Assembly: GCA_015067885.1 (NCBI GenBank) | Contig: SVLO01000006.1 | Location: forward strand, 22,475-86,474 | Reading direction: 5' to 3' | DNA length: 64,000 bases | Source of the DNA: Oscillospiraceae bacterium | GTDB taxonomy: Bacteria > Bacillota > Clostridia > Oscillospirales > Oscillospiraceae | Part shown: positions 1 through 64,000 of the stretch, piece by piece | Numbering within the stretch: position 1 is the stretch's first letter | How the letters are laid out: each line of letters opens with the position of its first letter | Made by a program: the position numbers and the translations under genes | Notes under the pieces: model-generated | The model's input: only the letters and a program-made list of their open reading frames with translations | Told to the model about the DNA's origin: nothing | Databases searched by the model: none

Positions 1-501
1 GGTGTTCATGAACAGATCCTGCACCAATCGGGCGTGCCTAATATCGTCGGCAGCCGCCACCACGGCGGTGGGAATGTGGCGGCCCACCTCCTCGGCGTGG
101 GAGGGGCCGGACAGCACCACCACCGGACACTTGTCCCCCACCTCCTCCTCGATGGCCTGGCTCAGGCGCAGGGAGGTATTCTTCTCAATGCCCTTGGCCA
201 CCGAAATCAACACCGTACCGGGGTCCACCACGTCGCGCAGGGCGACGGCCGTGGAGCGCACCGCAAAGGACGGGGTGGCAAGCACAACCGCTTGACAGCC
301 CTTGACAGCATTGATGTCCGTGGTCAGTTTCAATTCATCAGGCAGTGCCACGCCCTTGAGCATGGGGTTCTCACCGGTTTGGCGCAGAACATCACTTTCC
401 TCCTGGGTGTAGGACCACAGGGTCACGTCATTTCCGTTTTCCAGCAGCACCAACGCCAGGGCCGTACCCCAGCCGCCGCTGCCCAAAACTGTAACTTTCA
501 T
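1..501 (-). CDS. gpsA: Glycerol-3-phosphate dehydrogenase [NAD(P)+], 3' end outside window
   Basis: This is the N-terminal 167 residues of GpsA, the cytosolic enzyme that reduces dihydroxyacetone phosphate to sn-glycerol-3-phosphate for phospholipid synthesis. Translation of the complement from the ATG at 501 gives the Rossmann motif GSGGWGTALA at residues 8-17 and the family motif LSGPSHAEEV further on. The frame is open to base 1, so the C-terminal half lies outside the window. A GGGAGGGA ribosome site precedes the ATG. It starts 14 bases after the plsY stop. PlsY uses its product indirectly as acyl acceptor, so the pair forms the first steps of glycerolipid synthesis. Confidence 0.93.
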   Translation of the reverse strand, partial: MKVTVLGSGGWGTALALVLLENGNDVTLWSYTQEESDVLRQTGENPMLKGVALPDELKLTTDINAVKGCQAVVLATPSFAVRSTAVALRDVVDPGTVLISVAKGIEKNTSLRLSQAIEEEVGDKCPVVVLSGPSHAEEVGRHIPTAVVAAADDIRHARLVQDLFMNT

Positions 502-515
502 GGTCGCTCCCTCCC

Positions 516-1166
516 TTATGCTTTCTTCTTGTGGAAGCTGAACTTATTTTCATTGCCCGCCAACAGGCGCTGAATATTACTGCGATGTTTCCACACCACC
601 AGGCCACCCAAAACGATGGCCATGACCAGTATGATCCAGTCGTGGAACACGACCCACGCCATCACAGGAAAAGCCACCCCCGTAAACACAGAACCAAGGG
701 ACACGTAGCGGGACAGCAGGAACAGCACAAGAAAACCGCCCCAAACGACCACTGCCACCCGCCAATCCACCATGATGGAGATGATACCGCCGGACAGGAT
801 CCCTTTGCCGCCCCGGAACTGGAACATACAGGGGTAGGCATGGCCCAGCAGACAGAACACACCCGCAAAATAATGGGCGTAATGCACCATCATATCCTCC
901 TGCAGGAAGGAAACCAAGCTGTTACCCAAAACAGCCGCGCCAACCAGCAGCGCCACAACCGCCTTCAGCGCGTCGCAGGCAATGACCACAAAGGTCAGCA
1001 TACCGCCGAAGGTGCGGTAGAAATTGGTAAGACCGGCGTTACCGCTGCCGTGGTTGCGTACATCGTTGCGCAGGATGTACTTGGACACGATGACCGCGCC
1101 GTTGAAACAGCCGCACAAATAGGCAAACACAGCCACAAAGGCCACCTTCAGCCAAAAAATCCACAT
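516..1166 (-). CDS. plsY: Acyl-phosphate:glycerol-3-phosphate acyltransferase PlsY
   Basis: Integral membrane enzyme that moves an acyl group from acyl-phosphate to glycerol-3-phosphate, making lysophosphatidic acid. The 216-residue protein has the usual PlsY length and several hydrophobic segments. The N-terminal membrane helix is followed by the conserved GSGNAGLTNFYRTFG region (about residues 41-55), and a second conserved loop reads FRGGKG near residue 118. It lies one base from the der stop codon and directly upstream of gpsA, so the three genes are probably co-transcribed from the DUF512 side. Confidence 0.95.
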   Translation of the reverse strand: MWIFWLKVAFVAVFAYLCGCFNGAVIVSKYILRNDVRNHGSGNAGLTNFYRTFGGMLTFVVIACDALKAVVALLVGAAVLGNSLVSFLQEDMMVHYAHYFAGVFCLLGHAYPCMFQFRGGKGILSGGIISIMVDWRVAVVVWGGFLVLFLLSRYVSLGSVFTGVAFPVMAWVVFHDWIILVMAIVLGGLVVWKHRSNIQRLLAGNENKFSFHKKKA

Positions 1167-1167
1167 A

Positions 1168-2487
1168 TCAGTCGTCTCCTTTCTGCCGCACGGTCAGGCG
1201 CACAGGCGTACCCTCCAAACCAAAGGTAGCGCGAATTTGATTTTCCAAATACCGCTGATAGGAAAAGTGAAACAGCCTGGCATCGTTGCAGAAACAAACG
1301 AAGTGAGGGGGCTTGACCCCCACCTGGGTCATGTAATAGATTTTCAGTCGGCGGCCCTTGTCCGTGGGGGGCTGGACCCGTGCGGTGGCGTCAGCCAGCA
1401 GGGTATTGAGCATACCGGTGGTGATACGCATGGCGGACTGGTCGTTGACGTAGTTGATGAGTTCAAACAGCCGGTCCACCCGCTGGCCCGTCATGGCGGA
1501 GATAAAGACGATGGGTGCGTAGGTCATATAGCTCAGGTCCCGGCGGATATCCTCACGCATACGGTCCATGGTCTTGTCGTCCTTTTCGATGGCGTCCCAC
1601 TTGTTGACTACGATGATACATGCCTTGCCCGCCTCGTGGGCCAGGCCCGCCACCTTGGTATCCTGCTCGGTGACACCCTCGTTGGCGTCGATCATGATAA
1701 GGCACACGTCGCTGCGCTCAATGGCCATGGTGGCGCGCAGGACGGAGAATTTCTCGATACGGTCATCCACCTTGGACTTCTTGCGCATACCGGCGGTGTC
1801 AATGAAAACGTACTTACCGTGGCTGTTCTCAAAGCGGCTGTCAATGGCGTCCCGGGTGGTTCCGGCCATGTTGGATACGATGACCCGCTCCTCCCCCAAA
1901 ATGCGGTTGACCAGGGAGGATTTGCCCACGTTGGGCTTGCCGATGACGGCAACCTTGATGGTGTCGTCCTCCTCCTGCTCCTCCTCCAAAGTGGGGAAGT
2001 ACTTCACGCACTCCTCCAGCAGATCGCCGGTGCCGTGGCCGTGGACGGCGGACACCGCAATGGGGTCGCCCAGGCCCAGGTTGTAGAACTCGTAGATATC
2101 GGGGTTTTCACGACCCACACTGTCCATCTTGTTCACAGCAAGCACCACAGGCTTTTGGGACCGCAGCAGCATATTGGCCACCTCCTGGTCGGAGGCGGTC
2201 ATGCCGCTTTTGATGTCGCAGACGAAGATGACCACGTTGGCGTTTTCGATGGCAATTTCCGCCTGACGGCGCATGAAAGCCAAAATTTCGCTGTCGGTAC
2301 CCGGCTCGATGCCGCCGGTATCCACAATATTGAATGTGCGGCCCGCCCACTCGCACTCGGCGTAGATGCGGTCACGGGTAACGCCGGGAGTATCCTCCAC
2401 GATGGACAGGCGCTGGCCGCACAGCTTATTGAACAGCATGGACTTACCCACGTTGGGCCGGCCCACGATAGCAACTAAAGGCTTCAT
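1168..2487 (-). CDS. der: Ribosome-assembly GTPase Der (EngA)
   Basis: Essential GTPase with two tandem GTP-binding domains that helps assemble the 50S ribosomal subunit. The 439-residue protein shows the first P-loop GRPNVGKS at residues 8-15 with DTGG downstream, and a second P-loop GKPNVGKS near residue 184 with DTAG downstream, each with an NKxD motif. The C-terminal part is the KH-like domain ending in a basic tail. Length and domain order match the family. An AAGGAGTTGAT ribosome site precedes the ATG. It sits between the DUF512 gene and plsY, an order common in clostridia. Confidence 0.97.
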   Translation of the reverse strand: MKPLVAIVGRPNVGKSMLFNKLCGQRLSIVEDTPGVTRDRIYAECEWAGRTFNIVDTGGIEPGTDSEILAFMRRQAEIAIENANVVIFVCDIKSGMTASDQEVANMLLRSQKPVVLAVNKMDSVGRENPDIYEFYNLGLGDPIAVSAVHGHGTGDLLEECVKYFPTLEEEQEEDDTIKVAVIGKPNVGKSSLVNRILGEERVIVSNMAGTTRDAIDSRFENSHGKYVFIDTAGMRKKSKVDDRIEKFSVLRATMAIERSDVCLIMIDANEGVTEQDTKVAGLAHEAGKACIIVVNKWDAIEKDDKTMDRMREDIRRDLSYMTYAPIVFISAMTGQRVDRLFELINYVNDQSAMRITTGMLNTLLADATARVQPPTDKGRRLKIYYMTQVGVKPPHFVCFCNDARLFHFSYQRYLENQIRATFGLEGTPVRLTVRQKGDD

Positions 2488-2544
2488 AAAATATCAACTC
2501 CTTCGTTGAGATAACAGATATGAGATAAGAGATAGAGCTACCTT

Positions 2545-3927
2545 TTACCTCGTTCCGGGGTTATAGCGGTAATATTCGTCCTCGGACATGGGGGCGGTAC
2601 CTGCGTCCACCGGGTCGATGCCGAACACGGCGTCGCACAGGTCGTAGCCGTCCTGGGGCACGGTGATCACGCGCACGCCCAGCTCCCGCTCCACGTCGTC
2701 CACGGAAACGTCGTCCAAAAAGACCCGCTCGCCGCTGCGCAGCATACTGGCGGGGATGAGCAGCCGTTGCCCCAATTCTTTGCCCCGCAATTGGGCGATC
2801 AGGTCGCCGCCGGTGACCAGTCCCGCCACCACTACGGTGTGGCCAAAGAAATCATTTTCAATGGCGTAGACCCGGCCATCCACCTTGGGACACTTGGCCT
2901 TGGCCCGTTCCACCAGTTTGGCAAGGAAGGGTGCTGCCGACACGCCGGTGGCGATGGAGAAGGGGGTGGTCCCCTCCATCTCCTCCCCGTCCAGCAGGTC
3001 CAGCGCCCGGTCAAACTCACTCATCAGCAGCCGCAGCATACCCACACCGTTGTCCAACTGGGTAAACTCCTCGAAATAGTCCTCATCGGGCAGGTCCCGC
3101 CCGGCGATGAGGTAAAACTCGTCCGAACACCACACAAGACTGGTACCGGTTTTCTCTTTATGTGCCGCCGCGAACCGCTCCACCTGGTCCACCAGCGCCT
3201 CTGCCTGTTCTTTGGTATAGGGCCGCAGGGGGTACAGCCCCTCTCTGAATTTGGTCACGCCCACGGGAACAACGGACACGCTGTTCACCGCCGGGTACAT
3301 GGCCGCAAGGTCGGCAAGGCTTTTGTCCAGCGCCGGGCCGTCGTTGATGCCGGGACAGGCCACGATCTGGCAGTTCATGGTGATGTCCGCCCGGGCAAAC
3401 CGCTCCATAATGTCGATGCCCCGGCCTGCGTTTTTATGGCCCAGCATCATGGCGCGCAGCTCCCTGTCCGTGGTGTGTACCGAGATATTCACCGGTGACA
3501 CCCGCAGGTCGATGATGCGCTGCACCTCCCTGTCGGTAAGGTTGGTCAGGGTAATGTAGTTGCCCATCAGAAAGGACAGGCGGGCGTCGTCATCCTTAAA
3601 ATACAAAGTTTGGCGCATATTTGGGGGAAGCTGGTCCACAAAGCAGAAAATGCAGTTGTTGGCGCAGCACCGGGCCCGGTCCATCAGGTAGGTTTCAAAC
3701 TCCAGGCCCAGGTCCTCCCCCTCGTGCTTGACCACCCGCAGGTGGCGCACCTTACCCGCAGAGTCCTGCAGCGTCAGGGTCAGGCGGGTGTCGTAGGCGT
3801 GAAACTTATAGTCCAGCACGTCCACGATGGGTTTGTCGTTGATATGGGTCAGGGTTTCCCCCACCCGTACCCCCGCCCGGTCGGCGGGACTGTGCCGCGC
3901 CACGCGGCACACACAGGTCAAACTCAT
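2545..3927 (-). CDS. DUF512 family protein with PDZ-like and radical-SAM-like N-terminal part
   Basis: Conserved clostridial protein of unknown reaction. Residues about 5-60 look like a PDZ-like module (SPADRAGVRVGE). A cysteine cluster follows, with C88, C92 and C95 in CANNCIFC, resembling a radical-SAM-type iron-sulfur binding motif, and the remainder is the DUF512 domain. I choose the ATG at 3927, giving 460 residues, because the AAGGAGG site at 3934-3940 is six bases upstream; the GTG at 3933 abuts that site. About 57 bases separate it from der. Its conserved place next to der hints at a role in translation or ribosome assembly, which is inference only. Confidence 0.85.
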   Translation of the reverse strand: MSLTCVCRVARHSPADRAGVRVGETLTHINDKPIVDVLDYKFHAYDTRLTLTLQDSAGKVRHLRVVKHEGEDLGLEFETYLMDRARCCANNCIFCFVDQLPPNMRQTLYFKDDDARLSFLMGNYITLTNLTDREVQRIIDLRVSPVNISVHTTDRELRAMMLGHKNAGRGIDIMERFARADITMNCQIVACPGINDGPALDKSLADLAAMYPAVNSVSVVPVGVTKFREGLYPLRPYTKEQAEALVDQVERFAAAHKEKTGTSLVWCSDEFYLIAGRDLPDEDYFEEFTQLDNGVGMLRLLMSEFDRALDLLDGEEMEGTTPFSIATGVSAAPFLAKLVERAKAKCPKVDGRVYAIENDFFGHTVVVAGLVTGGDLIAQLRGKELGQRLLIPASMLRSGERVFLDDVSVDDVERELGVRVITVPQDGYDLCDAVFGIDPVDAGTAPMSEDEYYRYNPGTR

Positions 3928-4003
3928 ACGCACCCTCCTTTCCCTACTTCCTCAACTTATAGAATACCACATTTCGCAGGAAAATGGAAGTAATTTACAC
4001 CCT

Positions 4004-4864
4004 TTATTTTGACCGCACGGACCGGGTATATTCCGTGGGAGTCATACCGGTAATGCGGTGGAACACGGTGGTAAAATACTGGCTGGTATTAAAGGACAGG
4101 CGCGCGGCAATTTCCGAGAAGTTCAAGTCGCTCTCCCGAATCATCTTTTTGGCCGCGTCTACCTTCAGGCGGGTGAAATATTCCATAACACCACATCCCA
4201 TTTGGTCCCGAAAGGTCTTTTTCAGTACCGAGGCGGACACGTTGAAGTGCCGCCGGATATCCTGAAAGCGCAGGGCGCACTCCACATTCTTCTCCAAATA
4301 GTCGCACACCTGGGCCAGCAGGGCGCTGTTCTCCGTCTTGGGCAGGGGTTCGGTACGGCGGTTGCCCCGGATGAGCAAAATCAGCAGCTGCTCCAAATAC
4401 AGGCGCACAAGCTGCTCACAGCCGAAGGCGCTGTCCTCCGCCTTGCGCATACTGCGAATGTAGGAAAGGCCCAGGGGCGTGGAGAAGGCCTGCTGGGCCT
4501 CTTTAATGATTTGGGACAGCAGATTCCGCTCCTCCGCCGTGCAGGCAATGGACATACCGGCAATATTCATCAGCTCCGGACAGGCGCAGTCAAAGGACAA
4601 AATCACCGAGTTTGCCGCCTTCACGCCGTCGCAGCGGATATTGTGAAACTCATTGGGCTTGTGCAGGTACAGGTGACCCGTGGGCAGGACCAGCTCCTGC
4701 GCTCCCGCCGTGACGATGACACTCTGCTTGTCGGTGTAGACCAGCTCCCAAAAGTCGTGCAGCTCCCCGGAGTGGGCAAAGTCCTTGGTATATTCAAAAT
4801 AGTGCACCGTATAAACCCCGTCCACATGGACCGGACTGTGCAGCAATGTCTTTTTGTAATCCAT
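4004..4864 (-). CDS. AraC-family transcriptional regulator with cupin sensor
   Basis: Predicted transcription factor of 286 residues. The N-terminal half has the pattern of an AraC-type cupin pocket (HDFWELVYTD near residue 35, then LYLHKPNEFHN). The C-terminal 90 residues hold two helix-turn-helix motifs, including LNFSEIAARLSFNTSQYFTT and a typical TGMTPTEYTRS end. I prefer the ATG at 4864, preceded by GCAGGTGA, over an upstream in-frame ATG without a ribosome site. It is divergent from the phosphohexomutase gene at 5028, which is a possible target; the sequence does not show the ligand. Confidence 0.85.
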   Translation of the reverse strand: MDYKKTLLHSPVHVDGVYTVHYFEYTKDFAHSGELHDFWELVYTDKQSVIVTAGAQELVLPTGHLYLHKPNEFHNIRCDGVKAANSVILSFDCACPELMNIAGMSIACTAEERNLLSQIIKEAQQAFSTPLGLSYIRSMRKAEDSAFGCEQLVRLYLEQLLILLIRGNRRTEPLPKTENSALLAQVCDYLEKNVECALRFQDIRRHFNVSASVLKKTFRDQMGCGVMEYFTRLKVDAAKKMIRESDLNFSEIAARLSFNTSQYFTTVFHRITGMTPTEYTRSVRSK

Positions 4865-5027
4865 CTTCGTCACCTGCCTTGGTTTTATTCTAACAGACAG
4901 GGCCGGGTTTTTCAATCCCATTGCGACCAAAATTGTAAAACAACGGACTGGATTTATAACATTTTCATAAAAAAGGTGTGTTATACTTGGATTATCGACA
5001 GACCGAAATCAAACAGGAGGAATTACT

Positions 5028-6434
5028 ATGATTCAGTTCGGTACCGGCGGCTGGCGCGCCGTCATCGGAGAAGATTTTGTTTGTGACAACGTGCGCAGGG
5101 TCGCTGCCGGTATTGTGCAGTTGATCCGTGCGGAGAACAAGGGGGACAAGCCCGTTATCATCGGCTACGACCGCCGTTTCCTTTCCAAGGAGGCTGCCCA
5201 GTGGGTGGCCGAGGTGCTGGCCGCCGCGGGCATCCGGGTGTGGTTCCTGCACCGCAGCGCCCCCACTCCCCTGATCATGCACACTGTCAAGGACGAGAAG
5301 CTGTATTTCGGCATTGAGATCACCGCCTCCCACAACCCCTCCAACTACAACGGCATCAAGCTCATCGTGGAGGAGGGCCGGGACGCTCCTCTGGAGACCA
5401 CCCACAAGCTGGAGGGCTTCATCGCCCAGGCCCAGCCTCAGTTCATCCCCTTTGACCGGGCGGTGGCCGCCGGCACGGTGGAGTATTTGGAAAACCCCTT
5501 TAACAAGTTCCTGGACGACATCATCGCCCTGCTGGACATGAAGGCCCTGCGCAATCGCGGCCTGCGGGTGCTGTTTGACACCATGCACGGTTCCGGTGCC
5601 TACCCCCTGATGGTCATCTTCCACACCGCCCGCTGCACCATCGACGCCATGAATTTGGATCGGGACGCCTACTTCGGCGGCATGATGCCCGCCCCCAGTG
5701 AAAAGAGCCTGACCATGCTGCAGGACCGAGTGGTCAAGGGCGGCTACGACATGGGCATCGCCATGGACGGCGACGGTGACCGACTGGGCATCATCGATAA
5801 GACCGGCCAGTACGTGGATGCCAACGAGATCCTGTGTATGCTGTACTACTATTTGGTCAAGTACAAGGGCTGGAAAGGCGGCGTGGTGCGCAACCTGGCC
5901 ACCACCCACATGCTGGACCGCATTGCCGAGAGCTTTGGCGAGACCTGCTACGAGGTACCTGTGGGCTTCAAGTACATCTCCTCCAAAATCGACGAGGTGG
6001 ATGCCGTCCTGGGCGGCGAGTCCTCCGGCGGCCTGACCGTCCGGGGCCATATCCACGGTAAGGACTCGGTGTACGCCGCCTCTCTGTTTGCCGAGATGGT
6101 CAGCGTCACCGGCAAGTCCCCCGCCGAGATGATGGACGAGCTGCGTCGGCAGTTCGGCACCTTCGTCATGGTGGACGACAACCTGCGTTTCACTCAGGAG
6201 AAGAAAGATGAGATCCAAACCACCCTCATGGTGGACAAGAAGCTGCCCGAATTTGACCGGGAGGTGGTCCGGGTCAGCTACGAGGACGGCTGCAAGGTGT
6301 ACTTTGCCGACGGCGGTTTCGTCATCTGCCGCTTCTCCGGCACCGAGCCGCTGCTGCGTATCTTCGCCGAAAGCAGCGAGCGCGCCAGCGCCGAGGCTGC
6401 CATCCGTGCTTTCAAGGATATGCTCAAGGTGTAA
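5028..6434 (+). CDS. Phosphoglucomutase/phosphomannomutase family protein
   Basis: Cytosolic alpha-D-phosphohexomutase that interconverts hexose 1- and 6-phosphates. The 468-residue protein carries the phosphoserine loop TASHNPSNYNGIK with the active serine at about residue 101, the metal loop DGDGDRLG at residues 247-254, the sugar loop GGESSGG, and the phosphate-binding SGTEPLLRI near the C-terminus. All four active-site loops are present, so it should be active. Whether it prefers glucose, mannose or glucosamine cannot be told. The AGGAGG ribosome site is clear, and a strong terminator hairpin follows the stop. Confidence 0.9.
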   Translation: MIQFGTGGWRAVIGEDFVCDNVRRVAAGIVQLIRAENKGDKPVIIGYDRRFLSKEAAQWVAEVLAAAGIRVWFLHRSAPTPLIMHTVKDEKLYFGIEITASHNPSNYNGIKLIVEEGRDAPLETTHKLEGFIAQAQPQFIPFDRAVAAGTVEYLENPFNKFLDDIIALLDMKALRNRGLRVLFDTMHGSGAYPLMVIFHTARCTIDAMNLDRDAYFGGMMPAPSEKSLTMLQDRVVKGGYDMGIAMDGDGDRLGIIDKTGQYVDANEILCMLYYYLVKYKGWKGGVVRNLATTHMLDRIAESFGETCYEVPVGFKYISSKIDEVDAVLGGESSGGLTVRGHIHGKDSVYAASLFAEMVSVTGKSPAEMMDELRRQFGTFVMVDDNLRFTQEKKDEIQTTLMVDKKLPEFDREVVRVSYEDGCKVYFADGGFVICRFSGTEPLLRIFAESSERASAEAAIRAFKDMLKV

Positions 6435-6441
6435 TAAACCC

Positions 6442-6478
6442 AACAAGGGCGGCTCGTATGAGCCGCCCTTGTTTTTTG
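6442..6478. terminator. Rho-independent terminator after phosphohexomutase
   Basis: A 14-bp perfect stem (AACAAGGGCGGCTC) with a 4-base loop is followed by a T-rich tract. It lies between convergent genes, the phosphohexomutase and the MFS carrier. The T-run after the right arm suits the plus-strand gene best. Confidence 0.9.
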
Positions 6479-6508
6479 TGCATCTGTAAAGGGATCTTCA
6501 CCGTTTCC

Positions 6509-7699
6509 TCAAAGCGTTTTTCTGTTCGCCCTGTTCAGGATCAGCAAGCCAACTACAAGAAGAATCGGGAATACTGTAGCCACAAGCAAACCTGTTTTCA
6601 GATTGCCTCCTGCCAGATCTGAAATGCTCCCCACCATGGTAGGGCTTACCGTTGCACCTAAATCACCAGCCAATGCCAGAAACGCAAACATTGCCGTTCC
6701 GCCCCGCGGGCATTTCTGCGCGGATATACTGATTGAGCCGGGCCACATAATACCAACCGCCAGACCGCAAAGCGCACAGCCGGCAAGTCCAAGAATCGCT
6801 ATAGCAGACAACGACGCCAATAAATAGCACCCGGCACACACAATTCCGCAAACAAGCATGACCTTCGTCAAGTCAAGCTTTTCGCTGAACATTCCATGCA
6901 GCACACGAGCTACGCCCATAAACATCGCAAATAAGCAAGGACCAGCCAAATCGCCAACCGTTTTAGAAACCCCGATGGCAGATTCGGTAAATGCCGAAGT
7001 CCATTGCGTCATCGTAGCTTCCGAACCACCCGAACACACCATCAGCAAGATCATTAACCAAAAAATCGGTGTTTTTAACAGCTTGCCAATGCCCATGCTC
7101 GCACCATCTTCTATCAGCCGTTCTATGGGACAGCTAATAAAGTTAAAGGTGTTATACAGCGGCACCAACGCCCAAATAAACGTAAGAATCTTCCAGTTGT
7201 CCACCCCGAACACAGCAAAAAAGATCGTAGATCCCAAAACAACACCCATGGCGCCCCAACAGTAGAACGAATGCAGCAGGCTCATCATGCCATTTTTATT
7301 TTCAAAGGGACAAGCCTCCACAATGGGACTTACCAAAACTTCAATCAGGCCACTGCCTACGGCATAGAGCACAACCGCAATCAGGATTCCAAGAAAGGGG
7401 GTTGGAAACACTTCCGGCAAAATTGCCAACAGGATAAGGCCCACAAACGATAACACCTGAGAGGCCACGACACAGATACGATATCCCAGTTTGTCCGCAT
7501 ATTTTGTCGCCACAAGGTCGGTAAGTAATTGCGTAAAATAGAACACCATCGGAATCATCGCAATGTTTTCAAGCGTGATTCCATACGTACTCATAAACGT
7601 CAAGAATAGCAGCGGCGAAAAATTAGCGGATATAGCCTGCGTAACAAACCCAAGATAACAAGCTGTCAATGTTTTCTTATAATTCTTTTGTTCTGTCAT
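6509..7699 (-). CDS. MFS transporter
   Basis: Polytopic membrane carrier of the major facilitator superfamily. The 396-residue protein has about twelve hydrophobic segments, starts with a short cytoplasmic tail (MTEQKNYKK) and has the loop ATKYADKLGYRICV between helices 2 and 3, where MFS proteins carry a basic signature. The ATG at 7699 has a GGGAG site upstream and is preferred over one at 7723. The substrate cannot be read from sequence. The gene looks AT-richer than its neighbours, which suggests acquisition, and has no metabolic partner beside it. Confidence 0.8.
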   Translation of the reverse strand: MTEQKNYKKTLTACYLGFVTQAISANFSPLLFLTFMSTYGITLENIAMIPMVFYFTQLLTDLVATKYADKLGYRICVVASQVLSFVGLILLAILPEVFPTPFLGILIAVVLYAVGSGLIEVLVSPIVEACPFENKNGMMSLLHSFYCWGAMGVVLGSTIFFAVFGVDNWKILTFIWALVPLYNTFNFISCPIERLIEDGASMGIGKLLKTPIFWLMILLMVCSGGSEATMTQWTSAFTESAIGVSKTVGDLAGPCLFAMFMGVARVLHGMFSEKLDLTKVMLVCGIVCAGCYLLASLSAIAILGLAGCALCGLAVGIMWPGSISISAQKCPRGGTAMFAFLALAGDLGATVSPTMVGSISDLAGGNLKTGLLVATVFPILLVVGLLILNRANRKTL

Positions 7700-7751
7700 G
7701 ATAATTCTCCCATGCACAAACAATCATTTCGGGGACGAAGCGACAAACTTG

Positions 7752-7789
7752 CAAAAAAGAACACCCGCCGTCCGGCAGGTGTTCTTTTT
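7752..7789 (-). terminator. Terminator after rpmF
   Basis: Read on the minus strand, an AAGAACACC...GGTGTTCTT stem is followed by a run of T just after the rpmF stop codon at 7794-7796. It ends the yceD-rpmF transcript. Confidence 0.9.
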
Positions 7790-7793
7790 GTTG

Positions 7794-7982
7794 TTAGTTC
7801 GCCTCGTTGACCTGGCCGAACTCACGGCCGTTGTAGGTCATGCAGGACTTGCACATACGGTGGGGCAGACGGAACGCGCCGCACTTGGGGCAGGCCACGA
7901 TACCGGGAGCCTTCAGCTTCCACACGTTGCTGCGACGCTTATCGCGACGAGCGCTGGACACTTTTCTCTTAGGAACCGCCAT
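7794..7982 (-). CDS. rpmF: 50S ribosomal protein L32
   Basis: Small zinc-ribbon protein of the large ribosomal subunit, 62 residues. It starts MAVPKRKVSSARRDKRRS, the family hallmark, and has four zinc-ligand cysteines at about residues 31, 34, 44 and 47 (CPKC...CKSC). The ATG at 7982 has an AAGGAGG site eight bases upstream; an in-frame ATG three codons earlier lies against that site. It follows the YceD gene by 60 bases, the usual bacterial order. Confidence 0.97.
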   Translation of the reverse strand: MAVPKRKVSSARRDKRRSNVWKLKAPGIVACPKCGAFRLPHRMCKSCMTYNGREFGQVNEAN

Positions 7983-8042
7983 GGTTGACACCTCCTTCGG
8001 TTACTTCGTCCCACAGGGGGACCTATGGTTGACTTTGACTAC

Positions 8043-8546
8043 TCAGCTTTCGTCATCCAACAGCTGCGCAAGCGCCGCCAACCGTGGATCTACATCGGAC
8101 TTGCAGGTGCATGGACCGAGGTTCAAATCGGCACCGCACCGGCTGCAAAGACCTTTGCAGTCTTCTGAGCATAGGTTTTTGGTATCCATTCCGAGTACAA
8201 AGGCCGTGGTTGCCACCTCGTCCAAATCCAGCGCGCCGCCCTCCAGCAGGATAATGTCGTCCTCGCTGTCCTCATCCTCCAGCTCGGTGGCCAGAAGACT
8301 ATCCAGCGAAACGGATTTCTCCGCCTGATAGGCTTTGCAGCAGCGGTCACAGGTCAAATCCAGCACAGTGGTGGCCGCACCCTCAAGGGTCAGCGCACCG
8401 CCGCGGTTGGAAACCTGCCCCTGCACCTGAATGGGCCGGGTAATGGGCCGGGCCCCGAAGAAGTCCAAATGGGTGAGATCCAGTTGGAAATCAAAGGGGA
8501 CGGATGCACCGGGGACATGGATGATTTTTCGAAGATCCAGCCGCAT
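8043..8546 (-). CDS. yceD: YceD family (DUF177) protein
   Basis: Conserved 167-residue protein that almost always precedes rpmF; the family is linked to 23S rRNA accumulation. The central LTCDRCCKAYQ motif (a CxxCC arrangement near residue 70) and the acidic middle region are typical. The C-terminal stretch adds LCSEDCKGLCSRCGADL, a cysteine-rich tail that probably binds a metal, as often seen in Firmicute members. It has a GAGGTG ribosome site and a good promoter about 55 bases upstream. Confidence 0.92.
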   Translation of the reverse strand: MRLDLRKIIHVPGASVPFDFQLDLTHLDFFGARPITRPIQVQGQVSNRGGALTLEGAATTVLDLTCDRCCKAYQAEKSVSLDSLLATELEDEDSEDDIILLEGGALDLDEVATTAFVLGMDTKNLCSEDCKGLCSRCGADLNLGPCTCKSDVDPRLAALAQLLDDES

Positions 8547-8601
8547 GGTACACCTCTTTCAAGTGGGTCAGACCCTTTGCTCGCGTAATGGTACAGCGAG
8601 T

Positions 8602-8630
8602 ATTATAATGAAAAATCCCTCACTTGTCAA
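8602..8630 (-). promoter_or_regulatory. Sigma-A-type promoter of yceD-rpmF
   Basis: On the minus strand, TTGACA (8625-8630) and TATAAT (8602-8607) are separated by exactly 17 bases, a consensus housekeeping promoter 56 bases before the yceD start. Confidence 0.88.
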
Positions 8631-8717
8631 ATACTTTTCGCTTTTTTCTTGACAATTTTTTGTTTCTGTGGTGGAATTTTGCTGTAAGTCTTTACAAAGG
8701 AAGGGGGCGACCCTAAG

Positions 8718-9677
8718 ATGAAGGAATTTGTCATCGTGAAAAACGACGCCGGACAGCGGTTGGATCGCTGGATGGGCAAGACCATGCCCCTGCTCCCCGC
8801 CCCCTTGGCACAGAAATACATCCGACTGAATCGGGTCAAGCTCAACGGCAAGGGCGCCAAGCGGGACACCCGCCTGCAGGTGGGCGACGTGCTGCAGCTT
8901 TACATCAACGACGAGTTCTTCGACCGCCCCACTCCGGAAAACGCCTTTCTCTCCCTCTACCAGCCCCAGCTTAACATCGTCTATGAGGACGAAAACCTGA
9001 TGCTGCTGGACAAGCGTCCCGGCATGGTAGTCCACCCGGACGAGAGCGAGCGGGTCAACACCCTCATCACCCACATTCAGGCCTATCTCTATCAAAAGCG
9101 GGAGTGGTCCCCCTATTGGGAGAACTCCTTTGCCCCCGCCCTGTGCAACCGCATTGACCGCAACACCGGCGGCATCGTCATCGCCGCCAAGAACGCCGAG
9201 ACCCTGCGCATCATGAACGACAAGATCCAGGCCCGGGAGATAACGAAAAAATATCTTTGCATCACCCTTGGCAAGATGCAGCCCCCCACCGGCCGGCTGG
9301 AGCTGTTCCTGCGCAAGGACGAGGGCAAAAAGCTAGTGGACGTCTTCGACCGGCCCGTGGCCGGGACCAAGACCGCCCTGACCGACTACCGCACCCTGCA
9401 GACCAACGGCGACCTCTCTTTGGTGGAGGTGGAGCTGCTCACCGGCCGAACCCATCAGATCCGCGCCAGCTTCGCCCACAAGGGCCATCCCCTGCTGGGG
9501 GACGGCAAGTACGGCCGGGGCGACGTCAACCGCCGCTACGGCGAAACCCGGCAGGCCCTGTACAGTTACTACCTGCGTTTCGACTTTCCCACCGACGCGG
9601 GCAGTTTGGAATATCTGCGGGGCCGGGAGTTTACCGTGGAGAATGTCCCCTTTGTGCCGCAGTATTTTCAGGGTTGA
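8718..9677 (+). CDS. RluA/RluD family pseudouridine synthase
   Basis: Predicted RNA pseudouridine synthase of 319 residues. The N-terminal 65 residues form an S4-like RNA-binding domain (QKYIRLNRVKLNGK). The catalytic domain follows, with the RxD motif in CNRIDRNTGG; the aspartate near residue 147 should be catalytic. GRTHQIRASFAHKGHPLLGD is the conserved C-terminal motif. It belongs to the RluC/RluD group, but the target uridine cannot be assigned. The -35 box of the next gene overlaps its stop codon. Confidence 0.9.
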   Translation: MKEFVIVKNDAGQRLDRWMGKTMPLLPAPLAQKYIRLNRVKLNGKGAKRDTRLQVGDVLQLYINDEFFDRPTPENAFLSLYQPQLNIVYEDENLMLLDKRPGMVVHPDESERVNTLITHIQAYLYQKREWSPYWENSFAPALCNRIDRNTGGIVIAAKNAETLRIMNDKIQAREITKKYLCITLGKMQPPTGRLELFLRKDEGKKLVDVFDRPVAGTKTALTDYRTLQTNGDLSLVEVELLTGRTHQIRASFAHKGHPLLGDGKYGRGDVNRRYGETRQALYSYYLRFDFPTDAGSLEYLRGREFTVENVPFVPQYFQG

Positions 9678-9702
9678 AAATCTCACGACACTATGATACA
9701 AT
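9674..9702 (+). promoter_or_regulatory. Promoter of the lipoprotein gene
   Basis: TTGAAA (9674-9679) and TACAAT (9697-9702) are 17 bases apart. The -35 box overlaps the stop codon of the preceding pseudouridine synthase gene. The lipoprotein ATG is 31 bases downstream. Confidence 0.7.
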
Positions 9703-9732
9703 GACCCCATAAATAAAAAAAGGAGTGTCCCC

Positions 9733-10413
9733 ATGAAAAAGTTTATTTCCCTGATTCTTGCCCTCGTTCTGTCCCTCTCTTTGGTCGCCTGTGGAAGCGA
9801 GTCTACTCCCGACCCCGCTCGCACGGTCGATGCCGTTCTGTCCACCCTGTTCCACGACGACACCACCGCAATGGGCGATCTGTTCGGCTACTCCTCTCGT
9901 GATGCGATTTTGGACGATTGGTTTGACGGCGACGATCCTCGCGACCTCTTGCTGGACGAGTTTGTTAAGGCTTTTGCCGAAGAGGCTTTATTGGAGGATG
10001 ATTCCGTCATAACCAATCTGGGCATCGCTTTCATGGATGCTTTTGCTCGTATCCCCTACACTTGCACCACCGATAGCATCGACGAGGACGCCGGCATTGC
10101 CGTTGTTTCCATCACCATCACCCCCTTCCCCGAGGATGCTTTTGAGGACGGTCTGTCTAGCTATGTGTACAGCAACTACCTCGACGAACTGACCTCCTCC
10201 GACGATACTTCCGAATTGTATAATATAATTTTCAAGGCTATGACGGAGTACGTAAATCAACTGCAGCCCACCGGTACGCCCACCACACTCCAGCTTTCCT
10301 GCGAGTTGGTTGAGGACACCATCAACGGCAAGACCCGCTCCTGCTGGATCCCCACCGATTCCGAATCCTTTGGCGAAGAGTTCGCCGCCGCCGCATTCAA
10401 CTTTAATTACTAA
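9733..10413 (+). CDS. Predicted lipoprotein of unknown function
   Basis: A 226-residue secreted lipoprotein. It starts with a basic signal peptide and hydrophobic core and ends in the lipobox LVAC, so the mature protein would begin at the lipidated Cys20. The mature part is rich in Asp, Ser and Thr and shows no catalytic motif I recognise. It resembles the many small DUF-type surface lipoproteins of gut clostridia. It has its own promoter, an AAAGGAG site and a strong terminator, so it is a single-gene unit. Confidence 0.75.
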   Translation: MKKFISLILALVLSLSLVACGSESTPDPARTVDAVLSTLFHDDTTAMGDLFGYSSRDAILDDWFDGDDPRDLLLDEFVKAFAEEALLEDDSVITNLGIAFMDAFARIPYTCTTDSIDEDAGIAVVSITITPFPEDAFEDGLSSYVYSNYLDELTSSDDTSELYNIIFKAMTEYVNQLQPTGTPTTLQLSCELVEDTINGKTRSCWIPTDSESFGEEFAAAAFNFNY

Positions 10414-10435
10414 TTCATTTACGCCTGTACACCTC

Positions 10436-10470
10436 AAACGCCGCCCGATGGATTCGGGCGGCGTTTTTTC
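10436..10470 (+). terminator. Terminator after the lipoprotein gene
   Basis: A 13-bp GC-rich stem (AAACGCCGCCCGA) with a 5-base loop is followed by TTTTTTC. Confidence 0.92.
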
Positions 10471-10502
10471 TTTGATATGTAACGGAAAATTTTGCAGATA
10501 TA

Positions 10503-10531
10503 TTGACATTTTACCCTGTAAATTATATAGT
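10503..10531 (+). promoter_or_regulatory. Promoter of the potABCD operon
   Basis: TTGACA (10503-10508) and TATAGT (10526-10531) have a 17-base spacer. The leader to potA is about 115 bases and includes a GC-rich stretch around 10553-10600 that may fold. Confidence 0.8.
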
Positions 10532-10649
10532 GTAATTTGCTATCCGTGAAAGTCCGGCCCCCCGGCAGGGGCGCCCCGCACCCACCGAACCGGACGAATA
10601 AATCGAGGGAGCTGACAACCACTTTTTTGTAGAAACGGGGGACCCGATT

Positions 10650-11808
<1,159 letters not shown>

Positions 11809-11819
<11 letters not shown>

Positions 11820-12663
11820 GCTCTCCGGCTTCGCCGTACCCTACGTGGTGTGGATGGCGCTGGTGGTGGTTATCCCCATCCTCATCATGGCTGTGTACTC
11901 CGTGACTACGGCGGACTTCGACCTGACCGGGGAAAACTTCACCCGGATGGGCGACTACGTGTCCGTGTTCGCCCGCTCCTTCAATTTGGCCATTATAGCT
12001 ACCGTGGTCTGCCTGTTCATCGGCTACCCCATGGCCTATGTTATGGCAAAGGAGGGTCCCGGATTCCAGCGGGTGGCCATGGCCCTGATCATGCTTCCCA
12101 TGTGGATGAACTTCCTGCTGCGGACCTATTCCTGGATGTCCATTTTGGAAAACAACGGTCTGCTGAACCAGTTTTTCGATGCCATTCATCTGTTTGATTT
12201 GATCAATCACATCTTCGGCACCAATATCGAGTATTTTCAAATGATCGGCACCTCCGGCGCGGTGGTGCTGGGCATGGTGTACAACTATCTGCCCTTTATG
12301 ATTTTGCCCATCTACTCCGTCATCGTCAAGCTGGACCACTCCCTGCTGGAGGCGGCCCGGGACCTTGGCTCCAACAACGTCACCGTGTTCCGCCGTGTCA
12401 TCCTGCCCCTGTCCCTGCCCGGCGTGCTGTCCGGCGTGACCATGGTATTCGTCCCCTCCGTGTCCACCTTTGCCATCTCCCGCCTGCTGGGCGGCGGCAC
12501 CCACATGATGCTGGGCGACCTGATCGAGCAGCAGTTCCTTGGCGGCGCCTACGACCCCCATCTGGGCGCGGCCATCGCCATGGTGATGATGGTCATCGTA
12601 GTGGTGTGCATGGTGGTCATGAACCACTTTGGTGAGGGCGAAGAACAGGCGGTGATGCTATGA
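11809..12663 (+). CDS. potB: Spermidine/putrescine ABC transporter permease PotB
   Basis: Inner-membrane permease of 284 residues with about six transmembrane helices. The cytoplasmic EAA loop ([20 protein letters not shown]) contacts PotA. I take the ATG at 11809, which has AGGAGGA eight bases upstream, instead of the longer frame from 11731 that would lie deep inside potA. The stop overlaps the next start as ATGA, so potB and potCD are translationally coupled. Confidence 0.92.
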
Positions 12664-14666
12664 AAAAGCAAAACAGCCTGGGCAGCCGCCTGCTGATGGG
12701 ACTGGTATTCGCTTTCCTGTACGCCCCCATCCTGTTGCTGATCGTTTTCTCCTTCAACGCCGGAGAAAGTAACACCGTCTGGCACGGTTTCTCCCTGCAC
12801 TGGTACAAGGAGCTGTTCCAAAACCGCATCATTATGGAAAGCGTGTATACCACCCTGCTGGTGTCCGTGCTGTCCACCGCCATTGCCACCGTCATCGGCA
12901 CCTTTGCCGCCATCGGCCTGTACAGCCTGCGCCGCCGGCTGCGCTCTCCCCTGCTGACCATCAACAACATTCCCATGATGAATGCCGACATCGTCACCGG
13001 CGTGTCCCTGTGTCTGTTCTTCGCCGCTTTTTTCCAGGGCTGGCGTGCTTTCGCCCGCTGGTTCAACGGCGTACAGGACGTGCTGGAGCTGCCCGCACGC
13101 ATGACTTTGGGCTTTGTCACTCTGCTCATCGCCCATTTGGTGTTCAACATTCCCTACGTCATTCTGAACGTGGCGCCCAAGCTGCGGCAGATGGATAAGA
13201 ATTTGGTGGACGCGGCTCAGGACCTTGGCTGCACCTGGATGCAGGCCTTTTGGAAGGTCATCCTGCCGGAGATCAAGCCCGGGATCGTGTCCGGCGCGCT
13301 GATCGCCTTTACCATGTCCATTGACGACTTCGTCATCTCCTATTTCACCGCCGGCTCCTCCACCTCCACCTTGGCCATGACCATCTACGGCATGACCAAG
13401 CGACGCATCACGCCGGAGATCAACGCCATCTCTACCCTGCTGTTCGTGGTTGTGCTGGTGCTGCTGGTCGTCAACAACGTGCGGGAGGCCCGGCTGGAGC
13501 GTCAGGCCCAGCGCCGGGCGGCCCCCAGCGCCGCCCGTCCCCTCTCCTTCCCTGCCAAACCCACCAAAAGCCACCGCAATTTCAAGCGGTTTGGCGCGTT
13601 GGCTGTTGCCGCCGCCCTGCTTGTGTGCCTGGTGGTGTTGGGCGGGCAGACCCGCTCGCAGCGGGTGGTAAACGTGTGCAGTTGGGGCGAATACATCGAC
13701 CCGGAACTCATCGACATCTTTGAGGAACGCACCGGCATCCGGGTCAACTACCAAACCGCCGAGAGCAACGAGGCCATGTACTCCCTGCTTATGAGCGGCG
13801 GCGGTGACTACGACGTTATCACCCCCTCGGACTACATGATCGCTCAATTGATCGAGGAGGATATGCTGGCCGAGCTGAATTACGACAGCATCCCCAATTT
13901 CGAGTTGATCGGTCAGCAGTTCCAAAATCTGCCCTACGACCCGGAGAACAAGTACACCGTTCCCTACGCCTGGGGTACCGTGGGCATCATCTACGACCGC
14001 AACAAGCTCTCTGCCGAGCCGGACAGCTGGAGCGCGCTGTACGACGACGCCAACGCCGGCAACGTACTGCTCATCAACAACTCCCGGGATGCCTACGGCA
14101 TCGCGCTGAAGTATCTGGGCTACTCGGTCAACACCACCGACGAAACCGAGATCCGCAAGGCTCACGCCCTGGTGGCCGACGCCATGGACCGGGGCGTGTT
14201 CCAGGGCAAGGTCATGGACGAGGTATTCCAAAAGATGGAGGGCGGCAACGCCGCCATCGCCACCTATTACGCCGGCGACTACCTGTCCATGGCGGAAAAT
14301 CAGGCCGACTACGTGGACCTGGGCTTTGCGGTACCCAAAGAGGGTTCCAACTGGTTTGTGGATGCCATGTGTATCCTGAAGGACTCCCCCAACACCGACG
14401 AGGCCCACGAGTGGATCAACTTCATGGCCTCTACCGAAGCTAGCCTGCGTAACATGGACTACATTTGGTACGCCTCCCCCAACGTCAAGGCGCTGGAGGG
14501 CTATCCCGCCTATTATGAGCAGGAATACGGCGAAGCTCTGGACCCCGAGGTCTACGAGATCATGGCCGCCCCGCAGGAGGTTTTGGACCGGTGCGAGATG
14601 TACGTCAGTCTCCCCCCTGAAACCCGCACACTTTATAAGGATCTTTGGATCACCCTGGGCATCTGA
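12660..14666 (+). CDS. potCD: Fused PotC permease and PotD polyamine-binding protein
   Basis: A single 668-residue protein carries two transporter parts that are separate in E. coli. Residues 1-275 are the PotC permease, with an EAA loop at about 184-203 (DAAQDLGCTWMQAFWKVILP). A basic, Ala/Arg-rich linker covers about 276-311. A further membrane helix (about 312-329) then anchors the PotD-like binding domain (about 335-668), which contains VCSWGEYIDPEL, TPSDYMIAQL and the late NFMASTEASL region. The nucleotide sequence is open throughout. The fusion tethers one binding protein to each permease outside the membrane. PotD-type lipobox and signal peptidase sites are absent. Confidence 0.92.
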   Translation: MKKQNSLGSRLLMGLVFAFLYAPILLLIVFSFNAGESNTVWHGFSLHWYKELFQNRIIMESVYTTLLVSVLSTAIATVIGTFAAIGLYSLRRRLRSPLLTINNIPMMNADIVTGVSLCLFFAAFFQGWRAFARWFNGVQDVLELPARMTLGFVTLLIAHLVFNIPYVILNVAPKLRQMDKNLVDAAQDLGCTWMQAFWKVILPEIKPGIVSGALIAFTMSIDDFVISYFTAGSSTSTLAMTIYGMTKRRITPEINAISTLLFVVVLVLLVVNNVREARLERQAQRRAAPSAARPLSFPAKPTKSHRNFKRFGALAVAAALLVCLVVLGGQTRSQRVVNVCSWGEYIDPELIDIFEERTGIRVNYQTAESNEAMYSLLMSGGGDYDVITPSDYMIAQLIEEDMLAELNYDSIPNFELIGQQFQNLPYDPENKYTVPYAWGTVGIIYDRNKLSAEPDSWSALYDDANAGNVLLINNSRDAYGIALKYLGYSVNTTDETEIRKAHALVADAMDRGVFQGKVMDEVFQKMEGGNAAIATYYAGDYLSMAENQADYVDLGFAVPKEGSNWFVDAMCILKDSPNTDEAHEWINFMASTEASLRNMDYIWYASPNVKALEGYPAYYEQEYGEALDPEVYEIMAAPQEVLDRCEMYVSLPPETRTLYKDLWITLGI

Positions 14667-14700
14667 TGCCCGGGGTGTTCCCTTCAAAAAGGAGTTTCCT

Positions 14701-15417
14701 ATGCGCGACACCGTCAAGCTCCACACACCTGTAAAAATGATCGCCCATCGCGGACTCAGCGGATTGGAGCGCGAAAACACCGCAGCCGCCTTCATCGCCG
14801 CCGGTCAGCGCAGCTACTACGGCATCGAGGCTGACGTTCACCGCACCGCAGACGGCAAATTCATCATCATCCACGACGACTCCCCCGCCCGGGTAGCCGG
14901 TGTCAAGGGTACTGTGGAGGAAATGACCTTTGATGCGCTGCGTTGTATGCGTTTGCGGGACTTGGCCAATACCCCCCGCGAAGATTTGGCCCTGCCCAGT
15001 TTGGAGGAATACGTCCGCATCTGCAAGGAGTACGACAAGCAAAGTGTACTGGAGCTGAAAAACCACATGGATCCGCAGGATATCCGGGCCATCATCAATA
15101 TCATCCGGGCCGACGGCTGGTTGGAGCGCACTACCTTCATCTCCTTCGACCTTCCTAACCTGATCTGCCTGCGAGATTTGCTTCCTCAGCAATCGCTCCA
15201 ATTCCTCACCAAAGAGCAAAACAAAAAGCTGCTGCCTCTTTTGGTGGAGTACCGCCTTGATTTGGACATCAAATTCACCGCGTTAAACGCCAAGCTGGTG
15301 GATGCCTGCCACAACAACGGCCTTTTGGTCAACGCATGGACCGTGGACAACCCGGAACAGGGCCGCAAACTGGCGGCCTTAGGTGTGGACTTTGTTACGT
15401 CCAATATCTTGGAGTGA
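14701..15417 (+). CDS. Glycerophosphodiester phosphodiesterase family protein
   Basis: Predicted cytosolic GDPD of 238 residues that would hydrolyse glycerophosphodiesters from phospholipid turnover to glycerol-3-phosphate and an alcohol. It has the family motif IAHRGLSGLERENT (H16, R17), the metal-binding pair in GIEADVHRTADG, the second catalytic histidine in IIIHDDS, and a C-terminal VNAWTVDNPEQ. The ATG at 14701 follows AAAAAGGAGTTTCCT; a longer upstream frame overlaps potCD. It lies 34 bases after potCD and may be read from the same transcript. Confidence 0.88.
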   Translation: MRDTVKLHTPVKMIAHRGLSGLERENTAAAFIAAGQRSYYGIEADVHRTADGKFIIIHDDSPARVAGVKGTVEEMTFDALRCMRLRDLANTPREDLALPSLEEYVRICKEYDKQSVLELKNHMDPQDIRAIINIIRADGWLERTTFISFDLPNLICLRDLLPQQSLQFLTKEQNKKLLPLLVEYRLDLDIKFTALNAKLVDACHNNGLLVNAWTVDNPEQGRKLAALGVDFVTSNILE

Positions 15418-15423
15418 TCCTCT

Positions 15424-15458
15424 CTCCCTCTGCCGCCCACCGCAGCAGAGGGAGTTTT
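15424..15458 (+). terminator. Terminator after the phosphodiesterase gene
   Basis: CTCCCTCTGC (15424-15433) pairs with GCAGAGGGAG (15445-15454), followed by TTTTA. It should end the pot transcript. Confidence 0.8.
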
Positions 15459-15520
15459 ATGTATAATCGCCATTTTTATGGACATACTGGAGATACATTC
15501 TTGAAAAGGAGGTAATTCCC

Positions 15521-15628
15521 ATGTCCGAGCAGAACAACCAGCAGCCTCAGAAGACTAACCAGCAGAACAACAAGCAGAACAGTCAGCAGTCCAAGAACGC
15601 CAAGGAGCAAAATCAGCAGAGCAAGTAA
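15521..15628 (+). CDS. Small Gln/Asn/Lys-rich protein, 35 residues
   Basis: An ATG eight bases after an AAAAGGAGG site opens a 35-codon frame ending in TAA. More than half of the residues are Gln or Asn, with interspersed Lys and Ser; the end reads AKEQNQQSK. It has no hydrophobic stretch. The composition recalls gamma-type small acid-soluble spore proteins, which carry QNQQS-like repeats, but length and order are not diagnostic. The excellent ribosome site argues that it is translated. It sits alone between a terminator and a candidate small RNA. Confidence 0.65.
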   Translation: MSEQNNQQPQKTNQQNNKQNSQQSKNAKEQNQQSK

Positions 15629-15695
15629 TGTTCACACTTTGTTTACGGCTTGTTTCAAATTTCTTGATGTTTTTTTGACCCATTATGGTAAACTG

Positions 15696-15862
15696 ACATC
15701 AAGGTAAGGGGAGCCCCTCCCCCGAGCCCATTTTACTGACCTGCGGGCCGTCAATCGCCGGTTCGCAGGTCAGCCCAAATTTTCAGTTCTCTTTCTCTTC
15801 TTTTTTCTCTCCTTAAGGCATGAACCCCCGTGCTGACCGGCACGGGGGTTCGTGTTTCTTCA
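15696..15862 (+). ncRNA. Candidate structured small RNA
   Basis: The 326-base gap between the 35-residue ORF and the next gene holds three hairpins in a row. They are GGGGAG/CTCCCC (15708-15722), a 10-bp stem CTGACCTGCG/CGCAGGTCAG (15736-15773), and a terminator AACCCCCGTGC/GCACGGGGGTT (15823-15850) followed by a T-rich tract. The stretch between the last two is pyrimidine-rich and unpaired. A weak TATGGT at 15684-15689 could be a -10 box. I do not recognise an Rfam family. Confidence 0.4.
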
Positions 15863-15878
15863 AACCTGTTTGTTTCCC

Positions 15879-15912
15879 TTGCTATTTTCGCCAGTTCCTG
15901 TTATGATAACAG
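15879..15912 (+). promoter_or_regulatory. Promoter overlapped by a 15-base palindrome
   Basis: TTGCTA (15879-15884) and TATGAT (15902-15907) have a 17-base spacer. The perfect palindrome CTGTTATGATAACAG (15898-15912) covers the -10 box, which is where a repressor would bind. It controls the operon starting at 15955. Confidence 0.55.
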
Positions 15913-15954
15913 TATGTGTGGCATACCCATTGTTCGTCCAAAAGGAGGATGACC

Positions 15955-16464
15955 GTGAACCCGATCAACGACGATTTCCTTCAACATCTGGCCCGCTGCT
16001 GTTGCCCCGGCATCTCCCTTTCTCCGGAGGAGGATGCCCTACCTCTGCTGGCAACCGGCAGAGCAAGATCCGACCGGCCCTTTGTTCTGTTTACACCCAA
16101 GCTGACCCTTTGGACCACCAATGTCAGCGAATATATTTATATATTCCACGTGCCGGAGCTGAATTTCGACACCCTGGCCCAATGCCATCGCCGCGCGCTG
16201 GACGCGGGAATGTCCCACTTCAGTCCCGCCGCCAGGCATCGCCACACCCATATTACCACCCTCATCCTTTGCGACGGCGCCCAGGCCGATGCCATGGACG
16301 CTCTTGTCCCCTTCAAAAAGCAGATAGGTGCCGCACTCTCTCCCAAGGCCCGCCTGACCTATCGTCTTGCGGCAATAGACCTCTCCAGCGGTGAGGTCGC
16401 CTGCAATCACCGTGGCCGCAAGCTGCTGGCCCCGTTGCAGCGCCTGGCTGCCCCATCTGCGTAG
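15955..16464 (+). CDS. Protein of unknown function upstream of the DUF1538 gene
   Basis: I do not recognise this 169-residue protein. It is soluble, has Cys-Cys-Cys near residue 15 and His-rich stretches (RHRHTHITT), and no signal peptide. The GTG at 15955 is preferred because AGGAGG lies six bases upstream; the ATG at 15949 touches the ribosome site. It ends in TAG, the only host gene in the window that I found doing so. It is 37 bases upstream of the DUF1538 gene and probably in the same operon, so it may serve the same system. Confidence 0.6.
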   Translation: MNPINDDFLQHLARCCCPGISLSPEEDALPLLATGRARSDRPFVLFTPKLTLWTTNVSEYIYIFHVPELNFDTLAQCHRRALDAGMSHFSPAARHRHTHITTLILCDGAQADAMDALVPFKKQIGAALSPKARLTYRLAAIDLSSGEVACNHRGRKLLAPLQRLAAPSA

Positions 16465-16501
16465 TGTTCAAACCATTTCAAGAGCGGAGGTGCTGTCCCA
16501 G

Positions 16502-18034
16502 ATGAATCACGTCCTGCAGGAAAAGGCAAAGGAGGCCCTTTCCTCTGTCCTGCCTATTACATTCATCATCCTGCTGCTCAGCGCCACGGTCACCCCAATG
16601 CCCCTGGATATGCTGGTACTGTTTCTTGTGGGTACGGTAATGCTGATTTTTGGCACCGCCCTGTTCTCTTTGGGTACCGACATGGCTATGACTCCTATGG
16701 GCGAGGGTATCGGCGCGCAACTGCCCAAAACGCGCAATATCGGGTTGATTTGTCTGATCACCTTCCTCATCGGTGTGCTGATCACCATGGCGGAGCCGGA
16801 TCTGCAGGTACTGGCCACCCAGGTGCCGTCCATCCCCAACATGACTTTGGTTTTGACCGTGGCCCTCGGTGTAGGCGGCTTTTTTGTGGTGGCTGTGCTG
16901 CGCACCCTGTTCGGCATCCCCCTGTCCCGCCTGCTGGTCATTTTTTATGCTTTCGTGTTCCTGCTGTCTATTTTCGTCCCCAAGGACTTTATTGCCATGG
17001 CCTTTGACTCCGGCGGTGTGACCACCGGCCCCATTACTGTTCCGTTCATTATGGCAATGGGCGTTGGCCTTGCCTCCATCCGAAGCGACCGCGGCTCGCA
17101 GGATGACAGCTTCGGCCTGGTGGCCCTGTGCAGCGTTGGCCCCATTTTGGCCGTGTTGATTTTAGGTGTCTGTTTCCACGGTAACTCCGCTCTGCCGGAA
17201 GAAACTCCCACCCCCCTCATCGAAACCGCCCAGGATGTGGCCGTACAGTTTGCCTCCAATCTGCCTCATTATGTGAAAGAGGTCGTCATCGCCCTGCTGC
17301 CCATTCTGTTCTTCTGCGTGATATTCCAGTTGCTGTTCCGCCGTTTCACCAACCACCAGCTACGTAAAATCTCCATCGGCTTCCTGTATACCTTCGTCGG
17401 CCTTGCCATTTTCCTGACCGGCGTGAATGTTGGTTTCATGCCTGCCGGTCGTTTCCTGGGCGGCGAGCTGGCCAAGCTGAAATACAACTGGCTGCTTGTC
17501 CCCTTGAGCATGGTCATCGGCTACTTTATCGTCACGGCCGAGCCTGCCGTCCATGTGCTGAACAAGCAGGTGGAGAGCATCACCGACGGCGGCGTGTCCC
17601 AGCGGTCCATGATGCTGTCCCTGTCCATCGGTGTGGCCATCTCTTTGGGTCTTTCCATGGTGCGGGTACTGACCGGCATCTCCATCTACTGGCTGCTGAT
17701 TCCCGGCTACATACTGGCCGTTGGCCTGACGTTCTTTGTTCCCAAGATGTTCACCGGTATCGCCTTCGACTCCGGCGGTGTGGCAAGCGGCCCGCTGACC
17801 ACCACCTTCCTGCTGCCCTTTGCAATGGGCGCCTGTGAAGCTGTTGGCGGAAACGTCCTGACCGATGCCTTCGGCATCGTATCCATGGTGGCCATGACCC
17901 CGCTGATCACTATCCAACTGCTGGGTCTGCTGCACGCCCTGCGTACCAGATCCGCACAGGCTGATCTGCCCGTCGTCGATGACGCCGAGGATGACGATAT
18001 TATTGAAATTAAGGAGGGATCGCCCAATGTCTGA
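16502..18034 (+). CDS. DUF1538 family membrane protein
   Basis: Integral membrane protein of 510 residues made of two homologous halves, each ending in a FDSGGV(T/A)(T/S)GP motif (about residues 170-180 and 422-432). The internal duplication and buried polar motifs suggest an inverted-repeat or two-fold symmetric transporter. The substrate is unknown. The ATG at 16502 has a GGAGGT site ten bases upstream. Its stop lies inside the start of the P-II-like gene (8-base overlap), so the two are translationally coupled, as expected for a transporter with a dedicated P-II-type regulator. Confidence 0.85.
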   Translation: MNHVLQEKAKEALSSVLPITFIILLLSATVTPMPLDMLVLFLVGTVMLIFGTALFSLGTDMAMTPMGEGIGAQLPKTRNIGLICLITFLIGVLITMAEPDLQVLATQVPSIPNMTLVLTVALGVGGFFVVAVLRTLFGIPLSRLLVIFYAFVFLLSIFVPKDFIAMAFDSGGVTTGPITVPFIMAMGVGLASIRSDRGSQDDSFGLVALCSVGPILAVLILGVCFHGNSALPEETPTPLIETAQDVAVQFASNLPHYVKEVVIALLPILFFCVIFQLLFRRFTNHQLRKISIGFLYTFVGLAIFLTGVNVGFMPAGRFLGGELAKLKYNWLLVPLSMVIGYFIVTAEPAVHVLNKQVESITDGGVSQRSMMLSLSIGVAISLGLSMVRVLTGISIYWLLIPGYILAVGLTFFVPKMFTGIAFDSGGVASGPLTTTFLLPFAMGACEAVGGNVLTDAFGIVSMVAMTPLITIQLLGLLHALRTRSAQADLPVVDDAEDDDIIEIKEGSPNV

Positions 18035-18704
18035 GCAAACCGCCGTCCATTTGATGGTCACTGTAGTTGATCGCGGCCGCAGCGAAAAGGTTGTTTCCAT
18101 CTGCCAGGAGACCGGCCTTCCCCTCCACATGGTAAGCCTCGGCCACGGCACCGCGCGCACCGAAATGCTGGACCTGCTGGGTCTTGGCGAAACCAGCAAG
18201 GATGTCGTCTTCTCCTTCGCGCCGGAGGGTTCCGTCAATCCCATTCTCAATCAGCTGGCCGATCGGCTGAAAATGCGCTACCCGGGCAAGGGTATCACCT
18301 TCGCCATTCCCTTAAGCAGCGTCAGCGGTCGTATGTACCGCGCCCTGACCGAGACCGAAAATCCAGATACAGAAAGGATGTCCACCGATATGGCCTGTCC
18401 CGGAAAATATGAACTTGTTGTGGTGCTGACCAATCGCGGCTATACCGACTTGATTATGGAGGCTGCCCGTCAGGTGGGCGCTCCCGGCGGCACAGTTCTG
18501 AATACCCGCGGCCTTTCCACCCAGGAGATGGAGCAGTTCCTCGGCATTTCCATCCAGGCGGAAAAGGAGCTTGTTTTCCTTGTGGTCCCCAGCGAAAAGC
18601 GCCAGGATATTATGCAGGCCATCAGCCACGAGGCCGGCCTGAAGACCCCCGCCAAGGGCATCGTTCTCTCTTTGCCCGTCAGCCATGCCATCGGCCTGGC
18701 CTGA
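18027..18704 (+). CDS. Tandem P-II-like (GlnB-fold) regulator
   Basis: A 225-residue soluble protein with two P-II-like halves. The second half has the recognisable GlnB-type strand-loop YELVVVLTNRGYTDLIMEAA and a T-loop-like GAPGGTVLNTRG; the first half begins AVHLMVTVVDRGRSEKVV. Classical P-II proteins are 112 residues and trimeric; this looks like a fused pair. The family is known to bind nucleotides and often gates a membrane protein. Overlap with the DUF1538 gene supports a complex with it. An AAGGAGGG site precedes the ATG. Confidence 0.82.
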   Translation: MSEQTAVHLMVTVVDRGRSEKVVSICQETGLPLHMVSLGHGTARTEMLDLLGLGETSKDVVFSFAPEGSVNPILNQLADRLKMRYPGKGITFAIPLSSVSGRMYRALTETENPDTERMSTDMACPGKYELVVVLTNRGYTDLIMEAARQVGAPGGTVLNTRGLSTQEMEQFLGISIQAEKELVFLVVPSEKRQDIMQAISHEAGLKTPAKGIVLSLPVSHAIGLA

Positions 18705-18715
18705 TCATGCACAGC

Positions 18716-18756
18716 AAAACGCCCCTGTCCAACCGGACAGGGGCGTTTTTTGTTTT
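18716..18756 (+). terminator. Terminator after the P-II-like gene
   Basis: AAAACGCCCCTGTCC pairs with GGACAGGGGCGTTTT, with a 4-base loop and a T-run. It also ends convergent transcription of the polysaccharide phosphatase gene. Confidence 0.93.
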
Positions 18757-18758
18757 AT

Positions 18759-19487
18759 TCAGGGGGTTATGATCCGCTGGCCACAGCGAAGAATTCGCTC
18801 CACCGTTTCGTCATCCAGCCTGTTCTGCAACTGCTCCAAGCCGGACGCCATGTTGGGTACCCGGGACGCAACACCATGACAATCGGACGCAAGGACCGCA
18901 GTCTGCTCCCGCCCCATCAGGCGGACCAGTCTTCTGCCAAAAAGCGGGTGCGACAAGGCCCCGGCGCTGATCTGGAAGGGAACGCCAATGCTTGCGATCT
19001 CCTCCACCTTGGTTCGGCGCCCAGGCTGGAAATAGCGTTCCAAATGGGCCAGCACAGGGGTGATGCCCTGATTGAGAATGTTGTAAATGCTGTTTACGAC
19101 CTCGTCCGTCCACCGCGCGTTCGGCAGCTCCAGCAACAGATTTTTGGTCTGCCCGATGCAAAGTCGTTCAAGGTCTTCCATGTGCTTCATATTGGGGCGC
19201 CAGGCAACCTCCGCGCCGAGGATCAGCTGGGGCAGTGTTTCCCGCTCCTGCTGAGGCAGCACCTCCAACCCGGCCTGCAGCCGGGCCAAGGCCCGCTCTC
19301 TGCGGGCCAAAAAATGCTCCATACTCTCTCGTTCCCGGTAGAAGTGCGGTGTCAGTACCACCGCGGCAACTCCCTGCCGCGCCTGCTCGCGCAGCATTGC
19401 GATGCTGGTATCCACGCTATCGGCACCATCATCCATTCCGGGCAAGATATGCGTGTGAATATCAACCATCTTATGTTTCATCGGCAT
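18759..19487 (-). CDS. CpsB/CapC-type tyrosine-protein phosphatase (PHP fold)
   Basis: Manganese-dependent phosphatase of the PHP family that dephosphorylates the bacterial tyrosine kinase of exopolysaccharide systems. The protein has the metal motif DIHTHILPGMDDG, then LTPHFYRERE and the late SDCHGVASR. Three ATGs lie close together at the start (19487, 19481 and 19469), so the true length is 236 to 242 residues. The 5' end overlaps the kinase gene. It is the last gene of a phosphatase-kinase-adaptor trio. Confidence 0.88.
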   Translation of the reverse strand: MPMKHKMVDIHTHILPGMDDGADSVDTSIAMLREQARQGVAAVVLTPHFYRERESMEHFLARRERALARLQAGLEVLPQQERETLPQLILGAEVAWRPNMKHMEDLERLCIGQTKNLLLELPNARWTDEVVNSIYNILNQGITPVLAHLERYFQPGRRTKVEEIASIGVPFQISAGALSHPLFGRRLVRLMGREQTAVLASDCHGVASRVPNMASGLEQLQNRLDDETVERILRCGQRIITP

Positions 19488-20292
19488 TCATCTCGTACTC
19501 TTTGGCGACGGAGGTACTGTAACCGTACTTGTGCCGACCGTAACCATAGTATCCATAGCTGAAGTAGCGCTTATACCGCCGCTTGCCATAGCCGTAATAG
19601 GACCGCTCCCGCTCCAGACCGTTGAGAACAAAGCCCAGCACCTTCGCCTTGGCATACTCCAACTGATCCAGCGCGCGGGCCACGGCGCCGCGCTCGGACT
19701 GATTGGCGCGCACCAGGAACAGCACACCGTCACTGATGGGCGCCAGCACCACGGCATCGGTGACCATGTTGACCGGGGGCGCGTCAATGAAGATGTAGTC
19801 GTAACGATGTTTCATTTCCTCCAACAGCTGCTGCATCCGGGGGGAACCCAGCAATTCCGAGGGATTGGGAGGAATACTGCCGGACAAAACCACATCAAGG
19901 CCCGGAGTTTCGGTGTGCAAAATGGCCTGATCCAACAGGCTGGGGTCCATCAGCAGATTGCTCATGCCCACTTTGTTGCCCAAATGCAACAGACGAGCCA
20001 GCTTGGGGCGACGCATATCGCAGTCAAGCAAAAGCACCTTACAATCCGTCATAGCGTAAGAGATGGCCAGGTTGACAGCCGTCATACTCTTACCCTCGCT
20101 CTGCAGGGCGGAGGTAATGACAACCGCCTTGCTCTTGCTGTCGCCGGTCAGGGCGAAGGACACGTTGGTACGCAGGGTCTTGTACGCCTCGCGCACAAAG
20201 AAGTCACTTTCCGGGGTCAGCAGGTTCTTGCGCGCCTCTTCCAACTGCTGGCGCTTGAGCTGCTCCTGCTTTTTCTTGCTGCGCAAAATCAT
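19471..20292 (-). CDS. CpsD/CapB-family tyrosine kinase
   Basis: BY-kinase of 273 residues that controls capsule or exopolysaccharide assembly. Walker A reads SALQSEGKSMTAVN, Walker A' reads LLLDCDMRRPKL and Walker B reads YIFIDAPP. The C-terminus has a dense tyrosine cluster (about twelve tyrosines in the last 45 residues) that would be autophosphorylated. It overlaps the adaptor gene by 4 bases upstream and the phosphatase downstream. No glycosyltransferases lie beside it, so the polysaccharide locus is probably elsewhere. Confidence 0.9.
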   Translation of the reverse strand: MILRSKKKQEQLKRQQLEEARKNLLTPESDFFVREAYKTLRTNVSFALTGDSKSKAVVITSALQSEGKSMTAVNLAISYAMTDCKVLLLDCDMRRPKLARLLHLGNKVGMSNLLMDPSLLDQAILHTETPGLDVVLSGSIPPNPSELLGSPRMQQLLEEMKHRYDYIFIDAPPVNMVTDAVVLAPISDGVLFLVRANQSERGAVARALDQLEYAKAKVLGFVLNGLERERSYYGYGKRRYKRYFSYGYYGYGRHKYGYSTSVAKEYEMNADET

Positions 20293-21047
20293 GCTTTACC
20301 CCCCTTTCCGGCGGATTTCTTTTTCGTGTTACTTGCTTCTCCACTTTTCTCCCCTTCTCCGGAGAATTCCGGAATCTGACCCAGTACCGGGTATTTGGAG
20401 AGGGCATTCAAATCTTCTTCATCTTTGATGCGCACATCCAGCACATACAGCAGGATGATGATCAAAACCGCGATAACACAGCCAACGGCACCGCCCAACA
20501 CAACATTCCGTTTGATATTGGGAGAATAGGGCGCCGTGGCCAGCTTGGCCTTATCAACCACTTTGGTGGAGCTGCCCTCAACAATTTCGGACAGCGCATC
20601 CGGCATGACCTCTTCCACTGCCTGAGCAATGCGCAGGGCCTTTTGGGGGTCGGTGTGGCTGACGCCGATTTTGAACAAAACCGTTTCACCGACCTGAGAG
20701 GCCGACAGGCAACTGCGCACCTGACCCGCGGTCAGGCCACCGGCCTGCTGACCCACCCTCGTCAATACGGTATCGGTGGAAATGATGCCGATATAGGTGT
20801 TCACCAACTGTTCTGCCGCAGAGAGGTTGGCGCTGGAGATGTAGTTTATTTTCTCGTAGTCGCTGGCGTTGTTGACGTACATCGTCACCGTGGAACGATA
20901 CTTGGGTTTGATGAAATTGTCCGTGATCAAACCCGCGGCCGTAGCGGCAATCACCGCAAACAGCACAATGAGCCACCATTTATCCAGGCACGCAAATATA
21001 ACCTTGCGAATATTGATCTCAACGCCTTCCAGTCTTCCGTTTTCCAC
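20289..21047 (-). CDS. Wzz/CpsC-type chain-length regulator and kinase adaptor
   Basis: Membrane protein of about 252 residues that activates the CpsD kinase and sets polysaccharide chain length. A first membrane helix (WWLIVLFAVIAATAAGLITD) and a second near the C-terminus (VVLGGAVGCVIAVLIIILLYVLDV) enclose an extracytoplasmic domain, the standard Wzz layout. The C-terminal tail is cytoplasmic and basic. The start is uncertain: I choose the GTG at 21047 with a GAAAGG site ten bases upstream, since the ATG at 21137 overlaps the promoter. Confidence 0.8.
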   Translation of the reverse strand: MENGRLEGVEINIRKVIFACLDKWWLIVLFAVIAATAAGLITDNFIKPKYRSTVTMYVNNASDYEKINYISSANLSAAEQLVNTYIGIISTDTVLTRVGQQAGGLTAGQVRSCLSASQVGETVLFKIGVSHTDPQKALRIAQAVEEVMPDALSEIVEGSSTKVVDKAKLATAPYSPNIKRNVVLGGAVGCVIAVLIIILLYVLDVRIKDEEDLNALSKYPVLGQIPEFSGEGEKSGEASNTKKKSAGKGGKA

Positions 21048-21125
21048 TTTCGTCACGCCTTTCTTATATCGTGTTCCTATCCATGTTGCGGTCAAATCAG
21101 CCCGCAACAACGCAATCTTATACCT

Positions 21126-21153
21126 ATTATACAACAACTACGAAATTTTGCAA
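21126..21153 (-). promoter_or_regulatory. Promoter of the cpsCDB operon
   Basis: On the minus strand, TTGCAA (21148-21153) and TATAAT (21126-21131) are 16 bases apart, about 80 bases before the adaptor gene start. Confidence 0.7.
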
Positions 21154-21180
21154 GAGTCCACTCCATATTTTCCACATAAA

Positions 21181-21215
21181 AAGCAAAAGGTCCGGCACCA
21201 AAACGGTGCCGGACC
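21181..21215 (-). terminator. Terminator after carB
   Basis: On the minus strand, GGTCCGGCACC pairs with GGTGCCGGACC with a 5-base loop and is followed by TTTTGCTT. It separates carAB from the cps promoter. Confidence 0.9.
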
Positions 21216-21226
21216 CTCTCTTTTTG

Positions 21227-24200
21227 TCAGATTTTGGTGATGTCGATGGGAATCAGCTCTTCGCTGCGGCTCTGCTGGCGGACGGTCAGCAGGGCCCGGG
21301 CGGTGTCGATGGCGGTGACACAGCCCACGGAATGTTCCACCGCGCTGCGGCGGATCTTGAAGCCGTCGGTATCCTGCTTGCGGCCCTTGGTGGGGGTGTT
21401 GATGATCAGGTCCACGGTGCCGGAGGCGATCATGTCCAAAATGTTGGGATGTGCCTGGGACACGCGGTTGACCCGCTTGCACTCCACGCCCGCCTCGGTC
21501 AGCACGTCGCAGGTGCCGGAGGTGGCGTACAGCTCGATGCCCATCTCCTCAAAGCCCCGGGCAATGGGAACGATCTCCTTCTTATCCTCGTCCTTGACGG
21601 TGATGATGATGCGGCCGCCGCGCTTGGGGGCGCGCATACCGGAACCCTTGAACGCCTTGAGCAATGCCTGGGGATAGGTTTCGTCCAGACCCAGCACCTC
21701 GCCGGTGGACTTCATCTCGGGGCCGAGGCCGGTATCCACGTCGGTCAGCTTCTCGAAGGAGAACACAGGCGCCTTGACGGCGTAGTAGCTGGCCTCCTTA
21801 TAAATGCCGGTGCCGTAGCCCAGGTCCTTCAGCTTCTGACCCAGCATGACCTTGGTAGCCAGGTCGATGATGGGTACGCCCGTGACCTTGGAGATATAGG
21901 GGATGGTGCGGGAGGAGCGGGGGTTGACCTCGATGACGTAGATCTCGTCGTTGTAGAGGATATACTGGGCGTTGATCAGGCCGATGACGCCCAGGTGCTT
22001 GGCCATGTTGCGGGTGTGCTTCAAAATCAGCTCCCGGTGCTTGTCCTCCAGGTTCAGGGGAGGATATACTGCGATGGAGTCACCGGAGTGAACACCGGCA
22101 CGCTCCACGTGTTCCATGATACCGGGGATGAGGATGTCTTCACCGTCGAACACGCCGTCCACTTCCAGCTCCCGGCCCATGAGGTACTTGTCCACCAGGA
22201 TGGGATGCTCCTGCACGGTCATGTTGATGATCTTCATGAACTCCTCGATGTTGCGGTCGGAGTAGGCGATCTCCATACCCTGGCCACCCAGCACGTAGGA
22301 GGGGCGCACCAGCACGGGGTAGCCCAGCTCGTGGGCGGCCTGCAGCGCCTCTTCGGTGGTGAAGATGGTGCGGCCCTTGGCGCGGGGAATGTCGCACTTC
22401 TCCAGGATCTCATCGAAGCGCTCACGGTCCTCGGCGGCGTCCACGCCGTCGGAGGAGGTACCCAGGATACGCACGCCCATGTCGGTCAGGGCCTTGGCCA
22501 GCTTGATGGCGGTCTGTCCGCCGAACTGGACCACGGCGCCCCAGGGCTTCTCCTGCTCCACGATGTTCTGCACGTCCTCGGCGGTCAGCGGCTCGAAGTA
22601 CAGCTTGTCCGCCACGTCGAAGTCGGTGGAAACGGTCTCGGGGTTGTTGTTGACGATGATGGTTTCGTAACCCAGGCGGCGGAAGGCCCACACGGAGTGG
22701 ACGGAGCAGTAGTCAAACTCGATGCCCTGGCCGATACGGATGGGGCCGGAGCCGAGGACCAGCACCTTCTTGCGGTCGCCGGTGTCCACGGCCTCGTTCT
22801 CGCCGTCGTAGGTGGAGTAGTAATAGGGGGTCTTGGCATCAAACTCGGCGGCGCAGGTGTCCACCATCTTGAAGGAGGGGATGATGCCGTAGCTTTCCCG
22901 CAGGGCCTTGACCTCCTCCTGCTTCATACCGCACAGGGTGCCGATATAGCTGTCGGCAAAGCACATCTCCTTGGCCTGCTTCATCAGGTCGGCGTCGGGG
23001 GCGCCCTTACATGCCTTCAGCGCCTCCTCCATGTCGATGATGCGCTTGAAGCCGTCCAGGAACCAAATGTCCATCTTGGTGATGTGGTTGATTTTTTGGG
23101 GAGAGAAACCGCGGCGCAAAGCCTCGGCCACCACGAACAGCCGCTCGTCGGTGACGTTGACCAGCATATCCTCGATCTCGTCGGTGTACAGACCCTCCAG
23201 CTTGTCCAGCTTCAGGGCGCGCACGTTCAGCTCCAGGGAGCGAATGGCCTTCATCAGGGCGCCCTCGAAGGAGTTGGCGATGGCCATGACCTCGCCGGTG
23301 GCCTTCATCTGGGTACCCAGGGTGCGGCTGGCGGTGGTGAACTTATCGAAGGGCAGGCGGGGGATCTTCAGCACGCAGTAGTCGATGGCCGGCTCGAAAC
23401 AGGCCATGGTGGTACCGGTAACGGCGTTGGTGATCTCGTCCAGGGTGTAGCCCAGGGCCACCTTAGCCGCCACCTTGGCGATGGGGTAACCGGTAGCCTT
23501 GGAGGCCAGGGCGGAGGAACGGGACACACGGGGGTTGACCTCGATGACCGCGTACTCAAAGCTGTCGGGGTTCAGGGCGAACTGGCAGTTACAGCCGCCC
23601 TCGATCTCCAGGGCGTTGATGATGTCCAGGGCCGCGGAGCGCAGCATCTGATACTCCTTGGGGGCCAGGGTCTGGGTGGGGGCCACCACGATGGAGTCGC
23701 CGGTGTGGACGCCCACAGGGTCGATGTTCTCCATGGAGCAGATGGTGATGGCGTTGCCGGCGCTGTCGCGCATAACCTCGAACTCGATCTCCTTCCAGCC
23801 GGAGATGCACCGCTCGATGAGCACCTGACCCACACGGGACAGGTTGATGCCGCGGTCGGAGATCTCCTCCAAAGAGGCCCGGTCGTAGGCGATGCCGCCG
23901 CCGGTGCCGCCCAGGGTGTAGGCCGGACGGACGATGACGGGATAGCCGATGGACTCGGCAAACTCCACGGCGTCGGCCACGCTCTCCACCACGAGAGAGG
24001 TGACGCAGGGCTGGCCGATGGACTCCATACAGTCCTTAAAGCCCTGGCGATCCTCCGCCTTGTGGATGGACTCGGGGCTGGTACCCAGCAGACGGATGCC
24101 GTACTTTTCCAGGGTGCCGTTCTCGTACAGGGCCATGCCCAGGTTCAGGCCGGTCTGTCCGCCCAGGTTGGGCAGCAGGGCGTCGGGCCGCTCCTTCTCA

Positions 24201-24433
24201 ATGATCTGAGTGACGGAGGGGATGTTCAGCGGCTCGATATACACATGGTCGGCAATGTCCTTGTCGGTCATGATGGTGGCGGGGTTGGAGTTGACCAGAA
24301 CGACCTCCAGTCCCTCCTCTTTCAGGGCGCGGCAGGCCTGGGTGCCGGCGTAGTCAAACTCGGCGGCCTGGCCGATGACGATGGGGCCGGAGCCAAGGAC
24401 AAGAACTTTCTTAATGTCAGCGTATCTGGGCAT
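21227..24433 (-). CDS. carB: Carbamoyl-phosphate synthase large subunit
   Basis: The 1068-residue synthetase subunit makes carbamoyl phosphate from ammonia, bicarbonate and two ATP, for pyrimidine and arginine synthesis. It has the two ATP-grasp halves (first half begins KKVLVLGSGPIVIGQAAEFD, second half KKVLVLGSGPIRIGQGIEFD) and a C-terminal MGS-like allosteric domain that normally senses UMP or ornithine. Length is normal and no key loop is missing by eye. Its ATG directly abuts the carA stop (1-base overlap). Because CarA lacks its glutaminase residues, this subunit probably works with free ammonia. Confidence 0.96.
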   Translation of the reverse strand: MPRYADIKKVLVLGSGPIVIGQAAEFDYAGTQACRALKEEGLEVVLVNSNPATIMTDKDIADHVYIEPLNIPSVTQIIEKERPDALLPNLGGQTGLNLGMALYENGTLEKYGIRLLGTSPESIHKAEDRQGFKDCMESIGQPCVTSLVVESVADAVEFAESIGYPVIVRPAYTLGGTGGGIAYDRASLEEISDRGINLSRVGQVLIERCISGWKEIEFEVMRDSAGNAITICSMENIDPVGVHTGDSIVVAPTQTLAPKEYQMLRSAALDIINALEIEGGCNCQFALNPDSFEYAVIEVNPRVSRSSALASKATGYPIAKVAAKVALGYTLDEITNAVTGTTMACFEPAIDYCVLKIPRLPFDKFTTASRTLGTQMKATGEVMAIANSFEGALMKAIRSLELNVRALKLDKLEGLYTDEIEDMLVNVTDERLFVVAEALRRGFSPQKINHITKMDIWFLDGFKRIIDMEEALKACKGAPDADLMKQAKEMCFADSYIGTLCGMKQEEVKALRESYGIIPSFKMVDTCAAEFDAKTPYYYSTYDGENEAVDTGDRKKVLVLGSGPIRIGQGIEFDYCSVHSVWAFRRLGYETIIVNNNPETVSTDFDVADKLYFEPLTAEDVQNIVEQEKPWGAVVQFGGQTAIKLAKALTDMGVRILGTSSDGVDAAEDRERFDEILEKCDIPRAKGRTIFTTEEALQAAHELGYPVLVRPSYVLGGQGMEIAYSDRNIEEFMKIINMTVQEHPILVDKYLMGRELEVDGVFDGEDILIPGIMEHVERAGVHSGDSIAVYPPLNLEDKHRELILKHTRNMAKHLGVIGLINAQYILYNDEIYVIEVNPRSSRTIPYISKVTGVPIIDLATKVMLGQKLKDLGYGTGIYKEASYYAVKAPVFSFEKLTDVDTGLGPEMKSTGEVLGLDETYPQALLKAFKGSGMRAPKRGGRIIITVKDEDKKEIVPIARGFEEMGIELYATSGTCDVLTEAGVECKRVNRVSQAHPNILDMIASGTVDLIINTPTKGRKQDTDGFKIRRSAVEHSVGCVTAIDTARALLTVRQQSRSEELIPIDITKI

Positions 24434-25515
24434 TACTTGGCACCTCCCATAATCTCAACGACGCGGTCAAAGACGTACTTGACTTCCATGGGGCCGGTAT
24501 TGCCCTCGGGATCGTACTGCATAGTGAAGCAGTTGGGGCGGGCGTATTTCAGACCCTCCACGCTGCCGTCGTTGACGTTGACGTGGCTGACCGTGGCAAC
24601 GGCCGCGTCCACGCTGCCCTCCTCCACGGCGTAGCCGTGGTTTTGGGCGGTGATGAACACCTTACCCTTTTCCAGGTCGCGGACGGGAATGTTGCCGCCC
24701 CGGTGACCGTAGGGCAGTTTCTCGGTCCTGCCGCCCACGGCAAGGGCCAGCAGTTGGTGGCCCAGACCAAAGCCAAACAGAGGCAGGCTGCTGTCGTAGA
24801 GCTTCTTGATTTCCGCAATGATGGCGGTATTCTCGGCGGGGTCGCCGGGGCCGGGGGACAGCACCACACCGTCGTAGCCGCCGGCCAAAATATCCTCGGC
24901 AGCGGTGTTGGCGGGCAGGACGGTCACCTTGCAGCCGCGGGCGGTCAGGCCGGCGATGATGCTGTTGGGCACGCCGCAGTCCAGCACGGCGGCGTGGCAG
25001 GTCTGCTCACCCCGGGCAGGGATGACCTTGGCCTGGCTGCAGGTGACCTCGGCCACCTTCTTCTCCACCCGGTAGGCGCGGAGCTTCTCCATCACCTGGG
25101 CGACATTAAAATGCTCCGCACAGGTGAGCATAGCCATCATGCTCCCCTGGTTGCGGAGTATTCTCGTCAGGGCACGGGTGTCCACACCCTGCACGCCCGC
25201 AATATTGTTCTGTTTCAGATAGGTGTTCAGATCGCCCTGGCAGCGGAAGTTGCTGCCCCGGTCGGACAGGTGACGGACCACCAGGACCTCCACCCAAGTG
25301 CGGTCGGACTCCACATCCTCGTCGTTGACGCCGTAGTTGCCAACCAGGGGATAGGACATGACCACGCCCTGTCCGGCGTAGGCCGGGTCGGTCAGCAGTT
25401 CCTGATACCCGGTCATGGAGGTATTGAACACCAGCTCACAGATCTTTTCTTCCGTGCTGCCGATGCTGGTTCCGGTAAACACGCTACCGTTTTCCAGAAT
25501 CAAAGTCGCTTTCAT
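24433..25515 (-). CDS. carA: Carbamoyl-phosphate synthase small subunit without glutaminase Cys/His
   Basis: CarA normally hydrolyses glutamine and feeds ammonia to CarB. This 360-residue protein has the full fold: the N-terminal CarA domain, SPGPGDP, LGHQLLALA and QNHGYAV. Two of three catalytic residues are changed. The nucleophile motif that reads GICLGHQ in E. coli is GFGLGHQ here (G250, codon GGT at 24766-24768). The GHPEA motif is YDPEG (D335, codon GAT at 24511-24513); only E337 remains. I read both codons directly. Glutaminase activity should be absent. The ATG at 25515 has AAGGCGGG nine bases upstream; upstream in-frame ATG 25542 is less likely. Confidence 0.9.
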   Translation of the reverse strand: MKATLILENGSVFTGTSIGSTEEKICELVFNTSMTGYQELLTDPAYAGQGVVMSYPLVGNYGVNDEDVESDRTWVEVLVVRHLSDRGSNFRCQGDLNTYLKQNNIAGVQGVDTRALTRILRNQGSMMAMLTCAEHFNVAQVMEKLRAYRVEKKVAEVTCSQAKVIPARGEQTCHAAVLDCGVPNSIIAGLTARGCKVTVLPANTAAEDILAGGYDGVVLSPGPGDPAENTAIIAEIKKLYDSSLPLFGFGLGHQLLALAVGGRTEKLPYGHRGGNIPVRDLEKGKVFITAQNHGYAVEEGSVDAAVATVSHVNVNDGSVEGLKYARPNCFTMQYDPEGNTGPMEVKYVFDRVVEIMGGAK

Positions 25516-25556
25516 ACTGTGCATCCCGCCTTTCAGTTCCATTGTCTACTCACTCG

Positions 25557-25614
25557 AAAAAAGGGAGTGACCGCGCGCATCCATCATCCATACGGATGGC
25601 GCGTAGTAACTCCC
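25557..25614 (-). promoter_or_regulatory. Intrinsic-terminator-like hairpin in the carAB leader
   Basis: On the minus strand, GGGAGTTACTACGCGCCATCC (broken by small bulges) folds back on GGATGCGCGCGGTCACTCCC and is followed by TTTTTT, all between the carAB promoter and the carA start. Its position fits transcription attenuation. I do not see a PyrR-binding consensus. A 13-codon frame starting inside the hairpin and ending in TGA just after the T-run could be a leader peptide, without a clear ribosome site. Confidence 0.6.
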
Positions 25615-25629
25615 GAGTTCGTTCAGTAC

Positions 25630-25658
25630 ATTTTATCGAAAACCCGAGCAAATTGCAA
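25630..25658 (-). promoter_or_regulatory. Promoter of carAB
   Basis: On the minus strand, TTGCAA (25653-25658) and TAAAAT (25630-25635) have a 17-base spacer. The leader is about 110 bases and contains the hairpin at 25557-25614. Confidence 0.72.
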
Positions 25659-25776
25659 GGGCTTATCCCCTATTTTTTCAGTATTTTTCAATTCCGTACA
25701 ATTATCCAAAACCGCCGGACATATTCCCGCCCGAAAATGGCATAATAACCTTATCCGCACGGAAAGGAGTTTGCCC

Positions 25777-26457
25777 ATGGCCATCGCCTTTATGCGCACC
25801 GTTATCCTATATATTTTGATCATCGCCGGGGTCCGGCTCATGGGCAAGCGCCAAGTGGGCGAGCTGGAGCCGTCGGAGCTGGTGGTGTCCCTGCTCATCG
25901 CCGACCTGGCCGCCGTCCCCATGCAGGATTTCGGTATCCCGCTGCTGACCGGCATTATTCCCATCCTCGTGCTACTGAGCATGACCATGATTTTGTCGGT
26001 GCTGACCATGAAATTCCCGTCGCTGCGCGCCCTGCTGTGCGGCAAGCCCAGCATCGTGGTCCGTGACGGCAGACCCGACCCCCGGGAAATGCGCCGCAAC
26101 CGCCTGACCGTGGACGAGCTGCTGGAAGAGCTGCGCATGAACGGCTACACCGACCTTACCAAGATCCGCTACGCAATTTTGGAAACCAACGGCCAGCTCT
26201 CCGTCCTGCCCTACGCCGCCCAGCAGCCCCCCTCCGCCCAGCAGTTGAACCTGCGTGCCACCGACGGCGGTCTGCCCCGGGTCATCATCAGCGACGGCGT
26301 GCTGCTGCAGGACAACCTGACCGCCGCGGGCTATGACACGGACTGGCTGAATCAACAGCTCAGGCAGCACCACGTCCCCTCCCCTGCCCACGTGTTTCTG
26401 CTGACGGTGGACGAGCTGGGCCGGGTCTATTTCATCCCCCGGGAGGTGGACGTGTGA
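25777..26457 (+). CDS. DUF421 (YetF-like) membrane protein
   Basis: A 226-residue protein with three hydrophobic segments in the first 85 residues (FMRTVILYILIIAGVRLMGKRQ begins the first) followed by the soluble DUF421 domain (GKPSIVVRDGRPDPREMRRN, then the RVIISDG stretch). The family is widespread in spore-forming Firmicutes; function is unknown. The ATG at 25777 follows AAAGGAG. It overlaps the DUF4363 gene by 4 bases, a pairing common in clostridia, which suggests a two-protein membrane complex. Confidence 0.85.
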   Translation: MAIAFMRTVILYILIIAGVRLMGKRQVGELEPSELVVSLLIADLAAVPMQDFGIPLLTGIIPILVLLSMTMILSVLTMKFPSLRALLCGKPSIVVRDGRPDPREMRRNRLTVDELLEELRMNGYTDLTKIRYAILETNGQLSVLPYAAQQPPSAQQLNLRATDGGLPRVIISDGVLLQDNLTAAGYDTDWLNQQLRQHHVPSPAHVFLLTVDELGRVYFIPREVDV

Positions 26458-26834
26458 AGCGACTTACCATCGCTTTGGTGCTGTTACTGTCTGTACTTGG
26501 AATGACCGTATTCCATAGCTGCTATCTGTCCCGACTGACCGACGATTTTTCCCGCCAACTGACCCAGGCCGCCACTCACGCGGACCGAGAGCAGTGGTCC
26601 CAGGCACTGGAACTGACGGAGCAGACCCTTGCCGCGTGGGAGAGGCACGACTTTTATCTGCACGTGCTGCTGCGGCACACGGACATTGACGCCATCCGGC
26701 AGACCTTTCACGAGGTGGTGGAATATCTGAAGCTGGAAGAGCCCGACCAGTACACCGCCGCCAACGCCAGGCTCATCACGCAAATCGAGCTGCTGGCCGA
26801 GGCGGAGCAGCTGGATCTGAAAAATGTACTATAA
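26454..26834 (+). CDS. DUF4363 family protein
   Basis: A 126-residue protein starting at GTG inside the DUF421 stop (GTGA overlap). It has a single N-terminal membrane anchor or uncleaved signal (LTIALVLLLSVLGMTVFHS) and then a helical extracytoplasmic domain with heptad-like charged helices. The family accompanies DUF421 genes. Function is unknown; it is probably a membrane partner of the upstream protein. Confidence 0.8.
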   Translation: MKRLTIALVLLLSVLGMTVFHSCYLSRLTDDFSRQLTQAATHADREQWSQALELTEQTLAAWERHDFYLHVLLRHTDIDAIRQTFHEVVEYLKLEEPDQYTAANARLITQIELLAEAEQLDLKNVL

Positions 26835-26867
26835 AGCACTGTCCGCCCCGTGTACTGACAGGATCGC

Positions 26868-26907
26868 AAACAGACGACATTCAACTTTGGTCGGTGTCGT
26901 CTGTTTT
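26868..26907 (+). terminator. Terminator after DUF421-DUF4363
   Basis: AAACAGACGACA pairs with TGTCGTCTGTTT around a 15-base loop and runs into TTTT. The rest of the 364-base gap to trkH (26908-27198) holds the trk promoter and a possible structured leader, described separately; no gene is visible. Confidence 0.75.
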
Positions 26908-27038
26908 GTGCGCTTCAAGGACGAACGCCTCTGCTTTTCGGCTATGCTGCGTCTTGTATGCAGGCCGGCATATTACCTTCAGGCATCGGTGCGAATTGAT
27001 ATAGACGGGTACATCTGTCCACAATACAGTGCATCACA

Positions 27039-27067
27039 TTGACAAAATGCCGTTTTTTTGCTATGAT
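27039..27067 (+). promoter_or_regulatory. Promoter of the trk operon
   Basis: TTGACA (27039-27044) and TATGAT (27062-27067) have a 17-base spacer. Transcription would start about 27075, leaving a 125-base leader before the trkH ATG. Confidence 0.85.
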
Positions 27068-27074
27068 AACACTC

Positions 27075-27150
27075 AATTCATACAAGCGGACTGCAAAACG
27101 AGTCCGGGTAACACCGTAAGCAAGAAAAGCATCTGCTGATAATTTGAATT
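27075..27150 (+). promoter_or_regulatory. Possible structured leader of the trk operon
   Basis: The leader can close on itself: AATTCA (27075-27080) pairs with TGAATT (27145-27150). Inside are CGGACT/AGTCCG (27087-27106), a short GGT/ACC hairpin (27107-27115) and AGC/GCT around 27128-27136. Multi-helix junctions of this kind before potassium genes are often riboswitches, but I cannot match it to the c-di-AMP ydaO consensus. Confidence 0.35.
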
Positions 27151-27198
27151 CAAACAACTCTTTCGGCAACCGTATTTGTCCATGGGGAGTAAAATACT

Positions 27199-28551
27199 AT
27201 GAAACGAATCAGATTTTCAACGACCCAAATTATACTCCTGAGTTTTCTTCTGGCCATATTGATGGGAAGCCTTCTTTTGGCCCTGCCCATAAGCTCAGCC
27301 AACGGAACTGCAGTACCGTATATCGACGCGCTGTTTACGGCAGCAACTTCAACCTGTGTTACCGGACTTGTAACAGTGCCAACTTTTTCAACGTGGAGCG
27401 TTTTTGGGCAGATCGTTATACTGATCCTGATACAGATCGGTGGCGTCGGAGTTATCACAATCATAACCGGATGGATGCTTCTCTTAAACAGAAAACTGGG
27501 CATCAGCGACAGACTGCTCATTCAGGACGCGTTCAATCTTAATACCATGTCGGGACTTGTCAGGTTTGTCAGGAACGTGTTATCCGGCACACTGATCATC
27601 GAGGGAATCGGTGCACTTGCGTATATGCTCGTGTTCATCCCCGAGTTTGGCGCAAAAGGCATTTGGATATCGGTGTTCAATTCTGTTTCCGCCTTTTGTA
27701 ACGCAGGCATTGACATTATTGCGGATAACAGCCTTTGTAATTACGCCGCAAATCCCTTAATCAACATCGTAACCTCTGCGCTCATAATTCTCGGGGGGCT
27801 CGGATATATCGTATGGTGGGACGTCCTGCGTGTAGTTAGGAGTCATTCACCAAAGAACAAAAAAATATTCAGACATCTGACCTTGCACAGCAAGATAGCT
27901 ATTACTGTTACGGCGGTTCTCATCCTTGCCGGTGCTATTCTCATATTCATCTTTGAATACGGAAATCCTTTGACCATTGGAGAGATGAACCTGTTGGATA
28001 AAATTCAGACATCGTTCTTCCAATCGGTCACCACGAGAACCGCAGGCTTTGCCTCTGTTCCGCAAGAAAATCTGACGAATGCGTCTGCTGCCGTATCTGT
28101 TATTTTGATGTTGATCGGCGGTTCCCCGGTGGGAACGGCAGGCGGTATAAAAACCGTAACCATCGCTGTACTTATCTGCTCGGCATTCGCTACCATCAGA
28201 AACAAAAACAGTGCTGCCTTGTTCGGTCGCCGCATTTCTGACAACTCGATCAAAAAGGCACTTGCCGTAGCAACAGCCTTTTTCATGCTCTGCACCACCT
28301 CAGCGGTGCTTTTACTGGCAACGAGCAACGTTTCTGCCCTTGATGCAGTTTACGAAGCGGTCAGTGCAGCGGCAACTGTGGGTCTTTCAAGAAATTTCAC
28401 GGCAACGCTCAGCACATTCGGAAAGCTCGTTATCATCGTGACCATGTATCTTGGCAGAGTCGGTCCCATATCGCTTGCGGTCGCGCTCGGCAGCAAGAAC
28501 GAAAGCCAGAACGTCGTTTCTGAGCCAACGGAAGATATCAGCATCGGATAA
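27199..28551 (+). CDS. TrkH/KtrB-family potassium uptake channel subunit
   Basis: Membrane subunit of 450 residues that forms a potassium (or sodium-dependent potassium) uptake pore. It has four repeated M1-P-M2 units with selectivity-filter-like glycines in STCVTGLVT, SAFCNAGID, TTRTAGF and AATVGLSRN. The ATG follows GGGGAG. With the RCK gene 11 bases downstream it forms a complete Trk/Ktr pair. Codon use and base composition are AT-richer than both flanks, consistent with horizontal acquisition of the pair. Confidence 0.92.
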   Translation: MKRIRFSTTQIILLSFLLAILMGSLLLALPISSANGTAVPYIDALFTAATSTCVTGLVTVPTFSTWSVFGQIVILILIQIGGVGVITIITGWMLLLNRKLGISDRLLIQDAFNLNTMSGLVRFVRNVLSGTLIIEGIGALAYMLVFIPEFGAKGIWISVFNSVSAFCNAGIDIIADNSLCNYAANPLINIVTSALIILGGLGYIVWWDVLRVVRSHSPKNKKIFRHLTLHSKIAITVTAVLILAGAILIFIFEYGNPLTIGEMNLLDKIQTSFFQSVTTRTAGFASVPQENLTNASAAVSVILMLIGGSPVGTAGGIKTVTIAVLICSAFATIRNKNSAALFGRRISDNSIKKALAVATAFFMLCTTSAVLLLATSNVSALDAVYEAVSAAATVGLSRNFTATLSTFGKLVIIVTMYLGRVGPISLAVALGSKNESQNVVSEPTEDISIG

Positions 28552-28562
28552 AGGAGGCGCCT

Positions 28563-29213
28563 ATGAAAGTAAAGAAAACCTACGCGGTCTTCGGTCTTGG
28601 AAGATACGGTACAGCCGTGGCAAGAGAACTTGTAGAAAACGGCATGGAAGTCATTGCAGTAGATGCCCGGCAAAAAATCGTGAACGACGCAGCGGCATAT
28701 TTGCCTGTTTGTAAGTGTGCGGATGTGACTAATCCGGAGGTCATCTCCCGCCTTGGCATTCGCAACATTGATACCGTGATCATTTGTATGGCAAGCAATC
28801 TTGAATCAAGCGTAATGGCGGTCACACTTTGTAAAGAAGCGGGTGTTAAAACCGTTATCGCAAAATGCGCAAATGAGCTTCAGCAAAAGATATTGCTTCG
28901 TGTGGGTGCGGATCAGGTGGTTTTCCCCGAAAACGAGTCAGGCATTCGCCTTGCCAAGAATCTCGTGAGTTCAGGCTTCATTGATATGATCTCTCTGTCC
29001 AAAGACGTATCGGTGGTTGAAATCAACGTGAAGGACGAATGGCTTGGTAAAAACCTGATTGAATTAAATCTCCGCAAAAAATACGGCTTCAATGTCATCG
29101 CTGTCAAAAAGGAAGAAACGGTAAGCGTAAACATCAATCCCGAGCAGCCTCTTGATGCGGACACCACACTAATTGTTATCGCTAACATAGCTAAGCTGGG
29201 AAAATTAAAATAA
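28563..29213 (+). CDS. TrkA/KtrA-family potassium channel gating protein (RCK)
   Basis: Cytosolic 216-residue regulator with an N-terminal NAD(H)/ATP-binding Rossmann domain (FGLGRYGTAVARELVENG at about residues 10-27, then VIAVDAR) and a C-terminal RCK_C domain (about 140-216). It forms an octameric ring under the TrkH-like pore and gates it. One RCK unit per chain is the KtrA arrangement. An AAAGGAGG site precedes the ATG, and a long terminator follows the stop. Confidence 0.93.
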   Translation: MKVKKTYAVFGLGRYGTAVARELVENGMEVIAVDARQKIVNDAAAYLPVCKCADVTNPEVISRLGIRNIDTVIICMASNLESSVMAVTLCKEAGVKTVIAKCANELQQKILLRVGADQVVFPENESGIRLAKNLVSSGFIDMISLSKDVSVVEINVKDEWLGKNLIELNLRKKYGFNVIAVKKEETVSVNINPEQPLDADTTLIVIANIAKLGKLK

Positions 29214-29224
29214 GTTTTACAATA

Positions 29225-29271
29225 CACAAAACCCGCAAACAATTTCAGAGAAATTGTTTGCGGGTTTTGTG
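29225..29271. terminator. Bidirectional terminator between trk and rarA
   Basis: A very long stem: CACAAAACCCGCAAACAATTT pairs with its complement over 21 bp with a 5-base loop, with T-runs usable on both strands. It serves the convergent trkA-type and rarA genes. Confidence 0.92.
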
Positions 29272-29292
29272 CCAGAAAACAGCTTCAGGCGC

Positions 29293-30555
29293 TCATTTCT
29301 TGATTTCATCCCAGTACTTCTTGGCGGCCTGCTCGGTTTTATTATCGCCGTACTGATAGTACTTCCGGTCCTTAATGGCATCGGGCAGATACTGTTGCCT
29401 CACCCAATGGTTGGGGAAATCGTGGGGGTACTTGTACCCCTGCTCCCGCTCCATGCCCGCCGAGTCGGCGTGGACGTTCTGCAGCTCCCGGGGAATATCT
29501 CCCGTCCGCCCGGCCCGGATGTCCTCCATGGCGGCGGCAAGGCCGGCGTACACGCTGTTGGACTTGGGTGCAGTGGCCAGCAAAACCGTCGCCTGGGCCA
29601 GGGGCAAGCGCGCCTCGGGCAGGCCAAGCTGCAGCGCGCTGTCCACGCAGGCCTTGACGATGGGCACCGCCTGGGGGTAGGCCATGCCAACGTCCTCGCT
29701 GGCCGAGCACAGCAGCCGACGTATGGCGGTGATCATGTCCCCCGCCTCCAGCAATCGGGCCAAATAATGCAGCGCCGCGTCGGGGTCGGAGCCCCGCAGG
29801 GACTTCATCAGGGCCGAGGCGATGTCGAAGTGGGCGTCCCCCTCCCGGTCGTAGCGCATGGCCGACTGCTGGGACACCAGCTTGGCGTCCGCAAGGGTGA
29901 CATGGAGTTTTCCATCACACCGCTTGGCAGAGGTGAGAAGCAGCTCGATAGCGTTCATGGCCTTTCGCACGTCGCCGCCGCAGGAAGCCGCAATATGCTC
30001 CCGCACGCCGTCCTCGCACTCAGCGGTAGCGCCCAGCCGCTGTTCCATCAGGGAAATGCCCCGGTCAACGGCGGGCAGCACGTCCTGGGCGGTGTGCTGC
30101 TTGAACTCGAACACCGTGGCCCGGGACAGCACCGCGTTGAACACGGCGAAGTAGGGGTTCTCGGTGGTGGAGGCAATGAGGGTGATTTTTCCGTTCTCCA
30201 TAAACTCCAGCAGGGACTGCTGCTGCTTTTTGTTGAAGTACTGGATCTCGTCCAGATAGAGCAGCACGCCCTCGGGGGCCATAAAGGTGCCGATCTCCTC
30301 CATAATGGCCTTGATGTCGGCAATGGAGGCGGTGGTGGCGTTGAGCCGGTGGAGGGGACGGTTGGTCTGTTTGGCGATGATGTTGGCCACCGTGGTCTTG
30401 CCCGTGCCGGAGGGGCCGTAGAAAATCAAATTGGGGATGCTGCCGCTTTCGATGATACGGCGCAGCAGACCGTCCTTGCCGAGAATGTGGGTCTGGCCCA
30501 CCACCTCGTCAAGGCTCTGTGGTCTTATTTCATCTGCAAGGGGACGATAGGACAC
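29293..30555 (-). CDS. rarA: Replication-associated recombination protein RarA (MgsA)
   Basis: AAA+ ATPase of 420 residues, related to clamp loaders, acting at stalled replication forks. It has FYGPSGTGKTTVAN as Walker A, LLYLDEIQYFNKKQQ as Walker B with sensor region IASTTENPYFAV, and the C-terminal tetramerisation domain ending in DNHxTEQ-like residues. The start is chosen at GTG 30555 (VSYRPLADEIRPQSL); the longer frame runs into the neighbouring gene and has no family match. The KKxxDEIKK end is intact. Confidence 0.92.
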   Translation of the reverse strand: MSYRPLADEIRPQSLDEVVGQTHILGKDGLLRRIIESGSIPNLIFYGPSGTGKTTVANIIAKQTNRPLHRLNATTASIADIKAIMEEIGTFMAPEGVLLYLDEIQYFNKKQQQSLLEFMENGKITLIASTTENPYFAVFNAVLSRATVFEFKQHTAQDVLPAVDRGISLMEQRLGATAECEDGVREHIAASCGGDVRKAMNAIELLLTSAKRCDGKLHVTLADAKLVSQQSAMRYDREGDAHFDIASALMKSLRGSDPDAALHYLARLLEAGDMITAIRRLLCSASEDVGMAYPQAVPIVKACVDSALQLGLPEARLPLAQATVLLATAPKSNSVYAGLAAAMEDIRAGRTGDIPRELQNVHADSAGMEREQGYKYPHDFPNHWVRQQYLPDAIKDRKYYQYGDNKTEQAAKKYWDEIKK

Positions 30556-30560
30556 CCTTC

Positions 30561-31211
30561 TCACTCCTTCGTCGTCAAGGGGATGTATACCTTCTGCTTC
30601 AGCAGACGGTTGACCAGCGCCACCACGCGGCCTACGCCCAGCATGGCGACCACTGTACCGAAATGCAAACCGATAAATTCGCCGGCAAAGATGAGGCCCA
30701 ACGCCGCGGTCACGCACACGCAGCTAATATCAAATATGTTTTTGGTCAGGCCATGCTCCAGCCCGGTCTTTTCTGCAATGGCGTGGACAATACCATCGCC
30801 GGGATTGGGAATCAGCTTCATATTGACGGACGCAGACACACCGATACCGATAAACACGACCGAAGCCAGCAGCAGACCAATATTCACCCAGGAATACAGC
30901 TTATCGGGCGTGTAGGTAAGCCATGTTGACAAAAGCTTGACAAACACATTGAATACCAGGCTGACCGCCAGTTGCAGCAGATCAACGACCCGGCTGCTCT
31001 TACCGCGCAGGGCAAACTGTGCCGCAATGAATACGACGTAGACTAAATTGTTCGCGATGTCGAAGTCGAACTTCCAAATGACGGAAATACTGTAAGCAAC
31101 GGAAGAGATGGGCGAAATACCCAAATTCACCTTGGTACTTAAAACGATGCCAAAGGCCAGGGAAAACAGGCCAAGCAGATATACGCTCCAGCGCAGAATG
31201 GTTTTCTTCAT
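30561..31211 (-). CDS. YczE/YitT-like membrane protein (DUF6198 type)
   Basis: A 216-residue integral membrane protein with five to six helices. Features seen: an N-terminal LGLFSLAFGIVLSTKVNLGISP stretch split across helix 1 and a loop, and NPGDGIVHAIAEKTG, typical of the YczE/YyaS group. The ATG at 31211 is preceded by GGAGGA. It is three bases from nth and five from rarA, so the three genes form one transcript without obvious functional link. Substrate or role is unknown. Confidence 0.75.
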   Translation of the reverse strand: MKKTILRWSVYLLGLFSLAFGIVLSTKVNLGISPISSVAYSISVIWKFDFDIANNLVYVVFIAAQFALRGKSSRVVDLLQLAVSLVFNVFVKLLSTWLTYTPDKLYSWVNIGLLLASVVFIGIGVSASVNMKLIPNPGDGIVHAIAEKTGLEHGLTKNIFDISCVCVTAALGLIFAGEFIGLHFGTVVAMLGVGRVVALVNRLLKQKVYIPLTTKE

Positions 31212-31213
31212 TA

Positions 31214-31873
31214 TTACGGTTCCTCCGTTTGTTTGGCAAAATGGTCGCACCAGGGCCGCAGGGTACAGCTTTGGCATTGGGGACGGCGGGCGATGCACAC
31301 GGCACGGCCATGGAGTACGATACGATGGCAGAAGTCGTTGGACTCTTCCGGGGGCAGCACCTGCCGAAGCTGCTGCTCCACCTTGGCGGGGTCACGGGTC
31401 CCGTCGGTCAGGCCCAGCAGGCCGGCAATGCGGATACAGTGGGTATCCGCCACCACCACGCCGGACCGGCCGTACACGTCGCCCAAAATCAGGTTGGCGG
31501 TCTTGCGCCCCACACCGGGCAGGCGCAGCAGATCGTCCATATTGTCCGGCACACGGCCGCCGTACTCCCGGATCAGCATCTGAGAGGCCAGCACGATGTC
31601 CCGGGCCTTGGCCCGGAAAAAGCCGGTGGAGTGGACGTACCGCTCCACCTCGGCGACGTCGGCCTCGGCAAGGGATTGCAGGGTGGGAAAGCGCCCGTAG
31701 AGGGCGGGGGTGACCTGGTTGACCCGCTCGTCGGTGCACTGCGCCGCCATACGCACGGCAAAGAGCAGTTCGTAATCCTTCTCGTAGTTCAGAGAGCAAA
31801 TGCTGTCGGGATACAGCACTTTCAGCTCCTCAATAATGGCCCATACGGCTGCGGGGTCTTTCACGCCTGTCAC
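31214..31873 (-). CDS. nth: Endonuclease III
   Basis: Base-excision repair glycosylase/AP lyase of 219 residues for oxidised pyrimidines. It shows the helix-hairpin-helix LPGVGRKTA with catalytic Lys124, the catalytic aspartate in VADTHC (D143), and the C-terminal 4Fe-4S cluster with C-x6-C-x2-C-x5-C spacing (CIARRPQCQSCTLRPWC). Minor oddity: AAQCTDERVN carries Met-Ala where most relatives have Leu-Ser. All catalytic residues are present. Confidence 0.95.
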   Translation of the reverse strand: MTGVKDPAAVWAIIEELKVLYPDSICSLNYEKDYELLFAVRMAAQCTDERVNQVTPALYGRFPTLQSLAEADVAEVERYVHSTGFFRAKARDIVLASQMLIREYGGRVPDNMDDLLRLPGVGRKTANLILGDVYGRSGVVVADTHCIRIAGLLGLTDGTRDPAKVEQQLRQVLPPEESNDFCHRIVLHGRAVCIARRPQCQSCTLRPWCDHFAKQTEEP

Positions 31874-32002
31874 CTCGAAAAAACAATTTTATTTATTCTA
31901 CCACATTCCCACCCTAAAAGCGACCCATTTTTTCCGTTTGACCCATTGTTTTTTTGACAGAAACTGATATAATAGGTTCAATCAAATTTTAGGAGGTTCA
32001 CC

Positions 32003-33250
32003 ATGATCACTTCTGCTATGGATTTTCTCGCCAAGGTCGACCCTGAGCTGGGCGCCGCCGTCCGCTCCGAGTATGACCGTCAGCAGCGCAATATCGAGCT
32101 GATCGCGTCCGAAAACATCGTCAGCCCCGCCGTGCTGGCCGCCGCCGGCACCGTGCTGACCAACAAGTACGCCGAGGGTTATCCCGGCAAGCGCTATTAC
32201 GGCGGCTGCCAGTGTGTGGACGTGGTGGAAAACCTGGCTATCGAGCGGGCCAAGCAGCTCTTTGGCGCCCAGTTTGCCAACGTGCAGCCCCACTCCGGCG
32301 CTCAGGCCAACTACGCCGTGTATCAGGCCCTGTGCAATCTGGGCGACACCGTGCTGGGCATGAGCCTGGACAACGGCGGTCACCTGACCCACGGTTCCCC
32401 TGTCAACTTCTCCGGTAAGAACTACAACATGGTTTCTTACGGCGTGAATGAGCAGGGTTACATCGACTATGACCAGGTGCGCGAGCTAGCCCGCAAGCAC
32501 AAACCCAAGATGATCCTGGCCGGTGCCTCCGCCTACCCCCGCGTCATCGACTTCAAGGCCTTTGCCGACATCGCTCACGAGGTTGGCGCTTACCTGTTCG
32601 TGGATATGGCCCACATCGCCGGCCTGGTGGCCGCCGGGGTGCATCCCTCCCCCGTCCCCTACGCCGACGTGGTGTCCACCACCACGCACAAGACTCTGCG
32701 CGGTCCCCGCGGCGGTATGCTGCTGACCAACGACCCCGAGATCGCCAAGAAGCTGAACTCCGCCATCTTCCCCGGCTCTCAGGGCGGCCCGCTGGAGCAT
32801 ATCATCGCCGCCAAGGCCGTGGCTCTGGGCGAGGCTTTGCGCCCCGAGTTCAAGGCTTATCAGCAGCAGATCGTCAAAAACGCCGCTGTCCTGGCTGATA
32901 CCATCATGGCCGAGGGTCTTGACCTGGTGTCCGGCGGCACCGACAACCACCTGATGCTGGTGGACCTGCGCCCGGCCAAGCTCACCGGCAAGGAGATGGA
33001 ACACCGCCTGGATGAGGTGTGCATCACCGCCAACAAGAACGCCATCCCCAATGACCCGGAAAAGCCCTTCGTCACCTCCGGTATCCGTCTGGGTACCCCC
33101 GCCGTCACTTCCCGCGGCTTCGTGGAGGAGGATATGAAGGTCGTTGGCAAGCTGATCGCCGACGCCGCCTTCCGCTTCGACACCAAGGCCGAGGATATCC
33201 GCGCCGCCGCCATGGCCCTGACCGCCAAGTACCCCATCTACAACGGCTGA
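32003..33250 (+). CDS. glyA: Serine hydroxymethyltransferase
   Basis: PLP enzyme of 415 residues that interconverts serine and glycine with tetrahydrofolate, the main one-carbon source. The PLP lysine lies in [29 protein letters not shown] and SGTRLGTPAV-like ([14 protein letters not shown]) motifs are present. A TATAAT box lies at 31968-31973, and AGGAGG precedes the ATG. It is followed at 36 bases by a small unknown gene that is probably co-transcribed. Confidence 0.97.
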
Positions 33251-33286
33251 GTTCTTTTCAAACTCCCACTCAGGAGGTAACGTAAG

Positions 33287-33640
33287 ATGGCAGATGTCGA
33301 GTTCAAAACCGAACACAGAATATCCGAGATCATGAAGTCCCTGGGTATGCGTTCCGACGATGTCCGACAGGTCTACTACGCCTTTGACAAGCTGGTCATT
33401 TTGAAAAAGCACATGCCGGAGTCCTACCGGGCCAAGAATTATGTGACCTTTTCCATTGGAAAGGAAGAGTACATGGAGCGAATGACCTGGATCAACGATT
33501 TTATGCGCTCCCACGGCATGACCGAGAACGTTTTCCGCGACGTTACGGACTTTGAAACTTCCTGTGAGGATTACGATTACTATAACGAGTACAAAACTCC
33601 CACCCAGTACCGGCAAGAGGAAACCCAGCGAAACAGCTAA
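33287..33640 (+). CDS. Small conserved-looking protein of unknown function
   Basis: A 117-residue protein with a CAGGAGG site. It is charged and soluble with no membrane segment. The N-terminal half looks helical (EHRISEIMKSLGMRSDDVRQ), and the C-terminal 30 residues are rich in Tyr, Asp and Glu. I recognise no domain. It lies between glyA and a terminator, so it is likely the last gene of the glyA transcript. Confidence 0.6.
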   Translation: MADVEFKTEHRISEIMKSLGMRSDDVRQVYYAFDKLVILKKHMPESYRAKNYVTFSIGKEEYMERMTWINDFMRSHGMTENVFRDVTDFETSCEDYDYYNEYKTPTQYRQEETQRNS

Positions 33641-33644
33641 CGTC

Positions 33645-33678
33645 AAAAGGCCCGTGCAGCTTTGCACGGGCCTTTTGT
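33645..33678 (+). terminator. Terminator after the glyA transcript
   Basis: AAAAGGCCCGTGCA pairs with TGCACGGGCCTTTT with a 4-base loop. Confidence 0.92.
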
Positions 33679-33698
33679 TCCACAGAGGTGATCATTGT

Positions 33699-34517
33699 AT
33701 GTCCAGCCTATTCCGCTGCCCCATCTGCGCCGCCCCCCTGACCCGGGGTGAGCGGGCCTATACCTGCCCCGCCGGTCACAGCTATGACCTGTCCGCCGAG
33801 GGCTACACCCATCTGCTGCCCGCCAACCAAAAGCACTCCAAAAACCCCGGCGACGACAAGCAGATGGTGGCCGCCCGGTGTGACTTTTTGGACAAGGGCT
33901 ACTACGCTCCCCTGCGCCAAGCCCTCATCGACCTGTCCGTGGAGTTGACCGCCGGTATTCCATCCCCCACCCTGCTGGACAGCGGCTGCGGCGAGGGGTA
34001 CTACACCGCCGGCCTGGCCGCCGCCCTGCCCCGCGCCCGCATGGCCGGAATCGACATTTCCAAGTTCGCCCTGCGCCGGGCGGCGAAAAAGGTGCCGGGC
34101 GGCGAGTTCGCCGTGGCCTCCTCCTACCGCCTGCCGGTACCGGATGGAAGTATCCACTTGCTTTACAACGTCTTCTCCCCCCTGTGCGCGGATGAGTTTG
34201 CCCGGGTACTTGTCCCCGGCGGCTACTTCGTTTACGTGGTCCCCTCGGGCCGCCACCTGTGGCAGATGAAAGAGGTTTTGTATGAAAACCCCTACGAAAA
34301 CCCGGTTAAGCAGGAGGATTACCCCGGATTCGCGTGGCAGCGGGCCATCCCCCTGCGTTACACCGTCACCCTGGACCGCAGTGCGGACATCATGGCCCTG
34401 TTCGCCATGACCCCCTACGCCTGGAAAACACCCAAAGCCGGGGTGGAGCGGCTGTCCAAGCTGACCCAGCTGGAAACCGAGATCGGGTTTGATATTCATG
34501 TATATCAACGAACATAA
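33699..34517 (+). CDS. 23S rRNA (guanine-N1)-methyltransferase, RlmA family
   Basis: SAM-dependent methyltransferase of 272 residues. The N-terminal zinc finger (FRCPICAAPL...YTCPAGHSYD) and the ANQKHSKNPGDDKQMVAAR segment are diagnostic of RlmA, which methylates G745 (RlmA-I) or G748 (RlmA-II, related to tylosin resistance) of 23S rRNA. The SAM motif reads LLDSGCGEGYYTAGL. Which position it modifies cannot be told. The ATG at 33699 has GAGGTGAT upstream; it is a single-gene unit flanked by two terminators. Confidence 0.9.
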   Translation: MSSLFRCPICAAPLTRGERAYTCPAGHSYDLSAEGYTHLLPANQKHSKNPGDDKQMVAARCDFLDKGYYAPLRQALIDLSVELTAGIPSPTLLDSGCGEGYYTAGLAAALPRARMAGIDISKFALRRAAKKVPGGEFAVASSYRLPVPDGSIHLLYNVFSPLCADEFARVLVPGGYFVYVVPSGRHLWQMKEVLYENPYENPVKQEDYPGFAWQRAIPLRYTVTLDRSADIMALFAMTPYAWKTPKAGVERLSKLTQLETEIGFDIHVYQRT

Positions 34518-34520
34518 CGT

Positions 34521-34553
34521 AAAAGGCGGCGCCTGCAGGCGCCGCCTTTTCAA
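34521..34553. terminator. Terminator after the rlmA-family gene
   Basis: AAAAGGCGGCGCC pairs with GGCGCCGCCTTTT around TGCA; usable on both strands. Confidence 0.92.
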
Positions 34554-34563
34554 TGCTTATCTG

Positions 34564-34770
34564 TTACTTTAAATCTCTGTAACGGTACTCTGTCCGATAC
34601 TGGGCGGGTATGGTTCTGCTTTCCTCCCAGTAGTAGCTCTGTCCATTAATCTTGTACTCGTACCAGAAGCACCTGCCTGTGCCGTCCGTTTCATAATAGC
34701 CGGTATGATAGCCTCCACACTCGCCGCACGTCCAGCCGGAATCGTACACTTTTTTGTAAATCTGTCTGTT
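34564..34770 (-). pseudogene. C-terminal remnant of a surface-type protein
   Basis: The minus strand is open from just after a TAA at 34771-34773 to the TAA at 34564. The reading is 68 residues with WTCGECGG and the ending TEYRYRDLK. Such a YRYRD end after a Tyr/Trp-rich module is common in large clostridial surface proteins. There is no ribosome site, and a start would be only a GTG at 34749. I read it as the surviving 3' end of a larger gene whose front was removed where the recombinase gene now ends. Confidence 0.55.
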
Positions 34771-35379
34771 TTATAATTTGTCCCCATTTTTGTACCGCTC
34801 TGCTTTATAGCGGAAGGTGGCCAAAGGCATTCCGCACGCTTTGGCCGCTGCCGTGCCGCAGATACGCCCCGCGCACCAACTTTGATAGGCGCTGTGGAAC
34901 GTGTCGGGCAGTTGCTTGGGTGGGCGGCCGAAACGAACGCCTTTCGCTTTGGCCGCCGCGATACCCTCCGCCTGGCGCTGGCGGATATTCACCCGCTCGT
35001 TCTCCGCCACGAAGGACAGCACCTGCAGCACGATGTCGCTCAAAAACGTGCCCATCAGGTCCTTGCCCCGCCGGGTGTCCAGCAGGGGCATATCCAGCAC
35101 CACGATGTCGATGCCTTTCTCCTTTGTCAGCACCCGCCATTGCTGCAAGATCTCCTCATAATTGCGCCCAAGACGGTCAATGCTCTTGACATAGAGCAGA
35201 TCGTCTTTTTTCAGTTTTCGCAGCAGCCTTTTGTACTGTGGCCGCTCAAAGTCCTTGCCCGACTGCTTGTCCATAAAAATGTGTTCCTGCGGTATGTGCA
35301 GCCGGTGCAAGGCCAAACGCTGCCGGTCCTCGTTCTGCTCTCGTGTGCTGACGCGCATATAGCCGTAAATATTGCCCAT
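34771..35379 (-). CDS. Serine recombinase (resolvase/invertase family)
   Basis: Small serine recombinase of 202 residues. The N-terminal catalytic domain has YMRVSTREQNEDRQ with the nucleophile at about Ser12, then SIDRLGRNYEEIL, and VLSFVAENERVNIRQRQAEG leads into the C-terminal helix-turn-helix (RFGRPPKQLPD, then a short HTH). Length and layout match Tn3-type resolvases or DNA invertases. No transposase lies beside it. Its stop overlaps the remnant described at 34564-34770, marking this 0.9-kb patch as acquired. Confidence 0.9.
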   Translation of the reverse strand: MGNIYGYMRVSTREQNEDRQRLALHRLHIPQEHIFMDKQSGKDFERPQYKRLLRKLKKDDLLYVKSIDRLGRNYEEILQQWRVLTKEKGIDIVVLDMPLLDTRRGKDLMGTFLSDIVLQVLSFVAENERVNIRQRQAEGIAAAKAKGVRFGRPPKQLPDTFHSAYQSWCAGRICGTAAAKACGMPLATFRYKAERYKNGDKL

Positions 35380-35474
35380 AGTTCTTCCCTCCGTCTGTAT
35401 TTGGCATTATTTTGCCTTCCTATATTGCCTGCACACAGGAAAAGTTGCACGTTTTTGTACATCTTTGGAAAAAC

Positions 35475-35515
35475 GACAAAAGCGGCGCGCCCATTTGGGG
35501 CACGCCGCTTTTGTC
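35475..35515 (-). terminator. Terminator after the flavin-type oxidase gene
   Basis: GACAAAAGCGGCG and CGCCGCTTTTGTC form a stem with a GC-rich loop; on the minus strand it is followed by GTTTTT and closes the nrdR-side transcript. Confidence 0.85.
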
Positions 35516-35527
35516 ATTCTTCCTTGA

Positions 35528-35989
35528 TCATTTCATAGGTCGTTTCTTCTCTTTGGCCGTAATTTCGTCGATATGGATCCTCCAAACGCCCGTCACGGCG
35601 AAGCTGCGGGCCACCTCGCTGTCAAAAGCGGATATATGGGCGGGAGTCAGCTTTTGGCACAGGGCACGCAGGGCGGCCAGCTTCTCCTCCGGGTCGGTAA
35701 CCTCCGTGGCCGTCCCCCTGACCATGGCGCTGCGGAAATAGGTGGTAAAATCGTCGGTGGCGGCCACGTTCTCCCCCACGAAGCTGACCCACACCGCGGG
35801 ATTTGCCCGCAGCAGGTCGAGTTTCTTCCCCTCCAGGGCGCAGTGGAAGTACAGCTCCTCCCCCACACGCACCAGGGACAGGGGCAGGCAGTAGGGTTCC
35901 TCCCCCTGAATGGCCATTGTGCCGTATTCACAGCTATCGATAACCGCAAGGCCGAATTCCCGGTCACGTTCCCGGTCTTTTCTGCGCAT
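35528..35989 (-). CDS. Pyridoxamine 5'-phosphate oxidase family (Nim-like) flavoprotein
   Basis: A 153-residue split-barrel flavin-binding protein. It reads like the 5-nitroimidazole-reductase/NimA subgroup: YCLPLSLVRVGEELYFHCA in the barrel, then GKKLDLLRANPAVWVSFVGE and a late FRSAMVRGTATEV. Members bind FMN and reduce small substrates, but the true substrate here is unknown. The ATG at 35989 has GGAG eight bases upstream. It lies 57 bases after nrdR. Confidence 0.82.
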   Translation of the reverse strand: MRRKDRERDREFGLAVIDSCEYGTMAIQGEEPYCLPLSLVRVGEELYFHCALEGKKLDLLRANPAVWVSFVGENVAATDDFTTYFRSAMVRGTATEVTDPEEKLAALRALCQKLTPAHISAFDSEVARSFAVTGVWRIHIDEITAKEKKRPMK

Positions 35990-36046
35990 AGTTTTCGCTC
36001 CTTTACTGTAAACGCCGAGACCTTTACAGTCCCGGCGTTTCAACGC

Positions 36047-36502
36047 TTATTTACCCTTGAGCAGCTTGTTCAGCTCCGCCATAAAGGTGTTGAGGTCCTT
36101 GAACTGGCGGTAGACGGAGGCAAATCGCACGTAGGCCACCTCGTCCACGTCCTTCAGCCGCTCCATGACCAGCTCGCCGATATGCTCGGTGCTGGTCTCC
36201 CGCTCCAGGGAGTTTTGCAGCTCCTGCTCGATCTCGTCGGCGATGCGCTCCAGGGTGTCGAAGGACACCGGGCGCTTTTCGCAGGCGCGCATCATGCCGT
36301 TGAACAGCTTGGTTCGGTCAAAGCTCTGGCGGCTGCCGTCCTTCTTGATGACCACCAGGGGCAGACTCTCTACCGTTTCGTAGGTGGTAAAGCGCTTGTG
36401 ACACTCCAGACACTCGCGGCGGCGGCGGATACTGGCCCCCTCCTCCGCAGGACGGGAGTCCACGACCTTACTTTCCAGTTGACCGCAAAAAGGGCATTTC
36501 AT
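36047..36502 (-). CDS. nrdR: Transcriptional repressor NrdR
   Basis: ATP/dATP-sensing repressor of ribonucleotide reductase genes, 151 residues, normal length. The N-terminal zinc ribbon has CPFC at residues 3-6 and CLEC at about 31-34; the ATP-cone begins [16 protein letters not shown]. The [17 protein letters not shown] stretch contacts DNA. A 13-of-16 match to the NrdR box lies in its own promoter region, suggesting autoregulation. Confidence 0.96.
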
Positions 36503-36552
36503 AGGAATACCTCCATCACGTCGGTTGACCGACTATTTATGTACTAAAGTGG

Positions 36553-36574
36553 ATTGTACCACATTATTTTGTGT
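36553..36574 (-). promoter_or_regulatory. Putative -10 box and NrdR box upstream of nrdR
   Basis: On the minus strand, TACAAT lies at 36553-36558 and ACACAAAATAATGTGG immediately upstream at 36559-36574. The second sequence matches 13 of 16 positions of the known NrdR-box consensus acaCwAtATaTwgtgt. A usual repressor position would be this spacer region. The -35 box is weak. Confidence 0.45.
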
Positions 36575-36615
36575 TTTGGTAGTCTTTTTTTGCATTTTCG
36601 CCCAATTTCTTGCAA

Positions 36616-39132
36616 TCAGAGCTTGGTCATTTGCGCCGCGGCGAATTTCAGCATCAGCCGCTTGGTACCCACGTTGTCAAAGGCGATCTCCACCAGCACG
36701 TCGCCGCCGGCCTTTTGGGTGGCGATGACCATGCCCTTGCCAAAGGCCTTGTGGTTGACCATATCGCCCTTCTGCAGCACCAGGGAGGGCGCCGCACCCG
36801 CCGACTTGATGCCGCCGGCCACAGGGGCGGACACCGGCTTTTTGCCCGGGATGGGGTACTTGGCTGCACCGGAGGGTGCAGCGTTGCGGTAGGTGGTGAC
36901 GGGGGCCTGCCGCTGGGTGTAACCGCCGCTGCGGTAGCCGCCATCGTAGCCGCCGTAGCCGCTGGTGCGGCTCGGGATGCCCGGGGACCAGTCGTCGTCC
37001 GTATCCCGGTCCAGGAAGCTGCGGCCGCTGCGCTCCAGGTACTGCTCGGGGATCTCCCCCACAAAGCGGGAGGGACGGTTTGCACTGGTGCGGCCAAAGA
37101 GCATACGCTGGTTGGCACAGGTCAGGTACAGTTGCTGCTTGGCCCGGGTCATGGCCACGTAGCACAGCCGCCGCTCCTCCTCCATCTCCTCCGGGTCCCC
37201 GATGGTGCGCTGGCCGGGGAACACGCCCTCTTCCACACCCACCACAAAAACCACCGGAAATTCCAGGCCCTTGGCCGAGTGCATGGTCATCATGACCACG
37301 CAATCCTCCCCGGCGTCGTGGCTGTCCAGGTCGGTGTACAGGGCAATTTCGTCCAGGAATCCGGACAGGCTGGGCTGGTCCCCGGCGTTTTCCAGATAAC
37401 CGTTGATGGAGGTCAGCAGCTCCCGCACGTTTTCAAGGCGGGTGCGGTCCTCCACGGTGTTCTTGCTCTCCAGCATGACGGCGTAGCCGGTGGTGGCCAG
37501 CAGCTCCTCGTAGAAGTCGGGCAGGGGCATCTCCGCCGCCTGCTGCTGCAGCCTGCGTATCATATCCACAAACTGCATCAGCTTGCCCGCCGCCTTTTGC
37601 AGGTCGGGGTACTCCGATGCGTGGCTGACCACCTCGAACAGGGGTCGGCCCTCCTGCACGGCGATGGCCTGGGCCGTTTCCACCGTCTTGGCGCCGATGC
37701 CACGAGGGGGATTGTTGATGATACGCTGCAGGCGCAGGTCGTCGTCAGTGTTGTTCAGCACGCAGAGGTAGGCCACCATGTCCTTGACCTCCGCCCGGTC
37801 AAAAAACCGGGTGCCGCCGATGATTTTGTACGGAATACCGTTGCGCTTGCAGGCGTTTTCCATTTGGTTGGACTGGGCGTTCATGCGGTAGAGGATGGCG
37901 TGATCCTTCCACTTTCTGCCCTTACTGAATCCGTCCATGATACGCATGGCCACGTACTGGGCCTCGTCATTCTCGTTCATGGCGGTGTACATCTGCAGCT
38001 TGTCCCCCGCCCCGGCTTTCGTCCACAACTCCTTGCCCTTGCGGCCCTGATTGTTGCGGATCACGGCGTTGGAGGCGTTCAGAATATTGCCGGTGGAGCG
38101 GTAGTTCTGCTCCAGACGGATGACCCGGGCCTTGGGGTACTGGTTTTCAAAGGACAGGATATTCTCGATGGTGGCGCCCCGGAAACGGTAGATGGACTGG
38201 TCATCGTCGCCCACCACGCAGAAGTTCTCGTATCCCCCCGCCAGGGTGGAGGCCAGCAAATACTGCAGATTGTTGGTATCCTGATACTCGTCGATGAGGA
38301 CGTAGCGGAACTTGCGCTGGTAGTAGGTGCGCACCTGCTCGTCCTGCTGCAAAAGCCGGACCGTGTGCAGGATGATGTCGTCGAAGTCCAGGGCGCTGGC
38401 CTCCCACAGTCTGCGCTCGTACTCGGCATAGATGGCGGCGATGCGCTGGGTACGGAAATCCCCGCTCCTGCTGCACTCGTGCTGATACTGGGCCGCCAGC
38501 TTCATCTCGTCCTTGGCCCGGGAGATATAACCCAGCACCGTCCGGGGCGGGAACTGCTTGTCGTCGATGTTCTGCTCCTTCAGAATGTCCTTGATGACCC
38601 GCAGGGAGTCGTCGGTGTCGTAGATGGTAAAGGAGGACGAGAACCCCAGCTTGTCAATGTCCCGGCGCAGGATGCGCACACAGGCGGAGTGGAAGGTGCT
38701 GGCCCAGATGTCGTTGGCCTGTGGACCCAGCATCAGGGCAAGGCGTTCCTTCAGCTCCCCGGCTGCTTTGTTGGTAAAGGTGATAGCCAGGATGGTCCAG
38801 GGAGCGGCGGGGTCCATTTGGCATAGCCGGCGGGCCCGGTCGGCATCCTTTCCCGTGGGGTCGGCGGCGTAGCCCTCCAAAAAGGCAAGGTCCTCCTCCG
38901 TCACCCAATCCGGCACCTCCACACTGTCGGAGCCGCAGCCGTAGCGAATGAGATTGGCGATGCGGTTGATCAGCACTGTGGTCTTGCCGCTGCCGGCGCC
39001 GGCCAGCAGCAGCAGCGGCCCCTCGGTGGCCAGCACGGCGTTCTGCTGTTCTTTGTTCAGGCGGGTAAAGTCGTGGGCAATGGCCCCCCGGCGGGCCTTA
39101 CAAAATCTCAATTCCTGTTCATGGTCAAGCAT
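36616..39132 (-). CDS. pcrA: ATP-dependent DNA helicase PcrA/UvrD
   Basis: Superfamily 1A 3'-5' helicase of 838 residues for repair and replication. The Q motif LNKEQQNAV, Walker A AGAGSGKTT at residues 44-52, motif Ia AITFTNKAA, Walker B VLIDEYQDTNN, and TMHSAKGLEFPVVFVVG are present. Between Walker A and motif Ia there are about 50 extra residues (about 58-107, acidic, WVTEEDLAFLEGY) that standard PcrA lacks. The C-terminal tail ends in a Tudor-like domain (KGDMVNHKAFGKGMV) typical of Firmicute PcrA. Confidence 0.95.
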   Translation of the reverse strand: MLDHEQELRFCKARRGAIAHDFTRLNKEQQNAVLATEGPLLLLAGAGSGKTTVLINRIANLIRYGCGSDSVEVPDWVTEEDLAFLEGYAADPTGKDADRARRLCQMDPAAPWTILAITFTNKAAGELKERLALMLGPQANDIWASTFHSACVRILRRDIDKLGFSSSFTIYDTDDSLRVIKDILKEQNIDDKQFPPRTVLGYISRAKDEMKLAAQYQHECSRSGDFRTQRIAAIYAEYERRLWEASALDFDDIILHTVRLLQQDEQVRTYYQRKFRYVLIDEYQDTNNLQYLLASTLAGGYENFCVVGDDDQSIYRFRGATIENILSFENQYPKARVIRLEQNYRSTGNILNASNAVIRNNQGRKGKELWTKAGAGDKLQMYTAMNENDEAQYVAMRIMDGFSKGRKWKDHAILYRMNAQSNQMENACKRNGIPYKIIGGTRFFDRAEVKDMVAYLCVLNNTDDDLRLQRIINNPPRGIGAKTVETAQAIAVQEGRPLFEVVSHASEYPDLQKAAGKLMQFVDMIRRLQQQAAEMPLPDFYEELLATTGYAVMLESKNTVEDRTRLENVRELLTSINGYLENAGDQPSLSGFLDEIALYTDLDSHDAGEDCVVMMTMHSAKGLEFPVVFVVGVEEGVFPGQRTIGDPEEMEEERRLCYVAMTRAKQQLYLTCANQRMLFGRTSANRPSRFVGEIPEQYLERSGRSFLDRDTDDDWSPGIPSRTSGYGGYDGGYRSGGYTQRQAPVTTYRNAAPSGAAKYPIPGKKPVSAPVAGGIKSAGAAPSLVLQKGDMVNHKAFGKGMVIATQKAGGDVLVEIAFDNVGTKRLMLKFAAAQMTKL

Positions 39133-39394
39133 GGTATTCCCTCTCGTCTGACAAATTTCCTGCCCTCTATTCTATTACATTCTCCGCCCCGGGTCAACCA
39201 CACCCGGGGTCAAAAAATAGTTTCTCGCCACGGTCTTTTTCCTTGCCTGTCCGCGTACACTTTACCAGAGGTGGACGAGCCGGCCTGTAATCATCTGTAA
39301 CCGTTTTTTTATCGCATCGTAATGTTAGGGACGAGAATGTAACCATAAGCTGATGGTATACTGACATCAGAAAGAAGGAAAGGAGGCTCACGCC

Positions 39395-40030
39395 GTGAAA
39401 AAAATTCTTTGTATCCTGCTTTCGGTCTGTCTGCTTGCCCTGCCCATGTCTGCAAGCGTACTGGCCGACGACCTGTCCGCCCCGCCGCAAACACAACACG
39501 AGGAAGTGGGTTTCCTGCCCGGCTCCGTCCCCGCCGACAGCGGGCTGACCGACGGCATCAGCTTTCCTCTGACCGGGCTGGCCCTGTCCATGCTGGAAAA
39601 CGGCACGGACTACGACGCGGCCTCAGACACCTTCGTGTGGAACGCCCTGTACTACGTCCTCTCCCTCTATGGGCGCGAGGATGACCGGGCCGAGATCACC
39701 GAGCAGGCTCTGCTGCTGCCTTCGGAATGTGTTGACGACTTCTTTGCCGCCCTGTTCGCCACCCGGCAGGAGCTGCCCGCCATCCCCGCCGACCTAAGCG
39801 GCAAAATTCGTTATGACGCCGGCAAGGACTTGTACGTGCTGGCTTTGGGCGACCCGGCCCTTGTGTCGCTTGATTTGACCGCTCCCTCCGCCGCGGCCCA
39901 TGGGCTGTTCACCGTGACCGGCACTCTGACCGTCCCGGACAGCGGCGAAATGATCTGCTCCTTCCGGGCAACCCTTGCGGAGAATGACACCATGTTCGGC
40001 TTCTCCGTTGTTGATTTCGTTTTCTCATGA
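39395..40030 (+). CDS. Secreted protein of unknown function
   Basis: A 211-residue protein with a clear Sec signal peptide (basic start, hydrophobic core, likely cleavage after SVLA near residue 25). The mature part is acidic and shows no catalytic motif; its end alternates hydrophobic and polar residues, suggesting beta strands. The GTG start follows AAAGGAGG by eight bases. It stands alone between pcrA (divergent) and a bidirectional terminator. I do not recognise the family. Confidence 0.65.
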   Translation: MKKILCILLSVCLLALPMSASVLADDLSAPPQTQHEEVGFLPGSVPADSGLTDGISFPLTGLALSMLENGTDYDAASDTFVWNALYYVLSLYGREDDRAEITEQALLLPSECVDDFFAALFATRQELPAIPADLSGKIRYDAGKDLYVLALGDPALVSLDLTAPSAAAHGLFTVTGTLTVPDSGEMICSFRATLAENDTMFGFSVVDFVFS

Positions 40031-40042
40031 CTCCTCCGTAAA

Positions 40043-40080
40043 AGCAAAAGGCCCCGACCGATCGGTCGGGGCCTTTTGCT
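40043..40080. terminator. Bidirectional terminator
   Basis: AGCAAAAGGCCCCGACC pairs with GGTCGGGGCCTTTTGCT around GATC between two convergent genes. Confidence 0.93.
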
Positions 40081-40090
40081 TTGTTTTATT

Positions 40091-40435
40091 TTAGTCCAGT
40101 ACAATCAGGGCAATGAATTCCAGAATGTCGTCACCAATGTTCTTGATGCCGTGACCCTGACCGGAGGGGGTGAAGGTAACGGTGCCGGGTTCTACCTCCA
40201 CAAACGCCTCGTTATCCTGATACAGGCCCTTGCCGGAGATGATGTAGTAGCTTTCAAACTCGCCGGTGTGGATGTGGAACTCCACTTCTTCGCCGGGCTT
40301 GAGCTTCACGTTGGAGAACATGCGCAGCTTGGGGTTGCGGCCGGGGAAATCGGCCAGGTTGTGCAGATGCATCTTGACCTCGCCACGGGCGTTGTCCTCA
40401 GTGGTAACGGTCAGGTCTTTTGCGGTTTTGATCAT
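40091..40435 (-). CDS. Cupin domain protein
   Basis: Single-domain cupin of 114 residues. The first cupin motif contains KPGEEVEFHIHTGEFESYYIISGKG split over residues about 47-71, with metal-ligand His residues in HIHTGEFE, and the second contains GQGHGIKN. Such small cupins bind a metal and are often sugar isomerases or stress proteins; the substrate is unknown. The ATG at 40435 has AAGGAGG eight bases upstream. It is a single-gene unit. Confidence 0.82.
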   Translation of the reverse strand: MIKTAKDLTVTTEDNARGEVKMHLHNLADFPGRNPKLRMFSNVKLKPGEEVEFHIHTGEFESYYIISGKGLYQDNEAFVEVEPGTVTFTPSGQGHGIKNIGDDILEFIALIVLD

Positions 40436-40498
40436 CACGATCGCCTCCTTAATCATTTGAATTCATTATAACAAATCCCGTCCGAAATTCAATCTTTT

Positions 40499-41701
40499 TC
40501 ACTCAGAAAAGCCAAATGTGATGTACGTGTGGTTGCCGGACACACTTTGGCTGTAGGACGCGGAAAAGGAACGGCCCGCCTCCTGCCCCGCCAACCGGAG
40601 CGCCTGTCCGATTTCCTCCTGCGTCGCCTGTCGGTCAAGCAGCATCAAATACACTACCTCGCGGCCATTTACATCGAACTCCCTGACCGCGGCCTGGGTC
40701 AGCTCGGTGAGGTCCGTATACTTTTTCTGATAATTGTGCCGGGCAGAGTCGTTTTGGATGTTGTAGTAATAATGCCGGTCGCTCAGCGGCGCGATGGGCT
40801 TAATCTCCTGCTCCGGACTCCAGGACAGCGATCCGCACATATCCACTCCCGCATTAAAGCGCGGGTACACCTGCTCGGCCCCCTTCGCCTGCTCCAGCGT
40901 GGCCGTGGCATCCACCACGTACCATGCACCGTCCAGATAAATCGTGTTGACCTCATGGGGTTCACCGTTAAGAAGCCCACTCATGCGGTCCACCCGGAAC
41001 CCCGCAAGGCAGGCCAGCGTATAAAAGCCGTCGGCACAGCCCTGGCAGTTTGCCCGGCCGTCCACCAGGGCGCCCACCGCCGTGCGATACCGGGGCAGCT
41101 CGTCCTCATCGCTCCTGTCTGTGTCCTCATTGTAATAGGTGGTCCTTTCCCGGAGCATATCATAGAGCAGCAGCTCCAGCTCCAGGGGATCGGAAGTCTG
41201 CGCCCTCGCCTGCGCCACCATCTGCTCGGCAATGCCCAGCGCCTGCACCTCGTCCGCAGTCAGTTGGGAGGTGTCACCGCTGGCATGGGCCTGTACAATT
41301 CGATGGCCGGGGAACTGCATCAGCGTAAAGGTATGCTCGTCCCCCACTATACTGCACTCCACACCTGCCGCGCCCACGCAACCGGAGAGCAATTGGATTT
41401 CCTGCTGGGACAGGGTGCCGGAATACCGCACCGTGCTGACCCAGACCCCCTGCTCCCGCTGTTGGTTCAAGTGGTCGATCAGCTCCTGCAGCGTGTTTAT
41501 CGCTACAAGCTCCGTCTGTCCGGGGTCAGTCACGGAAACGGACGGCATGTCGCTGCTTTCCGGCGGCGCCACACTTGCCGAATGAGAGGGTACATCGGGT
41601 ATGGGCCGGATCGGAATCGCACTTGTAAACGGTGTGGCACAAGCAGAGCAAAGCACCCCGATCAGCACCACGGCGATTACCTGTATCAAATTTTTTCGCA
41701 T
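40499..41701 (-). CDS. Lipoprotein with transglutaminase-like domain
   Basis: A 400-residue predicted lipoprotein: signal peptide with lipobox LCSAC, so lipidated Cys21. A low-complexity Pro/Ser stretch follows. The C-terminal half has a transglutaminase-like fold with the catalytic triad visible: Cys in RANCQGCADGFYTLACLAG, His in EPHEVNTIYLDGAWYVVDAT and Asp in the final VVDAT. Bacterial members act as cell-wall or protein-modifying enzymes. The ATG at 41701 has GGGGAG upstream. It is preceded by a terminated gene, so it has its own transcript. Confidence 0.82.
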   Translation of the reverse strand: MRKNLIQVIAVVLIGVLCSACATPFTSAIPIRPIPDVPSHSASVAPPESSDMPSVSVTDPGQTELVAINTLQELIDHLNQQREQGVWVSTVRYSGTLSQQEIQLLSGCVGAAGVECSIVGDEHTFTLMQFPGHRIVQAHASGDTSQLTADEVQALGIAEQMVAQARAQTSDPLELELLLYDMLRERTTYYNEDTDRSDEDELPRYRTAVGALVDGRANCQGCADGFYTLACLAGFRVDRMSGLLNGEPHEVNTIYLDGAWYVVDATATLEQAKGAEQVYPRFNAGVDMCGSLSWSPEQEIKPIAPLSDRHYYYNIQNDSARHNYQKKYTDLTELTQAAVREFDVNGREVVYLMLLDRQATQEEIGQALRLAGQEAGRSFSASYSQSVSGNHTYITFGFSE

Positions 41702-41854
41702 GGTCCTCTCCCCTTCCGGGTACGTTCCGGACCCTTGTCCGCCGCGAGTTTCCCATCGGAAACGCCGAGGCCACGAACGCCCTGGAAACACTGTGTTTTT
41801 ACGCCCTTATTATAGCAGACTCCATGCGTAAAATCAAACCCCTCTTAATATTTG

Positions 41855-41884
41855 AAAAGGAGTGGGATTGCTCCCACTCCTTTT
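41855..41884 (-). terminator. Terminator after the DUF4234 gene
   Basis: AAAAGGAGTGGGA pairs with TCCCACTCCTTTT around TTGC; lies just after the stop of the minus-strand gene. Confidence 0.85.
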
Positions 41885-41888
41885 CTCG

Positions 41889-42776
41889 TTATTGAATTTC
41901 GTTTGTTTTTGCGGTAGCGATGGCATTTATCTTATCCTGCAGCAGGATGGGCGGCAGGATACCAAACACAATGGCCAAAATCAGACACAGGGTCCCAAGG
42001 TCGGATTGAATCCCCTTCTCCGCCGCCATCATATCCACGCGCCGGGCAGTCTTATAGGTCCAAACGATGCTGTAGAACGGCACAAACATACACAGCAGCA
42101 TGGACGCTACAGGATTGCGCTGTCCCTCGCCCTTCGCGCCGTTGGTGAAATTGGTCGCCTTGAAAATCCAAATGTACATCCAAACACCGCAGGTAAACAG
42201 CAGCAGCAAAACGTGCTTGGTCATACTGCAGAAGCCATCCTGCGCCACCACAGTGGATTCGCTCACCCGCTTTTCTTTCCGGGGGAACCCGTTGGGGAAC
42301 GCAACCCAAGCCGCAATAAAGAAAAGTATAATCGCAGTAACCAGGGCTCTCAGCATGAGTATCAACTCCAAACCATGGAAGTGCGCACTCAGCAAGCAAT
42401 TCAAGAAGGTACGAACTCCCTCGCCCAAGCTCAGCGCAGCCGGAATGTACCACAATCCACTCACTTTTTCCTTTAGCCCCTGCAACAGTGGAGTAAACTG
42501 AACCATTGCGAGCAAGAGTAAGCAGATATACGCCAAGGGATACAACAGTACTACGCACACTTCAACAACATCCACACGAACAATATCCCACCCCACATTC
42601 GCCAAGAAAATGGGCCATCTGACAGCATCCACAACTCGAACCAGTGCGGCCACCGCAAACGGAATCACCGTATACACATTGCGTTTTTTCAGGATCGCAA
42701 ACACAGCAATCGCCACATAAGCCGCAAGTAAGATCCATTCTGATACACTGAATTGAAACAAATACACCATAACCAT
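41889..42776 (-). CDS. Membrane protein with C-terminal DUF4234 domain
   Basis: A 295-residue integral membrane protein with about seven helices. Residues 1-165 are a hydrophobic region I do not recognise. From about residue 185 the sequence matches DUF4234 in form: CSMTKHVLLLLFTCGVWMYIWI, then ATNFTN, then FVPFYSIVWTYKTARRVD. Function is unknown. An AAAGGA site precedes the ATG. It is divergent from the small helix-turn-helix gene, with a shared 170-base region that contains a palindrome. Confidence 0.72.
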   Translation of the reverse strand: MVMVYLFQFSVSEWILLAAYVAIAVFAILKKRNVYTVIPFAVAALVRVVDAVRWPIFLANVGWDIVRVDVVEVCVVLLYPLAYICLLLLAMVQFTPLLQGLKEKVSGLWYIPAALSLGEGVRTFLNCLLSAHFHGLELILMLRALVTAIILFFIAAWVAFPNGFPRKEKRVSESTVVAQDGFCSMTKHVLLLLFTCGVWMYIWIFKATNFTNGAKGEGQRNPVASMLLCMFVPFYSIVWTYKTARRVDMMAAEKGIQSDLGTLCLILAIVFGILPPILLQDKINAIATAKTNEIQ

Positions 42777-42883
42777 TTTTCCTTTCTCTGCTCAATTTCA
42801 TGCAACCGTCTGTTTTTGGCACTTTCCGCAGTAGCGCACCCCAAACAGGACGTTTGCACACACATTTTTTGCACATCTTATGA

Positions 42884-42900
42884 TAGACGTTTAGCGTCTA
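42884..42900. promoter_or_regulatory. Palindromic operator candidate in a divergent gap
   Basis: TAGACG (42884-42889) and CGTCTA (42895-42900) form a 17-base palindrome around TTTAG. A further GCGTCT half-site lies about 20 bases downstream. It sits 50 bases before the Cro/C1-type gene, which could bind here. Confidence 0.45.
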
Positions 42901-42950
42901 AAAGTCAATAGAAAGTTTGCGTCTGTAGTATTGTGAACTCGGTGATGAAA

Positions 42951-43178
42951 ATGAAACTCTCTTTTGGCGATAAGGTCCGGGTTCTGCGTGAGGAGCAAAA
43001 TTTGTCCCAGACCGAGTTAGGCAAGGCGCTGAATATGACCCAGCGCAAAGTGTCTTATATTGAGTGCGGCAAATACGAGCCAAGTATCGAGGATATCGTG
43101 GCCATCGCCGTGTTCTTCGACGTGTCCGCCGATTATCTGCTCGGAATTTCAAAAGGAAAACCATATCCGGAGCGTTGA
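42951..43178 (+). CDS. Cro/C1-family helix-turn-helix regulator
   Basis: A 75-residue DNA-binding protein made almost entirely of an HTH_3 domain: FGDKVRVLREEQNLSQTELG, then ALNMTQRKVSYIECGKYEPS and VAIAVFFDVSADYLLGIS. The ATG at 42951 has GGTGAT just upstream; other in-frame starts at 42933 and 42945 are possible. It lies 253 bases outside the integrated element and is probably a host gene, acting on the divergent membrane-protein gene or on itself. Confidence 0.85.
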   Translation: MKLSFGDKVRVLREEQNLSQTELGKALNMTQRKVSYIECGKYEPSIEDIVAIAVFFDVSADYLLGISKGKPYPER

Positions 43179-43394
43179 ACGTCCCCTCTTCCCCATTAAG
43201 AGGTGGAGGGGTTTCTGCTTCTGCACCACTTAAAGATTTCCTTGTGGTCGTCAAGCCCTCCGTCACGGCTACACCGTGCCACCTCAGCACAAGGCACAAC
43301 TTCGGCCGACCAAATCAGAGATTTGGGGCCTCAGCCGCCTTTACACAAGGAAGGCTTTCTCTCAGGGTTCGAACCCTTTTAGCCCCGGAAGATG
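43179..43394. other. Gene-free stretch with repeat-like sequence
   Basis: No gene is seen here. The sequence has dispersed-repeat character: CCTTGTG/CACAAGG arms, GGCTACACCGTGCC-like palindromic bits and a GGGTTCGAACCC stretch that looks like a tRNA T-arm but has no cloverleaf around it. Confidence 0.4.
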
Positions 43395-43430
43395 CAAAAA
43401 AGCAGACACCCAAATGGGTATCTGCTTTTT
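43395..43430 (-). terminator. Original terminator of the tRNA-Arg gene
   Basis: On the minus strand, AGCAGATACCC folds back on GGGTGTCTGCT and runs into TTTTTT. It follows directly after the displaced 3' end of the tRNA gene at 43431, so it probably terminated the tRNA before the element entered. Confidence 0.75.
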
Positions 43431-43482
43431 TGGTACGGCTGAAGGGATTCGAACCCCCGACCTTTTGGTTCGTAGCCAAACA
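43431..43482. repeat. Distal attachment site: displaced 3' end of tRNA-Arg
   Basis: 52 bases identical to 47786-47837. They cover the tRNA from its encoded CCA through the T arm to the anticodon stem. Upstream tRNA sequence is missing, so this copy is not a functional tRNA. Confidence 0.93.
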
Positions 43483-43603
43483 AAGGGCCGTTCCGGCCCA
43501 ACCCTGTACAAGTTCCGAAGAACCCGCAACACATTGGAATTGCTTGATTTTTACACTCTTATTATACCAAAACCCAGCAGCAAAAGCAAGCAGAATTTCC
43601 TAA

Positions 43604-43625
43604 GTTTGTTGACCTATTGTTGACC
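43604..43625. repeat. Putative integrase arm site 1
   Basis: GTTTGTTGACC followed by TATTGTTGACC, a near-tandem pair of TTGTTGACC units. The same pair, with one extra T, occurs at 47683-47705 near the other end of the element. The position, about 120 bases inside the attachment repeat, fits an integrase or excisionase arm-type site. Confidence 0.5.
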
Positions 43626-43636
43626 CAAACTATTGG

Positions 43637-43675
43637 AGCAAAAGAAAGGAGCGGGATTTCTCCCTGTCCTCCTTT
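43637..43675 (-). terminator. Terminator of the minus-strand gene trio
   Basis: On the minus strand, AAAGGAG...GGGA pairs with TCCC...CTCCTTT and runs into CTTTTGCT. The stop codon at 43674-43676 is part of the stem. Confidence 0.7.
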
Positions 43676-44192
43676 AAGAATTTGATGGTTTTAAGAGTTT
43701 GATGTAGCCATTAGTACTGCCCTCGAAATATTTCACCCGCAAACGATAATTATAATCTAGAATAGAACCAGAGTGAGCTTTAAAGCTAATGTAACCTCGA
43801 TATTCAATCGTATCGCCCACATAAAGAGATTGAGCGACATCCTTATCATCAGAACTTCGGTCTACATACAATAGCACACCATTGTCGAGACATATGTACC
43901 TGTCATCGTAGTTTGTCGACCAACCATCAAGTTCCCCATAGTTTAGCAATTGAACAATCTTACCCGAACCGCTGACTTCACAACCCATATAGGATTCCTT
44001 TGTTCTTCCGTCTTTTTCGAAAATATTTACAAGCTTTTTTACACTCATTGTTTCTGTGGTGCCATCTTCTTTTATGATTGTCAGCTTATTGCCTCCTCCG
44101 CCAAATATAGCGAACGCAATTCCAACCAATGCAACCAAAACAACCACAAGCGCAAGAATCAATGCCATTCTTTTTTTCATTTGCTTCCTCAT
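43674..44192 (-). CDS. Membrane-anchored protein, possible OB-fold, element-encoded
   Basis: A 172-residue protein with a basic start and one N-terminal membrane helix (MALILALVVVLVALVGIAFA), then a soluble, probably extracytoplasmic domain. The domain alternates beta-type strands and contains GCEVSGSGKIVQLLNY and LYVGDTIEYRGYISFK, a pattern like tRNA_anti-type OB folds. No exact function can be given. Its ATG overlaps the upstream helix-turn-helix gene (ATGA). There are no in-frame TAG codons and it ends in TAA. Confidence 0.65.
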   Translation of the reverse strand: MRKQMKKRMALILALVVVLVALVGIAFAIFGGGGNKLTIIKEDGTTETMSVKKLVNIFEKDGRTKESYMGCEVSGSGKIVQLLNYGELDGWSTNYDDRYICLDNGVLLYVDRSSDDKDVAQSLYVGDTIEYRGYISFKAHSGSILDYNYRLRVKYFEGSTNGYIKLLKPSNS

Positions 44193-44374
44193 CTCCTATT
44201 CAATACGCAACCCGCTCCACGGATTGCAGCCTCATACTCATGCACATATCGGGAAACTGTACTTTCCCCTCTACGCAGCTGCTTGGCAATCTTCACAAAG
44301 GTATATCCCTCTTGATAAAGCTGCCACATCTTTTCCTTTTCCCGCTCCGTAACGCGAGTTCCCTTTGCGGCCAT
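44189..44374 (-). CDS. Small helix-turn-helix protein, element-encoded
   Basis: A 61-residue basic protein with a resolvase-type helix-turn-helix: REKEKMWQLYQEGYTFVKIA, then AKQLRRGESTVSRYVHEYE. It could regulate the element or act as an excision factor. It overlaps its neighbours on both sides (TAATG upstream, ATGA downstream), so the three minus-strand genes are one translationally coupled unit. Confidence 0.65.
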   Translation of the reverse strand: MAAKGTRVTEREKEKMWQLYQEGYTFVKIAKQLRRGESTVSRYVHEYEAAIRGAGCVLNRR

Positions 44375-44571
44375 TACTTGACCACCTTATCCTCGGCCCG
44401 GAGCATAGTTTCTTTCATGGCCTTGTCAAACTGGTCTTTGACATAAGTTTCCGCCGTCCACTTCTTGTTCGAACCACCATCAGCCAAAATCTTGTTCATT
44501 TTATCCAGTTCCGGGAAGAAAGATTTGGGGAGAATGATACGGCCCTTGGTAGTGTCCAGAATGATACGCAT
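44374..44571 (-). CDS. Small protein of unknown function, element-encoded
   Basis: A 65-residue charged protein with no recognised domain. The first third reads like a beta strand pair (RIILDTTKGRIILPKSF), the rest like a helix rich in Lys and Glu; an RHH-type DNA-binding fold is possible but not shown. GGAGGAAAAAAC precedes the ATG. A terminator-like hairpin lies 23 bases before the start, so expression may be attenuated. It is the first gene of the minus-strand trio. Confidence 0.6.
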   Translation of the reverse strand: MRIILDTTKGRIILPKSFFPELDKMNKILADGGSNKKWTAETYVKDQFDKAMKETMLRAEDKVVK

Positions 44572-44593
44572 TGTTTTTTCCTCCTAATTAAAT

Positions 44594-44632
44594 AAAAAAT
44601 GTGCGAATTCGGTGTTTTCCGAACTTTCGCAC
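44594..44632 (-). promoter_or_regulatory. Attenuator-like hairpin before the minus-strand trio
   Basis: On the minus strand, GTGCGAA (with inner TTCGG) folds back on CCGAA and TTCGCAC and is followed by ATTTTTTATT, then the ribosome site of the 44571 gene. A terminator placed between promoter and start suggests controlled read-through. Confidence 0.5.
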
Positions 44633-44640
44633 AACCAATT

Positions 44641-44658
44641 ATATATATATATATATAT
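44641..44658. repeat. (AT)9 dinucleotide tract
   Basis: Nine uninterrupted AT units. Such tracts melt easily and may mark a replication or transcription start region; slippage could vary its length. Confidence 0.9.
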
Positions 44659-45009
44659 GCAAGTGTTTTTTGAACTTTTTCGAAAATTTTATCGTTTCCA
44701 GTAGAAATCCGATGAAAACAGTCCGACCACGCGCCGTTTTTCTGCGTGTATTGGTCGAAACGATGCGTTTCCGCTGTAATTTTCCATGTTCCCCTCCGTT
44801 TTCGCCTGTGTTCACACAAATCCACCCTGTTTCCGGTGCGTTTCGCAGTATTTTCTATCAATTCGCATCGGTAACGGCAAAATTCTGCTGCGTTTGGTCA
44901 CGGCACGGCCCACATTTTTTCGCTCTCCCGCTCCAGCAGTTCAGTTTTCCCGAATATCACCCTCCCCCTATCCAAAAGAAACTCAACACTCTCCGTCCAC
45001 CGGTCTTTT
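44659..45009. other. Gene-free region with iteron-like TGCGTTT repeats
   Basis: No convincing gene is seen; frames here lack ribosome sites. TGCGTTT occurs at 44764, 44837 and 44889. The first two are followed by related sequence (TCCGCTGTAATTTTC and TCGCAGTATTTTC). Variants GTTTCC and GTTTTCG lie between. Together with the AT tract and a winged-helix gene just downstream, this could be an origin of the element. No tRNA cloverleaf is visible on either strand. Confidence 0.35.
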
Positions 45010-45038
45010 TTGATTTTTTCATAAAATTTTGTTATAAT
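45010..45038 (+). promoter_or_regulatory. Promoter of the TAG-containing operon
   Basis: TTGATT (45010-45015) and TATAAT (45033-45038) have a 17-base spacer in an AT-rich stretch, 62 bases before the first ATG. Its quality argues that the downstream genes are expressed and not simply decayed. Confidence 0.7.
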
Positions 45039-45100
45039 ATTTATAGAAAAGATGAGAAAAACAGCTTTTCTGCAAACAATTTATAACAAGGAGGTCGCTT

Positions 45101-45343
45101 ATGAGAAATTATCATAAGGACGATATGTTCAATTGGTTTCTGCGCGGACTGGATATGACCGCGTAGGCCACGCTACGGTCAATGTACGCAAAAAGCCGCC
45201 TCACGGATGAGGCAAACCACCGCCGGGAAATGGAACAAATGAAAAAGGAAATCACAGAAGATGTGCTTTCCCGCATCAGCATCCAACTTGACGATACTGC
45301 CTTAAAGCAGCTGCGCGATATGCTGCGCAGCCTTGGCAATTAA
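45101..45343 (+). CDS. Recoded ORF 1: 80-residue helical protein with one in-frame TAG
   Basis: The ATG at 45101 follows a perfect AAGGAGG site. The frame runs 81 codons to TAA with a single TAG at codon 22 (45164-45166, between Ala and Ala). After it the frame continues without any break: RSMYAKSRLTDEANHRREME, a charged amphipathic helix, to a C-terminal LRDMLRSLGN. If TAG is read as Gln the product is an 80-residue, mostly helical protein of unknown role. It is 13 bases from ORF 2. Alternative reading: a 21-residue peptide followed by debris, which would not explain the preserved downstream frame and ribosome site for ORF 2. Confidence 0.6.
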
Positions 45344-45356
45344 AGGAGGATTGCAA

Positions 45357-45935
45357 ATGCCTATTGTAACCGCTCCAAATCAACGCACGATAGTCGTTCA
45401 CCGCGAACGCGTGACGACTGATTTTCTCGGTATCAAAAACGAAAACTGGCAAGCCGCTGCGCGTGATCTCGGCGCACACGCCTTGTAGCTGTATCTATAC
45501 CTTGCAGCAAACGCAAACAACTATACCTTTGCCCTTTCCCCTGTTGCCGTGCGGCAAGCGATTGGAATGGCCCGCTCCACCTATCACGACCAGTTCCACA
45601 AGCTTGTTGACAAAAGGTATCTTGTCCCGGCGCACGGAAACACCTTTGACTTCTATGAAGTTCCCGTTGTCGAGCAGAGCAAATCTTTGAATACGGATAA
45701 CGGATTAAATTTCAACGAATGTCCGTCTGCCGACGATAAAGTTAGTCCGCACGGATATGGTGTATTGCCGGAGAATATAGAAATAGATAATAAGACAGAT
45801 ACCCCAAATAACGATTGGATAAATAAAGGGGTTATTTCTCCAATAGAAACAAGAGAAATCAGAATCCCTTGTCCAGTAGCAACAGGAAAGTACAGACCAA
45901 AACCCGTAGAGAAAAAGGTGGAGTTTGATTTCTAA
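45357..45935 (+). CDS. Recoded ORF 2: winged-helix, replication-type protein with one in-frame TAG
   Basis: The ATG at 45357 has AAAGGAGG seven bases upstream. 193 codons end in TAA, with one TAG at codon 44 (45486-45488). The TAG falls inside a conserved-looking motif: ARDLGAHAL, TAG, LYLYLAANANNYTFALSP. Phage and plasmid winged-helix proteins of this type carry Gln, Lys or Met at that place (such as AFKLYLYLA). The following VRQAIGMARSTYHDQFHKL is a recognition-helix-like segment. The C-terminal third is low in structure and may be a partner-binding tail. Without read-through only a 43-residue fragment or an internal GTG start (45549) is possible. Confidence 0.65.
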
Positions 45936-46372
45936 TGGCAACTTATGTAGAGAACGCATACAATTGGTTGAAGCGGAAAGGACTGGCAGAGAAATACGAA
46001 CACGCGGGAATTTACTGCATCAAACTTGACAACGATATTGTCTATATTGGAAAGAGCGGAAATATGCTGCGCCGGATTGCATGGCATTATGTTGGTATTT
46101 AGACCGGGAGCGAAAAGAAATACCGCATATTATCCGAGGCGCAGCGCAAGGGCCACCCTATTACTTTTGATGTTCTTTATTATGCCAAGAGCCAACGATA
46201 CGCGGACAAGCTTGCGGAAATAGGTGTAAAGGAGGGCGAATACATACGATAGTTTCGCCCTCTGCTCAATACGCAGATACCCAGGAAACAGGACTGGCAC
46301 AAGTTTGAAGTAAATACCATCGACGCAAGAGAAACCCTCAATTTAATATTACAGCAGGAGCGGGAGGAATAA
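45935..46372 (+). CDS. Recoded ORF 3: GIY-YIG nuclease with two in-frame TAGs
   Basis: The ATG overlaps the ORF 2 stop as TAATG. 146 codons end in TAA with TAG at codons 56 (46100-46102) and 106 (46250-46252). The start of the nuclease domain is intact: GIYCIKLDNDIVYIGKSGN gives GIY-x9-YIG, followed by MLRRIAWH with the conserved Arg. After the second TAG the sequence reads FRPLLNTQIPRKQDWHKFEV, a typical end of phage GIY-YIG proteins, where the residue before it is usually polar (Gln or Lys) or aromatic. Both halves belong to one domain, so the intact protein requires read-through at both sites. Confidence 0.65.
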
Positions 46373-46393
46373 ACCTCCCGCTCCCTTTCTTTT
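46358..46393 (+). terminator. Terminator of the TAG-containing operon
   Basis: GGAGCGGGAGG (46358-46368) pairs with CCTCCCGCTCC (46374-46384), followed by CTTTCTTTT. The ORF 3 stop lies in the loop. Confidence 0.9.
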
Positions 46394-46441
46394 GCTCTTC
46401 GCTGCCTCTCGTGTCACTCCGACAATTCCGTCTATTGGATT

Positions 46442-47641
46442 TCAAAGGTTGAACGCAGCAGCATATTTTTCGGTTGCCGCCTGCATTTGCCGCAAGTCGG
46501 CTTTCACATAAAAGTTAAGCGTGGTACTGGCATTTGCATGGCCCAAAATCTCCTGTACGCTTTTGATGTCCGCGCCCTGCGAAAGCAACAGCGTGGCGCA
46601 GGAGTGGCGCAAATCGTGCGGGGAAAGGTCGGGCAGGTCGTGCCGTTTCATAAATCGTTTGAGCCGCCGCGTGATATTATTGGGGTCTCTCGGTTCAAAC
46701 ACGCTTGTTGTGTTGGGGAATAGGTACGCATCGTTTAGAATTGCGTTGGGATGTTCTGTCTGCATTTGCTTTCGATACTGGAGCAACAGCGAAAGGGTGC
46801 TGTCCATCAAAGGTACAACACGCATACTGTTTTCTGTTTTCGGTGTGCCGACTACAATGCCATTTCCTGCGGAGTAAGTCACATTTCTACAAATCTTGAT
46901 GGTCTTTGTTTCAATGTCGATGTCTTTCCATTTCAACCCTGTACATTCTCCGCGCCGGATTCCGGTTGTAATCAGCAGTTGCAGGATGCAACGGAAGTCA
47001 AGCGTGCAATCACCCAACGCAGCAAAGAACTGTTGCGCCTCCCGCTCGGTAAATGCGTCCACCGGATGTTTTTGCAGCTTGGGAGCATCTACCCTGTCCA
47101 TGGGATTCTTGAAAATCAAATCGCGTTTCTGCGCATCGGCAAAGATAAGTTTCAGCGTTGCATATTGATGGCGCAGTGACTTGGCAGAAAGGCCCGCTCC
47201 ACTCCGGCCCGCGTGCTTGGTTCGCAGATACATGAGATACTTTTCAATGTCGGTATGCGTAATGTCCTGTATATAATCCGTGTCAAAGTAATCACAAATC
47301 AGCGAAACCATGGAGCGGTAAAATGTGATAGTGGTCGGCTTGCGTTCTCCGTTTTCGATTTCAAGAGGAAACCAAGTGTGTTCGATATAGTCCGCAACGC
47401 GTACCCGCTTGGGTTTCTCCGGCTGTTTCTCTTGCTCAAATCCCTTGGTTCGCAATTCCGTTTCCCAAATACTTGCCGCCGTCTGCGCCGCTTTCAGTTC
47501 CTTGGCGGGTGTTAGTCCTGCGGGCGGTGTCCATGTCTTGCAGCGGATGATTTGCTTGTTGTGTTCATCTCTGCCAAGGCACACCTTGAATTTGTAGGAA
47601 GTGGGTTTGCTGTTGCTCTTGGTCGGATAGATAGAGGCCAT
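46442..47641 (-). CDS. int: Tyrosine integrase of the element
   Basis: Site-specific recombinase of 399 residues. It has an N-terminal arm-binding region, a SAM-like core-binding domain (YIEHTWFPLEIENGERKP begins it), and a catalytic domain with the expected residues: Arg in TGIRRGECTGLKW, HxxR in HDLRHSCATLLLSQG, the second His in ILGHANASTT, and the Tyr in NFYVKADLRQ. I choose ATG 47641 (MASIYPTKSN) with AAAGGATG upstream. It ends in TGA and contains no TAG. It lies 145 bases from the intact tRNA-Arg, which it would use as attachment site. Confidence 0.95.
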   Translation of the reverse strand: MASIYPTKSNSKPTSYKFKVCLGRDEHNKQIIRCKTWTPPAGLTPAKELKAAQTAASIWETELRTKGFEQEKQPEKPKRVRVADYIEHTWFPLEIENGERKPTTITFYRSMVSLICDYFDTDYIQDITHTDIEKYLMYLRTKHAGRSGAGLSAKSLRHQYATLKLIFADAQKRDLIFKNPMDRVDAPKLQKHPVDAFTEREAQQFFAALGDCTLDFRCILQLLITTGIRRGECTGLKWKDIDIETKTIKICRNVTYSAGNGIVVGTPKTENSMRVVPLMDSTLSLLLQYRKQMQTEHPNAILNDAYLFPNTTSVFEPRDPNNITRRLKRFMKRHDLPDLSPHDLRHSCATLLLSQGADIKSVQEILGHANASTTLNFYVKADLRQMQAATEKYAAAFNL

Positions 47642-47682
47642 TTTGAACATCCTTTCTTGGTGTTCCAATGCGCTTTTTTAGG

Positions 47683-47705
47683 GTTTGTTGACCTATTTGT
47701 TGACC
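47683..47705. repeat. Putative integrase arm site 2
   Basis: GTTTGTTGACC followed by TATTTGTTGACC, matching 43604-43625 except for one extra T. It lies about 80 bases inside the attachment repeat and upstream of the integrase start, where it could also regulate the integrase. Confidence 0.5.
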
Positions 47706-47747
47706 TAAAACCTTTTGGCGAGAGAATCCGACCTGCCAATTAAAAAC

Positions 47748-47784
47748 CAAAAACCCTGTAACCGTTGTGGTTACAGGGTTTTGT
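47748..47784 (-). terminator. Element-supplied terminator for tRNA-Arg
   Basis: On the minus strand, AACCCTGTAACC pairs with GGTTACAGGGTT and runs into TTTTGG. It replaces the host terminator that integration displaced to 43395-43430. Confidence 0.8.
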
Positions 47785-47785
47785 G

Positions 47786-47837
47786 TGGTACGGCTGAAGG
47801 GATTCGAACCCCCGACCTTTTGGTTCGTAGCCAAACA
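47786..47837. repeat. Proximal attachment site within tRNA-Arg
   Basis: 52 bases identical to 43431-43482, covering the anticodon stem to the CCA end of the tRNA gene. Crossover must have occurred within this block. Confidence 0.93.
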
Positions 47838-47862
47838 CTCTATCCAGCTGAGCTACAGCCGC
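47786..47862 (-). tRNA. tRNA-Arg (anticodon ACG)
   Basis: On the minus strand, a 77-base cloverleaf with encoded CCA. Acceptor GCGGCTG pairs with CAGCCGT (one G-T pair); the anticodon stem TTTGG/CCAAA encloses CTACGAA, anticodon ACG; the T arm carries GGTTCGAATCC. The 3' part was restored by the element's attachment sequence, so the tRNA remains functional. Confidence 0.97.
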
Positions 47863-48022
47863 ATACTGTTCGTGACAGCCAAGTCATAATAACACAAAGT
47901 CGTTGGCATTGCAAGCCTTTTTTTCAAAAAATACAAGTTTTTTATTTTTCGTTTGCGGCACGAAACCGGCGTGCCGGGTCGTCACGCCCCACGCATTTTC
48001 TCCCCCCTCTGCGTAAGGCTCC

Positions 48023-48070
48023 GTAGGGGCGGCCTTTGGCCGCCCGCGGGCGCGCGCAGCGCGCCCCTAC
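48023..48070. repeat. GC-rich dispersed palindrome
   Basis: GTAGGGGCG (48023) and CGCCCCTAC (ending 48070) are terminal inverted repeats around nested palindromes of GGCC/CGCG type. A partial second copy starts at 48119. It has no coding capacity and looks like a REP/MITE-type dispersed repeat. The rest of 47863-48149 shows no gene. Confidence 0.6.
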
Positions 48071-48148
48071 GAAAACGGAGTCGGGTTCTCCCGCGTGGGA
48101 CCCGGCTACAAGGTTTGGCGTAGGGGCGGCGTCCTAGACACCCCGCGA

Positions 48149-48196
48149 TAAAAACACCCCGCTGTGCGAATTTGCACAGCGGGGTGTTTTTGTTTT
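48149..48196 (-). terminator. Terminator of the glutamate-fermentation cluster
   Basis: ACACCCCGCTGTGC pairs with GCACAGCGGGGTGT around a 6-base loop, with T-runs on both sides. It lies after the gcdB stop. Confidence 0.92.
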
Positions 48197-48206
48197 GATT
48201 GGGAAA

Positions 48207-49412
48207 TCAGCCGCCGAAGACCTTGAGCATAAAGCCTGCGGCAACGGCAGAGCCAATGACGCCGGCCACGTTGGGACCCATGGCGTGCATCAGCAGGAAG
48301 TTGGAGGGGTTCTCCTTCTGCCCCACCATCTGGGACACGCGGGCGGCCATAGGCACGGCGGACACACCGGCGGAGCCGATGAGGGGGTTGATCTTTCCCT
48401 TGGTCAGGAAGTACATCAAATCGCCCAGCAGCAGACCGCCGGCGGTGGACAGCATAAAGGCAGCCAGACCCAGGAAGATGATGAACAGAGTCTCCTTGCT
48501 CAGGAAGGTGGCGCCGGTGGCCTTGAAGCCCACGGACAGACCCAGAGGGATGGTGACGATGTTGATCAAAGCGTTCTGAACCGTGTCGGACAGACGGTCG
48601 GTCACGCCGCACTCGCGGAACAGATTGCCCAGCATCAGCATACCAACCAAAGGCGCGGTGTCGGGAATGAGCAGCACTACGAACAGGGTCACGGCGATGG
48701 GGAATACGATTTTCTCCACCTTGGACACCTCACGCAGCTGGGTCATCTTGACCGCGCGCATCTTCTTGGTGGTCAGCAGCTTCATCAGCGGAGGCTGGAT
48801 CATGGGGATCAAGGCCATATAGGAGTAGGCCGCAATGGCAATGGCGGGCAGCAATGCCTCCGACAGCTTAGACGCGGTCAGAATGGCGGTGGGGCCGTCG
48901 GCGCCGCCGATGACGCCGATGGCGGCAGCCTCAGCAGGGGTGAAGCCCAGCACCAGCGCGATCAGGAAGGCGGCGAAGATACCCAACTGGGCAGCGGCGC
49001 CCAGCAACATGGATTTGGGATTGGCCAGCAACGGACCGAAGTCCGTCATGGCGCCAATTCCAAGGAAAATGATAGAGGGATAAATGGCGTGTCCCACACC
49101 CTGATACAGCACCCACATAAAGCCGGGCGATGCCTCCGCAGCAGGCGCAGCCATCAGGCCGGTCAGGGGCAGGTTGGCCAGTAGCATGCCAAAGGCAATG
49201 GGAACAAGCAGCAGCGGCTCAAACTTCTTGCCGATACCCATGTACAGCAGCACACAGGCAATCAGCAGCATCACGGCATTGCGCCAGTCCCAAAGGGTCA
49301 CCTTTTCCACAAGGCCGGTACCCTCGTTATACACCCACTCATGGATGCCGGCGAAAGCGTTGAAGCCGGAACTGTTCAAAATTTTGGAAATAACTTCCGT
49401 AAAGAATTCCAT
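48207..49412 (-). CDS. gcdB: Sodium-pumping glutaconyl-CoA decarboxylase, beta subunit
   Basis: Membrane subunit of 401 residues that decarboxylates carboxybiotin and exports sodium ions. It has about ten hydrophobic segments and the family hallmark [15 protein letters not shown] (about residues 163-177), with conserved [17 protein letters not shown] and [16 protein letters not shown]. Members of oxaloacetate, methylmalonyl-CoA and glutaconyl-CoA pumps look alike; the neighbourhood of gcdA and hgd genes assigns it to glutaconyl-CoA. It is the last gene of the cluster. Confidence 0.9.
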
Positions 49413-49430
49413 TACTCCGGTTCCCCCCTC

Positions 49431-49751
49431 TTAGTAGCGGATCACACTAGTCAAACGGGTCTGATCCGGGGCAGTACCCATTTCGGCAGCCACGGCGGCG
49501 GTGATGACGGCGATGATCTCCTCATCATCCTCCTGCACGGGGGCAGGCGCGGCAGCGGAAGCGGCGGCAACAGCGGCAGCAGGCTTCTTCCCTTCAAACA
49601 GGCCAATGACCTTAGAGATGATGGTGATCATCATGGCGATAACCATCAGCACCAGAAACACCACCAGCAGACCGCACATAGCGACCATCAGCGCATCGCT
49701 CAGGGACATGGGCGCAAAGGGATCAAGAATCGCATTCGAAGCGTTAGGCAT
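49431..49751 (-). CDS. gcdD: Sodium-pump decarboxylase, delta (OadG-like) subunit
   Basis: A 106-residue protein of the OadG/GcdD type. One membrane helix (LMVAMCGLLVVFLVLMVIAMMI), then an Ala-rich linker and a short C-terminal region with EIIAVITAAVAAEMG, a typical end. It links the carboxyltransferase and biotin subunits to the membrane beta subunit. It lies between gcdC and gcdB with 18-base gaps. Confidence 0.85.
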   Translation of the reverse strand: MPNASNAILDPFAPMSLSDALMVAMCGLLVVFLVLMVIAMMITIISKVIGLFEGKKPAAAVAAASAAAPAPVQEDDEEIIAVITAAVAAEMGTAPDQTRLTSVIRY

Positions 49752-49769
49752 GACGTATTCCCTCCAACA

Positions 49770-50189
49770 TTAACCCAGAATGACCAAGGTAGTCCCGGCC
49801 TCGACGGTGGTGCCGGCGGCGGCGGGAATGGCCTTGACGGTACCGGCGCAGGGGGCGAAGACCTCGATCTCCATCTTCATAGCCTCCAGCACCATCAGCA
49901 GGTCGCCCTCGTTGACAGCCTGACCCACGGCGCACTCGACCTTCATAACGCTGCCGGGCATGGGGCTGGGAACGGGAGTCTCGCCGGCGGCGGCAGCCAC
50001 GGAGGCGGCGGGAGCCACGGGGGCGGCGGGAGCAGGGGCGGCGGCAGGGGCAGCGGGAGCGGCAGGAGTGACGGGAGCGGCAGCCACAGGAGCAGCCACA
50101 GGGGCGGCGGCGGAAGCGGCCTTGGCAGCGGCCCCCTTTTCCACGGTGACGGCGTAGGTCTTGCCGTTGACGGTGATAACGTAGTTCAT
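49770..50189 (-). CDS. gcdC: Glutaconyl-CoA decarboxylase, biotin carrier (gamma) subunit
   Basis: A 139-residue biotin carrier. The N-terminal 18 residues lead into an Ala/Pro linker (about residues 20-70) that lets the biotin arm swing between GcdA and GcdB. The C-terminal lipoyl/biotinyl domain has VLEAMKMEIEVFAP, the biotinylated lysine lying in EAMKM. Linker length and composition are typical of Acidaminococcus-type GcdC. It follows hgdB after a 112-base gap that shows no gene. Confidence 0.92.
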   Translation of the reverse strand: MNYVITVNGKTYAVTVEKGAAAKAASAAAPVAAPVAAAPVTPAAPAAPAAAPAPAAPVAPAASVAAAAGETPVPSPMPGSVMKVECAVGQAVNEGDLLMVLEAMKMEIEVFAPCAGTVKAIPAAAGTTVEAGTTLVILG

Positions 50190-50301
50190 GATGATTATCT
50201 CCTTACTTTATATATTGGTCAAAGGACCTGTGTTACGTAATAAAACAGCTTAGCCGAAAACCGAAAGAATTATACCTTCCGTCCCCCGGCTTGTCAAGGT
50301 G

Positions 50302-51438
50302 TTACAGCACGTCGGCAAAGGCCTGAATGGCGGTGCTGGCCTGACCGAAGTCCCGCATCTGCTGGTCCACGCCCAGCTTGATATGGGGTATTCCGGCCTC
50401 GTCCAGGGCCTTCTTCAGGTAGGGGTACTCCATTTCCTCCGGGTCACAGAACTGCTGCATGAACAGGATCAGTCCCTGGGCGCCGGACTCCTTGACCAAA
50501 TTGGCCACGAACTCGCCCCGACGGTTCTCGGAGGACTTGGGATCGTACAGCAGTACCTCGTAATCCACATTGGCAAACTGCTTGGCCAGGGCCAGCATGG
50601 GGTCGCCGGTCTCGTCGGCATCGGTACGGAAGGCCCGGGACTCGTGAGCCACGTCGTCGGCGGCGATGGCGATGTTGTTCTCCTCAAAGATGGCCAGCAG
50701 CTTGGGGTTGTCACAGATGATGCCGGAGGTGACCACCTTCACGCCCTTCCAGTTGGCCGCGGGCAGCTTCTTCAGCTCCTCATTCAGGGCAACCAGCTTC
50801 TCGGTATACTCGTCCTTGAGCATGAACCAGCCGGCTTTCAGCACGGCCGAGCGCAGGGTCGGGGTGACCACATCGCAATGCTCGTTTGCCAGCTTGACAA
50901 ACTCCCGACGGGCTGCGCGGGAAGCGTTGTAAATCTTAATCGCTTTACGGATATCCTCGTCGGTCATCTCGTGGCCGGAGATCTTATCCAGCATCTTGCG
51001 CACGTTGGTGTACTGGTCCACGCAGAACTGCAGGCCCCAATCGGCGAAGCGGTTCTGGGGGTGGGCCAGGAAGATGGTGGGGATCTTGTCCCCGATGGAC
51101 ACGCGGAAGTTCTGGCTCATGGGGCGCAGAGTATCGCAAATAGTGGGAGTGATCAGACCGTCCAGTTGGTCCATGGTACCGTCCAGCAGCATCTCCAGCG
51201 CCAGCTGGGCGATGGTGCAGTAGAAGGTGGCGCAGTACTCCTTGGCACGGGAAATGGTCTTTTTATTGCTGCCCCACATACCCATGGGTACCATGCCGGC
51301 GGCATAGACCAGCTCCTCGGGGGCGTAGTAAGGCAGGACGCCGATGACCTTCTTGCCGGCAGCCTTGAAGTCGGCCAACTGCTTATTGGGGTTATTGGCA
51401 ATGTCCTGGAATTGCTTCATCATCAATTCAATGCTCAT
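50302..51438 (-). CDS. hgdB: (R)-2-Hydroxyglutaryl-CoA dehydratase, beta subunit
   Basis: A 378-residue subunit of the oxygen-sensitive iron-sulfur dehydratase that forms glutaconyl-CoA. The family pattern is clear: LPYYAPEELVYAAGMVPMGMWG at the start, CATFYCTIAQ, TPTICDTLRPMSQNF, and Cys residues that with those of HgdA hold the 4Fe-4S clusters. It starts three bases after hgdA ends. The length equals that of Acidaminococcus HgdB. Confidence 0.93.
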   Translation of the reverse strand: MSIELMMKQFQDIANNPNKQLADFKAAGKKVIGVLPYYAPEELVYAAGMVPMGMWGSNKKTISRAKEYCATFYCTIAQLALEMLLDGTMDQLDGLITPTICDTLRPMSQNFRVSIGDKIPTIFLAHPQNRFADWGLQFCVDQYTNVRKMLDKISGHEMTDEDIRKAIKIYNASRAARREFVKLANEHCDVVTPTLRSAVLKAGWFMLKDEYTEKLVALNEELKKLPAANWKGVKVVTSGIICDNPKLLAIFEENNIAIAADDVAHESRAFRTDADETGDPMLALAKQFANVDYEVLLYDPKSSENRRGEFVANLVKESGAQGLILFMQQFCDPEEMEYPYLKKALDEAGIPHIKLGVDQQMRDFGQASTAIQAFADVL

Positions 51439-51441
51439 GGG

Positions 51442-52878
51442 TTAACCCTCCTTCTTGGCGGCGTTCTGCTCCATGGCTTCCACCAGGCCCTGAACGCGGG
51501 TCTCATACTGGGCGGCATTGAAGTTGCGGGGGTCAGCCTGGTCGCCGTCGAAGCCGGCGCAGGGGATGCCCAGGTCGGCGGTGAAGCGGCGCTGCATCTC
51601 GGCCATGTAGCCGGACCAGGGCTTGCAGGAGCGGTTGTAGTGGACCAGCACGCCGTCCACCTTGTTGTCCCGGCAGATACCCTCGCGCCAGTCCACGCCC
51701 TGCTCGATACACACGGAGTTGGGCGCCTTGTAGTAGGCCCGGGCCATGCCGTCCAGATCCTCGTAAACGAAGCCGAAGGCGGGGGCGTACACCACGGCGG
51801 TGACGTTGACGCCGTTGGCCTTCAGGGGCTTGAACAGGTCAGGCAGCTTGGGCCAGCAAGGGATACCCTCGAACATGACGCGGTACTTCTCGGGGAAGGG
51901 CGTGGTGGTGGTACCTTCCTTAATGGCCTGCTCCAGGTCCTTCTCCAGCAGCTCGAAGGCCTCCGCCGCCTGCACCTTGGCACGGGCGGTAACGATGTCG
52001 GCCATGTGGTTGAACAGGTCGAAGCCGGAGTAAGGCGCGGGCTTGTACTGCAGGTAGTCGCACACCCGCAGCCAGGCGCTGGCGGTACGGTTGGCGTTGG
52101 CACAGGCCTGCTCAAACTTCTTCTCGTCGAACTTCTTGCCGGTCAGCTGCTCCAGCTGCTTGATGGCAGCGTCGAACTGGGCGCGGACGTAGGCCACGTT
52201 GGAGTCGTGGACCTCCACGGTGTTGTTATAGGGAATGTCGATCATGATCAGGGGGATGTTGCACATACGGGCGATGTTCTCATACCACTTGGTCATGCAG
52301 TTGCAGATGTTGTTGCAGCACAGCACGAAGTCCGGCTGGGGAATACGCATCTGGCGGTAGGGCTTGATGGACTCCCAGTACTTGTCCTTCAGGGGACCGT
52401 CGGGCATAGCCTCGATCTCGTGGATGTCCACCAGGACGGTGTAGGGCTGCTGGGTCTTGGGGTCCTTGACGGGCTTGCCGTCCTCCCCCATTACCACCTT
52501 GCCGTTCTCGTCCTTCAGGGGCTTGCCGGAGCTGGGGTCGATGATATACTCCAGGGTCTCCGGGTCGAACTTGCGGGCCGCCCGCTTGCCGGCGGCGTAG
52601 GCCAGGCTGATGCGGGCATAGCCGCAGATATCGTTGTCATAGCCCAAGTCCTCGGCGGCCTGGCACATGATCTCGCCGTCGCGGTTGGCGGCGATACCGG
52701 CGGCCTGGTTCTCGGGGTACATGACGTCCAGATCAAAGGCGGCGGCCAGCTCGCAGGGGAACTTGGACGAGGACCAGCCTACCAGCTTTCCTTCGGCCTT
52801 GGCCTTGCGGGCATCGGCGTGAACGTCGTCCACCACCTTGCGCAGAGCCAATACGCCGGGGCTAACTTCTTTCGCCAT
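51442..52878 (-). CDS. hgdA: (R)-2-Hydroxyglutaryl-CoA dehydratase, alpha subunit
   Basis: A 478-residue partner of HgdB with the same 2-hydroxyacyl-CoA dehydratase fold. GWSSSKFPCELAAAFDL, VLCCNNICNCMTKWYENIARM and YNRSCKPWSGYMAEMQRR carry the Cys ligands of the cluster. I choose ATG 52878, preceded by AAGGAGG; the longer frame from 52947 covers a palindromic repeat and lacks family similarity. The 97-base leader contains that repeat. Confidence 0.93.
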   Translation of the reverse strand: MAKEVSPGVLALRKVVDDVHADARKAKAEGKLVGWSSSKFPCELAAAFDLDVMYPENQAAGIAANRDGEIMCQAAEDLGYDNDICGYARISLAYAAGKRAARKFDPETLEYIIDPSSGKPLKDENGKVVMGEDGKPVKDPKTQQPYTVLVDIHEIEAMPDGPLKDKYWESIKPYRQMRIPQPDFVLCCNNICNCMTKWYENIARMCNIPLIMIDIPYNNTVEVHDSNVAYVRAQFDAAIKQLEQLTGKKFDEKKFEQACANANRTASAWLRVCDYLQYKPAPYSGFDLFNHMADIVTARAKVQAAEAFELLEKDLEQAIKEGTTTTPFPEKYRVMFEGIPCWPKLPDLFKPLKANGVNVTAVVYAPAFGFVYEDLDGMARAYYKAPNSVCIEQGVDWREGICRDNKVDGVLVHYNRSCKPWSGYMAEMQRRFTADLGIPCAGFDGDQADPRNFNAAQYETRVQGLVEAMEQNAAKKEG

Positions 52879-52916
52879 AGTCGTTTCCTCCTTGCAAATT
52901 ATATCTTCCTTTAATG

Positions 52917-52966
52917 GCTCCCCTTTGTAAGGGGAGCTGTCACGCACAGCGTGACTGAGGGGTTGT
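52917..52966. repeat. Dispersed palindromic repeat between hgdC and hgdA
   Basis: GCTCCCCTT/AAGGGGAGC (52917-52936) is followed by GTCACGC/GCGTGAC (52939-52955), two perfect hairpins, then GAGGGG. It looks like a REP-type repeat and may set relative expression of hgdC and hgdA. Confidence 0.65.
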
Positions 52967-52975
52967 CGTTGGGTC

Positions 52976-53761
52976 TTACTTGGCGCTCTTCTTGTAGGCG
53001 AACAGGGCCGCGCCCAGGGCGCCTACATACTGGGTCAGGGGCGAGGTGTGGATGGTGTGGCCCAACTGCTCCTGCAGGGCGGACACCACACCGGAGTTCT
53101 GCGCCACACCACCGGTCATGACCACGTCGTCCTGCACGCCCACGCGATGAGCAAGGCCCGCCACGCGGCCGGCCACGGAACGGTGGATGCCGTTGATGAT
53201 GTCGCACTTGTCCGTACCCTGGGCCAGCTGACTGATGACCTCACTCTCGGCAAAGACGGTGCAGGTGGAGCTGATGGCCACGTCCTTGGTGGACCGGGCG
53301 CCCAGGGTGCCCAGGTCGTTGACGTCCACCTCCAGCACCCGGGCCATGACGTCCAGAAACCGACCGGTACCGGCGGCACACTTGTCGTTCATTTGGAAGT
53401 TGGTCATAGCGCCGTTTTCCACACGCAAAATCTTCACGTCCTGGCCGCCGATGTCGATGACGGTGCGCACCTGCGGAAAGAGGAAGGCCGCGCCGCGCGC
53501 ATGGCAGCTCAGCTCGCTCATCTGATGGTCGGCAAACCCCTCCAGCGAGTTGCGGCCATAGCCGGTGGCCAGCACGAAGGCCATATCCTCCCGGCACTTC
53601 CCTGCCGCCTCCAGCACGGCATCGATGGCCCGCTGAGGACCGCTGGTGCCGGCACCCACAGCGACGAGGGACTTGGCCACCAGCTCTTTCCCGTCGGCCA
53701 GCATCACGCACTTGGATGCGGTGGAGCCGATATCAATACCCAGTGTATAAATGGTTTCCAT
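52976..53761 (-). CDS. hgdC: 2-Hydroxyglutaryl-CoA dehydratase activator (archerase)
   Basis: ATP-driven electron donor of 261 residues, an actin-fold dimer with a shared 4Fe-4S cluster that fires one electron into HgdAB. Visible: the phosphate loop GIDIGSTASKCVML at residues 7-20, IDIGGQDVK, and the two cluster cysteines in NDKCAAGTGRF and SSTCTVFAESE, then GGVAQN near the C-terminus. It lies between gcdA and hgdA, in the order hgdC-hgdA-hgdB seen in glutamate fermenters. Confidence 0.95.
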   Translation of the reverse strand: METIYTLGIDIGSTASKCVMLADGKELVAKSLVAVGAGTSGPQRAIDAVLEAAGKCREDMAFVLATGYGRNSLEGFADHQMSELSCHARGAAFLFPQVRTVIDIGGQDVKILRVENGAMTNFQMNDKCAAGTGRFLDVMARVLEVDVNDLGTLGARSTKDVAISSTCTVFAESEVISQLAQGTDKCDIINGIHRSVAGRVAGLAHRVGVQDDVVMTGGVAQNSGVVSALQEQLGHTIHTSPLTQYVGALGAALFAYKKSAK

Positions 53762-53795
53762 AGCGTTTCTCCGTTATTGCGCCGGGGCGCAGGAA

Positions 53796-55562
53796 TTACT
53801 TGTTGTTCAGATTGTCGTAGTCGCGGCACACCCGGGGCAGCAGCATCTGATGCACGGGGCAGACGGACACGGAATTCTGATAGCAGGACTCGGTAAAGGC
53901 GATCATGTAGTTGCGCATGAGCGGCATTTTGACCACCTCGTCCACCAGACCGGCCTGAGCGCAGTACAGAGGCTTGGACTTGCGGTCGTAGTCCTCGATC
54001 ATCTCGTTCATCTTGTCGATGGTGGGCTGCAGGTCGTTACCGGCCTTCTGCTCCTTGGCAAGGCGACCGGTGTACATGGCGTTGGCGGCGGTCTTGCCGT
54101 TCATGACGTTGATCTCGGTAGCAGCGCAGCCCAGGGAGAAGGCGTTGTTGTCGTTGCCCTGAGGACCGCCCAGCACGTAGTGGGCGGCGGCGGTGCCGTG
54201 GCGCAGGGTGATCTCCATCATGGGCAGCTTGCTGGACTGGATGGAATAGATCAGGGACTGGCCCAGGCCCAGCAGCTCGGCCACCTCGGCATCGTCACCC
54301 ACGTCGATGCCGGTGGTGTCCTGCACCCAAATGATGGGCAGACGGTCACGGGCGCACATGGTAACGAACTCGCTCATCTTGATCAGACCCTGACGGTACA
54401 GCTTGCCGCCGGCACCCATAGCCTGACCGTACTTGGCCATCTTATACTCGGGGTAGTTGGGGAACACACCCTGCTGGTTGGCCACGATACCCACGGGCAG
54501 GCCGGCCACCTTGGCGATGCCGGTGATCATCTCGGGGCCGTAGCCCTTCTTGAACTCCATCAGCTCGCCGCCGTCCACCAGGCGGGCGATGACGGAATAC
54601 ATATCGTAGGGGCGGTTTTTGTTGTTCAGTACGATGTCGTACAGCTCTTCGGGGTCGCCGGCGGGGTTGGCAGGCTCGGCCACGCGGAAGAATTCCAAAT
54701 CGTAATTGGGCAGCATGGCGATGTACTTCTTGATACCCTCGATAACGCCCTCCTGCTCGGCATAGACCTCACGCCAGAAGCCGGTCTGACCGTAGTGGAT
54801 GGACACGGAACCGGGGGGGTCGGCGCGCAGACCCTTGGTGGCTTCGATCTGAGCCAGGGCAGCCTCCATATCCACGTAGGGCTTGGGGTTCATGCCGCCC
54901 ACGATGCCGGCGCCGCCCACGGCCATGTTAGCCTTCTCATGGGCCACCAGGATGGTGGGAGAGATGGAGTGGTAGCCGCCACCGGCGGGGTTGGTGCCGT
55001 GGATGCCCACGATAACGGGTACGCCCATCTGATTCAGCTCAGAATTGCGGTAGAAGGGGGTGCCGCCGCCACGGCGGTTGGGGTACACCTTCTCCTGCTT
55101 GTCCAGCTCCACACCGGCGCACTCCAGCAGGTAGATCAGGGGAATGCGCAGACGCTTGGCGGTGTCGCTGCCGCGGATCAGGTCGTCGGCCTGGCCGGGT
55201 ACCCAGGTACCGGCGTGCTTTTTGTTGTCGGAGGCAATGATGCAGCACCACTTGCCGTTGACGCGGCCCAGGCCCTTGACGATGGAGGTGGTGCCGGTCT
55301 TGTTGCCCTCGGGGTTATAGAGGGTGTTCAGGGGACACCAGGTCCCCTCGTCCACCAACAGGGCGATGCGCTGCATGGCGGTCAGTTGGCCGCGCTCGTT
55401 CATGGCCTCGTCAGGCTTGCCGTTGGCAAGGCACTGTTCGACGCGCTCGTCGATTTCGGCCTCGATGGCCTTCAGCTCGGCGGCGTTTTCGGGGTTGGGG
55501 CGGACCGCCTTGCCAACCACGGGCATATTCTGAAAATAGCCGGGCATGGAATAGAAACCCAT
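53796..55562 (-). CDS. gcdA: Glutaconyl-CoA decarboxylase, carboxyltransferase (alpha) subunit
   Basis: A 588-residue cytosolic subunit that moves the carboxyl group of glutaconyl-CoA to biotin, leaving crotonyl-CoA. It opens MGFYSMPGYFQNMP, very close to the Acidaminococcus enzyme. CoA-binding crotonase-like halves contain NPAGGGYHSISPT, AVGGAGIVGGMNPK and the late GPQGNDNNAFSLG, TAAAHYVLGG. Length matches. Strong match makes the glutaconyl-CoA assignment firm, which in turn identifies the pump subunits downstream. Confidence 0.96.
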   Translation of the reverse strand: MGFYSMPGYFQNMPVVGKAVRPNPENAAELKAIEAEIDERVEQCLANGKPDEAMNERGQLTAMQRIALLVDEGTWCPLNTLYNPEGNKTGTTSIVKGLGRVNGKWCCIIASDNKKHAGTWVPGQADDLIRGSDTAKRLRIPLIYLLECAGVELDKQEKVYPNRRGGGTPFYRNSELNQMGVPVIVGIHGTNPAGGGYHSISPTILVAHEKANMAVGGAGIVGGMNPKPYVDMEAALAQIEATKGLRADPPGSVSIHYGQTGFWREVYAEQEGVIEGIKKYIAMLPNYDLEFFRVAEPANPAGDPEELYDIVLNNKNRPYDMYSVIARLVDGGELMEFKKGYGPEMITGIAKVAGLPVGIVANQQGVFPNYPEYKMAKYGQAMGAGGKLYRQGLIKMSEFVTMCARDRLPIIWVQDTTGIDVGDDAEVAELLGLGQSLIYSIQSSKLPMMEITLRHGTAAAHYVLGGPQGNDNNAFSLGCAATEINVMNGKTAANAMYTGRLAKEQKAGNDLQPTIDKMNEMIEDYDRKSKPLYCAQAGLVDEVVKMPLMRNYMIAFTESCYQNSVSVCPVHQMLLPRVCRDYDNLNNK

Positions 55563-55606
55563 TTTGTAATCCTCCTATAGTTCCGCTGTTTTAACATCAG
55601 CGTGTG

Positions 55607-55664
55607 AATTAGGAATGAGTAGTTAGGAATGAAATTCCTCATTTCTCATTCCTCATTCCTAATT
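55607..55664. repeat. Inverted repeat between gctB and gcdA
   Basis: AATTAGGAATGAG (55607-55619) and CTCATTCCTAATT (55652-55664) are exact inverted arms, with further AGGAAT copies between. It resembles small dispersed repeats of clostridia. It lies in the only gap over 100 bases between gctB and gcdA. Confidence 0.65.
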
Positions 55665-55673
55665 TACCTGTTT

Positions 55674-56477
55674 TTAATCCTTGGGTACCTTAATAAACGC
55701 CTGGCCGGGGTCGATCTGCTCACGGATGAGCTTGATGATCTCGGGCGAGGGACCCTCCATCAGCTCGGCCCGGGACACGTCGATCTCAAAGCCGGTGTTC
55801 TCCTGCACCATCTCAGGGCTGGAGAACGGATAGTAGTAGGCCAGGTACATACGCTTGGTATCCTCGTCAAACTTCATGATACCCAGGTCGGTGACCACCA
55901 TCTGGGGGCCGCGGTTACCGGGCAGACCGGCCCGCTCACGGCCGCCGGGACCGTCCATCCAGCCGCAGGAGGTGATGTAGTCGATCTTCTCCATAAAGCG
56001 GCGCTTCTGATGCTGCATCATGATAACGGTATTGCAGTAGGTAGCAATGCCGTTGGCGCCGCCGGAACCGGTGAAGCGGGTCTGGGGCTTGATGTAGTCG
56101 CCGTTACCGTAGATGCAGGTGGAGTTCACGTTGCCGTAGGGGTCGATCTGGGCGCCGCCGATAAAGGCGATGAGGCGGTCCCCACCGTGGAGCCACTCGT
56201 TGGCCTCAAAGCCAATGAAACGGATGTTGGGCCACTGGACCGCGCAGTGGGCCATAAAGCGGTCGTCGCCCACGCTGCGGGGTACCTCCACAGGGTCGCA
56301 GTCCATCAGGCCGGACTCCACGATGGGGTGGCAGCTGGGGCAAATGGCGGCCTTGGCCAAAGAAGCGCCGATCAGGGGCAGGCCGGTACCCACGATGACG
56401 ATTTGATTTTCCTTAATGCTCTTGGCGATGGCATACGCCTGCATTTCCTGTTTGGTGTACTTGGTGTAATCAGCCAT
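55674..56477 (-). CDS. gctB: Glutaconate CoA-transferase, subunit B
   Basis: A 267-residue subunit of class I CoA-transferase that activates (R)-2-hydroxyglutarate with CoA from acetyl-CoA or glutaconyl-CoA. The catalytic glutamate should be in PIVESGLMDCD (about residue 55), and GGAQIDPYGNVNSTCIY is a conserved block. Next gene upstream is gctA, with an 18-base gap. An AGGAAGAG site precedes the ATG. Confidence 0.92.
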   Translation of the reverse strand: MADYTKYTKQEMQAYAIAKSIKENQIVIVGTGLPLIGASLAKAAICPSCHPIVESGLMDCDPVEVPRSVGDDRFMAHCAVQWPNIRFIGFEANEWLHGGDRLIAFIGGAQIDPYGNVNSTCIYGNGDYIKPQTRFTGSGGANGIATYCNTVIMMQHQKRRFMEKIDYITSCGWMDGPGGRERAGLPGNRGPQMVVTDLGIMKFDEDTKRMYLAYYYPFSSPEMVQENTGFEIDVSRAELMEGPSPEIIKLIREQIDPGQAFIKVPKD

Positions 56478-56495
56478 TTCTCTCTTCCTCCCTGC

Positions 56496-57599
56496 TTACT
56501 TGATGTGGGTGTTGGAATAGCCCAGGTGGGGGGCGTTGCGCAGGCTCATCAGCCGGTGACCGCCGATCTTGTTCAGCATATCGTTGTGGTCGGTGACAGA
56601 GTAGACCCACTTGTCCAGATAGTCCTTAAAGGTCTCGGGGATGGCTACGCCGGCGGCAGCGTCGTCGGCCGCCTTGCGGGCCTTGGCAGCCGCCTCGGCC
56701 AGCTTGGCATCGTCGGGGGCCTTCTCGGCGGCCTTCTCGGCCTTGACCGCGGCCTTCTCCAATTGAGCCTTGGCATCCTCGGCATCCAGGTACTTGGAAG
56801 CTTTGTCGTACTCACGCAGGGCGTTGGGGTCGTTGTCGTAGTAGCCGTAGCACTGGGTGGGCCAGGCACCGTAGGGGCAGTGGACCACCGCGCTGACACA
56901 CTCGCCGAAGATACGGGTCAGAGTGGGGTCGCGGCGGATAAACTCGTTGCTGACCAGCTCGTCACAGGTGACGATGACCTTGCGGGCGGCAATGGCGATG
57001 TCCACGTCGTGGAACTCGTCGCCCATGATGATGCAGGTGCCGTCGGGAGATGCCTGCTGCACGTGGATGACGGCGGTGTCCAGCTTAGGCACGGGGACGG
57101 CCACCACCTTCTCGCCGGGGTTGAAGGGGTTCTCGATCTCCACGCACTTCAGGTCGTCCACCTTTTCCAAGGTCTTGCGCTGCTCCTCGCTGATGCCCCA
57201 GTACTTCATCAGGCCGGAACCCTGCATCAGTCGCACAGGCAGGAAGGGCAGGCCCAGAGAGGCGGCGTGCAACTGCAGCATCACCACGTCCTGAGAATAG
57301 TCCTCATAGGTCAGCTGGCCCTTCTCAATGGCGGCGCGGAACCGGCGGGACACGTTGGTGTAGCCGGAGTTGGCGGTGTAGCAGTTGATATAGGCCTTCA
57401 CGCGGCCCTCACCGATCATCATATCCCAGTCGCCGCCGGCGGCGCCGGCCCAAACCGTAAAGTCCTTCTGTCCCTGACGCAGGATCTCGTTGACAACGGC
57501 GTAGGGCTTGCGGTTGGTGGTGAAGCCGCCGAAGCTGATGCAATCGCCGCTTTCCACGAACTTGGCCACCGCGTCGTGCAGGGAATACACTTTATCCAT
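56496..57599 (-). CDS. gctA: Glutaconate CoA-transferase, subunit A, with Ala/Lys-rich insertion
   Basis: A 367-residue subunit A: GDCISFGGFTTNRKPYAVV at the start, AGGGDWDMMIG-like AAGGDWDMMIG, and AHVQQASPDGTCIIMG-like TAVIHVQQASPDG. Known GctA proteins are near 320 residues. The extra length is one insertion at about residues 274-317 made almost only of Ala, Lys, Glu and Asp (KAAVKAEKAAEKAPDDAK lies within), predicted as a charged helix or coiled coil, after which the normal C-terminus resumes. It is the first gene of the cluster and has GGAGG upstream. Confidence 0.92.
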   Translation of the reverse strand: MDKVYSLHDAVAKFVESGDCISFGGFTTNRKPYAVVNEILRQGQKDFTVWAGAAGGDWDMMIGEGRVKAYINCYTANSGYTNVSRRFRAAIEKGQLTYEDYSQDVVMLQLHAASLGLPFLPVRLMQGSGLMKYWGISEEQRKTLEKVDDLKCVEIENPFNPGEKVVAVPVPKLDTAVIHVQQASPDGTCIIMGDEFHDVDIAIAARKVIVTCDELVSNEFIRRDPTLTRIFGECVSAVVHCPYGAWPTQCYGYYDNDPNALREYDKASKYLDAEDAKAQLEKAAVKAEKAAEKAPDDAKLAEAAAKARKAADDAAAGVAIPETFKDYLDKWVYSVTDHNDMLNKIGGHRLMSLRNAPHLGYSNTHIK

Positions 57600-57645
57600 G
57601 TTTCATACCTCCAAAACGATATTTTCGCGCACCTGCGCATTCTAT

Positions 57646-57661
57646 CGTTAATATGTTAACG
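57646..57661. promoter_or_regulatory. 16-base palindrome upstream of gctA
   Basis: CGTTAA, TATG, TTAACG: a perfect palindrome 47 bases before gctA. A TAGAAT box lies next to it on the gctA strand, so a protein bound here would block or activate the glutamate-fermentation promoter. The divergent AraC regulator is a candidate, although AraC sites are usually direct repeats; another repressor is possible. Confidence 0.5.
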
Positions 57662-57701
57662 CAAGTGTGCGTTTTTTTCTTTTGGTATGTTAGCAAAAAG
57701 T

Positions 57702-57730
57702 TTGCATATCGTAACCTGCCATGCTATAAT
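57702..57730 (+). promoter_or_regulatory. Promoter of the AraC regulator
   Basis: TTGCAT (57702-57707) and TATAAT (57725-57730) have a 17-base spacer; the ATG is 89 bases downstream. Confidence 0.82.
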
Positions 57731-57818
57731 ATATTTGTATCCGCGTGTGTATGGGCGATTTTCCCCTGTGCTTTCCCCATTTTTTCACCGCAAGATACCA
57801 CAGAAAGGATGTGGCCCC

Positions 57819-58679
57819 ATGACCGGCATCGAATTTCACATACAACTCAAACAAAACGACAGCTGGAGCATGAGCCGTCTGCATTTCCACGACCATTACG
57901 AGCTGATGCTCCCTCTGACCAGCTCGGGCAGCATTTTTGTAAAAGATCAGATTTACCCCCTGCAGCGTGGGCATCTGTACCTCATCAGCCAAAACACCCT
58001 GCACCGCACCATTGCCAACGGATTCCACTCCCGCTACGTGCTGCACGTCAGCCACCGCACCCTGACCGAGCTGTCCACCCAGCAGACCGATTTTATCCGC
58101 CTGCTGCAGGAACCGTTCCGCTGCGCCCCCTTGGAGCAGGCTCAGTTCGAGCAGCTGTCCGCTCAGTTCCAAGCCCTTGATAACGCGCAAAACGACGGCG
58201 GCTTCGGCAGTGATCTGCAGCAGACCGTGGCCCTGATCGAATTGCTGCTGGGCGCGGCCCGGATCTTGAACCTCTCCCCTGCTGACGACGTGGTTCAAAC
58301 CAAAGATTTCGCCCGTATCAACCCTATTTTGGACTACATTCAGGACAACCTGACCGAGCCGCTGTCTTTGGACCGCATCGCCGGCCAATTCTTCCTGAAC
58401 AAGCATTACCTCTGCCGTATTTTTAAGGCAGCCACCGGCTTTTCCGTCATGGACTACATTATCCGCAGCCGGGTCCTCCGGGCCCGTCAACTTCTGCAAG
58501 AAGGTCTCAGCGTTCAGCAGGCCGGCGAGCTGTCCGGTTTTGCCGACAACTCCCACTTTATCCGCACCTTCGGCAACCTCACCGGCATCTCTCCCGGCCG
58601 CTACGCCAAGCAGTATCAAAGCGGCGAGCAAGTGCACATCGACAACGGAATGTCAAGATATGCAAAAACCGACCTGTGA
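57819..58679 (+). CDS. AraC-family transcriptional regulator, divergent from gctA
   Basis: A 286-residue regulator with an N-terminal cupin pocket (LHFHDHYELMLPLTSSGSI; LISQNTLHRT) and a C-terminal double helix-turn-helix: LSLDRIAGQFFLNKHYLCRI and VQQAGELSGFADNSHFIRTF, ending GISPGRYAKQY. The ATG at 57819 is preceded by AAAGGATG. Position opposite gctA, sharing a 220-base control region, makes it the likely regulator of the glutamate pathway; the ligand is not visible. Confidence 0.87.
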   Translation: MTGIEFHIQLKQNDSWSMSRLHFHDHYELMLPLTSSGSIFVKDQIYPLQRGHLYLISQNTLHRTIANGFHSRYVLHVSHRTLTELSTQQTDFIRLLQEPFRCAPLEQAQFEQLSAQFQALDNAQNDGGFGSDLQQTVALIELLLGAARILNLSPADDVVQTKDFARINPILDYIQDNLTEPLSLDRIAGQFFLNKHYLCRIFKAATGFSVMDYIIRSRVLRARQLLQEGLSVQQAGELSGFADNSHFIRTFGNLTGISPGRYAKQYQSGEQVHIDNGMSRYAKTDL

Positions 58680-58698
58680 TATTCACAGGTCGGTTTTT
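58665..58698. terminator. Bidirectional terminator between AraC and TetR genes
   Basis: AAAAACCGACCTGTGA pairs with TCACAGGTCGGTTTTT, loop TA. The AraC stop codon is inside the stem. Confidence 0.92.
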
Positions 58699-58709
58699 CC
58701 GTTACGCAC

Positions 58710-59303
58710 TCACGGTTGGATTTCTTTTCCAAAGATGCATACCGTAATGATGTTTGCAATTTCCGCAACCGTCTTGATGCACCCTTCTTTCAGCCACTCC
58801 ACAACGATGGCATTGATGCCATTGAGATAGTACATCATCACATAATTTCTGTCTGTATCCGGGTAGTGGAAGCGCTCCAAAACCGGGTTGAAAATATGTT
58901 GGAACAGCTGCCTGTACACACCTTCAAACCCAAGTGTTTTATCGTGCGCAAGTGCCGTACCGAACACCTCTTTGTGATCCCGGATATAGGTCAGATAGGG
59001 CGTAAGATACTTGTCCGAAACAAAGACCAGTTCCTCCAGCGCACAGGTTTCCAGTTTATGTGCCACCGCCCGCATTTCCCCCGGAAAATAAGACAGGAAA
59101 TCATCCAGCAGATACCTTGCGGCTTCGTCCAGCAAATCGCCAATCGTTTCGTAGTGCAGGTAGAACGTAGAGCGATTGACTTGTGCCGCCTGACACAGCT
59201 CGCTCACGGTAATATACTCCAGCGGTTTCCGTTTCAGCAGTTCAATCAGCGCAAGATCCATCTTTGCGGCGGTATTGAAATATTTGCTTTCGGACTTGTT
59301 CAT
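58710..59303 (-). CDS. TetR/AcrR-family transcriptional regulator
   Basis: A 197-residue regulator. The N-terminal helix-turn-helix reads LEYITVSELCQAAQVNRSTF followed by YLHYETIGDLLDEA, typical of TetR. The C-terminal ligand domain resembles the DhaS-type group (TetR_C-like, ending in LKEGCIKTVAEIANII). I choose ATG 59303 with GGAG upstream. It is 23 bases downstream of the small membrane protein gene; the two are probably one transcript, so it may regulate that gene. Confidence 0.85.
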   Translation of the reverse strand: MNKSESKYFNTAAKMDLALIELLKRKPLEYITVSELCQAAQVNRSTFYLHYETIGDLLDEAARYLLDDFLSYFPGEMRAVAHKLETCALEELVFVSDKYLTPYLTYIRDHKEVFGTALAHDKTLGFEGVYRQLFQHIFNPVLERFHYPDTDRNYVMMYYLNGINAIVVEWLKEGCIKTVAEIANIITVCIFGKEIQP

Positions 59304-59326
59304 ATCACCACTCCCTGCACATGTGC

Positions 59327-59683
59327 TCACACCGGTTCGTCCGCAATCTCCCGGGCAAGCTGCATGATCTCAAAAGCATACTTCGCCTTCCCCTTTTCCA
59401 GCATCCGCTTATAAATCGGATAATTGACGCCGCAACCTACAAAGCCAACCACGCCCAGCAGAATACCAATCACCATACCGGCCAGCCCGCCTCCGATGAC
59501 CTGCATAGACAGGCACATTCCGGTGCCGGCCACAAGGCTTGCCGCAATCCCGAAGGAATAGGTAAAGACCGTGGCAGGCAATTTCGCCCGTTTGTCCAGT
59601 TTTTTCAGGGCAACCAGCTTGGAATTGTCCTTGGGCGCGTACTCCTTGGCAATGGCCTCTGCTGCAATTTTGTCTGTGTTCAT
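59327..59683 (-). CDS. Small membrane protein with two helices
   Basis: A 118-residue protein. The N-terminal 35 residues are charged and helical (IAAEAIAKEYAPKDNSKLVA), then two membrane helices (FGIAASLVAGTGMCLSM; GGGLAGMVIGILLGVVGFVG) separated by a short loop, and a basic C-terminal tail (YPIYKRMLEKGKAKYAFEIM). Relatives in clostridia are sometimes labelled dihydropteridine reductase, but I see no cofactor motif that supports this. A GGGAGG site precedes the ATG. Confidence 0.68.
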   Translation of the reverse strand: MNTDKIAAEAIAKEYAPKDNSKLVALKKLDKRAKLPATVFTYSFGIAASLVAGTGMCLSMQVIGGGLAGMVIGILLGVVGFVGCGVNYPIYKRMLEKGKAKYAFEIMQLAREIADEPV

Positions 59684-59786
59684 GTTGATAAAACCTCCCT
59701 TGTTTTATGCCACAATTTTATCGCACCTGGGCGGTCAACAGAACAACACGCATCCGGCAAACTGTTGATTTTAGCTTGCTATAGCA

Positions 59787-59815
59787 ACAGGCGCAGCGAA
59801 TTTCGCTGCGCCTGT
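59787..59815. terminator. Hairpin after dapL
   Basis: ACAGGCGCAGCGAA pairs with TTCGCTGCGCCTGT. The T-run is weak on the dapL (minus) side and better on the plus side. Confidence 0.65.
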
Positions 59816-59826
59816 CTTTGTTTCTT

Positions 59827-61044
59827 TTACAGCATGTTCACGATACGCTCCACAGCTTCCTTGGTCGCTTCCGCGCCGCCAAAGGCGGTCAGGCGGACAT
59901 AACCTTCGCCGCTGGGGCCGAAGCCGGAGCCGGGGGTGGTGGCCACGTTGGCACGGTCCAGCACCAGGTCGAAGAAGTCCCAGGAGCTCATGCCGTCTGG
60001 GGTCTTCAGCCAAATGTAGGGGGCGTTCACGCCGCCGGAGGCGGACAAGCCCGCACGGCTCAGGCCCTCACGGATGACCTTGGCGTTGTTCAGGTAGTAG
60101 TCGATGGACTCACGGGTCTGGGCGCGGCCCTCGGGGGTGTAGATGGCGGCGGCACCGCGCTGGATGACGTAGGGTACGCCGTTGAACTTGGTACACTGGC
60201 GGCGGTTCCACAGGGCGTTGAGCTTGGCGCCGTCCCGCTCCAGTTCCTTGGGTACCACGGTGTAGGCACAGCGGTTGCCTGTAAAGCCGGCGGTCTTGGA
60301 GTAGGACCGGAACTCGATGGCGCAGGTGCGGGCGCCCTCGATCTCGTAGATGGTGTGGGGTACGTCCGCCTCGGTGATAAACGCCTCGTAGGCGGAGTCG
60401 TAGAGAATGACGCTGCCGTTCTTGTTGGCATAATCCACCCAGGCCTGCAGCTGCTCACGGCTTGCTACGGCGCCGGTGGGGTTGTTGGGGAAACACAGGT
60501 AGATGAGGTCGGCCTTTTGTGCGGGAATTTCGGGGGCGAAGCCGTTGGCCTGGACACAGGGCATATAGACCAGCTTGTTCCAGCGGCCCAGCTCCTGCTG
60601 GTACTCCCCTGCCCGGCCGGCCATGGCGTTGGTGTCCACGTAGACGGGGTACACGGGGTCGCACACCGCCACCACGTTGTCCACGCCAAAGATGTCGCCG
60701 ATGTTGCCGCAATCGCTCTTGGCGCCGTCGGACACGAAAATCTCGTCAGGTGCGATGTCCACGCCGCGGCTCTTGTAGTCGAACTCGGCAATGGCGTCGC
60801 GCAGGAAATCGTAGCCCTGCTCGGGGCCGTAGCCGCGGAAGGTCTCCGCCGCGGCCATCTCGTCCACCGCCTTGTGCATAGCCTCAATGACCGCGGGGGC
60901 CAGGGGGCGGGTCACGTCACCGATGGACAGCTTGATGATCTTGGCCTCGGGGTGGGCGGCGGAGTAAGCGCCGATGCGGCGGGCCACCTCGGAAAACAGA
61001 TAGCTGCCGGGCAGCTTGAGAAAGTTTTGATTTACTTTAGTCAT
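59827..61044 (-). CDS. dapL: LL-diaminopimelate aminotransferase
   Basis: PLP enzyme of 405 residues that converts tetrahydrodipicolinate directly to LL-diaminopimelate for lysine and peptidoglycan. Features: [17 protein letters not shown] at the start, [33 protein letters not shown], and the PLP lysine in [13 protein letters not shown]. These are specific to DapL rather than general aspartate aminotransferases. The start follows GGAGCGATCGCT. It ends 12 bases after glnA, on the same strand, so nitrogen control of glnA may extend to it. Confidence 0.94.
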
Positions 61045-61056
61045 AGCGATCGCTCC

Positions 61057-62388
61057 TTAATACACGGTGATATACTTTTCAGTCTCCCAGGAGGACACAC
61101 GGGTGCGGTACTCATCCCACTCCTTGCGCTTGCCCTCGATGTAGTTTCCGGCCACGTGTTCACCCAGCACGTCCAAAATCAGCGGGTCCTTCTCCAGCTC
61201 ATCCAAAGCCTCCCGCAGGCTGCCGGGCAGACTGTCAATGTGGTGGGCGGCCCGGGTGGCCTTGTCCATCTCGTAGATGTTCTCCACAATTTCGGGGGGC
61301 GGGGTCAGCTTCTTCTCAATGCCATCCAAACCGGCAGCCAAACACACCGCAACGGCCAAATAGGGGTTGCAGGAGGGGTCAGGGCTGCGCAGCTCCAACC
61401 GGGTGGCATTGCCACGGGCGGCGGGAATACGGATCAGGGCGGAACGGTTGGAGGCGGACCATGCCTTGTAACAGGGAGCCTCGTAACCGGGTACCAGGCG
61501 CTTGTAGGAGTTGACCAGGGGGTTGGTAATGGCGGTAAAGCCCTTGACGTGGGCCAGCAGACCGGCGATGAAGTGATAAGCGGTCTGGGACAACTGGCGG
61601 GGGTCGTTGGGGTCGTAGAATACGTTTTCACCGTTTTTGAACAGGGACATATTCATGTGCATACCGTTGCCCGCCACACCGAAAATAGGCTTGGGCATAA
61701 AGGTGGCGTGGAGCTTGTGCTTTTGGGCGATGGTCTTGGCCACCAGCTTGAAGGTCATGACTTTGTCCGCACCCTCCAGCGCCTCGGCATACTTAAAGCC
61801 GATCTCGTGCTGGCCGGCGGCCACCTCGTGATGGACGGCCTCGATCTCAAAGCCCATCTTCTCCAGCACCATGCACATCTCCCGCCGGGCCGGCTCTCCC
61901 CGGTCCAGAGGACCCAGGTCGAAGTAGCCCACCTCGTCGTTGGTGTGGGTGGTGGGGTTGCCCCGCTCGTCGGTCTCGAACATGAAAAACTCCATCTCCG
62001 GACCGATGTTGAAGGTGTCAAAGCCCATGTCCTTGGCCCGCTGAATGACCCGGTGCAGCACGCCCCGGGGGTCGCCTACGAAGGGGGTGCCGTCGGGGTT
62101 ATGTACGTCACACACCAGCCGGGCCACCTTGCCGTACTCCGGCTGCCAGGGCAATTCCACAAAGCTGTTCAGGTCGGGGTAGAGATACTGGTCAGACTCG
62201 TTGATGCGCACGAAGCCCTGAATAGAAGAGCCGTCGATGGCGATCTCGTTGTTCACGGCCTTCTCGATCTGGGAGGCGGTGATGACCACGTTCTTCAACT
62301 GGCCGAAAATATCCACAAACTGCATACGGATAAATTCGATGCCATCTTCCTTTACAATGCGGATAACGTCCTGTTTTGTGTAAGCCAT
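61057..62388 (-). CDS. glnA: Glutamine synthetase, type I
   Basis: The main ammonia-assimilating enzyme, 443 residues, a Firmicute-type GS-I-alpha. Visible: [17 protein letters not shown] and the Asp50-type loop IDGSSIQGF near the start, [31 protein letters not shown] with the substrate arginine, and [16 protein letters not shown]. The adenylylation tyrosine motif of GS-I-beta is absent. It has its own consensus promoter and is followed by dapL. Confidence 0.96.
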
Positions 62389-62447
62389 AAAAATACCCCT
62401 TTTCTCTCCCGTCTTCTGCGGTTCTAAGGCTATTATTCCAATGGTTG

Positions 62448-62476
62448 ATTATATATGTGTGTTTTTGGTCTGTCAA
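62448..62476 (-). promoter_or_regulatory. Promoter of glnA-dapL
   Basis: On the minus strand, TTGACA (62471-62476) and TATAAT (62448-62453) have a 17-base spacer, about 60 bases before the glnA ATG. Confidence 0.88.
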
Positions 62477-62505
62477 GGTGTTTTCCCCGTTTTCACAGGG
62501 GTGTC

Positions 62506-62535
62506 AAAAAGGCTCGCCAATCGGCGAGCCTTTTT
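62506..62535. terminator. Terminator upstream of glnA
   Basis: AAAAAGGCTCGCC pairs with GGCGAGCCTTTTT around AATC. It isolates glnA from upstream minus-strand transcription and lies after the broken membrane gene. Confidence 0.93.
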
Positions 62536-62585
62536 GTTGTTATTTGCATCCACAATTTCGTATTGAACGTCTTTATCGGCTATTC

Positions 62586-62714
62586 TTAAAGCATCTGCAC
62601 CACCCAATAAATAACACCATAAATCACACTGGCGCTGATGCCATACACAATGACAGGCCCGGCCACGGTGAACAACTTCACCGCCATACCGGTAACGTAG
62701 CCCTCTGCCTGTGG
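62586..62714 (-). pseudogene. C-terminal fragment of a membrane protein gene
   Basis: On the minus strand a 42-codon frame after an in-frame TGA reads GYVTGMAVKLFTVAGPVIVY and ends in TYWVVQML-like hydrophobic residues before TAA. There is no ribosome site and no upstream partner, but a terminator follows, as for a real gene end. I read it as the 3' remnant of a lost gene. The 62715-62824 stretch between it and the next gene shows nothing. Confidence 0.45.
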
Positions 62715-62824
62715 TCAATTAGGACGCAGTTTTTTGGGTCGATATTAGCAACTATTTTTCGAAGCCACCCGAAATATGACTTATGCATCCTGTATTCCCC
62801 CGCTTGGCATTTATCTGTCTTCTG

Positions 62825-64000
62825 TTACAATTCAAAACACTTTCGTACTCTCATAAGGGTTAATCTGTTTCTAACCATCGGTGAGTATTTGAGCAAAACA
62901 TTCTCAAGTTCGCGGGAAACACCTATTTCATCAAGCGTCGCTTTCACTCCCAATTTTTCATACAGGTCTTCGAGTGGCTTCAGATCCGGCAATTGGCAAA
63001 CCACTTCACAAATAGCATTCCAATTTGCCTGTAATGTCGCAGCGGTAACTTGCTCTGCGGCATCGTTTCTGTTTTCCTCTAGAATACCAGGCGCCAGCTC
63101 AGCGCCAAAAGTGTTTGTAATTAGATCCGCAGAAAATGTCCCGTAATCCTTGCAGGAAGGCTGCCGCAACGAAGCCAGGCGCCGGTACTCTTTGATTGCG
63201 AGCAATGTTCCAACACCGACTTTTTCACCATGTAATGCGTCTGAACTGTTTTCGATCAAAGGGGGATTCATTTCAATAAAGTGAGAAATATGGTGTTCTG
63301 CACCTGAGGCCGGTCTGGAATTACCGATCATTTGCATAGCAAGCCCGGACATCAACAATCCATACATCAGTTTTTCATAGGCATTTACATCCCCAGAAGC
63401 AATGCCCTCTGACGATGCCAAAACATTTTCCGTGGCTTGCCGGGTAAGCTCCGCTATGGTATCACAGTAAAATTCTCCGGTCAGCAGGTTGCCGATCTTC
63501 CAATCCGTAAGTGACACATATTTGCCGATCATATCACCAAAGCCCGATTTTGCCAATCGGATCGGTGCATTTTTGATAACATCCAGATCAGCGACAACAA
63601 TTCTCGGCGCAACCGCAGTTAGTGTTTTTTTGCATCCATTCCAGGTCATTGCGGCGACCGATGAACAGAAGCCGTCTACGCTGGCCGCCGTGGGACAGGA
63701 TACAAAAGCAAGTTCTTTCTTATACGCGCAATAACGTGAAATGTCGTGAACCGTCCCCGCACCTATAGCTATGATAATTTCCGTTTCTTCTGGCAGTACT
63801 TCCAGCAGAAGCGCTACGCCGTGCTCATTTGCGTGCAAGTTTTCGGCAGGAAGCACCACCTCCGCATCCACTTGGGGATGCCGGTCGGCAGTTGCTTTAT
63901 AGGTGTTTTCGTCATACACCGCCACACAATAACCTTGCAAGCCGTATTCTTTCATATATGTGTCTACTTTTTTGAGGCATCCTCTTTCGATCAGGCAAAA
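62825..64000 (-). CDS. Glycerol-1-phosphate dehydrogenase-like (AraM/EgsA family), 5' end outside window
   Basis: Iron-containing alcohol dehydrogenase-type fold, at least 391 residues; the frame stays open to base 64000, so the start lies beyond the window (an internal ATG at 63955 would cut the Rossmann strand). Diagnostic parts: AVYDENTYKA, IIIAIGAGTVHDISRY, SCPTAASVDGFCSSVAAM and the metal-ligand region AKSGFGDMIGKY with later GAEHHISHF. The AraM family reduces dihydroxyacetone phosphate to sn-glycerol-1-phosphate. It is AT-richer than the neighbours and may be acquired. Confidence 0.85.
   Translation of the reverse strand, partial: FCLIERGCLKKVDTYMKEYGLQGYCVAVYDENTYKATADRHPQVDAEVVLPAENLHANEHGVALLLEVLPEETEIIIAIGAGTVHDISRYCAYKKELAFVSCPTAASVDGFCSSVAAMTWNGCKKTLTAVAPRIVVADLDVIKNAPIRLAKSGFGDMIGKYVSLTDWKIGNLLTGEFYCDTIAELTRQATENVLASSEGIASGDVNAYEKLMYGLLMSGLAMQMIGNSRPASGAEHHISHFIEMNPPLIENSSDALHGEKVGVGTLLAIKEYRRLASLRQPSCKDYGTFSADLITNTFGAELAPGILEENRNDAAEQVTAATLQANWNAICEVVCQLPDLKPLEDLYEKLGVKATLDEIGVSRELENVLLKYSPMVRNRLTLMRVRKCFEL

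Follow-up and report, generated by a model that had tools for sequence, protein, structure and literature searches.

The window analysed here, the whole stretch of 64,000 nucleotides of contig SVLO01000006.1 from an Oscillospiraceae bacterium, contains a 4.4-kb element integrated in a tRNA-Arg gene, and inside this element lies a three-gene operon whose reading frames are interrupted by the codon TAG. The locus raises the question of whether the operon is dead or is translated with TAG as a sense codon, and, in the latter case, in which cells and with what consequence. The features to which we refer are listed below.

43426..43482, no strand assigned: left att-like direct repeat copy, 57 nt (repeat comparison)
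43674..44192, minus strand: 172-aa protein with a weak tRNA_anti-like match, below cut-off
44189..44374, minus strand: 61-aa helix-turn-helix protein, likely regulator (HTH_23)
44374..44571, minus strand: 65-aa protein, possible regulator (weak MraZ-like match, below cut-off)
45009..45039, plus strand: promoter motif of the family, TTTGATTTT...TATAATA, with -35 TTGATT, a 17-bp spacer and -10 TATAAT
45101..45343, plus strand: P1 (gene 1), 80 aa, assigned to no known family, interrupted by TAG at 45164 (open frame)
45357..45935, plus strand: P2 (gene 2), 192 aa, predicted winged helix and disordered tail, TAG at 45486 (frame and model)
45935..46372, plus strand: P3 (gene 3), 145 aa, resembles T4 endonuclease II and is a predicted GIY-YIG nuclease, interrupted by TAG at 46100 and 46250 (profile and model)
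46360..46393, plus strand: likely intrinsic terminator that overlaps the end of P3, a hairpin with a T-rich run behind it (read from the sequence)
46442..47668, minus strand: tyrosine integrase, 408 aa, zero in-frame TAG (PF00589, E 1.8e-30)
47781..47837, no strand assigned: right direct repeat copy, inside tRNA-Arg(acg)
47786..47862, minus strand: tRNA-Arg(acg), the integration site (tRNA call)

The two 57-nt repeats that flank the element are 96% identical and lie 4355 bases apart, the left one within a partial tRNA match at 43434-43505 (Rfam, 27.7 bits, below the gathering score). The element has both an att-type repeat in a tRNA gene and an integrase, two features by which satellites are recognised. 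Its minus strand encodes the integrase, two small likely regulators and the 172-aa protein, and its plus strand encodes P1-P2-P3. A scan of the seven element genes yielded no match to capsid or large terminase genes, and packaging genes, the terminase small subunit included, were not recognised among them either; P0003 and P0002 had zero matches among 50,697 phage records. Just outside the left repeat, at 42933-43178, is a small frame resembling a helix-turn-helix repressor.

Each operon frame runs from ATG to TAA and is interrupted by TAG alone, with no internal TAA, TGA or frameshift, as the first-pass annotation of this DNA had described. The four TAGs are where that annotation had placed them, at 45164 (codon 22 of P1), 45486 (codon 44 of P2), 46100 and 46250 (codons 56 and 106 of P3). 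Its further statement that all seven element genes terminate at TAA or TGA also proved correct, the integrase and regulators are free of in-frame TAG, and its grouping of the three TAG genes into one operon is supported; the P3 start codon lies inside the P2 stop (ctaATGg).

Relatives of P3 were sought in several genome sets. Among 99 genomes of relatives we obtained 5 P3 matches in 4 genomes (the window's own included), among 394 genomes of the order 3 matches in 3 genomes, and among 400 genomes of the family 10 matches in 7 genomes, six of these ten matches being the window or earlier loci again. All of these matches carry in-frame TAG, and the TAA or TGA given in three of the last 10 rows are terminal stops. 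When one genome per species was scanned, 56 stretches matched the pattern, 29 of them encoding P3 relatives. These 29 loci come mostly from metagenome-assembled genomes whose names refer to sites in animal guts and whose labels are Oscillospiraceae or Clostridia; two cultured isolates, Pseudoflavonifractor phocaeensis An901 and Oscillibacter valericigenes An860, each contribute two copies. One locus (L030), on a 3.9-kb contig, belongs to a genome labelled Bacteroidaceae and is possibly misbinned or the product of cross-phylum transfer. Two, perhaps three, different TAG-bearing elements occur together in cultured strains (L017 with L032; L020 with L036; genome G577 with L168, L173 and L174). 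In larger elements, one to four genes of the c0 family (about 145 aa; for example L036:8243-8674) stand in tandem before P3; this family is nearly TAG-free and has no clear family match.

Together with the window and two viral contigs, L010 and L041, the 29 loci gave 32 P3 rows, which became 30 for the codon census and counts after removal of L016 (a copy of L010) and L026 (a near-copy of L024). In-frame TAG is present in 27 of the 30 copies, with up to four per copy and 58 in total (58, 60 or 62 depending on the start codon chosen), alongside zero internal TAA or TGA. The three TAG-free copies, L011, L014 and L025, do not form a single clade. The first-pass annotation had asked whether sibling strains carry other stops, and all 32 frames run to a conserved C-terminal Asn without TAA or TGA. 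The trait is thus one of a family rather than of decay in one strain, in keeping with what that annotation had supposed. In the protein database, which holds 1534 clusters of P3 relatives, some of the 12 entries inspected have Gln where close relatives have TAG, as seen at the protein level.

Simple decay of a dead operon, to which the in-frame stops and the TAG-free copies might point, is contradicted by these data. Decay by C-to-T change would also yield TAA and TGA, so their absence counts against it; if such changes fell at random on CAG, CAA and CGA, the probability of zero TAA or TGA among 58 stops would be about 9e-15, a figure from a simple model on present-day codon counts. Past the first TAG, dN/dS is 0.06-0.26 (16 unsaturated pairs, 13 of them distinct; 3 further pairs were saturated), which indicates that purifying selection acts on the codons beyond the TAGs. 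The model of the read-through P3 of the window also has a mean pLDDT of 90.6 across both TAG sites. Given also that 27 of 30 copies share the trait, we give decay almost no credence. The residue inserted at TAG is most likely Gln, judging from the aligned family. Across 46 columns (86 cells) of P1-P3, Gln scored best of the 20 residues with 30.0 nats, followed by Lys (25.5) and Asn (20.1). For P3 alone, Gln and Lys nearly tie by columns (17.0 vs 16.8), and by cells Gln is favoured (48.0 vs 37.2); by cells of P1, Asp is slightly above Gln (7.7 vs 7.4). At the clearest sites, the LNTQIP column of P3 and one column of P2, TAG stands in 5 copies and in L021, respectively, and all the other sequences (25 and 19) have Gln. 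Such columns, in which every other sequence has Gln, argue against a reading of TAG as pyrrolysine or another residue, as do the three host genomes, where PylS did not rise above its cut-off (there was one weak match in the window's own genome) and the tRNA-bearing stretches yielded no CUA tRNA; in spite of the second rank of Lys and the near tie in P3 columns, we judge that reading very improbable. The earlier claim that Gln fits all four sites of the window holds clearly across the family, but not at each site singly: homologues have Met 6, Gln 4, Leu 4 and others 5 at the P2 site, Asp 6, Gln 2 and others 2 at the P1 site, and, at the two P3 sites, Lys 15, Gln 6 and others 8 in one case, with Lys 6, Gln 5, Ala 5 and others 9 in the other. 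In raw counts, TAGs in P3 are followed by A 27 times, by C 22, by T 6 and by G 3, compared with A 57, C 27, G 20 and T 20 after CAA or CAG.

The hosts, for their part, use TAG as a stop. It ends 17 of 109 host ORFs (8 of 44 in the window, those of the element excluded, and 9 of 65 flanking ORFs elsewhere), compared with 2 to 9 of 126 element genes outside the operon (p 7e-5 to 0.06), and RF1 is present in all three genomes inspected, namely the window's own, An901 and An860. The first-pass annotation had proposed that a CUA suppressor tRNA would be brought by a helper phage, and here the search did not bear it out: none was found in the window or family loci, nor in the examined parts of the related recoded phage contigs, nor with ARAGORN among the 42, 48 and 45 tRNAs called in the stretches around tRNA matches of the three host genomes. 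The window's own genome is 87% complete, which makes its negative result the weaker one. Candidates obtained with a DNA pattern for CUA tRNAs were mostly tRNA-Arg(UCU) and the three others were not CUA tRNAs; we make no claim of family-wide absence. The hosts do possess tRNA-Gln(ctg). Of 715 code-15 phages, 375, about half, encode a CUA suppressor tRNA (PMC11210395), so such a tRNA is not required of a code-15 element.

Use of TAG is uneven between genes. Its share of Gln codons is 60/186 in P3, 10/66 in P1, 4/28 in the small gene c12, 8/165 in P2 and 1/279 in the integrase; an automatic count, for which the starts are unsure, gave 3/40, 2/24 and 2/20 in the small regulator clusters c6, c8 and c9. 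The promoter motif divides TAG-bearing genes from mostly TAG-free ones. This near-consensus motif was derived from the family loci, and a looser form, used for the scan, occurs at most 1.5 kb ahead of P3 in 23 of the 30 loci, with 0 in 20 shuffle rounds and zero occurrences in 151,615 bases of host sequence. In the 23 loci, TAG accounts for 53 of the 297 Gln codons that follow the motif and for 8 of the 266 that precede it (p 3.7e-9; the P3 of L036 was left out of this tally). The motif stands directly before P3 in L018, L019, L022, L024, L030, L031 and L037, where the genes ahead of it contain zero TAG (L018, L019, L022, L031), one (L030) or three each (L024, L037). TAGs upstream of the motif fall in c12 of L024 (3), c0 of L037 (3), c13 of L030 (1) and the integrase of L033 (1). 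A selected lock, under which each P3 would retain at least one TAG, gains no support from the counts: 4 TAG-free copies were seen versus 3.5 expected (4 rather than 3 in this test owing to the start assigned to L035), the dispersion of TAG counts in P3 is not below chance (p 0.23), and the numbers agree with TAG taking a random share of the Gln codons.

The only profile match of P3 among solved structures was T4 endonuclease II (PDB 2wsh, E 2.6e-8), to which it is about 25% identical in a structure alignment, and by structure comparison its fold also resembles I-TevI and UvrC. It has the GIY and YIG motifs with the active-site Tyr, Arg, Glu and Asn, and Tyr27, Tyr37, Glu100 and Asn112 are invariant in the 32 rows. 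The first TAG lies ahead of the active-site Glu in 27 of 27 TAG-bearing copies, so that shortened P3 products should be inactive. T4 degrades bacterial DNA with endonuclease II (PMC1564403). No known relative of P1 was obtained in family and profile searches. The P2 model is weak beyond the winged helix (pLDDT 67.0); P2 gave nothing significant against PDB (best E 0.29) and one match against BFVD (E 0.001). Homology of P2 to the P2-like protein of phage L095 was also considered, and at a profile probability of 7.8% the two are alike in type only.

The strongest hint that the family is of satellite nature is the plasmid pRGI00117 (HG796263, L179), a circular rat-gut plasmid of 7.2 kb. It carries a TAG-free Rep3 gene, then the promoter motif, then eight frames with 14 TAGs. 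These include a TAG-bearing P3 relative (39.6% identity, E 8e-15), a terminase small subunit with two TAGs (phrog_2538, E 6.7e-29) and a winged-helix protein that shares 37% identity with its counterpart ahead of TerS in the recoded phage L102; no frame on the plasmid has the length of a large terminase. In the HG796263 record, only short pieces are annotated at 3694-7665, where the eight TAG-bearing frames run.

P3 relatives are also found in phages. L041 (IMGVR_UViG_3300037249_000425) is a 27-kb phage with TAG in many genes, in which P2 and P3 relatives stand shortly before a TerL with 10 TAGs. It resembles the window element in having TAG-bearing P2-P3 relatives in the same order and an integrase, itself with zero TAG, that clusters with the integrases of many elements; it differs in its TAG-bearing terminase, portal-like and tail genes and in lacking the promoter motif. 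Among 11 TerL loci in viral contigs, at least 4 TAGs were counted in L097 (the same as L041), L101, L102, L103, L105 and L106, two in L104 and none in four. In L041, L101, L102, L103, L105 and L106, TAG is present in TerL and other genes, and the close relatives L098 and L099 are TAG-free. Relatives of the L041 TerL occur in 47 of 350 family genomes, none being TAG-bearing among the matches listed. In phages L092, L094 and L096, a TAG-free P3 precedes the terminase. Phage L095 has one TAG in its P2-like gene and four in P3, with none in the terminase, portal-like and head genes; at 1531-2532 of this contig, TAG is limited to the DnaD-like and GIY-YIG genes plus one doubtful short frame. The motif clearly heads the terminase block in L096 alone: an opposite-strand frame lies between motif and block in L095, the motif is on the minus strand in L094, and five of six recoded phage contigs scanned are without it, even at six errors, with L102 having one copy at one error. 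The P3 relatives beside phage terminase genes and the TAG-bearing TerS of the plasmid indirectly support the satellite-like nature that the first-pass annotation had suggested for the element.

Collectively, these findings lead us to favour, with modest confidence, a family of phage satellites of gut Clostridia in which the operon is most likely written in the code of a helper that reads TAG as Gln, and the integrase and regulators in that of the host. Our confidence stays at this level because the motif clearly heads a terminase block only in L096 and most recoded phages are without it; it is also weighed down by the failure to find a suppressor source in the loci, host stretches and phage contig parts, by the lack of a recognised packaging gene in the window element, by the TAGs ahead of the motif in a few loci and by P3 TAG counts that fit chance. 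In an uninfected cell, ribosomes would halt at the TAGs, and the DNA-binding protein P2 and nuclease P3 would be left incomplete. As an amber-recoding phage replicates, decoding would change and P1, P2 and P3 would be made, whereupon the completed P2 may act on the element's own DNA and the EndoII-like P3 may cut host or helper DNA, to the element's advantage. The stronger proposal that the code itself is the switch, such that amber codons keep an EndoII-like nuclease able to destroy the host in check in satellites and plasmids, and the altered decoding by a recoded phage tells them that infection has started, the helper being sensed via translation and not by a protein or promoter alone, is put forward tentatively, as we consider it rather doubtful. 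The TAG-free P3 copies and the TAG-free P3 of L092, L094 and L096 argue against a strict helper switch. Of the idea in the first-pass annotation that the operon awaits a helper, the decoding of TAG most probably as Gln and the host-code integrase and regulators stand, and the strict form of the switch is opposed by the TAG-free copies.

The main rival to the satellite reading is a defence system with the same amber gate, a trap that would be completed when a phage brings amber suppression, its nuclease then destroying phage or host DNA. A nuclease resembling the one that T4 turns on bacterial DNA (PMC1564403) and a first TAG that always precedes the active-site Glu in the 27 TAG-bearing copies would suit such a trap, but the known defence families gave no match to the element except one weak P3 hit (E 0.0071), TAG-free copies exist, and the terminase small subunit of the plasmid relative is better suited to a satellite; on balance we regard defence as unlikely. 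A constant throttle, whereby a near-cognate host tRNA-Gln reads TAG at a low level and keeps a harmful nuclease scarce, would agree with the lack of a suppressor gene in the loci and the tRNA-bearing stretches of three genomes, with Gln as the fitting residue and with the tRNA-Gln(ctg) of the hosts. With up to four TAGs per P3 and RF1 present, however, its output would be very small, and the number of TAGs fits chance instead of a set level, making a throttle less probable still. The operon might otherwise be a fragment of the late region of a recoded phage, placed on an unrelated integrase and with no present satellite life, as the position of P2 and P3 relatives before the terminase of L041 could suggest. 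The same gene order in about 12 separate small elements with regulators and integrase, the existence of a plasmid form and the purifying selection all argue against such a fragment, which we hold to be improbable.

If the satellite reading is correct, a change of genetic code would be common to phages and their parasites, and such parasites could be found through their TAG-bearing operons. Standard annotation misses the genes of these operons, the plasmid record with its short pieces being a case in point. The elements in cultured An901 and An860 make TAG decoding without a visible suppressor testable.

Compared with known systems, the nearest in decoding are the code-15 gut phages, which read TAG as Gln (PMC9523058 and PMC11210395). 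They share with the element in-frame TAGs that fit Gln, a host with TAG as stop and a concentration of TAG in some genes, with others such as the integrase free of it; those systems, however, are full phages, whereas the carriers here, an integrated element of 4.4 kb and a plasmid of 7.2 kb, have neither capsid nor large terminase genes. Rereading of TAG is already known for phages, but the literature searches, which took in few subscription papers, listed no satellite or plasmid with this trait, and the family appears new to that extent. T4 endonuclease II and P3 are alike as GIY-YIG nucleases, P3 by prediction, at about one quarter identity. Phage satellites such as PICIs, PLEs and PICMIs are small integrated elements with an integrase, opposite-strand regulators and no capsid genes, and the window element resembles them in all of these respects. 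It differs from them in its TAG-bearing operon, in having no recognised packaging gene and in being far smaller than PICIs; with 4.4 kb between its repeats, compared with roughly 10-15 kb for a PICI, we do not file it as one. The related plasmid, like such satellites, encodes the small terminase subunit but not the large one.
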